A DNA stretch of 40,584 nt from an uncultured Treponema sp. (GTDB lineage Bacteria > Spirochaetota > Spirochaetia > Treponematales > Treponemataceae): the NCBI GenBank assembly GCA_945868875.1, contig CAMBMW010000003.1, forward strand, positions 1 to 40,584, written 5' to 3'. The stretch's first letter is position 1. Each line of letters opens with the position of its first letter. A model generated the notes under the pieces. That model made no database searches, was not told where the DNA came from, and worked only from the letters and a program-made list of their open reading frames with translations. Shown here piece after piece: positions 1 through 40,584 of the stretch. Made by a program: the position numbers and the translations under genes.

Positions 1-600
1 TTAACGCTTTGCTAAAAAACTCAGTGTTTGTTTTGTTTAAATTCTAGGTCTGTCCCTGCACGTGCCAAACTCATAAATACCAACGAACGCTTAGTCAGCA
101 CGTGCTGCGAGTTTTTCTTAACGCTTTGCTAAAAAACTCAGTGTTTGTTTTGTTTAAATTCTAGGTCTGTCCCTGCACGTGCCAAACTCATAAATACCAA
201 CGAACGCTTAGTCAGCACGTGCTGCGAGTTTTTCTTAACGCTTCGCTAAAAAACTCAGTGTTTGTTTTGTTTAAATTCTAGGTCTGTCCCTGGCTCGCGC
301 TGTAAATTTTCACACCAATGAGAATTTTGTTTTGCGCGAGCCGAGAGTTTTGGCGGTTTGTTTTTCTCATTATCAGGCGGAGTCTACACTTCTGCCAAAA
401 CTCAAATAGTAAGTTTTGTTTAAACTTGAGGTCTGTCCCTGCACGTGCCAAACTCATAAATACCAACGAACGTTTAGACAGCACGTGCTGCAAGTTTTTC
501 TTAACGCTTTGCTAAAAAACTCGGTGTTTGTTTTGTTTAAATTCTAGGTCTGTCCCTGCACGTGCCAAACTCATAAACATAAACAAGGTCTGTCCCCTTT
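1..600. repeat. Array of 117-bp direct repeats (copies at 1-117, 118-234, 235-~290, and a diverged copy from ~419) with interrupting palindromic sequence
   Basis: The phrase ggtctgtccc recurs at 47, 164, 281, 430, 547 and 587; 47/164/281 and 430/547 are spaced exactly 117 bp. CAGCACGTGCTG, a perfect 12-bp palindrome, occurs at 96-107, 213-224 and 479-490. Confidence 0.95.
292..403. repeat. Two adjacent perfect inverted repeats inside the 117-bp array
   Basis: GGCTCGCGC (292-300) / GCGCGAGCC (334-342), 9 bp; GAGTTTTGGC (345-354) / GCCAAAACTC (394-403), 10 bp. Confidence 0.85.
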
Positions 601-774
601 TTAAACAAGATTTACAAAAACTCGCAGCTCGTGTAAACAAAAATTTTTGTTGGCGTATAATTTTTTTTGAACGAGCTAAAGCACGAGCCGGCAACCGAAC
701 GTCAGTGAGCTGTGAAAGGCGACTTACAAACTGAATTCTGCTGAAAATATTAATTAAAAACACTTGATTTTAAG

Positions 775-803
775 TTGAATTGATTTAGAAAAACTGATAT
801 AAT
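775..803 (+). promoter_or_regulatory. Sigma70-type promoter for rplY
   Basis: TTGAAT (775-780), 17-bp spacer, TATAAT (798-803); followed by an aaggag SD and ATG at 842. Confidence 0.75.
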
Positions 804-841
804 TACAAAACATTTTTAGAGATATAAGGAGCTTTTAGAAA

Positions 842-1393
842 ATGAGTAAGCAGACACTTAATGCTAAAACAAGAACTGTTACTGGTAAAACAGCTGCTAA
901 AAATCTTCGCAAAGAAGGACGTATCCCTGCTGTAGTTTATAATGCAAAGGGTGAGGCAACTTCTATTGACGTGGATGAAGTTGAATTCAACAAAATCTGG
1001 AGAACTATCACTCCAACTACTTCTATTGTTTTGAATATTGATGGAAGAGAAAATGTTGCTTTGATTAAAGATGTAGAATACAACATTCGCAACGATAAAG
1101 CATTGCACGCTGATTTCTTTGTTCCAGATGCTGACCAGAAACTTGTTATGAAGATTAAAGTTCACTTCCAGGGAACTCCTGCTGGTGTTCTTAAAGGTGG
1201 TTTCAAAAAAGAACGCAACAATCAGATTAAAATCAAGGCTGCAATTGCTGACCTTCCAGAAACAATCACTGCTGATGTTTCAAAAATCAATGTCAGTGAA
1301 GCTTTGCGCGTAAAAGATCTTGTTCTTGGTGATAAAGTTGAAGTTCTTACTGACAAGGAACTTCCATTGGTAACTGTTTCACCAGCTCGCTAA
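842..1393 (+). CDS. rplY: 50S ribosomal protein L25/general stress protein Ctc
   Basis: N-terminus typical of L25 (LNAKTRTVTGKTAAKNLRKEGRIPAVVYNAKGEA) with a TL5/Ctc C-terminal extension. Confidence 0.93.
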   Translation: MSKQTLNAKTRTVTGKTAAKNLRKEGRIPAVVYNAKGEATSIDVDEVEFNKIWRTITPTTSIVLNIDGRENVALIKDVEYNIRNDKALHADFFVPDADQKLVMKIKVHFQGTPAGVLKGGFKKERNNQIKIKAAIADLPETITADVSKINVSEALRVKDLVLGDKVEVLTDKELPLVTVSPAR

Positions 1394-1469
1394 TCGGGTT
1401 ATTGAACGCTTCTCTTTTTGGAGTTGTTTGATTTTCATTTGATTATACATTTTATTTAGTATAAAATAG

Positions 1470-1501
1470 GACTGTCTTTTTTTTGAGGCAGTCTTTTTTT
1501 T
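1470..1501 (+). terminator. Intrinsic terminator downstream of rplY
   Basis: GACTGTC (1470-1476) / GGCAGTC (1487-1493) followed by a T run. Confidence 0.8.
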
Positions 1502-1556
1502 GTTTGTTTTGTTTTTGCGGATTTTCTATATCGTTTTTAAATGATTTTGTCTTTAT

Positions 1557-3185
1557 GTGAAATTTTTTAAGTTTTTTGTTTTTTTCATTTTGTTAAGAAG
1601 TTTTTTTGCAAAAAAACAGATTGTTTTTGTCTGTCTGCAGAAAATTGTGAGGAATAAATTGTGTGATTTTGAAAATAAGGTTACTGAAGGCATTTTGAAT
1701 TGTACGCAGAAATCTTCTTTAGGTGATTTGAATAATCTTAAAAGAATTGCAGCGGGTGTTTCTGGTGGTGCTGATTCTGTTTCGCTTCTGGTTTCGCTTT
1801 GTAATATTTTTTCTCCCCTTGGTGTGATTTTGCACGTTATCACTGTGAATCATAATATTCGTCCTGAAAATGAAACTTGTGGTGATGCTGATTTTGTAGT
1901 CAGTTTATGTTCAAAACTTCAGAAAGAAGGAAAACTTGTTGAATGTTCTGTAAAAGAAATTTCTAGAGGAAATGTGGAACAGCTTGCAGGTGAGCGTAAA
2001 TCTGGAATTGAAGATGCGGCACGTTTTTTGCGTTACAAAATTTTTTCTGAATTTTGTAATCAGAATGATATTCAGGTTTTGTTTCTGGCACACAATAAAA
2101 ACGATAATCTTGAAACTGTTTTAATGCGTTTTTTGCAAGGCGGAAGTGCTGTTAGTTTATGTGGCATTCCGGCTGTTCGTTCACTTTCGCCCAAAACTGA
2201 AGTTTTCAGACCGCTTTTGCAGATTGAACGTTCTTTGATTGAACAGTATTTGCAGGAATGTGGGATTTGCTGGAGAAATGACAGCACGAATCAGGAAACA
2301 AAATATCTGCGTAACAAAATCAGACTTAAGCTGATTCCTTTTTTGAATCAGGAATTTCCTTTCTGGCAGAATGCCGTTCTGGGGGGAATGGAAAAAAATA
2401 GAAATGATGCAAAAACTCTGGCAAAAATTTGTGATTGTGTGAAAATTAAGTTTTCATGTGGAATTTGTGGAACTGAAGATTTTTCTGCCGGTTTTCAGCA
2501 TTGTGATGTTACGGGTGACAATATTTTGGGTGATGATGAAAACGAAAGTTCTTGTTCTAAATGTATTTCTGACTCCTATGATTGTGCTGAAATCTGTCTG
2601 CTTGACTTATTAAAAGCTGATGATTCAATAAAAATGCGTATTCTTACGAAAGCTATGAATGGTCTTGGAGAAAACTCCAGAATTCCTCAAGCTTTTTTGA
2701 AAGATTTGATTAATGAAATTACAAAAGCTCATGAAAAAAATAATAAGATAACAAAAAATTTCGGGGCAATTACATTTTTTATAGAAAAAAACACAATTTT
2801 TTTGAAAAAAAGTTTTAAAAAACATACTGATTTGATTTTTTTTGATATAATAGAAGAAAGTGGTTTTTTTTCTTTTCCGTTTGGAATTTTAAATGTCGTA
2901 AAAAACAGTCAGAATGTTGTATCAATTTTTATCAATGATTGTTTTTGTTGTGAAGAGATTTCTCTTCCGTTTATTGTTCGCAGCGTTTATTCTGGAGATT
3001 CTGTTCTGTCTGCTGATGGAACACAAAAAAAATTGACGGACATTTTTTCTGCATGGCATGTAAACGAGGAAGATAAAAAGCTTATCCCGATTATTCAAAG
3101 TGTGCATGGTGAACAGAAAATACTTTGCGTTCTGGGAAATTTCTTGGGATATAAAAATTGGATTGTTAAGCAGGATTTGGTATGA
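1557..3185 (+). CDS. tilS: tRNA(Ile)-lysidine synthase (true start may be further downstream)
   Basis: PP-loop motif SGGADS, HNKNDNLETVLMRFLQG, RNDSTN, and a C-terminal TilS-like domain. Confidence 0.88.
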   Translation: MKFFKFFVFFILLRSFFAKKQIVFVCLQKIVRNKLCDFENKVTEGILNCTQKSSLGDLNNLKRIAAGVSGGADSVSLLVSLCNIFSPLGVILHVITVNHNIRPENETCGDADFVVSLCSKLQKEGKLVECSVKEISRGNVEQLAGERKSGIEDAARFLRYKIFSEFCNQNDIQVLFLAHNKNDNLETVLMRFLQGGSAVSLCGIPAVRSLSPKTEVFRPLLQIERSLIEQYLQECGICWRNDSTNQETKYLRNKIRLKLIPFLNQEFPFWQNAVLGGMEKNRNDAKTLAKICDCVKIKFSCGICGTEDFSAGFQHCDVTGDNILGDDENESSCSKCISDSYDCAEICLLDLLKADDSIKMRILTKAMNGLGENSRIPQAFLKDLINEITKAHEKNNKITKNFGAITFFIEKNTIFLKKSFKKHTDLIFFDIIEESGFFSFPFGILNVVKNSQNVVSIFINDCFCCEEISLPFIVRSVYSGDSVLSADGTQKKLTDIFSAWHVNEEDKKLIPIIQSVHGEQKILCVLGNFLGYKNWIVKQDLV

Positions 3186-5353
3186 AAAAAAGTATTTTTG
3201 CAGTAATATTTTCATTTTTTTTGTTTTCGCTTTCAGCGCAGAATTCTTATCAGGTAGCAAATAAAAACACTGCTGTCAGATGTTTAAAGCTTGCTGAAAA
3301 CTGTCTTATGAGCAGGGATTGGAATAATGCTTTGAAGCAGGCTGAACTTGGACTTTCCTATGATGATTCTATTTCTGATTTGATTTATGTTAAGGCCGCC
3401 GCACTTATGAATATGAATTCTAAAAAAGCTGATGTGCTTGGTCAGATAAACAAGGCGTTTGAACTTGACAATTGGGTTAACAACAAAAAAAACGGTGCCA
3501 GAATTCTTTATGCTGATTTGCTCAGCGATACTGGAAAATATGAGGATTCTATGAATCTTCTTGACAGTCAGCCATTTATTTTTTCTGCTGATGCGGAATT
3601 TATTAGAATTAAAAACATGTACAGGATGGGAACTTCACAGTCTATAGAGAATGCAAGATTAAAACTCAACAGTGCAATCAGAATTTATCCTTCCGATTCC
3701 CGTTTTGCAAATCTTTTTTTTATGTTTGAAATGGCTTTATTGCAAAATTATGAAATTTTGGGGATAAATTATGAAATTCCTGATATCGTAAAAACTGTTG
3801 CAAATTATTACATTTCAAAACTTCCAGATTATGACGGAAAAAATCTGGAGCGTGAACTTTTAGCTTCTTTTTTCGCTTCTAGTGATATGCAAAATCGTCT
3901 TGTGCGTGCTATTGATTCAAAAGAGCAGACTGTTCATCCTCTTTTAGCTGTAGCTGGACTTCAAGTCGGTCTTTATTCTGAAAAAAAGGCTGTTGAACTT
4001 TTTTTTGAAACTGTTGAAAATGCTTTTTGTCTTTCTGATTTGGAGTTTCTGACACTTCATTTGCGTGATTCTGAAGTATTGAATTTTTTGTTGGAAAAAC
4101 TTTTGAATTATGACGGTTTTGTTTATGTCGATGGGGATTTTGATTTGCAGAATGAAGTCATCATTGAATATAAAACCGGGCGTCCATTAAATATTAACTG
4201 CGATTTTGATAATGACGGTAATCAGGATTTTTACGCTAAGTGTGATTTTGGTTCTCCTGAAATTGTGCAGCTTCAGGGTGAAAACATTTCTGTTTATTAT
4301 CAAGAATATCCTTTTATTTCAAAAATTATTTTGCATGATAATTCTAAAACTGATGAAGTGCAGCAGAATAAGCAAACTGTTTTGAATTATTTTGGAAAAG
4401 AATTTTCTTTTGCTCCTGTGGAACTTAAAGAAAATGATGTTTTTGGAATGCTGGGGCTTGATTTTTATGTTCCTGTTTTTACAAATACGCAGTTTTCACT
4501 TCCTGATTTTGACAGTCTTTATAAAAATGCTATCAGTGTTGAATATCCTGTAAAAGAACGTGAAAATGCAAAGGTTGTTTATACTGTTTTTCAGGGGGAA
4601 ACGATTTCAGCTGTTTTCCTTCAAAATGAAAAAAATTATGCTTTTTGTAATTTTTCAAATATTCCTTTTGGCAGGGCTGTCGATTTTGATGATGACGGAG
4701 TTTATGAAACTTTGGAACAGTACGATTTAATTTTGGAAAATCCAGATGCAAATTCCCTTTATGAGCCTGAATTTTTGACATCTATTTTCGGTGAAAATTT
4801 TTTGCATCAAATGATTAATGAAAATAAAAAAATCTATCTTAAAAAGATTAGTATTGATAGAAATTCAAATCATTTTTATGAATATGCTGAAGAATACCTT
4901 TCTGATAATGGCAAAATTTCTTTTTGGGATAATAACGATGATGGAGTTATTGATTGTAAACACACTCGTTTTCCACAGAAGAATGATGAATCGCTGCAGG
5001 AAGAGTCTGTTTTTTACGACAAAGATGGAAAAATGATTGTTTCCATAATTTTTGTTGATAAAACTCCAATTAAAATGTTTGAATCAGATAAAGAGGTTTT
5101 GATAAATGCCGGTGAAAACAAAAATTTTTATTGGATTGAGGATGTTCAGCCTCTGCAAGTGGAAAATCAAATACTTGATTCTTTCAAAAATATGAAGCAG
5201 GGAGCTGTGGAGATTTTTGAATCAGAAGGTGCACGGTTTAGTATTATAAAAGTGGAAGAAGATTATTTTTGTAAACTTTTACCAGAATCAGAACTTGAAA
5301 AAGATGAATCAGAAAATCAAACCAAAAATTCACATGATTCAGCTGATGATTAA
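3182..5353 (+). CDS. Secreted TPR-like protein with D-x-D-x-D-G motifs
   Basis: N-terminal signal peptide; ATGA overlap with tilS; repeat-like helical N-terminal half; DFDNDGNQD, DFDDDGVYE and DNNDDGVID motifs. Confidence 0.6.
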   Translation: MKKSIFAVIFSFFLFSLSAQNSYQVANKNTAVRCLKLAENCLMSRDWNNALKQAELGLSYDDSISDLIYVKAAALMNMNSKKADVLGQINKAFELDNWVNNKKNGARILYADLLSDTGKYEDSMNLLDSQPFIFSADAEFIRIKNMYRMGTSQSIENARLKLNSAIRIYPSDSRFANLFFMFEMALLQNYEILGINYEIPDIVKTVANYYISKLPDYDGKNLERELLASFFASSDMQNRLVRAIDSKEQTVHPLLAVAGLQVGLYSEKKAVELFFETVENAFCLSDLEFLTLHLRDSEVLNFLLEKLLNYDGFVYVDGDFDLQNEVIIEYKTGRPLNINCDFDNDGNQDFYAKCDFGSPEIVQLQGENISVYYQEYPFISKIILHDNSKTDEVQQNKQTVLNYFGKEFSFAPVELKENDVFGMLGLDFYVPVFTNTQFSLPDFDSLYKNAISVEYPVKERENAKVVYTVFQGETISAVFLQNEKNYAFCNFSNIPFGRAVDFDDDGVYETLEQYDLILENPDANSLYEPEFLTSIFGENFLHQMINENKKIYLKKISIDRNSNHFYEYAEEYLSDNGKISFWDNNDDGVIDCKHTRFPQKNDESLQEESVFYDKDGKMIVSIIFVDKTPIKMFESDKEVLINAGENKNFYWIEDVQPLQVENQILDSFKNMKQGAVEIFESEGARFSIIKVEEDYFCKLLPESELEKDESENQTKNSHDSADD

Positions 5354-5417
5354 ATAAAAATATCAGGTTATTATTTCTTTATTGAATATTCTATAATTGG
5401 GTAAAAGAGGTTTTTTT

Positions 5418-7130
5418 GTGATTATTTTCAAAACTTTAGGAAATAAAAAAAGTTCAAAAATATGTTTTTTCTTTCTATATGTAATTAGTTTGTTTGTTTT
5501 CTGCATTAATTGTATTTCCTGCAAAAGCATTAATAATGTGAAAAACATTCCACAGCCTATTGATTATGATGATTCAAAAGTTGTCCAAAATGAAATTCAA
5601 AGAATAAATTCTTTTATGGAAAGTGAACCTGTGCGTGCTTTGTGGCGTGCAATTTTGCTTGGTGATGAAGAAATAATTTCCAGAACGAAAGAGAATCTTT
5701 GGAATCTTTACACACGTGCAGTCGATGAGAAAAATTATTATGAAGCAATCAAATATTTAAAATCCCTTGAAACAGCAGGTTTTTCCAGTTTTGAAAAATC
5801 TCTTTCTGAAAAAAAATCTCCCGAAGAACTGACAAAACTTTTTTTACAGGAAGTTCCAGGACTTCAATCTGATAATGAAAAAAGGCCTAAAACTATTGCT
5901 GATTGCATGGAAGCAACTGTTACAATTTGGGTTGATCGTGGAATAAAAGTGCAGAATGGCAGCGGTTATGCTGATATTGTAATTGGCTCAGGTTTTTTCA
6001 TAGACAGACGCGGTTACCTTGTGACAAATTATCATGTCATTGATTCTATGGTTAATCCAAAATATGAAGGCTATTCTCGTCTTTACATTAAACTTCTTGA
6101 AGATTCTGATACGAAAATACCTGCAAAAGTGATTGGTTACGATTCTTTGCTTGATTTGGCATTGCTGAAAGTAGAAATTGAACCAAAATTTGTTCTGGAG
6201 CTAGGCACTAGTGCTGATTTAAAAATTGGAGATAAAGTTTCAGCAATAGGAACTCCAATTGGTCTGGAAGGAACTTTGACTTCTGGAATCATTTCTTCTA
6301 CTGAACGCAAACTTATGACACTTGGAAATGTTTTTCAGCTTGACGCTGCTGTAAATTCTGGTAATTCTGGCGGACCTCTCATTGATGAAAATTTGAAAGT
6401 GCAGGCTATTGTTTTTGCTGGAATGCTTCAGTTTCAGGGATTAAATTTTGCAATTCCAGTGGAATATTTACGACAGGAATTAAGTTTGATGTATAATCAC
6501 TGTGAAGTTGTACATTCCTGGATTGGCTGCTATGGACATACAAAACGCAATGGAAAACAAAAGATTGGTCTTGAAATCCAATATGTTTTGCCAGGAAGTC
6601 CAGCTTTTCTTTCTGGCTTAAAAGAAGGAGATGTGATTACAAGTATTGATGGAAAAAAAGTTACCAGCCTGGAAGATTTTCAGTTTATCTGTATGGGATA
6701 TGAGCCAGAAACACTTTTGAGTTTTTCGTATATTACCGGTTACGATAATGATGATTCAGCAGAAATAAAAAATGATAATCTAACAGAAAAAAATGGTTTT
6801 TTATATTTGGATAAACGCCCAGAAGATCCAGGTTATGAAATATTTAAAACTGATTTTGTTCAAAATGGTTTTGTTCCGCTTTTTGGCATGAAAATGATTC
6901 CATCATCGACTTTAAATAAAAATTCATATACAATAGAAAGAGTTATTAAAGGAAGTGCTGCAGATGAATTATATTTCTCAAAATTTGATGCAGTTACCGT
7001 TCGTGATATGAAAATTGACATGGAAAACGAATATATTTTTGTGCAGATTTATTCAAAACGAAAAAAGAAAGGTTTTCTTGACATCACAATGGTGCTCTCG
7101 GCTCCTTTTGATAATCCATATTATTTTTGA
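5418..7130 (+). CDS. Trypsin-like S1C serine protease with PDZ domain(s) (DegP/HtrA-like), probable lipoprotein
   Basis: GSGFFIDRRGYLVTNYHVI, DLALLKVE and NSGNSGGPLIDE (catalytic Ser), then a PDZ region (LPGSPAFLSGLKEGDVITSIDGKKV). The GTG at 5418 is preceded by agagg, so it is preferred over the TTG at 5397. Confidence 0.88.
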   Translation: MIIFKTLGNKKSSKICFFFLYVISLFVFCINCISCKSINNVKNIPQPIDYDDSKVVQNEIQRINSFMESEPVRALWRAILLGDEEIISRTKENLWNLYTRAVDEKNYYEAIKYLKSLETAGFSSFEKSLSEKKSPEELTKLFLQEVPGLQSDNEKRPKTIADCMEATVTIWVDRGIKVQNGSGYADIVIGSGFFIDRRGYLVTNYHVIDSMVNPKYEGYSRLYIKLLEDSDTKIPAKVIGYDSLLDLALLKVEIEPKFVLELGTSADLKIGDKVSAIGTPIGLEGTLTSGIISSTERKLMTLGNVFQLDAAVNSGNSGGPLIDENLKVQAIVFAGMLQFQGLNFAIPVEYLRQELSLMYNHCEVVHSWIGCYGHTKRNGKQKIGLEIQYVLPGSPAFLSGLKEGDVITSIDGKKVTSLEDFQFICMGYEPETLLSFSYITGYDNDDSAEIKNDNLTEKNGFLYLDKRPEDPGYEIFKTDFVQNGFVPLFGMKMIPSSTLNKNSYTIERVIKGSAADELYFSKFDAVTVRDMKIDMENEYIFVQIYSKRKKKGFLDITMVLSAPFDNPYYF

Positions 7131-7275
7131 TTCAGGGGTTAATACAACCCCTGAAAACGAGCGAGTCAAGGCCTTGAGCGAAGCGTGCCTTGACCGGTCG
7201 TATTGAGGGGGTAGTACAACCCCTCAAAACGGCGAAGTCAAGGCTTTAAGCGTTAGCGTGCCTTGACTCGACGTA
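7131..7275. repeat. Two tandem ~72-bp composite hairpin elements
   Basis: TTCAGGGGTT-aatac-AACCCCTGAA (7131-7155) then GTCAAGGC..GCCTTGAC (7165-7194); second copy TTGAGGGG..CCCCTCAA (7203-7227) then GTCAAGGC..GCCTTGAC (7237-7267). Confidence 0.9.
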
Positions 7276-7332
7276 TTTATATATTTAGCTAGATTTTATC
7301 GACAAAATGATTCCACGGAGGATTTGATTAAA

Positions 7333-9135
7333 ATGACTGACATGAAGTTTAAACGTAATTTTTGTATCGTAGCTCATATTGACCATGGAAAATCAACTTT
7401 ATCAGACAGGCTTATTCAAAAAGCAAAAATTATTGATGATAGAAAAATGATGAACCAAATTCTTGACAATATGGATATTGAACGTGAGCGTGGAATTACT
7501 ATCAAAAGTCAGGCTGTTACAATTCCATATCATGCAAAAGACGGAAATGATTATGAATTGAATTTTGTTGATACTCCAGGTCATGTGGATTTTTCATATG
7601 AAGTTTCCCGCGCAATTGCTTCTTGTGAAGGAGCTTTACTTTTAATTGATGCGACTCAAGGAGTTGAAAGTCAAACTGTTAGCAATATGTACATGGCAAT
7701 CGAGCAGGATTTGACAATTGTGCCTGTAATTAACAAAATTGATTTGGCTTCGGCTGATATTCCGTCCTGCAAAAATCAGATTGATAACGAACTTGGGCTT
7801 GATTCTGAAGATGCAATTTGTGTTTCAGCAAAAACTGGCGAAGGAATTGATGAACTTCTGGAAGCGATTGTGACGAAATTTCCTTGTCCTACTGGAAATC
7901 CAAATGAAAAACTTGCAGCGCTTATTTTTGATTGTCATTATGATGTTTATCGCGGTGTAGTTGTGCATGTACGTGTTATGAACGGCAGATTAAAAACTGG
8001 TGATTTAATCAAAATGATGAGTTCAAATACAGAGTACAAAGTAGAGCAGTGCGGAATTTTTAAAATCAATTATGAAGAAACAGGAGTTTTGGAAGCCGGT
8101 GATGTTGGTTATATTATTTCTGGTCTTAAAACCGTAAGTGATGTAAAAGTTGGTGATACAATAACTTCAGTTGCAGGGGGTGTTACAGAAGCTCTTCCAG
8201 GTTTTAAAGAAGTAAAACCCGTTGTTTATTCTTCAATTTATCCTATGGATTCGAATGATTACGAAGAATTGAAGGACAGCATGGAAAAACTGAAACTAAA
8301 CGATGCAAGTTTGATTTACGAAAAAGACAATTCACTTGCACTTGGCAATGGTTTTAGATGTGGATTTTTGGGCTTGCTTCATCTTGAAATTATTCAGGAA
8401 AGACTTGAACGTGATTTTGACCAGTCTGTAATTTTTACAGCTCCTTCTGTTCGATATCTGCTTCATCTTTCGAATGGAGAAGATATGTTCATAGATAACC
8501 CTTCTGAATATCCTCAAGGACGCATAAAAGATGCAGAGGAACCTTATATAAAATCTTCAATAATTACTCCAGCCGAATTTCTTGGATCTATAATGTCACT
8601 TTGTACTGAAAAACGCGGAGTTCAAACAAATATGCAGTATCTTGATACAAAACGCGTTGAACTTACTTATGAAATGCCTCTTGCCGAAGTTCTTTTTGAT
8701 TTTTATGACAGACTAAAAAGTTACAGTCGTGGTTATGCTTCTTTTGATTACGAAATAATAGGTTATCGGACAACAGATTTGGTAAAGGTTGACGTACTTT
8801 TAAATGGAAAAATGGTCGATGCTCTGTCATTTTTGACTTACAAAGAAAATGCTGTGGAACGTGCCAGAAAAGTTTGTGAACGTCTGAAAGGAGAAATCAG
8901 CCGCCAGCAGTTTAAAGTTGCAATTCAGGGAGCAATAGGCAGTCAGATTATTGCAAGAGAAACCGTTAATCCTGTTAGAAAAGACGTTCTTGCAAAATGT
9001 TACGGTGGTGACATTACTCGAAAGCGAAAACTGTTGGAAAAGCAGAAAGAAGGAAAAAAACGAATGAAGATGATTGGCGATGTTGAATTGCCACAAAGTG
9101 CTTTCCTTGCTGTTTTGAAGGAAAAAGAAGAGTAA
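7333..9135 (+). CDS. lepA: Translation elongation factor 4 (LepA)
   Basis: NFCIVAHIDHGKSTLSDRL, DTPGHVDFSYEVSR, NKIDL, and the LepA C-terminal domain (KVAIQGAIGSQIIARETVNPVRKDVLAKCYGGDITRKRKLLEKQKEGKKRMK). ggagg lies upstream of the ATG at 7333. Confidence 0.97.
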   Translation: MTDMKFKRNFCIVAHIDHGKSTLSDRLIQKAKIIDDRKMMNQILDNMDIERERGITIKSQAVTIPYHAKDGNDYELNFVDTPGHVDFSYEVSRAIASCEGALLLIDATQGVESQTVSNMYMAIEQDLTIVPVINKIDLASADIPSCKNQIDNELGLDSEDAICVSAKTGEGIDELLEAIVTKFPCPTGNPNEKLAALIFDCHYDVYRGVVVHVRVMNGRLKTGDLIKMMSSNTEYKVEQCGIFKINYEETGVLEAGDVGYIISGLKTVSDVKVGDTITSVAGGVTEALPGFKEVKPVVYSSIYPMDSNDYEELKDSMEKLKLNDASLIYEKDNSLALGNGFRCGFLGLLHLEIIQERLERDFDQSVIFTAPSVRYLLHLSNGEDMFIDNPSEYPQGRIKDAEEPYIKSSIITPAEFLGSIMSLCTEKRGVQTNMQYLDTKRVELTYEMPLAEVLFDFYDRLKSYSRGYASFDYEIIGYRTTDLVKVDVLLNGKMVDALSFLTYKENAVERARKVCERLKGEISRQQFKVAIQGAIGSQIIARETVNPVRKDVLAKCYGGDITRKRKLLEKQKEGKKRMKMIGDVELPQSAFLAVLKEKEE

Positions 9136-9152
9136 AAGAATACTGGCAATAA

Positions 9153-10775
9153 TCATTTCAAAGGTAGAATTTGATTATACTTAGAGTTCCTGCAAATATG
9201 GAATCTTCCTTTCCATAAAAAGTTATCTAATTCTATTTTTCCAGAATCTTTAAGTTGTCTGACAACATCAACTGTTTCTCCGTGAGTCCAGGCATTAACT
9301 CCCAGAACTCTGCGGGTTTTCTTATTCAGTTTTGCAAAAATCTCATTTTCAATATCATTTTCAGAATAAAAATTTTTAGATTCTTTTATAACTGAATAAA
9401 CTGTCTGCCAGTCACACGCTTCCAGACTATTATTCACTGAATTTCTATATTTTATATTTTTTTTACCAGATTCTTTTGATTTTTCATTTCTTGCATTACA
9501 TAAATCGCATCCGCTGCAGACTGCCTGTTCAGCACCAAGAGCATCAAGCAGCACTTGTCTTCGGCATTTTTTTGTTTCTGCAAATTCACGCATTGCAGCT
9601 TCTCTTGAACCTTTTTTATAAAACGAATAATTCAATGAGTCTTCTAAACTCCAGATTAAAATTGCCTTTGCAACACTTCCATCTCTGCCACCCCTGCCTG
9701 CTTCCTGAATGTAGGCTTCTGCAGTTGGAGATGCTTCGATATGTAACACAGTTTTTATATCTTTTTTGTCGACTCCCATTCCATAGGCACAGGTTGCACA
9801 TAGAATTCCATCTTTGCTGTTGTAAAACCATTTTTCAATATTTTCCTTTTCAGATTTTTCCAAACCAGCATGATAAAACCTTGCAGCATCTCTTCCAAAA
9901 CAAACATTCAATTCTCTTGCCATATCTTCAGCTTTAAATCTGGTCCCACAAAAAATTATCATTGGTTTTGCTTCACTTTTTGCAAGCAATAAAGCTTCTT
10001 TTTTCTTTTCACAGGAATATCTGACAAAATAATGAATATTAGTTCTGTCGCTTTCGCTTCTAACAATATGTGCTTCACCGTCAAAAAGAATTTGTGCTAC
10101 ACGTTCCAAAACAACAGGAGATGCCGTTGCTGTAAAAGCTGTAATCATCGGAGAATTTAACTTCTTAATAACATCACCAAGCCCAAGATATGCTGGTCGA
10201 AATGAATCTCCCCATTCAGAAACACAATGTGCCTCGTCTATGGCAATATGCTTAATTCCAACACTGCACAGTCTCGAAACTAAATCGTCGTTTTCAAGTA
10301 CCTCTGGATTAGCCAGAATTATTTTTGCACCGTTTTTCAGCTTCAAAAAGTTTTCTTCCCGTTCCTGCTCCGTCTGACCTCCTCTAAAAACTACACTTCG
10401 CAGACTACCTTCTTCCATTCGTCGCTGCTGATCAGTCATCAACGCCAAAAGTGGATAAATAATCAACGAAGGACCATCTAACACTATCGCCGGAATCTGA
10501 AAACAAAGCGATTTTCCAGCTCCCGTCGGTAGAAGAACAATTTGGCGCCCTTTACAAAATGAATCCTGTTCGTCTTCACAATCATACTCGTCTTTGTGCA
10601 GTTGATAATCATACGCCTCGAGAATATTTGCTATAACAAGTCTTTGCCACGGATATAAATATTTAATTCCAAAATTGTCATAAGCAACCTGAGTAATATA
10701 GTCTTCACTTTCAAAAACTTCATCTTCCAAGGAAAACCTCCAGAACACATCCCAAAAAAGAACCAAAAAGTTCAA
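9153..10775 (-). CDS. recQ: RecQ-family ATP-dependent DNA helicase
   Basis: PTGAGKSLCFQIPA (Walker A), DEAHCVSEWGDSFRPAY, ATCAYGMGVDKKDI, QEAGRGGRDG, and a CRRQ..CSGCDLC zinc-binding region. Confidence 0.85.
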   Translation of the reverse strand: MNFLVLFWDVFWRFSLEDEVFESEDYITQVAYDNFGIKYLYPWQRLVIANILEAYDYQLHKDEYDCEDEQDSFCKGRQIVLLPTGAGKSLCFQIPAIVLDGPSLIIYPLLALMTDQQRRMEEGSLRSVVFRGGQTEQEREENFLKLKNGAKIILANPEVLENDDLVSRLCSVGIKHIAIDEAHCVSEWGDSFRPAYLGLGDVIKKLNSPMITAFTATASPVVLERVAQILFDGEAHIVRSESDRTNIHYFVRYSCEKKKEALLLAKSEAKPMIIFCGTRFKAEDMARELNVCFGRDAARFYHAGLEKSEKENIEKWFYNSKDGILCATCAYGMGVDKKDIKTVLHIEASPTAEAYIQEAGRGGRDGSVAKAILIWSLEDSLNYSFYKKGSREAAMREFAETKKCRRQVLLDALGAEQAVCSGCDLCNARNEKSKESGKKNIKYRNSVNNSLEACDWQTVYSVIKESKNFYSENDIENEIFAKLNKKTRRVLGVNAWTHGETVDVVRQLKDSGKIELDNFLWKGRFHICRNSKYNQILPLK

Positions 10776-10902
10776 ACAAAAAAATGAGTCTATATATATA
10801 TTATGTCAATGTGTTGAATTTTATACGAAAAAAAGTGAAAAAAAGTGAAAAAATGTAAAAAAAAAGGAAAAAAATTATTGAAATGCTAAAAAAACAATCA
10901 GG

Positions 10903-11118
10903 TTATTGTGTTTCCTTTTCTGAAATTGAATTTTTTTGAGGAACAGGCTTTGAAGTCTTAGTTTTGCTTATAAACTTATTTCTTTTATTAGGCTTCTTTT
11001 TATATGTAGTAATAAATTTTGCAAAACTTATTACTAAAATCATTACGATAACAGTTCCTATCACCCGGATATCTTTTAGTACCTGCAAAATAATATTAAA
11101 AATCTGATTTATATCCAT
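10903..11118 (-). CDS. Small single-TM protein with a basic tail
   Basis: 71-aa ORF with one hydrophobic segment (VIGTVIVMILVISFAKFI) and a Lys-rich C-terminus. Confidence 0.5.
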   Translation of the reverse strand: MDINQIFNIILQVLKDIRVIGTVIVMILVISFAKFITTYKKKPNKRNKFISKTKTSKPVPQKNSISEKETQ

Positions 11119-11178
11119 ACAAGAATTATCGGCATTTTAATTTAAATAATAAAATATTTGAAACATAATATAGTTTTT

Positions 11179-11207
11179 TTGTAATTTTACAGAAATAGTG
11201 ATATACT
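11179..11207 (+). promoter_or_regulatory. Candidate promoter immediately upstream of the OLD-like ORF
   Basis: TTGTAA (11179-11184), 17-bp spacer, TATACT (11202-11207); ATG at 11216, 8 nt after the -10. Confidence 0.55.
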
Positions 11208-11215
11208 AAAAAAAA

Positions 11216-12751
11216 ATGATACAAATAGAAACAAAAGTAAAAATTCCATTTCTCTGGGGAAAATCAGTTTTTAAAAAAACTAACTGGTCACAAATAAACC
11301 TCATAGTTGGACCAAATGGTTCAGGGAAAACCTTGCTTGCACAGCAACTTGCTAATGAGTTTACAACAGCAGGTTATATAACAAAGTTTATAACTGTTGA
11401 CAGGAATTACACGGAACAAATACATATTTTACGTGAGAAACCTGAAATCAGAAACAAAATAGAAATAGTTCTTTCCAATATGTTTGGAAAATCAATCCTC
11501 TTTATAGAAGATATTAACGGAATCTATATCCCGATTGTCAAAAATAAGGCGTGGAATGTTGATTACCTGCTTGATGATGTTGAATGTCATGGATTACGAG
11601 AAATTATTTCTTTGCTTATTTGTCTTTATAATAAAGATGATGCAAACTGCATTTTTTTTGATGAACCTGAACTTCACCTGCATCCTCAACTTCAAACTTT
11701 TTTTATCAATGAGATTAGAAAAGAAGTCCGCAATAGTTCACGAAGAGTTTTTTTTCTAATATCCCATTCGCCATTTTTTATTGATTTACGAACACCAGAA
11801 GAATTAATAGGAGTTATTGCCTGTCATATAAACAATCCACCTACAAGCATCGATAACCTGTCGTCAGAAGATGAAAGCTTAATGAAAAGATTTCTTCCAC
11901 GATTCAATTCATATCACAAACAGTTTTTTTTCTCAGATAATCAAATATTCGTTGAAGGATATACAGATCAACAGATGTTAACATATCTTTTATCATTCAT
12001 AAGGGATAATTCCAATATAGCTGGAACAGGAATAATTGATGTTGGTGGAAAAGATGAACTTGGAGTATTCTGTAAGATTTGTCAGCTTCTTGGAACAAAC
12101 AGCAGAATCATTACAGATTTAGATTCTCTTTTCAGTGGAAAGTTAAGAGATGTAATATCAAATGATGAAAGAATCAAAAAATGGTTATCAAAGCAGGAAG
12201 ATAAACAAAGTGCCTTTTATAGATATATTTTTACGAAAAAAGAATTAAACTGTCCTGTAACAATGGAAAGACTTATCACAAAACTTGAAAAATTATTGAT
12301 TTCAATCTCAAATGATTTAAAGAAAAATAGAAATAATCATGAGATTTCAGAAGACATAAGCTTACTATTTTCAAAACTTGATTATCTTGAACAAAAGCAT
12401 GAAAATGCTCAGAGTATTGATACTTATAAAACCGTTGTGATGCAGGTTATAAATAATCAATATGAGCAACTTACAGAGTTTCTTTCGGAACAGAATAAAA
12501 AAATGATTCCAATAATAAAAAACTTATTCCAATTTATTTTAGCAGCAGCAGAGGCCGCAAGAGTATATATTCTTCCAAAAGGATGTATAGAACATTATTA
12601 TACTCAATCAAAAATTTTATATATGCCAGTTTCTGGAAAAGACAAATTGTTTCGTATTGAACTTGACTTTCTTCAGGATGCTCACAGAAAAACAGTTATG
12701 AAAAACTATTCTGAATTGATTTCTCTATTAGAAAAAGCAACTTCATTGTAG
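11216..12751 (+). CDS. OLD-family-like ATPase with C-terminal TOPRIM (putative nuclease)
   Basis: GPNGSGKT (Walker A), CIFFDEPELHLHPQ (signature/Walker B), FLISHSPFFID, then FVEGYTDQQM...IDVGGKDELGVFCKICQLLGTNSRIITDLDSLF (TOPRIM Glu and DxD). Confidence 0.75.
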   Translation: MIQIETKVKIPFLWGKSVFKKTNWSQINLIVGPNGSGKTLLAQQLANEFTTAGYITKFITVDRNYTEQIHILREKPEIRNKIEIVLSNMFGKSILFIEDINGIYIPIVKNKAWNVDYLLDDVECHGLREIISLLICLYNKDDANCIFFDEPELHLHPQLQTFFINEIRKEVRNSSRRVFFLISHSPFFIDLRTPEELIGVIACHINNPPTSIDNLSSEDESLMKRFLPRFNSYHKQFFFSDNQIFVEGYTDQQMLTYLLSFIRDNSNIAGTGIIDVGGKDELGVFCKICQLLGTNSRIITDLDSLFSGKLRDVISNDERIKKWLSKQEDKQSAFYRYIFTKKELNCPVTMERLITKLEKLLISISNDLKKNRNNHEISEDISLLFSKLDYLEQKHENAQSIDTYKTVVMQVINNQYEQLTEFLSEQNKKMIPIIKNLFQFILAAAEAARVYILPKGCIEHYYTQSKILYMPVSGKDKLFRIELDFLQDAHRKTVMKNYSELISLLEKATSL

Positions 12752-12752
12752 T

Positions 12753-13910
12753 TTATAAATTATCAAGAATCTTTTCCAAATCTATACGGATGAAACCACT
12801 TCTTCCTGTTTGATAGAATAGTTTTTCTTCCCAGGCAGCATATAATGTTGTTCCTGAAATGCAAAAATGGGAATATACAAAGTTTTCAGGAAGAACTGGC
12901 AGTCTTATTACAATAGGTTTTCCACCCCTAAGAATATGAGAAGCCTGCAGTGCTCCTTCAAAAAAAATTGTTCCGTCTTCAAACAATGCTGCACTCCAGC
13001 TTTCAGCCAGAATTGCTTTAGATATCAACGGTTTTTCATCATTCTTTTTGTTTAAATATACTTTACTTGAAGTTCCATAAACTGAACTTACTTCCACAGT
13101 AAATGATGTTTTGTCTGAAAACCCTGCTAAAAGTAATTTTATTCTTTCGGGTGCATGTTTATAGTCTATCTGTGATTTTGCAATTCTAAACTCTTCAACT
13201 GAACTTTGTTTTATTGAAATGTTTCCTTCTGCTGTTGCGGGTGATAGAGATAATAAAGAAATAGTTGGTGAAAAGGAGATGTATTCAAATGTTGTTTTAT
13301 TATCTTCCATGCTTTTTATACAGCAAAGCCAGTTAATTCCATCCCATATAAAATCAATAACTTCAGCATTAGGAAGAGAAGAAAGATTATTACTATTAAT
13401 TACAGGATATGAGATTTTTGCACTTTTATCAAACTGAACAAGAAAATACTGACTGCTTTTTTCATTATTATAGTTGAGTGTTTTTGTAGTTTCATTAAAA
13501 AAAGTACTTTTATACAATGAAAAAACAGGAGTATCATTGCAAAAAAACAGATTCCCTGCTGTTCGATTGGAAAAAAGATTATTATCTTTTGATAGAAAAA
13601 AGTCAGCATTGTCAAAACAAAGAATTCCACATCTGTTCACCACAGCATAACCTTCATTTTCCGTGCAATTCGAAGAAGAAATTCTTACAGCTTCTGTCCA
13701 CGGCAAAAAGGCTTTTGGAGGCACCTGGTTTATTCTGGTAACCTTTTGATAATCATTACCATTAAAATAAAACCATTCATGATTTGTCTTTTTCTCATCA
13801 AGTTCTGGAATTGATACAATTTCAATGTGACTGTCTTTTTTTTGACAACTTTGAAATACAAATAAATTAGTTAACAAACAAAAAACTAATAAAATATTTA
13901 TTTTTTTCAT
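12753..13910 (-). CDS. Hypothetical lipoprotein
   Basis: Lipobox-like NLFVFQSC after a hydrophobic signal; 4-bp overlap with the upstream gene. Confidence 0.6.
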   Translation of the reverse strand: MKKINILLVFCLLTNLFVFQSCQKKDSHIEIVSIPELDEKKTNHEWFYFNGNDYQKVTRINQVPPKAFLPWTEAVRISSSNCTENEGYAVVNRCGILCFDNADFFLSKDNNLFSNRTAGNLFFCNDTPVFSLYKSTFFNETTKTLNYNNEKSSQYFLVQFDKSAKISYPVINSNNLSSLPNAEVIDFIWDGINWLCCIKSMEDNKTTFEYISFSPTISLLSLSPATAEGNISIKQSSVEEFRIAKSQIDYKHAPERIKLLLAGFSDKTSFTVEVSSVYGTSSKVYLNKKNDEKPLISKAILAESWSAALFEDGTIFFEGALQASHILRGGKPIVIRLPVLPENFVYSHFCISGTTLYAAWEEKLFYQTGRSGFIRIDLEKILDNL

Positions 13911-14872
13911 AATCTATTGTGATATATCGGCAGATAGATTACTTCTTTTGAAACAATTTTTTTTGAATTACAATTAAGAATTATCCCATAACAGATTCCA
14001 TCAGAGAAAAAATTAGGATTATCCATCTTAATCATAGTTTTATTTTTACTGTAAAGATATTCATTTTCCGGAATAAATCTCGAAAATAAATGAAAGTTTT
14101 CTTGATTCGATACAGTTGTTAAGTCAGTTATATCTTCCATAATTTCATCCAGAAAAAAATCAAAACAGTTTGTAAGATTAAAATATGATTGATAAAATTT
14201 CTTGTTACTTAAATTTTCCAGTAATCTAGTTGAGTTTATGAGCCATGGATTGTAAACAGCATGGTTTTCATCAATAATTGATTTTTGTATATTATTATTG
14301 ATGCAGTTCTGAGCTTTTTTCCAGTTAAACTTCAAGGCAAATTCTTTTAATTCACTATTTGATTTCCCGTTTTTAATCCCATTTTTAAAAAAAACTCTCA
14401 AACATTCTGCTAAAAAACCATTCTCCCACGAAAGAGTAATTATATCATTCTCTGTGTTTTCAAATGGATAAACTGTTCCAGAGGGGAAAAAAAATGAAGT
14501 TTCAAATGATTCCATATTCTCAGATGTATTTTCGCTGTCAGAGCTTTGAATAACTTTATACGCTTGTGTAATTGGAGTTGCTGTTATACTAAAAGGTTCA
14601 TTTTTATTCATAGATATAGTAAATGAAGTTTCATTTGAATAAAAAATAGTGTCCTGATAAGAATTACATAAACATATTTCCCATTTTATTAATTTTGGAT
14701 AATCAGGATATTGACTTTTTGATTTATTACCAGAATTATCAGGCGGCCATGCTGGTAATACAACAAGAAGTTCTTCTTTTTGACTGGAATTACACCAAAA
14801 ATCACACCCTTCAAGAAGAAGCAAAGACAAAAACAGTACAATAATTTTATTTATAAATCTATAAAAGTTCAT
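13907..14872 (-). CDS. Hypothetical lipoprotein
   Basis: Signal peptide with lipobox LLLLEGC. Confidence 0.6.
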   Translation of the reverse strand: MNFYRFINKIIVLFLSLLLLEGCDFWCNSSQKEELLVVLPAWPPDNSGNKSKSQYPDYPKLIKWEICLCNSYQDTIFYSNETSFTISMNKNEPFSITATPITQAYKVIQSSDSENTSENMESFETSFFFPSGTVYPFENTENDIITLSWENGFLAECLRVFFKNGIKNGKSNSELKEFALKFNWKKAQNCINNNIQKSIIDENHAVYNPWLINSTRLLENLSNKKFYQSYFNLTNCFDFFLDEIMEDITDLTTVSNQENFHLFSRFIPENEYLYSKNKTMIKMDNPNFFSDGICYGIILNCNSKKIVSKEVIYLPIYHNRL

Positions 14873-14932
14873 ATAATAATATTATGTGAAACTGTTCAAT
14901 TTAAAACGATTTTTTTAAAAAAAATTGCTGTT

Positions 14933-16210
14933 TTAATCCATAATTGTTATTTCAACACGTCTGTTTCTGCTGCGCCCTTCTTCTGTGGCGTTTGAAGCGA
15001 CTGGCTGAGTGGAACCTTTTCCTTGAGTAAAAATATGATATTCACTTCGAATATTATTTTTAATCAAAAAGTCAGCTACGCTTTTGGCACGGCTTTCAGA
15101 AAGTGCCTGTCTTGCACTTTCAGTTCCACGTTCTGCACAATGTCCTGTAACCAAAAGATCGTTGTTAAATTGTTTTAATACCTCTCCAATCTTTTGAAGT
15201 TTTTTTTGCTCGGAAGGTAAAAGTTTATCAGAATCAGGTTCGAACTGAATATTTTCTATGCTCAGTGTCAGACCTTTTTCTCCTTGAGAAACGTTGACAT
15301 TATCAAGATTATAGTTTTTAAAAGTTTCCTGAAGTTTCTTTACATTAGCCTGACTGTTTACAGAGGTAAAACCTGTTACTTCACCTTGTGATTTTCCGTT
15401 AAAAACATAAGTATTCCCGTAAAAATCTACCATTTTGATTTGAAATTCCTCTAGAAAATGGTCGATTTCATTTTTTTGAGTGTCCCAGTAGATTTTCTGT
15501 TTTGCATATCCTCTGGCTCCTGCAAAATTTGAATTTTTGTAATACTGTCCTGATGTATTATCCTGGAAAAAATTATAATAAACATCAATTATATGCAGAG
15601 TTTTACTTTCAGTTTTACTGTTTTTTTCAAAATTATTATGATTTTCAGTGGAATTGACAGTAATTGTATCTGAATAAGTGTAAGTTGCTGTAAAAGGGAT
15701 GGAAAGTGCATCGTTCATTTGAAAAAGTTCGCGGCAATCGTGCACTTCAAGACCTTCTGCCTGCCATGACTGACCAATTTGAATTTTTTCTGATGGAAAA
15801 GATGGAACATTTCTAACTGTTGGCAAAAAATCGCTGCTACAGTTATAGAATTCGCCATTTTTTCTTCTATATAGATTTACAGAATTTTCTTCACCCCAGG
15901 AAAGTGTATCCCCAGTGTGCTGGATAAGCGAATTCTGAGTTGTCATATAATCAGTTTGAAGATATTCGCTGCCATCTTCGAGAATATCCAAAACTGTGGA
16001 GGACGTACGATTAATGAATTCTGTTTTGTTATTAAGTCTGCCGTTAAAAAATGCTTCTTCGTAAACTGTGGAAACATGGGAAAAGGCATCACCTTTTTTA
16101 TGAACAAACTGAAAAAGAATACCTTCGTTTTGTTGAGAAAAAAAAGGAAATATGAAAACAAATAAGAGAGTGAAGAAGTTAAGCTGTTTTTTGATTTTTT
16201 TTGTAATCAT
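14933..16210 (-). CDS. OmpA-family outer-membrane/peptidoglycan-associated protein
   Basis: C-terminal OmpA domain: FEPDSDKLLPSEQKKLQKIGEVLK...VTGHCAERGTESARQALSESRAKSVADFLI...GRSRNRRVEITI. Confidence 0.85.
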   Translation of the reverse strand: MITKKIKKQLNFFTLLFVFIFPFFSQQNEGILFQFVHKKGDAFSHVSTVYEEAFFNGRLNNKTEFINRTSSTVLDILEDGSEYLQTDYMTTQNSLIQHTGDTLSWGEENSVNLYRRKNGEFYNCSSDFLPTVRNVPSFPSEKIQIGQSWQAEGLEVHDCRELFQMNDALSIPFTATYTYSDTITVNSTENHNNFEKNSKTESKTLHIIDVYYNFFQDNTSGQYYKNSNFAGARGYAKQKIYWDTQKNEIDHFLEEFQIKMVDFYGNTYVFNGKSQGEVTGFTSVNSQANVKKLQETFKNYNLDNVNVSQGEKGLTLSIENIQFEPDSDKLLPSEQKKLQKIGEVLKQFNNDLLVTGHCAERGTESARQALSESRAKSVADFLIKNNIRSEYHIFTQGKGSTQPVASNATEEGRSRNRRVEITIMD

Positions 16211-16290
16211 ACCTTTATTATACTTTAAAAAATATTTTTTTCAATTATAATATATTTACTTGATTGAAAGGACGTTATTAAGGTGACTTA

Positions 16291-16698
16291 ATGGGAATAA
16301 AAATGATAGATAAAGCACTCGAAAATCCCAGATTTTTATTGGTTTTGATAGTCTTTTTATTAACACTATTAATAATCCAATTTTTCAGAAATCAATGTGA
16401 TAAAAAAAATTTAAGAAAAGATGCTGTAAAAAGATCAAAAGCGGTCATAAACGGGCAGGTTGCAGAACAGATTGCTCCGTTTCTCCCTGATTTTCCTGCA
16501 AATCCATCTGATGCAAGGTTTATAGGAAAACCAGTAGATTTTATCGTGTTTTCGGGGCTTTCAGAAAATGAAAAAATTGATGAAATTTTGTTTGTGGAAG
16601 TGAAAACTGGAAAATCTCTGCTGAGTGAAAGAGAAAAAGAAGTAAAAAAAGCAATAGAACAAAGAAAAGTGCGTTATGTTGAATATAGAATCAATTAA
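16291..16698 (+). CDS. Holliday-junction-resolvase-related endonuclease-like protein (PF10107 type)
   Basis: N-terminal TM helix, then ARFIGKPVDFIVFSGLSE..EILFVEVKTGKSLLSEREKEVKKAIEQRKVRYVEYRI (D..ExK core). Confidence 0.7.
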   Translation: MGIKMIDKALENPRFLLVLIVFLLTLLIIQFFRNQCDKKNLRKDAVKRSKAVINGQVAEQIAPFLPDFPANPSDARFIGKPVDFIVFSGLSENEKIDEILFVEVKTGKSLLSEREKEVKKAIEQRKVRYVEYRIN

Positions 16699-16792
16699 AA
16701 TAAGCGTGAGAAAAAAAAGATTTCAAAACAAATATAAATTTTAGTTTTTTTTTAGAAAATTTCCGTAAGATTATGATTTAAGTGAGGGGTAA

Positions 16793-18274
16793 ATGAAAAA
16801 AATTGTAAAAATTTTTTTATGTCTGTTAATCTGTGTTTTATCTTCCTGTGCTTCATCAAAAGTAGAAAAACAGGAAAGTCTTCAGACTGTTGAAACTGCA
16901 AATTCAAACAAAAAAATCAAACCAATAAAGTATAATGAACAGAAATATCAGCAGGCTTACCAGAATCGTGATTACCAAACTTGTCTTGGCATGCTTTTAC
17001 ACAAAACAAAGAAAAAAGCTGATATTCGGGATAATCTTGATTTAGGAATGCTTTATTTTCTGACTGGAGATTATGCTCAGGCTTCGGCTATTTTTGAAAA
17101 GGCTGATGCCCAGATGTATGATTCTGTTACAAAAAGTGTTACAAGAACTATTGCAAAAACAGTCGGAAATGAAAATGCAAAAGAGTATACTGGAAATGTG
17201 TATGAATATCTTCTTGTAAACACAATGAATTCCCTTTGCTATTATCTTCTGGGAGATATGAATAATGCCGTAAATCAACTGACAAAACTGTCAGATTTGA
17301 AATTGCCAGAATACAGACGTCTTTACGGTGAAGTAAACATAAATAATGAACTCGATTCCTCTGCGCAAGAAAATTTTAAGTCAAATATGAATTCTCTAAA
17401 ATCATTTAGTATTGACTCATCTGTATTCACAACGGCATCACCAAAAAAGCCAACAGAAAATGATGTTTATAAAGAATCTGCTCTTGCAAGATATTTAAGT
17501 TTGATTTTACGTCAGGCAGACGGGGATAAAAGTCAGATTGATTCAGATACTATGGTGTTAAAGTCATTGATACGAAATTTTGATGAATCAGATTCACAGA
17601 TACCTTCGGATAAAGGACGAATAAATGTTCTGGCACTTGGCGGATTGATTGGAAAACAGACAGAAAAACAGTTATATTTCCCATCAAAATCCCATTATTT
17701 CTATGTTCCGACTGGTAACAAAAAGTATTCATTGATTCCAGTTCAGTTTAAGTTTGTTTATCCGGTTTTTGAACAGAAAACAACAGTCAAAAATATCAGT
17801 GTTACAATCGATAATGTTGGAACAAAACAAACTTTTGTATTGGAAAACTTCAACAAAAATCTTGAAAAATCCGTAAATCTTCGTGCTGCAAAAGAGTATA
17901 ATGCAAGTATGATTAGAAGTATAACAAAAAAAGTTAGTGGACTTGTGGCAGGAATAGCTAGTATTGATGCAAGTTATGTAGGTTTACGTAGTCTTTCTGG
18001 CGTAGCATATACACTTGCCTCAATTGCATTTGAAGGTTTATGTGCTTCAACAGAGGCTGGACTTGCAGCAATTGATTTAACAGAAACTGCTGATATACGT
18101 CAAGGAGAATTTTTCCCGGAAACTGTAAACGCAGCAGGTTTTACGGTTCCAGAGGGACATTATAAAGGAAAAGTAGTATATCAATTTATGGATGGAAATA
18201 TTATAGAAGATTTTTTTGAAGTTGATGTAAAAGATGGAAAACCTTCGTTAATTGTATCTTCCTGCATAAAATGA
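16793..18274 (+). CDS. COG3014-like TPR-type lipoprotein
   Basis: Lipobox LSSCASS; repeat-like NLDLGMLYFLTGDYAQASAIFEKAD and NSLCYYLLGDMNNAVNQL; followed by an LpoB-like gene. Confidence 0.65.
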   Translation: MKKIVKIFLCLLICVLSSCASSKVEKQESLQTVETANSNKKIKPIKYNEQKYQQAYQNRDYQTCLGMLLHKTKKKADIRDNLDLGMLYFLTGDYAQASAIFEKADAQMYDSVTKSVTRTIAKTVGNENAKEYTGNVYEYLLVNTMNSLCYYLLGDMNNAVNQLTKLSDLKLPEYRRLYGEVNINNELDSSAQENFKSNMNSLKSFSIDSSVFTTASPKKPTENDVYKESALARYLSLILRQADGDKSQIDSDTMVLKSLIRNFDESDSQIPSDKGRINVLALGGLIGKQTEKQLYFPSKSHYFYVPTGNKKYSLIPVQFKFVYPVFEQKTTVKNISVTIDNVGTKQTFVLENFNKNLEKSVNLRAAKEYNASMIRSITKKVSGLVAGIASIDASYVGLRSLSGVAYTLASIAFEGLCASTEAGLAAIDLTETADIRQGEFFPETVNAAGFTVPEGHYKGKVVYQFMDGNIIEDFFEVDVKDGKPSLIVSSCIK

Positions 18275-18342
18275 TTCATTTTGAACATGATTTATCAAAC
18301 TGGTGATTATTTTTAATAATCTACTTAATAATCTATTTAAGG

Positions 18343-18370
18343 TTGAAAAAATTACAATAAAAAGTATAAT
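18343..18370 (+). promoter_or_regulatory. Sigma70-type promoter upstream of the LpoB-like gene
   Basis: TTGAAA (18343-18348), 16-bp spacer, TATAAT (18365-18370), agagg SD before ATG at 18392. Confidence 0.7.
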
Positions 18371-18391
18371 AATATTTGAGAGGTATTTATT

Positions 18392-19000
18392 ATGAAAACA
18401 AAAGTTACTTTTTTGTGTTTATTATCTGTTTGTTTAGGTATTTTCATGTCGTGTGGTTCAACATCAGTAAAACGATATGATACTAATGAAAGTGTAAAAG
18501 ATTTAAGTGGATATTGGAATGATAATGATGTTAATCAAGTATGCACTACATTAATTGATTCTTGTTTAAAATCAAAAAGAATTGCAAATTTCACGAAAAC
18601 TAATGGCAGAGCTCCTGTTGTTATTCTTGGGACAATCAGAAATAAAAGTGTTGAACATATTGATACATCAATTCTTTCTAAAAGATTTCAGAATGTAATT
18701 ATTAATGATGGAACTTTGGAATTTGTAGCAGATGCTACTCAAAGAGATGAACTTCGTGCTGAAAAATATGATCAGGCTGAAAATGCTTATGAAACTGCAA
18801 AATCTATTGGAAATGAACTTGCTGCTGATTTTATGCTTCAGGGAACTGTCACAACAATTGTAGATACTGAAGGTAAACAACAGGTACGAACATATCAGGT
18901 TGATATGCAGCTGATTGATTTGGAAACGAATAAAATTATCTGGGCTGACCAGAATAATGATATTAGAAAGTATATAAAAAGACCTTCTGCAAAATTCTAG
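18392..19000 (+). CDS. Penicillin-binding protein activator LpoB-like lipoprotein
   Basis: Lipobox MSCGS; DLSGYWNDNDVNQVCTTLIDSCL; ADFMLQGTVTTIVD; YQVDMQLIDLETNKIIWADQN. Confidence 0.85.
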   Translation: MKTKVTFLCLLSVCLGIFMSCGSTSVKRYDTNESVKDLSGYWNDNDVNQVCTTLIDSCLKSKRIANFTKTNGRAPVVILGTIRNKSVEHIDTSILSKRFQNVIINDGTLEFVADATQRDELRAEKYDQAENAYETAKSIGNELAADFMLQGTVTTIVDTEGKQQVRTYQVDMQLIDLETNKIIWADQNNDIRKYIKRPSAKF

Positions 19001-19015
19001 CAATCTGGTTTATTC

Positions 19016-20041
19016 ATGAAAAGATATATTTTTATTCTTCTTTTTATACTTACTCCCATAATTATAACTGCAGCTCAAAAAAAGAATCCAGAATGGATAA
19101 CAGTTCCTTCGATTGTTTATCCAACTGAAGTTTATTTGAATGGAACTGGTTATGGAAACACACGGGATGAAGCCGAACTTGAAGCAGTGAAAAATCTGTC
19201 TTCAATTTTCGGGCAAACAGTTATTGCTGAAAATACTGTTTCCAAGAAAATGCAAAATGCTATTTCTGATGGTGAGATTTCTTTTTCTACAACAAATAAT
19301 CTTGAACAGAATATTAAAAATCAAATAGAAGCAAAAAATCTTATTGGAATTGAAATAGCTGAATATTATTATCATCAAACAGAAAAAAAATGGTATGCCA
19401 TTGCAATTCTTAATAAAGCTAAAACTGCTGATATTTATGAAGGATTGATTTTAAAGAATGATGAAACAGTAAGAAAAGCTTTAAAAGAGGCAGACAAAAA
19501 ATTAGATTCATTTTATGGATATAGTGAAATTTGTTTTGCTTTAGAGATTGCTGTTGAGAATGATAAACTGTTAAAAAATCTTTCAGTTATTAATGTTGAC
19601 AGAGGTGAACAGCTTAGTAAAAAAGTAGTTTCGCTTGAAAGCATAAAAGCTTTGCAAAAAAAGAGTGCAGAAAAGATAACAATTTATATCGATATAAAAA
19701 ATGATGCTGATAAAAAAATAAAATCTGCATTTCAGTCTGTTTTTTCAAAATATGGTTTTAAAACATCATCATCAAAGAAAGAAAGATACGGGCTTGAAGG
19801 TAAATATACAAGCGAGATTACAAATAAGGGAAAAGTAAATTATTGTATTTACACTTTGAATTTGGAGTTTCATGATTTTTCAGAAAATGAATCGTTATTT
19901 GCAATTAATCTAGACGGAAGGGAAGGTGCTCCTTCTGTTAATAATGCAATAAACAGATCATATCGTGTTCTTGAAAAAAATATTTATTCTGAATTCAGCG
20001 AAAAATTTGATTCATTTATAAACAATTTAACTTTTAAATAA
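19016..20041 (+). CDS. LPP20-like secreted protein
   Basis: Signal peptide; PEWITVPSIVYPTEVYLNGTGYGNTRDEAELEAVKNLSSIFG resembles the LPP20 domain. Confidence 0.65.
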   Translation: MKRYIFILLFILTPIIITAAQKKNPEWITVPSIVYPTEVYLNGTGYGNTRDEAELEAVKNLSSIFGQTVIAENTVSKKMQNAISDGEISFSTTNNLEQNIKNQIEAKNLIGIEIAEYYYHQTEKKWYAIAILNKAKTADIYEGLILKNDETVRKALKEADKKLDSFYGYSEICFALEIAVENDKLLKNLSVINVDRGEQLSKKVVSLESIKALQKKSAEKITIYIDIKNDADKKIKSAFQSVFSKYGFKTSSSKKERYGLEGKYTSEITNKGKVNYCIYTLNLEFHDFSENESLFAINLDGREGAPSVNNAINRSYRVLEKNIYSEFSEKFDSFINNLTFK

Positions 20042-20174
20042 TTTTCGCGTAAAGCGAAGACTTAATTAAATGAGTCTCTTTGGAACTCTGATTTGAATCA
20101 AATGATGTTATTTATGCCATTTGATTTAAATATTCGTTAAATGCGGATTGTTTGTTATTTGTTTTTTATTCGCT

Positions 20175-20204
20175 TTGTGCGATAAAAATAAGAAAAGGTA
20201 TGAT
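20175..20204 (+). promoter_or_regulatory. Candidate promoter for the structured leader
   Basis: TTGTGC (20175-20180), 18-bp spacer, TATGAT (20199-20204). Confidence 0.4.
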
Positions 20205-20210
20205 AATAAT

Positions 20211-20343
20211 CGCTAGAATAGCGCGGTTTTGTCTGCCAAAAGTTTGCGTTGCAAACTTAATTATAAGTTTCTGTTCTTTATTTCATTAAGGAACAGCTAA
20301 AAAAAGTCATTCGATTGATGAAATAGTCTTCCTGACTTTTTTT
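20211..20343 (+). promoter_or_regulatory. Candidate structured leader RNA (or short ncRNA) ending in a terminator hairpin
   Basis: CGCTA-gaa-TAGCG (20211-20223); AAGTTTGC-gtt-GCAAACTT (20240-20258); CTGTTCTTT..AAGGAACAG (20271-20296); AAAAAAAGTCA..TGACTTTTTTT (20299-20343). Confidence 0.6.
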
Positions 20344-20360
20344 ATATAAGGAGATTTTTT

Positions 20361-21110
20361 ATGAAAAAAAGCATTTTTATTCTTTCTGTTGCAACAGTTT
20401 TGTTGTTTACAAGTTGTGGAACTACAAAAACAGTAAAAGGTTCTGGAATTAAAGGAAATTCCGCAAAAGTACAAAAAAATTCTGTAACAATTTTAGATTA
20501 TCAGGGTGCATCTTTTGGTTCTGAAATCCCTCAATGGGTTGTTGAAGTAGGCAACGGAAATTATTCTGCAGAAGCACTTTCACCAATTCTTCCTGGAATT
20601 TCAGGTAAAAAACCATTTGTTGTTGTAGCTCGTGGAGATAACCTTGAATATACACGTCAATGGGCAGACTTAGTTGATGTAGAAAATCAAGTTGGTGATG
20701 AAATGCAGCGTATTGTTGGAAAAGCTGTTTCAGCTGCACAAAAAGGACGTGCAAAACAGGTTGGAGATACAAAAGATGCAACTGTTTTGGAACAGGAATT
20801 GAATATGTATAAACAGGCAGTTTCTGCTGTAGAATTAAACGGTTTGGAAAAAATTGCTTCATACTGGATTCAAAAAGAAGTTAAACCTTCAAAAAATTCA
20901 AAAGAATCAAAAGTTTATTATGAATATTATGCAGTTTGGGGTATGAATAAAAAACTTTATGACATTCAGATTCAGTCTGCTTTGGACGGAGTTGAAGACA
21001 ACACTGATGAAGGAAAAGCTTTGAAAGAAACACTTTCACTTAAACTTCAGAATATGATGATTACTTCAAATGACGAAACTATTACAGAAGAAGCTGACGA
21101 AGAAATCTAA
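20361..21110 (+). CDS. Hypothetical lipoprotein
   Basis: Lipobox LLFTSCG; aaggag SD; same strand as the LpoB/LPP20-like genes. Confidence 0.75.
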   Translation: MKKSIFILSVATVLLFTSCGTTKTVKGSGIKGNSAKVQKNSVTILDYQGASFGSEIPQWVVEVGNGNYSAEALSPILPGISGKKPFVVVARGDNLEYTRQWADLVDVENQVGDEMQRIVGKAVSAAQKGRAKQVGDTKDATVLEQELNMYKQAVSAVELNGLEKIASYWIQKEVKPSKNSKESKVYYEYYAVWGMNKKLYDIQIQSALDGVEDNTDEGKALKETLSLKLQNMMITSNDETITEEADEEI

Positions 21111-21140
21111 TCATTTGTAATTTATTTTCAATTTAATAAA

Positions 21141-21187
21141 ATCAGGGTGCAATTTTTTTATATTTAATTTGCATCCTGATTTTTTAT
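21141..21187 (+). terminator. Intrinsic terminator downstream of the 20361-21110 lipoprotein gene
   Basis: ATCAGGGTGCAA (21141-21152) / TTGCATCCTGAT (21169-21180), 12 bp with one GU, followed by Ts. Confidence 0.85.
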
Positions 21188-21231
21188 TATTAATTAGCAT
21201 AAGAATAACAAATTTATTTTGGAGGCGGTTT

Positions 21232-22245
21232 ATGATTACAAGCTTAAAAAGAATTCTTACTGTTCTATTTGTAATTTTTTTATCATCATCACTTTTTTTT
21301 GCTGAAGATGCAGCAACAGATTATGATGATATTTTTGCAAATCAAAAAATAGAAAAAGATGATTTTTATACTATTATAGTGGAACCTTCAAAAGAAGAAA
21401 TACAGGAACAGAATAATAAGTTTTTTGAAGAACTCAAACAAAAAAAACTTGAAATTTTACGTAAAAAGCAAAAAGAGATTGAAAAAAAAGAGGCTGCAAA
21501 AAATCAAATTATTTCACAAAAAGAAAAACAGAAAGCAGAACTTGAAAAACAAAAAGAAAACTTAAAAAATAAAAAAAACAATTCAAAGACTCAACAAACA
21601 GAAACTAAACCAGACGATAAAACTGAAAAACAATCATCAGAAAATAAATCAAAGCAGTTGTCAGAGCAAAAGACAAAAAAAACGGAACAAAAAAAATCTG
21701 AAACAATAAAAAATCAACAAAAAGAAAATCTTCAAAACTCTAAGCCAGAAAAATCAGAGGAAAATTTTGAGAATAAAGAGAAGGATGATAATAACGAAGA
21801 ACAAAAAATGGATTTTTCCATTCAGTTGAGAAAAAAATTTATAGATTGTGGTATGGAATTTAAAGGAATCAAGTATGTTTGGGGTGGAAAAACTCCTAGT
21901 CCAGGATTTGATTGCTCTGGTTTTGTTACATATACTGCAAAAAAAAGTCTTGATTTGGATATCAAAGGAAATGCACAAGATATTTACAATCAAACAACGC
22001 CTGTTGCATTAGAGGAAGCTCAGCCAGGAGATTTGATATTTTTTAAAGGCGATACTGATACGCGAGTTACACATGTTGGAATCTATCTGGGTAAAAATCC
22101 TGAAGGAAACGATTTTGGAAAACAAAACTTATTTTTGAATGCAGCAAGTGCGGGTCCCAGAACTGGCATTGTGATCAGTGGTTTAAATGAAAATTATTGG
22201 AAAAAAACTTATTACGGTTGTGGAAGACTGCTTCCTTCAATATAA
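21232..22245 (+). CDS. NlpC/P60-family peptidoglycan hydrolase with long K/E/Q/N-rich linker
   Basis: ggaggcgg SD and ATG at 21232; signal peptide; C-terminal YVWGGKTPSPGFDCSGFVTY...QPGDLIFFKGDTDTRVTHVGIYLG. Confidence 0.88.
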   Translation: MITSLKRILTVLFVIFLSSSLFFAEDAATDYDDIFANQKIEKDDFYTIIVEPSKEEIQEQNNKFFEELKQKKLEILRKKQKEIEKKEAAKNQIISQKEKQKAELEKQKENLKNKKNNSKTQQTETKPDDKTEKQSSENKSKQLSEQKTKKTEQKKSETIKNQQKENLQNSKPEKSEENFENKEKDDNNEEQKMDFSIQLRKKFIDCGMEFKGIKYVWGGKTPSPGFDCSGFVTYTAKKSLDLDIKGNAQDIYNQTTPVALEEAQPGDLIFFKGDTDTRVTHVGIYLGKNPEGNDFGKQNLFLNAASAGPRTGIVISGLNENYWKKTYYGCGRLLPSI

Positions 22246-22319
22246 TAAAAAAATAACAGTGAATCTCTGAGCAGCTTTGTTGAGAAGGCGAAAAACGTGA
22301 TTTTTTGGGTTTATCTTTT

Positions 22320-24773
22320 ATGGGATTATTTAAAATAACAAAAAAAAACAAATCTAAAAACAATCCTCTGATGAAGGTTTATCAACAGTCGGTAGACATT
22401 CTCGAGAGTATTGTTGAAAAATTTTTAACTGCTGGAATTATAGATTTAACAGATAATTCATACCTTGTTTTAAAAGATATGACACATAAAACTCAAATGA
22501 ATGCACGTCATAATTACAAGGAGTTTTTCAGCACATGGATGATACCTTTTTTGAAGGAAAATACTGACAAAGGAATGGAACTTGCTTCCATAACAAAACT
22601 GCAGGAAAAACTTAAAAAGAATAAAAAGATTTCTTTTGATTATCATATTATCACTGGGCGTTGGCTCAGATGCACTTGGACATATCTGAAAAAAAATGGA
22701 CGTATTGGTAATAAAATTCTTTTGTACAGTTATGATGTTACACAAGAATATGAAGGAAACGCTCTGCTTTCTGAAAAAAATCAGGAACGAGAAGCAATTA
22801 TTCAAGGGTTGAGTGAGGTTTATTATTCGGTTCTACTTGTTGATTACTATAACGATCATGTCAGTGTTTTTCGCCATGAATATGATGATGGAAATGAAAT
22901 TGCGCAATATTTTAAAAAGCATGATTACTGCTGGTCGAAAGGACTTGAACATTATGCAAAAGATTTAGTTACAGAAGAAACAGAACAAACGCTCAAAAAA
23001 GAACTTTCTGTTGAAAACTTGAAAATGTCTAAAAAAGGTTTTTTCATCAATTATCAAAAAAAAGGAAAGTATGGTTTAAATTATCGTGAAGTTCAGGTTT
23101 GGTTTGTTCCAAAAAATGACGGAAGTCGTGTAGCGGTTGTTGGAACAAGAAATGTTGATGAAACTGTAATGCATGAAAAAAAGTTGCGCACAAAACTTCA
23201 GATGGTTCTTGCTGCCGCTGGAACTGTTTATCCTCTTGTTGCAGAAGTAAACCTTACGAAAAACAGATATCAGATTTTACGATATGACAGTTTTATAAAT
23301 AAAACAGCAAGTGTGGAAGGAACTTTGGATGATTTTATAAATGCTGGACTTCTTACTTTGCCCGATAAAGATGAAGCAGAGGCATTTTATAAAACTTTTT
23401 CAAGACAAAATCAAATTGATGCATTTTTACGTGGAGAAACGGAACTTTCTTTAAGACATCGTCAGATTGGTGATGATAAGTTAATTCACTGGATGGATAC
23501 CCGTGTAATTTTTGTTGCAGGAGAAGACGGTGATATGCATGAGATTTCTTTATCGCGTTGTATTGATGAAGAAATTAAATTGAGTAATGACCTTGCAAAA
23601 GCAAAAGAAGCTGCTGAAGCTGCAAACAGAGCAAAATCAACTTTTCTTTTCAATATGTCCCATGATATCAGAACACCAATGAATGCAATTATGGGATTCA
23701 CAGAACTGTCAATGCAGAATATAGAAAAAACTGAAGTTCTGCAGGATTATCTTTCAAAAATAAAAACATCAGGCGATTATCTTTTAAGGCTGATTAATAG
23801 TGTACTTGAGATGGCCCGAATAGAAAAGGGAAACCTTACGCTTGATTATGAACCTGCAGAACTTTCAAATATCTTGAAAAATACCTTCTCGATGTTTGAA
23901 GAAGAGGCCAGAAAAAATCAAATTGATTACAGATTTCATATAGGTTTTGATGAAATTACTGCAAATATTGACCAAGTGCGTGTCAAAGAAATTCTTGCAA
24001 ATATTGTAAGTAATGCCATAAAATATACAGCGTCTGGTGGCAAAGTTTTTATTGAAGCTGAAGTTAAACAAAGAACGGAAAATAACATCAAAAATCACGA
24101 ATTAAATGTTACTGTACAGGATACTGGAATTGGTATGTCCAGTGATTTTCTTCCTCATATTTTTGACAGTTTCTCACGGGAACGAACAAATTTTTCGCAT
24201 CAGATTCAGGGAACTGGACTAGGCATGGGAATTACAAAAAAGCTTTTAGATATTATGGACGGAAAAATCAAGATAGAAAGTCAGGTTGGAGTTGGAACAA
24301 AAGTAAAAATAAGAATTCCTTTTGAAAAACTTGATTCTTCTCTTGCTTATAAAGATAATGTCAAACCAAAAGATTATGCATTAGATTTCAAAGGAAAAAG
24401 AATCCTGCTTACTGAGGATAATGATTTAAATGCAGAAATTGCAATAGAAATACTAAAAGAAGCTGGATTTCAGCTTGAAAGAGCAAGTGATGGAGTTGAA
24501 TGTGTTTCCATGCTCTGCAAGGCTGAAGCCAATTATTATGATTTAATTTTGATGGATATTCAAATGCCTTATCTTGACGGTTACATGGCGACGGCGAAGA
24601 TACGACTTCTTGATGATAAGAAAAAAGCTTCCATCCCGATTATTGCAATGACCGCAAACGTTTTTGAGGAAGACAGAAAAAAAGCTGTTGAAAAAGGGAT
24701 GAACGGTTTTATCTCCAAACCTGTGGATATTAATAAACTGTTTGAAACCCTTTCTCAGATAATCAGAAAATAA
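22320..24773 (+). CDS. Soluble PAS-type hybrid histidine kinase with C-terminal receiver domain
   Basis: H-box [20 protein letters not shown]-box [11 protein letters not shown] boxes DTGIGM and GTGLGMGI; receiver [12 protein letters not shown]...[13 protein letters not shown]...[26 protein letters not shown]. Confidence 0.92.
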
Positions 24774-24779
24774 TCAAAA

Positions 24780-26453
24780 TCAACCTTTGCTGTTTTTAAG
24801 AAGTGCATTATCATCGCCGCTTAAATAATCATCACAAAGCTTTTGTGGCATTGGTTTTCCGCGTAAAAATCCCTGCACTATATTGCACTTGAAATGCGTG
24901 AGTAAATCAAGCTGTTCAGGATATTCAACACCTTCTGCAATAGTTTCAAGTCCCATTTTTCCCACCATTTTAATGATTGAACTTGTGATGTTTGCTTGCA
25001 CACCATCAGCGGAAGTAATGTCATTGATAAAAGATTTGTCGATTTTAAGAGTGTTTAAAGGAAGCGATTGCAGATAACTTAATGAAGAATAGCCAGTACC
25101 AAAATCATCAAGGGAAACACGAATCCCCCTTTCTCTTATTGCTTTGAGTTTTTCTACAGTTTCTTCCATTTTGTGAATGAAAACACCTTCTGTTATTTCA
25201 ATTTCTAGAAGTGTAGGGTCAATTTTTTCGTTTTTAACTATTTCGTCAAGCTCTTCAATAAAATTGTCCTGCAAGAGTTGAATCGGAGAAATGTTTACTG
25301 ACATCACACCATCAAAATGATATTTTTCCTGCCATGTTTTTAAAGTTTTGACAGCTGTGCGCAAAATCCATCTGCCGATTGGTATGATAAGACCAGTTTC
25401 TTCTGCAATTGGAATAAAAATTGAAGGAGGAATATTGCCAAGTTCTGCATCTGTCCAGCGGATTAATGCTTCAAATCCACGTAATTTTCCTGTGTTGATA
25501 TCAAATTGAGGCTGATAATACTGACTGAACGAATTCTCTAAAAGTGCAGTTGTCATTTTTGACTGGAGTGTTAATTTTTGAATAAAAAGCCGCTGCATAT
25601 CTGGTTCAAAATATGTAAAATTGTTTTTACCGTTTTTCTTTGCATATTGCAATGCCATATCAGCAAAGCGGATAAGTTCTTCTGAAAGTTCAGAATTTGA
25701 CGGGAAAAACGAGATTCCAGCAGAAACACTTATTTGTTTTATCTGGAAAGATTCATATATGCAGTCTATAAAGTTTGCCAAACTGTCTTCTGTATCAAAA
25801 TTGTTGATGATTAAAGCAAACTCGTCATCTCCGTATCGGAAAATCTGAACTCCATGGTTTTCGAACTGTTTTAAAACTTCGCTTACACCAAGAATCAATG
25901 CATCACCTTCGTTGTAGCCGCGAGAATCGTTTATACTTTGAAGATTATCTATGTCCAGAATTAAAAGAGCGGCATGTTCTTTGTTGTAACGGGCAGTTTC
26001 AAGAGCGATATTAAATGACTCATTAAAGCCAGTCCTGTTTAAAAATCCAGTTTGAATATCAGTGATGGCAGAAGATTTCAGTTTTTGATAATACTGTCGT
26101 TCAGATGTTATATCTGTAAAAAACACGATTACATTTTTTTTGTCTGCAAGATATTTCATGTCAATTTTGTACCACTTTTTTGTTGATGGTGAAAAATATT
26201 TAGCTTCGGGATATTCTCTGTCTGCTATGGCATCAAGAGCCATTTTGAACCACGGTACATCAGAAGTAATTTCATTTTCAAAATCTGACCATTTCCGGCA
26301 GTCTTTAATTATATATCCAACAGCTTTTTTAACTTCTTCATTTACGTATGAAATCTCAAAATCAATAACTTTGCTTGAATCATCTTTTTCAGGTGTTGCA
26401 ACAATAACAGGGGAAGGAATGTTGTCAAGAATTATTTTAAAATCTATATCCAT
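24780..26453 (-). CDS. PAS-GGDEF-EAL protein (c-di-GMP metabolism)
   Basis: FRYGDDEFALII (GGDEF variant), FEALIRW (EAL motif), DDFGTGYSSLSYL, ETIAEGVE, VQGFLRGKPM. Confidence 0.92.
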   Translation of the reverse strand: MDIDFKIILDNIPSPVIVATPEKDDSSKVIDFEISYVNEEVKKAVGYIIKDCRKWSDFENEITSDVPWFKMALDAIADREYPEAKYFSPSTKKWYKIDMKYLADKKNVIVFFTDITSERQYYQKLKSSAITDIQTGFLNRTGFNESFNIALETARYNKEHAALLILDIDNLQSINDSRGYNEGDALILGVSEVLKQFENHGVQIFRYGDDEFALIINNFDTEDSLANFIDCIYESFQIKQISVSAGISFFPSNSELSEELIRFADMALQYAKKNGKNNFTYFEPDMQRLFIQKLTLQSKMTTALLENSFSQYYQPQFDINTGKLRGFEALIRWTDAELGNIPPSIFIPIAEETGLIIPIGRWILRTAVKTLKTWQEKYHFDGVMSVNISPIQLLQDNFIEELDEIVKNEKIDPTLLEIEITEGVFIHKMEETVEKLKAIRERGIRVSLDDFGTGYSSLSYLQSLPLNTLKIDKSFINDITSADGVQANITSSIIKMVGKMGLETIAEGVEYPEQLDLLTHFKCNIVQGFLRGKPMPQKLCDDYLSGDDNALLKNSKG

Positions 26454-26552
26454 AATTTTCTCTCATAAAAAGCCAGAAAGGTTATTTTACCAATCGATTG
26501 ACTTTTTTAAACTGTTCCAAATTGAAAAGACGAACAGCAGTTGATAATAAAA

Positions 26553-26567
26553 GTTTGCAACGCAAAC
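26553..26567. repeat. Mini-hairpin, exact reverse complement of the 15-mer at 20242-20256
   Basis: GTTTGC-AAC-GCAAAC here; GTTTGC-GTT-GCAAAC at 20242-20256. Confidence 0.8.
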
Positions 26568-26737
26568 CTGGAAAGAAAAAAAAGCTTCAAAATTACAACA
26601 GCTTTAATCTTTTTCTTCTTATAGAATGATATTCTATTCTTGATAATTGTATTATATAAATGTTGATAAAGCAAATGAAAGCTTTTTTGAAGTTTGTTTA
26701 AATAAGCGTTTTTTTACAGCTTTTTTGATTTTCTGAA

Positions 26738-26774
26738 TAAAAAAAAGCCCGGCACTTTAAATGGTGTCTGGGCT
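26738..26774 (-). terminator. Intrinsic terminator after potD
   Basis: Minus strand: AGCCC..GGGCT stem with inner CAC/GTG pairing, followed by a T run. Confidence 0.75.
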
Positions 26775-26800
26775 CTCTGTTAGTCAAAGTAATGTAAAAA

Positions 26801-27850
26801 TCAGTTTGAAATGCGGATTTTTTCCCAATAATTATAATAAGTTTCTAAAAAATCACCTAAATCGTTTTTGAGTTCGCATTTATCCATGATTTCTGCAGGA
26901 TACATAGGAGTAGTAGTGCGGAATTTTTCTGCTTCAAGATTTACATAACAAGGAAATCTGAAAAAATCAAGAAATTTTGCATAATTTTCAGGACGGTGGA
27001 TAAAGTTGATAAATTCAGTTGCAAGTTCAGCATTTTTTGAATATTTTAAGATGCACATGCTGTCAAGATAAGAAGGTCCTCCGTTTTCAGGAATAAAGAA
27101 ATCAATGGTAGAATCCCATTCTTCTTCTGGAACTTCGCCATAAATCACTTCTGCATACCCCTGACAAAGCCACAAATCTCCGCGTGCAAAGTCTTTTCCA
27201 AATCCTTCTGCATCAAACTTAATAATATTTGGAAGCCAGCTTGTTTTGATTAAGTCAACAGCATTTTTTAATTCGGTTTCATTTGTTGTGCAGACACTGT
27301 TTCCCTGATACATTAATGCATCGCCTAAAACTTCGCGGTAATCGTCCATCATCGAAGCGTGACCTTTGAATTGAGAATCAGCAAAAATGTTCCAGGTTCG
27401 TTCATAATTTCCGCCTGGAACTTTCTTTTTGTTTACACTGATTCCTGCGGCACCAAAGTAATAAGGAACTGCATATTCCATATTTGGATCATAAGTAATT
27501 TTTTCAATAAGCTTAGGATTAATTTTATCTTTATTTGTAAACTTTTCCTGCACGATAGGCTGGAGCATACCTTTTTTCATCAAAATAGAAACATAATCCT
27601 GAGATGGCACTACGATATCAAAACTTTTTGCACCACCGTTAACAAGTTTATTGAACATAGTTTCGTTAGAATCATATTCAGAAACTACAACTTTACAATC
27701 AAATTCTTTTTCAAAATCAGCAACAACATCAGTTGGCGTGTAATAAGTCCAGCTGTAAAGCTTCAAAACCTGTTTTTTTTCACATGAAGAAAAACCCAAA
27801 GATGCAAGAATCATTCCTGCCATTAAAATAATTTTAGAAGTGATTTTCAT
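26801..27850 (-). CDS. potD: Spermidine/putrescine ABC transporter substrate-binding lipoprotein
   Basis: Lipobox LGFSSC; LKLYSWTYYTPTDVVADFEKEFDCKVVVSEYDSNETMFNKL is PotD-like; last gene of potABCD. Confidence 0.92.
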   Translation of the reverse strand: MKITSKIILMAGMILASLGFSSCEKKQVLKLYSWTYYTPTDVVADFEKEFDCKVVVSEYDSNETMFNKLVNGGAKSFDIVVPSQDYVSILMKKGMLQPIVQEKFTNKDKINPKLIEKITYDPNMEYAVPYYFGAAGISVNKKKVPGGNYERTWNIFADSQFKGHASMMDDYREVLGDALMYQGNSVCTTNETELKNAVDLIKTSWLPNIIKFDAEGFGKDFARGDLWLCQGYAEVIYGEVPEEEWDSTIDFFIPENGGPSYLDSMCILKYSKNAELATEFINFIHRPENYAKFLDFFRFPCYVNLEAEKFRTTTPMYPAEIMDKCELKNDLGDFLETYYNYWEKIRISN

Positions 27851-27913
27851 ATCACACCTCGTAAAATAGAATATGCAGAATTTTACAGGAAAAATCCAGA
27901 AAATCCTAAAACT

Positions 27914-28786
27914 TTAATGTGCTGCTGCAAATGATTTGAGTCCTTTGCGCAACAGAATTGCAATGAAACAAATAATCATAATCAACACAAAAGAAAGTGC
28001 GTTGATTACAGGACTTACACCATGACGAATCATATTGTATACAAAAATTGGAAGAGTTTCTACATTCCCGTTTACAAGCGAAGTGATTACAAAATCTTCT
28101 ATTGATAAAGTAACACTCATCATAAAACCGCTCATAATTCCAGGCATAATTGCAGGAATGATTACTTTAAAAAGTGTTTGTCTTTCATTTGCTCCAAGGT
28201 CATGACTTGCTTCGATTATAGAATAATCAAATTCATCAACGCGGGAACTAACCATAAGATATGCAAAAGGAAGACAGAATGTTGCATGAGCAATGATGAT
28301 TGTTCCAAGACCTAGATTCATATTGATTCCGCTTAAAAAGATTAAAAGCGAAACACCCATAATCACTTCCGGTAAAACCATTGGCAAAAAACTTACCGAT
28401 TGAATGTAATTTCTTCCAAAAAAACGATACCAGCTGATTCCGATTGCTGCTAAAGTTCCTAAAACTGTTGCAATCAAAGCAGAAGATAAAGCTACGATGG
28501 CACTGTATAAAAGTGACATCCATAAATCACCAGAATGCAGGAACAATTCTTCATACCAGCGGAAAGAAACGCCAGTAAAACTTGCTCCTTCTGATTTATT
28601 GAAAGAAAAAACAATTATTACAAAAAGAGGAATATATAAAAATAAAAAAGTAAGACACAATGTGAAATTTGAAAAAGAAAATGTTTGGGCGCGTTTTTTC
28701 CAATTGCGTTTTGCATGGCGAAAATTTTCAGATTTTGGATGATTTTTTCGAAGTTTTTCTACAATTAATGAAGATAAAAATTCCAT
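27914..28786 (-). CDS. potC: Spermidine/putrescine ABC transporter permease PotC
   Basis: FLYIPLFVIIVFSFN..GVSFRWYEELF; EASHDLGANERQTLFKVIIPAIMPGI (EAA motif). Confidence 0.92.
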   Translation of the reverse strand: MEFLSSLIVEKLRKNHPKSENFRHAKRNWKKRAQTFSFSNFTLCLTFLFLYIPLFVIIVFSFNKSEGASFTGVSFRWYEELFLHSGDLWMSLLYSAIVALSSALIATVLGTLAAIGISWYRFFGRNYIQSVSFLPMVLPEVIMGVSLLIFLSGINMNLGLGTIIIAHATFCLPFAYLMVSSRVDEFDYSIIEASHDLGANERQTLFKVIIPAIMPGIMSGFMMSVTLSIEDFVITSLVNGNVETLPIFVYNMIRHGVSPVINALSFVLIMIICFIAILLRKGLKSFAAAH

Positions 28787-28818
28787 ATAAAAACCTCACT
28801 TTTACAACAAAATAATAA

Positions 28819-29820
28819 TTATTTTTTTGTTTTATTCAGATTTTTTTCATGCTTTTCTGAGGCGAGCATAAATAAAATTGCAGCCATTGTTATGATTGTA
28901 AGCAAAACAGAAAAAGCAGAAGCCAATGGAATGTTACGTGCTTTTTGAATTTGATCCATGATGATGTTTCCGAGCATGTAACTTTTTGTACTTCCCACAA
29001 GTTGAGGTACAGTGTAATTTCCAAAAATCGGGATAAATGTAAAAATCACTGAACTTACAATGCCGCTTTTTATACCTGGAAGAAGAATTTTTATCATAGA
29101 CTGGAATTTTGTGGCACCTAAATCTCTTGCTGCTTCTAAAAGGGAAAAATCAAATCTATCGATAGAAGTAAAAATTGGCAAAATTGCATAAGGCAGATAC
29201 ATGTAAATGCTTACAAGAATTACAGCACCTTTTGTGTACATAAATTTATGTGGTATAAAAGTCCATTCTTTATTACCTGTGACAAAATGCCATATTGTTT
29301 CAAAAAATTTAAAAACGGCATTTAAAAGTCCATCTTGTCCGAGAATTGACTGCCATGCAAAAATTCTGATAAGTGAATTTGTCATGAATGGAATGATTAC
29401 CAGAATCAAAAGAACAGTCTGGTGTTTGCTTCTTGCAATTGCATAACCGCATGGAAGTGCAATTAAAATCGATACTATTGTAGAAACAATTGTCATCCAT
29501 AAAGTTCTGCCCAAAATAGGAAGATAAATGAATTTTCCTGTATCGCTGTCTTTTGCAAAAATAGATTTATATGCCTGTAGTGTAAAAACTTTTTGAACAC
29601 CGCCATGCATATCTTTTTTCATAAATGAATAACAGACAATAATGATGATAGGAACAACGAAAAATAAGGTAAACCAAATACCCATTGGCCAGGCGTAAGC
29701 AGGTCCAGCAGTCTTTTTTTTGAGAGTTGATTTGTATTGTGCTGCCAACCTTGCTTGAGAAGCTTTTGATGCTAGTTTTAGCAGAAAACTTTGATTATTT
29801 TTTGAGTTTTTATTTTTCAT
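28819..29820 (-). CDS. potB: Spermidine/putrescine ABC transporter permease PotB
   Basis: LLEAARDLGATKFQSMIKILLPGIKSGI (EAA motif); operon context. Confidence 0.92.
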   Translation of the reverse strand: MKNKNSKNNQSFLLKLASKASQARLAAQYKSTLKKKTAGPAYAWPMGIWFTLFFVVPIIIIVCYSFMKKDMHGGVQKVFTLQAYKSIFAKDSDTGKFIYLPILGRTLWMTIVSTIVSILIALPCGYAIARSKHQTVLLILVIIPFMTNSLIRIFAWQSILGQDGLLNAVFKFFETIWHFVTGNKEWTFIPHKFMYTKGAVILVSIYMYLPYAILPIFTSIDRFDFSLLEAARDLGATKFQSMIKILLPGIKSGIVSSVIFTFIPIFGNYTVPQLVGSTKSYMLGNIIMDQIQKARNIPLASAFSVLLTIITMAAILFMLASEKHEKNLNKTKK

Positions 29821-29826
29821 GGCAAA

Positions 29827-31017
29827 CTACTTGTTAATATCTTCAACAATGTATGCATCTTCTGCTGACCAGGAAACGTATACTTTATCTTTCCACTGAA
29901 TTACAGGTCCATCATCCATATAATCTGTGTGTTGTTTAAAAACCTTAATGATTTTTCCAGTGTCGAGTTTTACATAAAATTTTGACTGAAAGCCTGAATA
30001 AATCGGTTCTTCGACAATACCACTGAAAACATTAATGTCAGTTCTGCCACCTGTGTTAGGAGGTTCCAGCGTAATTCTGATTTTTTCTGGTCGAATTGTA
30101 AACGCAACTTTTTGACCTTTCTGAGTAAAATCATAATCTGTAACCTGCATGTAACGGTCAAGAGCAGCTTCAGCTTCTGTATCAGTTGCAAGAGGAGCTT
30201 GTTTTCCAAGTTCTGGAACGCTTAATGTTGCCATAAAATCATCGTTTCCAGAAATGTCTTTATGAGGAACACAATCAACGACTTCAGCATCAAAAAGATT
30301 TGTTTCACCAATAAACTGGGCTACAAACTGAGTTGCAGGACTTTCATAGATTTCATAAGGAGTTCCAATCTGCAAAACATGTCCGTGATTCATTACAGCA
30401 ATGCGGTCGCTTACAGAAAGAGCTTCACTTTGGTCATGTGTAACATATATGAATGTGATTCCAATCTGATCGTGAAGTCTGTCTAAATCAATAAGTAAGT
30501 TTGCACGAAGTTTTGCATCGAGAGCAGAAAGCGGTTCATCAAGCAAAAGAACTTTTGGCTCATTGATGAGTGCTCTTGCAATTGCTACGCGCTGTTTTTG
30601 ACCGCCTGAAAGTTGATTTGGTTTTTTGTTGATATGTTCATCAAGTTGAACCAGATGAACGTATTCCCGAACCTTTTTGTCAATTTCATCTTTTGGAAGT
30701 TTTTTTAATCGTAAAGGAAATGCAACATTTTCATAAATTGTCATGTGAGGAAAAAGCGCATAAGTTTGAAAAACTGTATTTGAGGCTCGTTTATTTGGAT
30801 TTAAAGGGATAACATTCTGGTCATCAAATAATACAACTCCATCATCTGGAAACTCAAATCCAGCGATAATGCGAAGAAGTGTTGTCTTTCCGCATCCAGA
30901 TGGACCTAAAAGAGAGAAAAATTCTCCCGGCTGAATAGTAAAATTGATGTCATCCAAAGCAACAAAGTCGCCAAATCTTTTGGATACATGATCAATGGTA
31001 ACCTGACTTCCTTTCAC
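29827..31017 (-). CDS. potA: Spermidine/putrescine ABC transporter ATP-binding protein PotA
   Basis: GPSGCGKTTLLRIIAGFE, LSGGQKQRVAIARAL, LLLDEPLSALDAKLR, C-terminal TOBE-like region. Confidence 0.95.
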   Translation of the reverse strand: MKGSQVTIDHVSKRFGDFVALDDINFTIQPGEFFSLLGPSGCGKTTLLRIIAGFEFPDDGVVLFDDQNVIPLNPNKRASNTVFQTYALFPHMTIYENVAFPLRLKKLPKDEIDKKVREYVHLVQLDEHINKKPNQLSGGQKQRVAIARALINEPKVLLLDEPLSALDAKLRANLLIDLDRLHDQIGITFIYVTHDQSEALSVSDRIAVMNHGHVLQIGTPYEIYESPATQFVAQFIGETNLFDAEVVDCVPHKDISGNDDFMATLSVPELGKQAPLATDTEAEAALDRYMQVTDYDFTQKGQKVAFTIRPEKIRITLEPPNTGGRTDINVFSGIVEEPIYSGFQSKFYVKLDTGKIIKVFKQHTDYMDDGPVIQWKDKVYVSWSAEDAYIVEDINK

Positions 31018-31045
31018 TCAAGTAACCTCGAATCAAAAATGATAA

Positions 31046-31063
31046 TTTACACATGCGTGTAAA
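31046..31063 (-). promoter_or_regulatory. Inverted repeat upstream of potABCD
   Basis: TTTACAC-atgc-GTGTAAA, 7-bp perfect stem, 29 bp upstream of the potA start. Confidence 0.4.
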
Positions 31064-31404
31064 CAGACTAGTAAAAACTTAGCTACTAATGTTGGCTCAT
31101 TAAAATCATAAAACTGGAGAAAGTTTCAGCTTTCAAAAGTTTACGATTTATCCGCGTAAAACGGTTAGTCCAATACGTTTGTGGTTTTTTAATTCTTATG
31201 GTAAAAATGCAATATTAACTAGATTCTGTCAATAAGTTTTAATTATTTTTTTTGTGTTTTTTTATCATTTTTTGAGCTTTATTTTTATTGAAAGATTTAT
31301 GCAAATTGATTATTCTTATTGTTACAGGAAATAGAAAATAAGATTAACTTTTTATATTTTGTTTTTTTTGCCTGAAATTTAAATTATATTCATTGAGGGA
31401 AAAA

Positions 31405-31632
31405 ATGTTTGCTATTATTGTTGGAATTATTTTTGTTGGATTTACAGCTTTTTCAGTGATTCCTGCTTTTCCATTAAACTGGGGACCGCAGGTTATTGAG
31501 TTTTTGAAAGGTTCTTTACCTGTTTTTGCTGCTTTTATTGGATTGATTTGTCTTTTTATCGGTGCTGCAGATATTAAAGATAAAAAAGAAGCAAAAAAAG
31601 AGGATGCAGAAAAAACAGAAGAAAACAAATAA
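31405..31632 (+). CDS. Small two-TM membrane protein with charged tail
   Basis: ATG at 31405 preceded by gaggg; two hydrophobic segments and a K/E-rich C-terminus. Confidence 0.6.
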   Translation: MFAIIVGIIFVGFTAFSVIPAFPLNWGPQVIEFLKGSLPVFAAFIGLICLFIGAADIKDKKEAKKEDAEKTEENK

Positions 31633-31701
31633 TTTCTTTTTTTATACTGCGTTTGCCCTGAATGTATCCATATTAAAAGTAAGTTTTAATTTGTTTTCAT
31701 A

Positions 31702-31731
31702 TTGACAAAAATCCTGTAAATTTGGTATCAT
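31702..31731 (+). promoter_or_regulatory. Sigma70-type promoter of rplM-rpsI
   Basis: TTGACA (31702-31707), 18-bp spacer, TATCAT (31726-31731). Confidence 0.75.
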
Positions 31732-31744
31732 ACTTTACCCGTTA

Positions 31745-31781
31745 TAGGATTTTTGGACTGCTCATCTGAAAATCCTAGCAG
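31745..31781 (+). promoter_or_regulatory. Candidate rplM leader hairpin/pseudoknot
   Basis: TAGGATTTT (31745-31753) / AAAATCCTA (31769-31777), 9 bp; loop CTGC (31758-31761) is complementary to GCAG (31778-31781). Confidence 0.6.
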
Positions 31782-31853
31782 CTTTCAAATTAGATGCAAA
31801 AATTTTGAAGTTGCAAGATAAACTTTTTATTATTTTTACAAAGGTATATCAAA

Positions 31854-32282
31854 ATGGAAACAATTTTCGTTAAAGAATACGACCAGCCACGCAAATGGTA
31901 TGTTATTGATGCAGCTGGAAAACCAATGGGACGTGTTGCTGCAAAAGCGGCATATATTGCACGTGGAAAAAACAAAGCTTCTTATACAAAAAATCAGCTT
32001 ATGGGTGATTTTGTTGTTATTATCAATGCTGAAAAAGCAGTAGTAACTGGTGGAAAAGAACAGAAAAAGATTTATTACCATCACACAGGATTTGTAGGTG
32101 GACTTCGTGCTCACACTTATGAAAAATTACTGGATAAACATCCTACAAAACCAATGGAATTAGCTGTTGCTGGTATGCTTCCACATGGACGTCTTGGACG
32201 CAAAATGATGGATTGTGTAAAGATTTACGCTGGTGCAGAGCATCCACATGCTGCTCAGAATCCTCAGCCAGTAGAATTTTAG
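31854..32282 (+). CDS. rplM: 50S ribosomal protein L13
   Basis: RKWYVIDAAGKPMGRVAAKAAYIARGKNK...GDFVVIINAEKAVVTGGKEQKKIYYHHTGFVGG. Confidence 0.97.
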   Translation: METIFVKEYDQPRKWYVIDAAGKPMGRVAAKAAYIARGKNKASYTKNQLMGDFVVIINAEKAVVTGGKEQKKIYYHHTGFVGGLRAHTYEKLLDKHPTKPMELAVAGMLPHGRLGRKMMDCVKIYAGAEHPHAAQNPQPVEF

Positions 32283-32298
32283 TTTTGGAGTGTAGAAA

Positions 32299-32691
32299 AT
32301 GGTAGAAAATATTGCTATTGGTACAGGACGAAGAAAAACTGCTGTTGCTCGTGTTTTTGTTCGCAACGGTTCTGGAAAAATTGTAGTAAACGGAAAAGAT
32401 GTAAAAGATTATTTTGCTACAGAAGCTCAGATTCAGGTTGTAAATCAGCCTTTAGCTGTAACTTCAATGGGTACAAAATATGATATTCTTATCAATGTAC
32501 AAGGTGGTGGTTTGAATGGTCAGGCTGCTGCTTGTTTGCATGGAATTTCTCGTGCTTTAGTTCAGATTGATCCTGATGCACGTACATCTCTTAAAGCAAA
32601 TGGATATCTTACTCGTGATTCACGTATGGTTGAACGTAAAAAGTACGGTCAGCGTGGTGCTCGAAGAAGATTCCAGTTCTCAAAACGTTAG
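32299..32691 (+). CDS. rpsI: 30S ribosomal protein S9
   Basis: GTGRRKTAVARVFVRNGSGKIVVNGKD...LTRDSRMVERKKYGQRGARRRFQFSKR. Confidence 0.97.
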   Translation: MVENIAIGTGRRKTAVARVFVRNGSGKIVVNGKDVKDYFATEAQIQVVNQPLAVTSMGTKYDILINVQGGGLNGQAAACLHGISRALVQIDPDARTSLKANGYLTRDSRMVERKKYGQRGARRRFQFSKR

Positions 32692-32730
32692 TTTTTATCT
32701 GGAAACTTCGTTTTACAGAAAGTATAAAAA

Positions 32731-32760
32731 GGCGGCTTTTTTAAAGTCGTCTTTTTTTTT
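32731..32760 (+). terminator. Intrinsic terminator after rpsI
   Basis: GGCGGCTTT-ttt-AAAGTCGTC (9 bp with two GU as RNA) followed by T9. Confidence 0.85.
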
Positions 32761-32794
32761 GTCTTTTTTTAACAAAATAAGTATATTTAAAACG

Positions 32795-33430
32795 ATGATA
32801 ATAAATTCTATAAGTCAAATCTCTTTATCTGGATTGTATCGCATTCGTCCCGAAAATGGTTCTGTTTTTTATGCTCGCCAGGAGTATCTTTCTTCTATAA
32901 TATTATCTGAACTAAGTGCCGGAACAGAAATTGATGAAGAGAACGAAGAAGAGCTTTTGGATGCTGGACTTTGTGTTGCAGTGGAATTGAAAGCTTGTGA
33001 TTATCTTTCCAGAGCGGAACAAAGCAGATTTGGCTTGACGCAAAAGCTTGTAAAAAAATCATTCCAAAAAAAATATATCAATATGGTGCTTGATTATCTT
33101 GAGAGTAAAGACTATCTGAATGATTTGCGGTTTTCAACGGCATGGTTGAACACAAGGAAGATTAATCATTATGAAGGAAGAACAAAACTTTTGGCTGAAC
33201 TTAGAAATAGAGGAATTTGCGAAAAAACTGCATCAAAAGCTTTGGATGATTTTTTTATATTAAATGATGAATTTGAAATTTGCAAAAAGGCTTATCAAAA
33301 ACATAAAAAAAATGGGAAAACCGAAGATAAACTTATGCAGGCAATGTTTAAATCCGGTTTTTCCCATAAACTTGTATTAAAAGCTAAAGAAGAATTAGAA
33401 TCTTCCTTCGTCAGTATCCCAATAGTTTAA
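32795..33430 (+). CDS. recX: Regulatory protein RecX
   Basis: YLSRAEQSRFGLTQKLVKKSFQKKYINMVLDYLESKDYLNDLRFSTAWLNTRKINHYEGRTKLLAELRNRGI is RecX-like. ATG at 32795 is chosen because the longer ORF overlaps rpsI. Confidence 0.82.
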   Translation: MIINSISQISLSGLYRIRPENGSVFYARQEYLSSIILSELSAGTEIDEENEEELLDAGLCVAVELKACDYLSRAEQSRFGLTQKLVKKSFQKKYINMVLDYLESKDYLNDLRFSTAWLNTRKINHYEGRTKLLAELRNRGICEKTASKALDDFFILNDEFEICKKAYQKHKKNGKTEDKLMQAMFKSGFSHKLVLKAKEELESSFVSIPIV

Positions 33431-34441
33431 TTCATTGTGTGATTTGATAAAATCAACAGTTTCATCGATTGTTGTAAAGCAAAGACCAACAACTGTGTCT
33501 GCACATCCGTAATAAATTGCAATTTTTCCGTCTTTTTCATCTGTTAATGCAGCGACTGGGAAACAAACATTGTCAACAAAACCTGTAGTTTCATAAGGCA
33601 TTTCTGGTGTAAGCATATAATCACCGCATCTGTAGCGAACGATGCTAGGTTTGTCATGATCCAAAATTGCAGCAGAGAATGAATAAACAAAGCCATTACA
33701 AGTAGTTGAAACTCCATGATAGAACATAAGCCAGCCTTTCTCTGTTTCACCTTTATCATTTTCGTATTCAATTTCGATTGGTGCTGGACCACAACCAATT
33801 TTAACACCCTGCCACCAGCCTTTTCCACCTTTTTGCATAACAAGACGATGTTCGCCCCAATATTTCATATCTGGAGATTGAGAAAGCAAAATATCACCAA
33901 AAGGAGTGTGTCCTGAATCTGAAGGACGTGAAAGCATTACAAATTTGCCATCGATTTTTTTTGGGAATAAAACGGCATTTCTATTGAATGGGAGGAATGG
34001 GTTTTCAAGACGAGTGAAGTCTTTGAAATCTTTTGTACTTGCTACACCAATTGAAGCTCCGTCAAAATCTCCGCACCAAAGAATGTAATATGTATCATCA
34101 ATCTTTACACAACGAGGATCGTATGCATAGAATGGATCGTGTGGTGTGCCGTCTGGATCATGCATATGAATTTTTTCTTTTTGGAATTCCCAATGGATTC
34201 CGTCTTCAGAATCGCCAATGTAAAGGAAAGGGCGTGCAGATGTATCTTCTGAGCGGAAAACACCTTTGAATTTTCCTTCCCAAGGAATTACAGCTGAGTT
34301 ATAGATGCGTCCCATTCCTTTGAAAGGATTTCTGCCAATAACAGGATTGTCACTGTAACGCCAGATTGGAAGCCATGTGTCAGCAGGTTTGTCCTGCCAT
34401 GGAATGTTTGGTAAGTTTCCACCGCTAATAATTTTTGCCAT
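33395..34441 (-). CDS. GH130-family beta-mannoside phosphorylase-like protein
   Basis: NPVIGRNPFKGMGRIYNSAVIPWEGKFKGVFRSED, YAYDPRCVKIDDTYYILWCGDFDG, GWWQGVKIGCGPAPIE, IYYGCADTVVGLCF. Confidence 0.87.
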   Translation of the reverse strand: MAKIISGGNLPNIPWQDKPADTWLPIWRYSDNPVIGRNPFKGMGRIYNSAVIPWEGKFKGVFRSEDTSARPFLYIGDSEDGIHWEFQKEKIHMHDPDGTPHDPFYAYDPRCVKIDDTYYILWCGDFDGASIGVASTKDFKDFTRLENPFLPFNRNAVLFPKKIDGKFVMLSRPSDSGHTPFGDILLSQSPDMKYWGEHRLVMQKGGKGWWQGVKIGCGPAPIEIEYENDKGETEKGWLMFYHGVSTTCNGFVYSFSAAILDHDKPSIVRYRCGDYMLTPEMPYETTGFVDNVCFPVAALTDEKDGKIAIYYGCADTVVGLCFTTIDETVDFIKSHNELNYWDTDEGRF

Positions 34442-34689
34442 TTGTTTCTCCTAAAATTTAATTTAAACAATGCTTTGTTTCTAGAATAAAAATAAAGCAC
34501 TGTTTTGATTAGTTTTTTAAGTATACTAAATTAATAATATATATTAATAAAATAAAGGTAAATAAATGATTTGTCAAGTAAAAATTACTTAAAAAACTAA
34601 AAATTAATTAAAAAATATTTAAAATTACTTAAAAAAAAGAGAATTGAGAGGGGAAGTGTTTTTTTTCTATGATGTAGAAGTAATTAAGG

Positions 34690-34815
34690 GGGTTAAATGT
34701 GGCAAGGATAGGAAGAACGCCGTAGGCGGCCACTGGACTGAGCGAAGCGAGGGAAGCGGCTGGAGCGAAGCGGAATTCTGGATAGCCTGTTTTTTGCGAA
34801 GCAAAAAGCCACCCA
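34690..34815. repeat. GC-rich island of mini-hairpins
   Basis: CGCC-GTA-GGCG (34718-34728); GCGAAGC at 34742-34748, 34765-34771 and 34796-34802; the last extends to TTTTTGC-GAA-GCAAAAA (34791-34807). Confidence 0.85.
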
Positions 34816-34876
34816 AATAAAAAATAACTGAAAAAACGACCTAGTAAAACTTAAAAAATGATGTTAAAATAAATTT

Positions 34877-36013
34877 ATGAAAGTTTTTAAAATTAATGAA
34901 ATAAAAAATAAAAAAATAATTGGAAGAAATGTAAAAAACGTAGAAGAATTGCCTGAGATTAATCTTTTTTGGGCGGCTTCTGCATTGAAGATTAATGTGA
35001 AGGCTAGTGAAGTTTGGGCTGGTTTTGCCAGTGATTATGATTCGAATGAACCTTGGGTGAGTATTTTTTTAAATGGAAGACGGATTTCTCGCTTTATGGT
35101 TGAAAAAGGGGAAGAAAAATCAGTTTGTCTTGTGCGTGGATTGAATCCTCAAGTGGAAAATGAAATTTGCATTTATAAAGATACACAGCCAATGCCAGGT
35201 GATGCTAAACATTCTTTGAAAATTTCGAAGATTTTTATTGATGATAATGGGGAATTTTGCCAGATAAAGCCTGCAAAAATGCGGATTGAGTTTATTGGGG
35301 ACAGTATTACAAGTGGTGAAGGGCTTGCTGGTGCTCCTGAACAAATGGAATGGATTCCTTCTGTTTTTGTAGGAAGTGAAAGTTATGCGGCACAGGTTTC
35401 TCGTTATTTTGGAGCTGAATTTTCTGTTTTTTCGCAATGCGGCTGGGGATTTTGCTGGGGATGGGATGGAAATCGAAATAATAATATTCCATCTTTCTAT
35501 GAAAAAGTTTGCGGTGTGATGGAAGGCGAATTTCATAATCAGCTTGGTGAGAATCAGGATTATGATTTTAAAGATGGAAGTGATTTTGTTGTCTTAAATC
35601 TGGGCACAAATGATAATGGAGCTTTTTTTCAACCTCCTTGGAAGGATGAAAAAACTGGAGTTGAGTATAAGTTAGAACTTGAAAATGGAAAAATTTCTGC
35701 CTCTGATAAAGAGTATATTGTGCAGAAGGCAAAAGATTTTCTTTCACTTATTAGAAAACATAACAAACATGCACAGATTGTCTGGTGTTATGGAATGATA
35801 AAATTGAATTTGATTCCAGAATGTTTGAAAACTGCCGTTTTGCAGTGGAAAAAAGAAACTGGTGATAAAAATATTCACATTTTAGAATTGGATTCAATGG
35901 AAGATGTTGAAAAAACTTATGAGGATAAAGGCTCTCGTGGTCATCCTGGAAAAAAAGTACATAAACTTGCAGCAGAGAAACTTGAAAAACTTATTGAAAA
36001 ATTGAGTAAATAA
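34877..36013 (+). CDS. SGNH/GDSL-type esterase with N-terminal jelly-roll-like domain (CE2-like carbohydrate esterase)
   Basis: MRIEFIGDSITSGEG, VVLNLGTNDNGAF, and C-terminal GHPGKKVHKLAAEKL. Confidence 0.75.
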   Translation: MKVFKINEIKNKKIIGRNVKNVEELPEINLFWAASALKINVKASEVWAGFASDYDSNEPWVSIFLNGRRISRFMVEKGEEKSVCLVRGLNPQVENEICIYKDTQPMPGDAKHSLKISKIFIDDNGEFCQIKPAKMRIEFIGDSITSGEGLAGAPEQMEWIPSVFVGSESYAAQVSRYFGAEFSVFSQCGWGFCWGWDGNRNNNIPSFYEKVCGVMEGEFHNQLGENQDYDFKDGSDFVVLNLGTNDNGAFFQPPWKDEKTGVEYKLELENGKISASDKEYIVQKAKDFLSLIRKHNKHAQIVWCYGMIKLNLIPECLKTAVLQWKKETGDKNIHILELDSMEDVEKTYEDKGSRGHPGKKVHKLAAEKLEKLIEKLSK

Positions 36014-36093
36014 AAATATATGGAATATTTGCTGGATTTTTTTTACTAGCAGATTTGATTTTATAAAAAAAAAGAATGGAGTGTTATAAATAT

Positions 36094-36510
36094 ATGGAAA
36101 ATAGACCTCAACAGTCTCAGATTAATGAAGCTTTATCAATTATTGATAGATTGATTCCTCTTGTGAACGACGCTGAACGAAATCTTTCGAGTGCAAGAAA
36201 CTGGGGATTTTTGGATGTTTTAGGAGGAGGTTTTATTGTTGATTTGATTAAACATTCAAAACTGAATAATGCTACAAATTCTATGGAGCAGGTGAATTAT
36301 TTAATGCAAGATTTGCAGAGAGTATTGGGCGCTATGAATGCAAACGATTATTCTATGAATGTTGGAAATTTTGTTACGCTTGCTGATTTTTTATTTGATG
36401 GTGCTATTGCCGATATTTATATGACTAGCAAAATTATGAACAGTCTGGATGAAGTGAGGAAACTTAAAAACAGACTTATGGAGCTTAGAAACAGACTGTC
36501 AAGATGCTAG
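36094..36510 (+). CDS. Hypothetical helical protein
   Basis: ORF of ~138 aa with an upstream ggag; the second ATG is preferred. No family recognised. Confidence 0.6.
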   Translation: MENRPQQSQINEALSIIDRLIPLVNDAERNLSSARNWGFLDVLGGGFIVDLIKHSKLNNATNSMEQVNYLMQDLQRVLGAMNANDYSMNVGNFVTLADFLFDGAIADIYMTSKIMNSLDEVRKLKNRLMELRNRLSRC

Positions 36511-36520
36511 AATATGCCAG

Positions 36521-38026
36521 TTAAATTCTGCTGTAAAGCATTTCAAACTTTTCTCTGCTGTCGATAAAGATTTTGCCGAGTTTTTGGTCGAAATGGCTTC
36601 CTAAGGATTCCTGGATAATGGAAAATGCTTTGTCGTAAGAAAAAGTATCTTTATAGCAGCGTTTACTGACAAGAGCATCAAAAACATCGGCAAGTGCCAT
36701 AATTCTGGCTTCCAGCGGAATTTCAGCTCCTTTTAATTTATCTGGATATCCCTGTCCGTTGTATTTTTCATGATGATAGTGTGCAATGTTGATGGCAATG
36801 GTTTTAAAATTATTGTCATCAACTTCGGAAAGTACGTTTTCGATGATTTTAACTCCTTGTTCGGAGTGTTTTTTCATTTTTTCATACTCTTCATCTGTAA
36901 ATTTTCCAGGTTTTCTCAAAATGGAGTCATCTACTGCAATTTTTCCTAAATCATGCATAGGGGCTGCTTTGATAACATCGGCACAAAAATAATCTGGAAG
37001 ATTTTTAAACTCATCATTCTTTTTTATTTCAGAAATGAACAGTTTTACACATTCGCTTGTTCGTTTAATGTGACCGCCAGTGCTGTTGTCCCGACTTTCA
37101 ACCATTGTAGCCATGCCAGTAATGATGGAATTTTGAATCTGATAGATTTTCTGAGTTTTTTCTTCGATTGATGAAGACATTTCGTTGAAAGTATCTGCTA
37201 AAACTCCAAAGGAATCGTTTGTTATGATTTTGACTTTGGAATGTAAATTTCCATTTTTTATTTGTTCTACTCCTTTTTGAAGGCGTTTGAGAGGGCAGTC
37301 AAAATAGTCTGAAAAAATCACGAAAATAAAAATGCCGGAGATGACGATTATGCCAAAAGTTATAATAATATTTTTATCTAATGTAAGATTATTGTTCAGG
37401 ATGATAGTCAAAAGCGTGGAAAGTAAATAAACGAGAGGAAATAAAACAACTGAAATGTATAAAGTTATGAATAGTAATTTTACTGAAGGCTTGATGGTGC
37501 CTTTAATTCTGCTTAATTCACCCTGTGGAAAATATCTTGGAAGGATTCGATTTCGATGAAGTGAGTCCATTATGAAAAAAGAAAGCGTAAAACTGAACAG
37601 CGCTTCGAGAATGATGTACATTGAAGAGGTGAGAAGAACTGGGGTTATGTTTATGTTATATTCTGTTTTTACGATGATGAGGATTATGGTTTCAACGAAA
37701 AAGTAAAAAATCCAGCCGGTGATACCGAGAAGTGAAAAGGCAAACGGAAAGTTTACAAATCTGCTTAAAAAGTTATTTCCTTTTGTGTTGCTTGCATAAA
37801 TCATACATAAAAGTGAGGGTATGGAAAAAGTGATGACAGTTATTATTGTAGTAAAGTATCTGTGGGTTTCTAAAAATGCCTGCCAGTTGCTTTGAAAAGT
37901 TTCCGTAATCTGAGGTGTCGAACAGTTTATAGGGATGATTGCTGCCATCAGATTTGCACAGAGTGTAACAAGTCCATATAAGAGTGAAATTTTTCGTCTT
38001 GATTTATATGTTAATTCCATAAGCAA
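36521..38026 (-). CDS. Membrane HAMP/HD-GYP domain phosphodiesterase
   Basis: Multiple N-terminal TM segments; HAMP-like linker; HDLGKIAVDDSILRKPGKFTDEEYEKMKKH and HYHHEKYNGQGYP (HD-GYP signatures). Confidence 0.92.
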   Translation of the reverse strand: MLMELTYKSRRKISLLYGLVTLCANLMAAIIPINCSTPQITETFQSNWQAFLETHRYFTTIITVITFSIPSLLCMIYASNTKGNNFLSRFVNFPFAFSLLGITGWIFYFFVETIILIIVKTEYNINITPVLLTSSMYIILEALFSFTLSFFIMDSLHRNRILPRYFPQGELSRIKGTIKPSVKLLFITLYISVVLFPLVYLLSTLLTIILNNNLTLDKNIIITFGIIVISGIFIFVIFSDYFDCPLKRLQKGVEQIKNGNLHSKVKIITNDSFGVLADTFNEMSSSIEEKTQKIYQIQNSIITGMATMVESRDNSTGGHIKRTSECVKLFISEIKKNDEFKNLPDYFCADVIKAAPMHDLGKIAVDDSILRKPGKFTDEEYEKMKKHSEQGVKIIENVLSEVDDNNFKTIAINIAHYHHEKYNGQGYPDKLKGAEIPLEARIMALADVFDALVSKRCYKDTFSYDKAFSIIQESLGSHFDQKLGKIFIDSREKFEMLYSRI

Positions 38027-38097
38027 ATTATATTATATAGTAGAAAAGTTGAAATTGCAAATGGACATGATTGACGAGTAGGGAAGAACGTGTTTTG

Positions 38098-38709
38098 TCA
38101 TTGTTGTTTTTCTATCTGTAAGAAGATTTTTTTTGAAACTCCGCTTATTGTATAGATGACAAATTCTGGTCCAATAATTATTCCCACAAGAAGTGTCCAA
38201 CGGTTCCATAGAATTAAAAAAAATTCCAGGGCTATAACTGCTATAAGAATAATTGTTTTGCCAAAGTATTGAATGCTTATTCCAAAAGAATTTTTAATTA
38301 TCTTTTTAAGAGAATTTTCATAACGTGCAATCAAAGGATATGAATAAATATTCATGCTGATTGAAAGAGCTGTAAGAAAAATAACACCAATTATAACAAT
38401 TGCATTGATATCATCTGATTTAAATACTAATTGCCATAATAAATACAAAAGATAGATTTGTGGTGCTGTAAAAATCCACATAAGAGTGCCTTGTTTGAAA
38501 TTCTGTTTAAAATATTTAAAAAAGGGTTTAACAATGTAACCTTCTTCATTATCAACCATTTTTAGCGTTACACTAAAAGCAGCACAGGTTGCAGCACCAA
38601 TAGTCACAACTGGTAAACTGCATAAAATCCATAAAAGATTTAATAAAAGCACATCAAGAAGTTTATTAATAAATTTGAAAAAAGAACTGTTAATATTAAA
38701 TAAAGCCAT
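38098..38709 (-). CDS. YesL-like (DUF624) membrane protein
   Basis: Four to five TM segments; LLNLLWILCSLPVVTIGAATCAAFSVTLKM; next to a sugar-type solute-binding gene. Confidence 0.82.
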   Translation of the reverse strand: MALFNINSSFFKFINKLLDVLLLNLLWILCSLPVVTIGAATCAAFSVTLKMVDNEEGYIVKPFFKYFKQNFKQGTLMWIFTAPQIYLLYLLWQLVFKSDDINAIVIIGVIFLTALSISMNIYSYPLIARYENSLKKIIKNSFGISIQYFGKTIILIAVIALEFFLILWNRWTLLVGIIIGPEFVIYTISGVSKKIFLQIEKQQ

Positions 38710-38745
38710 TTTATCTTACACCTCCTTTTTTTAAATGTTTTTGAT

Positions 38746-38781
38746 AAAAAAAAACCGTCACTAATATAACATTAATGACGG
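38746..38781 (-). terminator. Intrinsic terminator between the solute-binding gene and the YesL-like gene
   Basis: CCGTCA (38755-38760) / TGACGG (38776-38781) with inner TAAT/ATTA; minus-strand T9 tail. Confidence 0.8.
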
Positions 38782-38825
38782 AAAATCTAAATAGGAATTA
38801 TTTAATTATATTAAATAGAGTTCAA

Positions 38826-40523
38826 TTATTTTTTTACGGCATTTTCAGCTGCTGCACGAACTTTTGCTTGAGCTACAAAGAATTCATTTAATTCATCCCA
38901 GCCATAAGCTTTTACATCAGAAAGCATTTTTGAAACGATTTTTTCATATTCTGCATCATCTTTTGCATAAATTGCATTCCATGAACCATTTTTGATTGCA
39001 TCACAAACTTGTGATTTTTTTAGTTCCAAATCTGTTGGTATTGGAGTTGCTGTAAATAATGTTCCAGGAGCTATCTGATGTTTATGTTTTAATAAATATT
39101 CATCTGCATTTGATGCACCAGCCCATTCACGCCAGTTTGCTTCTACAGGATTTGATGCAGGAACTTGTTCTGAAGCCCAGAAGAAACGGTTATAAGTTTC
39201 ACCTTCTGTAAGAGGATTTGAAGCATCAAGACACCATGTGATATTATTTATCTGGAATGCACCGTCATGGAAAGTTCCTTTATATGGTGATGGCATTTCT
39301 GTATTATTCTGATCAGACATAGCTTTTTTACCAAATTCTGTAAGATATGTTTTGCCGTTTTTGATTTCCCATGTTACACCTTGTGGTCCGTACTGAGTTG
39401 TAAGGAATCCTTCTGGAGTACAGAAATAATTGATGATTTCCATACAAAGTTCTGGATATGCAGTTTTTGAACCAATAGACCAGATTCTTTCAGCACCATA
39501 AACATTCTGTCCATATACAATAGGAGATGCTTCTTCTGGGCAAACAGGATACATTGCTTTGCCTGCACTTGTGTGTGTTTCGCTGTTATAAGTCTGAGAT
39601 GCCATCCAGTTGAAAATATTAAAGAAAGCAGTTCCGTTTTGATAGTCTTCTGACATTCCGTTATATTTTTGTGTTAATGAATCTGGATCAAGAAGACCTT
39701 TCTGGAAAAGTTTATTATAGAATTTCAAACATTCAAGGTAAGGTCCATTTTCTTCGACAGCGCCATGGAAAGTTCCTGTAGCAGGATCATAAAGACCTAC
39801 ATAGAATTCATCATATCCATAGTAAGCAGTTGCCAGAGCCTTAACGAACATTACCATATCTCCATCCCAATCGTTGAACATAGAAATACCATAAGTTGTA
39901 TTTCCATTATCATCTTTTGGACAGATTTCTTTCATTTTTGCAAGTACATCAACCATATCATCAAGATTTTTGATAGCAGGTTTACCGATTTGTTCATAAA
40001 GGTCAAAACGAAGGTCCCATGTATAGAAAAACTGTTGAACGTCACTTGCTGATGTAGAAACTGCATGACCAAAACCATGAATTTTTTTATCTGGAGAAGC
40101 AATCATTTTATTTTTTTGTAAAGCAAGTTTCATGTTTTCATTGATGTATGAACCGTGTTTTGCAAGAAGATCATCTTCTTCCCAATCTAGCAAAAGACCT
40201 GCATTTACGGCTTTCTGATATTGGTCTCCGTCATTACCCCAAACAACTATATCGCCAAGATTGCCAGATTCCATACGAGTTTGATAAGCTCCACCAGTTT
40301 CTGGAATTATATTCAATTTAACATTGAATTTTTCAAGCATAAGATTTGCAAACCAGCCTGTTTGAAGACCAGAGTAGTTTGCAAGCTGAGAATATACATC
40401 AAGAGTAATAGTTTCTTTTGGTTTAATCGATGAAGAACCTTTTTTACTGCATGATACAGCACACAAAGCAGCAGACAAAACTGTAATTCCTGCTACTATC
40501 CCTTTGAATTTGTTTTTTTTCAT
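38826..40523 (-). CDS. Extracellular solute-binding lipoprotein (sugar/LplA-type ABC transporter)
   Basis: Lipobox CAVSCSKK; ETITLDVYSQLANYSGLQTGWFANLMLEKFNVKLNIIPETGG; DMVDVLAKMKEI; EIINYFCTPEG. Confidence 0.88.
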   Translation of the reverse strand: MKKNKFKGIVAGITVLSAALCAVSCSKKGSSSIKPKETITLDVYSQLANYSGLQTGWFANLMLEKFNVKLNIIPETGGAYQTRMESGNLGDIVVWGNDGDQYQKAVNAGLLLDWEEDDLLAKHGSYINENMKLALQKNKMIASPDKKIHGFGHAVSTSASDVQQFFYTWDLRFDLYEQIGKPAIKNLDDMVDVLAKMKEICPKDDNGNTTYGISMFNDWDGDMVMFVKALATAYYGYDEFYVGLYDPATGTFHGAVEENGPYLECLKFYNKLFQKGLLDPDSLTQKYNGMSEDYQNGTAFFNIFNWMASQTYNSETHTSAGKAMYPVCPEEASPIVYGQNVYGAERIWSIGSKTAYPELCMEIINYFCTPEGFLTTQYGPQGVTWEIKNGKTYLTEFGKKAMSDQNNTEMPSPYKGTFHDGAFQINNITWCLDASNPLTEGETYNRFFWASEQVPASNPVEANWREWAGASNADEYLLKHKHQIAPGTLFTATPIPTDLELKKSQVCDAIKNGSWNAIYAKDDAEYEKIVSKMLSDVKAYGWDELNEFFVAQAKVRAAAENAVKK

Positions 40524-40584
40524 TAATTTCCTCCTTTAATCTCCGTGATTGCAGCATTTAAAAGATTTTGTGAACATTACTTTG

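Follow-up and report, generated by a model that had tools for sequence, protein, structure and literature searches.

A four-hairpin leader of a Treponema lipoprotein gene is probably a mobile TD-1 element placed at a ribosome-binding site

A 40,584-nt stretch of DNA from an uncultured Treponema sp. (contig CAMBMW010000003.1; here called the window) carries four consecutive hairpins, HP1 to HP4, directly upstream of a lipoprotein-like gene. From the letters of this one locus they had been predicted to form a conditional-termination leader. What, then, is this structure, and why does it lie at this place?

The hairpin leader and its TD-1 relatives

The four hairpins are present where the original prediction located them, and HP4 indeed ends 17 nt before the ATG (20361). 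The fold of positions 20200-20360 had a predicted energy of -39.8 kcal/mol (z = -3.68), and 0 of 200 dinucleotide shuffles were as stable. HP1 exists at 20211-20223, and in the predicted fold it lies within a longer hairpin spanning about 20202-20233. In the following list of features, the hairpins of the element are called A, B, E and F:

20199..20353, plus strand: whole element, apparently a diverged TD-1 copy of the GGAG subtype, with hairpins A-B-E-F plus a 3' GGAG
20195..20198, plus strand: AAGG on the left flank; GGAG stands here in other copies
20202..20233, plus strand: hairpin A, predicted fold; contains HP1 (20211-20223)
20240..20258, plus strand: hairpin B (HP2), predicted fold and covariation
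20271..20296, plus strand: hairpin E (HP3), predicted fold and covariation
20298..20344, plus strand: hairpin F (HP4), terminator-like, with an A-rich/T-rich stem, -11.5 kcal/mol alone
20350..20353, plus strand: 3'-terminal GGAG of the element, 7 nt before the lipoprotein ATG
20361..21110, plus strand: lipoprotein-like gene without a Pfam family; the insert is missing at its orthologues in G006 and L013
26467..26567, minus strand: second copy in the window, 5'-truncated (B-E-F), preceding a GGDEF-EAL gene (24780-26453, minus strand)

The GGAG at 20350..20353 appears to act as the Shine-Dalgarno sequence of the lipoprotein gene, and the left-flanking AAGG is presumed to be what is left of a target motif. 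The element is separated from the upstream gene by roughly 155 bp (20042-20197), which contain small hairpins, are missing in close relatives and gave zero matches elsewhere in the same genome.

The four-hairpin leader is not unique but one copy of a dispersed repeat, which is matched at about 38 other places in this genome: positions 20044-20400, used as a query, returned 39 matches including the query itself, most of them covering about 20198-20341. This genome is a draft of 2.18 Mb in 204 contigs, and contig breaks are frequent at these repeats. The aligned copies have in common hairpin A (GTAAGATAAAACCGC...GCGGCTTTATCTTAC), hairpin B (AAGTTTGCGTTGCAAACTT), hairpin E (GCTGTTCC...GGAACAGC) and hairpin F (AAAAAGTCAATCGATTGTTGAAACAATCTTCTTGACTTTTT), followed by RGGAG and usually by a start codon. 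Their forms vary: tandem and partial copies occur, and others contain an unrelated repeat of about 80 bp, called C-D, between B and E.

At the gathering threshold there was no Rfam match anywhere in the window. At relaxed thresholds, copies from several species matched RF03155 (TD-1, filed as Cis-reg) with 47-64 bits. The window copy, with 37.5 bits, stays under the gathering score (64.5), but its positions 20227-20348 span the whole model, 1-120 of 120, at E = 9.4e-5 within 351 nt. Other copies of its own genome scored up to 61.9 bits, and copies in related genomes reach or exceed the gathering score, one in G006 with 66 bits. The window copy could also be aligned with 33 others, drawn from about 16 genomes and several of them near the gathering score; the element is homologous to TD-1 RNA. 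RF03155 is present in 22 of 59 genomes of the genus and, across the family, in 29 of 60 genomes, which represent 12 of the 20 genera sampled, reaching about 49 copies per genome (44 in G049, 20 in G042 and 14 in G044). TD-1, which shares clan CL00124 with TD-2 (RF03162), has the same hairpins B, E and F and the same Shine-Dalgarno end; its model starts within the 3' half of hairpin A. New with respect to the Rfam entry are the full 5' hairpin A, the empty sites, the GGAA subtype and the target specificity described below. TD-1 was reportedly described in a 2017 NAR paper. The text of Weinberg 2010 does not mention it, and TD-1 RNA did not appear by name in the literature searched.

In alignment A1, which holds 34 copies of the GGAG type (the window copy included) from about 16 genomes, stems B, E and F show strong covariation. 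Their 31 pairs were formed in 95.7% of cells; two-sided changes at 21 pairs amounted to 155 cells versus 45 in shuffles, and the covariation score was 0.41 versus 0.14 when shuffled and at most 0.105 when slid. The scoring covers B, E and F, the arms of hairpin A being out of register in the aligner output; when folded singly, every one of the 34 copies formed hairpin A, with long, nearly perfect stems in copies other than that of the window. A purely RNA-level structure is expected to contain more wobble pairs than we found (17 G-T and 10 A-C versus 976 Watson-Crick cells). Their rarity fits upkeep of the stems at the DNA level, although it is not decisive.

The switch in the original prediction depended on a 7-nt complement between the HP3 and HP4 loops. 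This complement exists in the window copy and can even be extended to 8 nt, but it is not conserved: the median longest complement among the 34 copies is 3 nt, and at least 7 nt occur in 1 of 34, namely the window copy, which makes chance its most likely origin. What holds of the predicted attenuator is thus a structured element upstream of a ribosome-binding site, homologous to TD-1 and with covarying stems; the loop-loop switch does not hold.

Filled and empty sites

Failure to conserve the hairpins at the orthologous gene had been named as a result that would refute the predicted leader. In the closest relatives the whole element is missing there: the orthologous lipoprotein gene has no insert in the nearest relative, G006 (L009; 97% protein identity), or in L013 (90% protein identity), and the gap between the upstream gene and the lipoprotein gene is about 20 nt in both, versus 319 nt in the window. 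In T. berlinense, a B-like hairpin (AAATTTGCTCTGCAAATTT) lies ahead of the Shine-Dalgarno sequence of the lipoprotein gene.

For the junctions, the 5' ends of 25 downstream genes were sought in related genomes, and 20 upstream regions were aligned with G006. Clean filled/empty pairs were obtained at four genes, dapA (L055), L062, L046 and L052, and at all four the repeat starts right behind a GGAG-like motif and ends in its own GGAG, which then takes the place of the gene's Shine-Dalgarno sequence. The empty dapA site is TTATAAGGAG|GAATTATG; when filled, it is TTATTAAGGAG[TGTAAG...TTTTTATAGGAG]GAATTATG. Since L062 and L046 have GAAG or AAGG on the left flank but GGAG at the right end, the right GGAG is most likely borne by the element; where GGAG stands on both sides, an element-borne GGAG is indistinguishable from a 4-bp target duplication.

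G042 contains 11 copies of one 221-bp variant with 98-100% identity, which we read as a recent burst. A search with this variant for a longer, autonomous version with the same ends gave only full short copies and fragments. In the same genome, a copy of the GGAA type (L163) lies inside the coding sequence of an ABC-transporter ATPase, as identified from the translated flanks.

Two subtypes and their link to start codons

The copies fall into two subtypes of the same architecture, one ending in GGAG and one in GGAA, which were read from about 60 copies of five further genomes, a non-random sample of the best-scoring copies. A start codon with an open frame follows 5-13 nt on in 35 of the 38 GGAG-ended copies, and the three exceptions look like tandem copies, whereas only 6 of the 27 GGAA-ended copies are so placed (random positions: 11%); the difference is significant (Fisher p ~6e-9), and the counts take target preference and selection together. 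Likewise, all 20 copies in G112, which belongs to a different genus, have GGAG or a close variant at both ends and lie before a start codon, with essential housekeeping genes downstream. The proteins encoded downstream of 83 copies are almost all unrelated and form no regulon; the recurrences between genomes were a KDPG-aldolase-like pair, a DapA-like pair and one weaker local match. Target choice, combined with selection against insertions within genes, therefore explains where the copies lie and how they are oriented. The element's own Shine-Dalgarno sequence would keep the hit gene translatable.

The GGAG-bounded arrangement is found in a second, unrelated family of the same genome group, a three-hairpin element (GTGATAAAAATTACRTCC...CGCTAACGCG...GGAG) with no Rfam match above threshold. 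All 12 copies analysed are bounded by GGAG-like motifs; seven lie immediately ahead of a start codon that opens a frame of 60 codons or more, three continue straight into a TD-1 copy, and two are followed by an ATG with no 60-codon frame in the stretch, probably since the stretch ends there. Members of the family are L268-L274, L277 and L280-L282, and about 28 fuller copies occur in G006. The family nests with TD-1, sometimes in tandem, and its similarity to TD-2, like that of neighbouring sequence, is weak (E ~0.3-0.6).

Proposed insertion at Shine-Dalgarno sequences and its alternatives

We propose, with a probability of roughly 0.75, that the window carries here a diverged copy of a dispersed TD-1 element, mobile but non-autonomous, that targets and regenerates the Shine-Dalgarno sequence. 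This proposal builds on what was observed directly, that is, dispersal, empty sites, GGAG at both ends, a start-codon linkage that depends on the subtype, and covarying stems. The mobilising enzyme would recognise the folded strand and cut behind a tetranucleotide. The GGAG subtype would insert in a single orientation, immediately 3' of a GGAG-like target. Outside coding regions, most targets of this kind are expected to be Shine-Dalgarno sequences, and selection would remove most insertions into coding sequences. Because the element would bring its own GGAG at the 3' end, a few nucleotides past hairpin F, the hit gene would keep a Shine-Dalgarno sequence at normal spacing and should remain translatable. 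A Shine-Dalgarno target together with a replacement GGAG explains why copies precede unrelated genes and lie in the same sense as these. If hairpin F affects transcription, this would be a by-product of insertion and not the cause of its position; insertion at GGAG is the simpler account of the upstream place, from which a role as a gene switch need not follow.

Several features recall REP sequences and the IS200-IS605 elements mobilised by Y1 transposases: hairpins with an adjacent conserved tetranucleotide, asymmetric ends and insertion behind a short target motif (PMC6006769, PMC3733652). In contrast to these elements, TD-1 has four hairpins instead of one or two, and GGAG instead of GTAG (PMC6006769, PMC3733652). 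A further difference from REP and IS200-IS605 is that the genomes with most copies, G049, G042 and G044 (44, 20 and 14 copies), had no Y1 transposase. Y1 transposases are present in the genome of the window, which has three RAYT-like Y1 genes of about 250 aa (L079, L080 and L081), and TD-1 ends were not found around its Y1 genes. For the Y2 (IS91) transposase there was one marginal match across eight genomes, and a DEDD IS110 transposase was likewise lacking in G049, G042 and G044. Y1/RAYT, Y2 (IS91) and IS110 were dropped as mobilisers, being absent or marginal in copy-rich genomes.

The pneumococcal repeats BOX, RUP and SPRITE are also structured, dispersed, mostly shorter than 200 bp and transcribable within leaders; BOX is modular and SPRITE is terminator-like (excerpt of PMC3049150). 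TD-1 resembles them as a structured dispersed repeat that may become part of leaders. It differs from BOX and RUP, which possess terminal inverted repeats and duplicate their targets, and in that excerpt none of the three is described as entering or regenerating a Shine-Dalgarno sequence (PMC3049150).

Some occupied sites are shared between relatives. Of the 21 genes with a TD-1 copy here (genome G000), 7 have a GGAG element at the same Shine-Dalgarno sequence in G006. At L047, L048 and L074 (at L074 a fragment) the G006 element is TD-1; at L059, L068, L064 and, less clearly, L063 it is a member of the second family, so that TD-1 here is paired with the second family there (L059/L238, L068/L250, L064/L251 and L063/L240). 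Compared with a rough 3-5% of occupied genes, a baseline that was estimated and not counted, 7 of 21 corresponds to P values of 2e-6 to 5e-5. This excess could reflect ancestral insertions with turnover, a limited number of sites that tolerate an insert, or a benefit for expression, and a regulatory role would be compatible with it. Other points that fit the mobile-element proposal less well are the lack of a candidate enzyme among Y1, Y2 and IS110 in copy-rich genomes, the degraded AAGG left flank of the window copy, and the 155 bp upstream of it (20042-20197) that relatives also lack.

The alternative that fares best, although we give it about one chance in four, is an ancient mobile element that was partly co-opted, some leaders being kept for an effect on mRNA stability or expression. 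Shared occupied sites with a change of element type at the same Shine-Dalgarno sequence (L059, L068, L064 and L063) agree with co-option; a limited set of permissive sites gives the same pattern, however, and the fraction of occupied genes is an estimate, not a count. Somewhat less probable still is a genuine cis-regulatory RNA that spread as a regulatory module, in which F terminates unless A, B and E sense a signal. The Rfam label of TD-1, the position directly upstream of the ribosome-binding site, the strong covariation of the stems, the terminator-like hairpin F and the excess of shared occupied sites (G000/G006) all agree with such an RNA. It is opposed by the missing element at the orthologous gene in relatives, by the lack of a common function among the genes downstream of 83 copies and in G112, where they are essential housekeeping genes, by the GGAA subtype, which has the same four hairpins but no start-codon linkage, and by the loop-loop switch that is not conserved. 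Chance pairing or an independent ncRNA of about 130 nt, both originally listed as alternatives, are very improbable: the region is AT-rich and promoter-like sites are no more frequent than in shuffles, so that nothing marks a separate transcript, but homologous copies across the genome and family, strong covariation and the constant Shine-Dalgarno coupling of the GGAG subtype refute chance.

We lean slightly towards the broader view that Treponema and its relatives host a class of small multi-hairpin mobile elements, comprising TD-1 and the second family, which use the Shine-Dalgarno sequence as target, carry a replacement at their 3' end and are moved by an unrecognised enzyme, the cis-regulatory annotation of TD-1 reflecting target choice. 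If so, a curated family of "cis-regulatory RNA" would be better described as a mobile element aimed at the ribosome-binding site, and a genome parasite could settle in front of essential genes and leave them active, since it would itself provide the site that it displaces. It would also caution against taking an upstream position and covariation as proof of regulation.

We rejected hairpins C-D as part of a longer TD-1 version, as they are a separate repeat inserted in some copies. This repeat of about 75-80 bp has two hairpins (TTCAGGGGTTAATACAACCCCTGAAAACGAGCGAGTCAAGGC...GCCTTGACCGGTCGTATT) and occurs in many Treponema genomes at varied positions (L087, L088, L095, L098 and L102-L109; within L061, L072, L082 and L083). 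L161, L167-L176 and L178 represent a TD-1 variant whose hairpin B has about 65 nt inserted in its loop; at L161 this insert includes an ATG and a GGAG that resembles a Shine-Dalgarno sequence, which may be the remnant of a small open frame. Finally, positions 10-584 of the window consist of a 192-nt repeat in three direct copies containing AGGTCTGTCCCTGCACGTGCC, and its motif CAGGGACAGACCT is also present elsewhere in the same genome and in G006.
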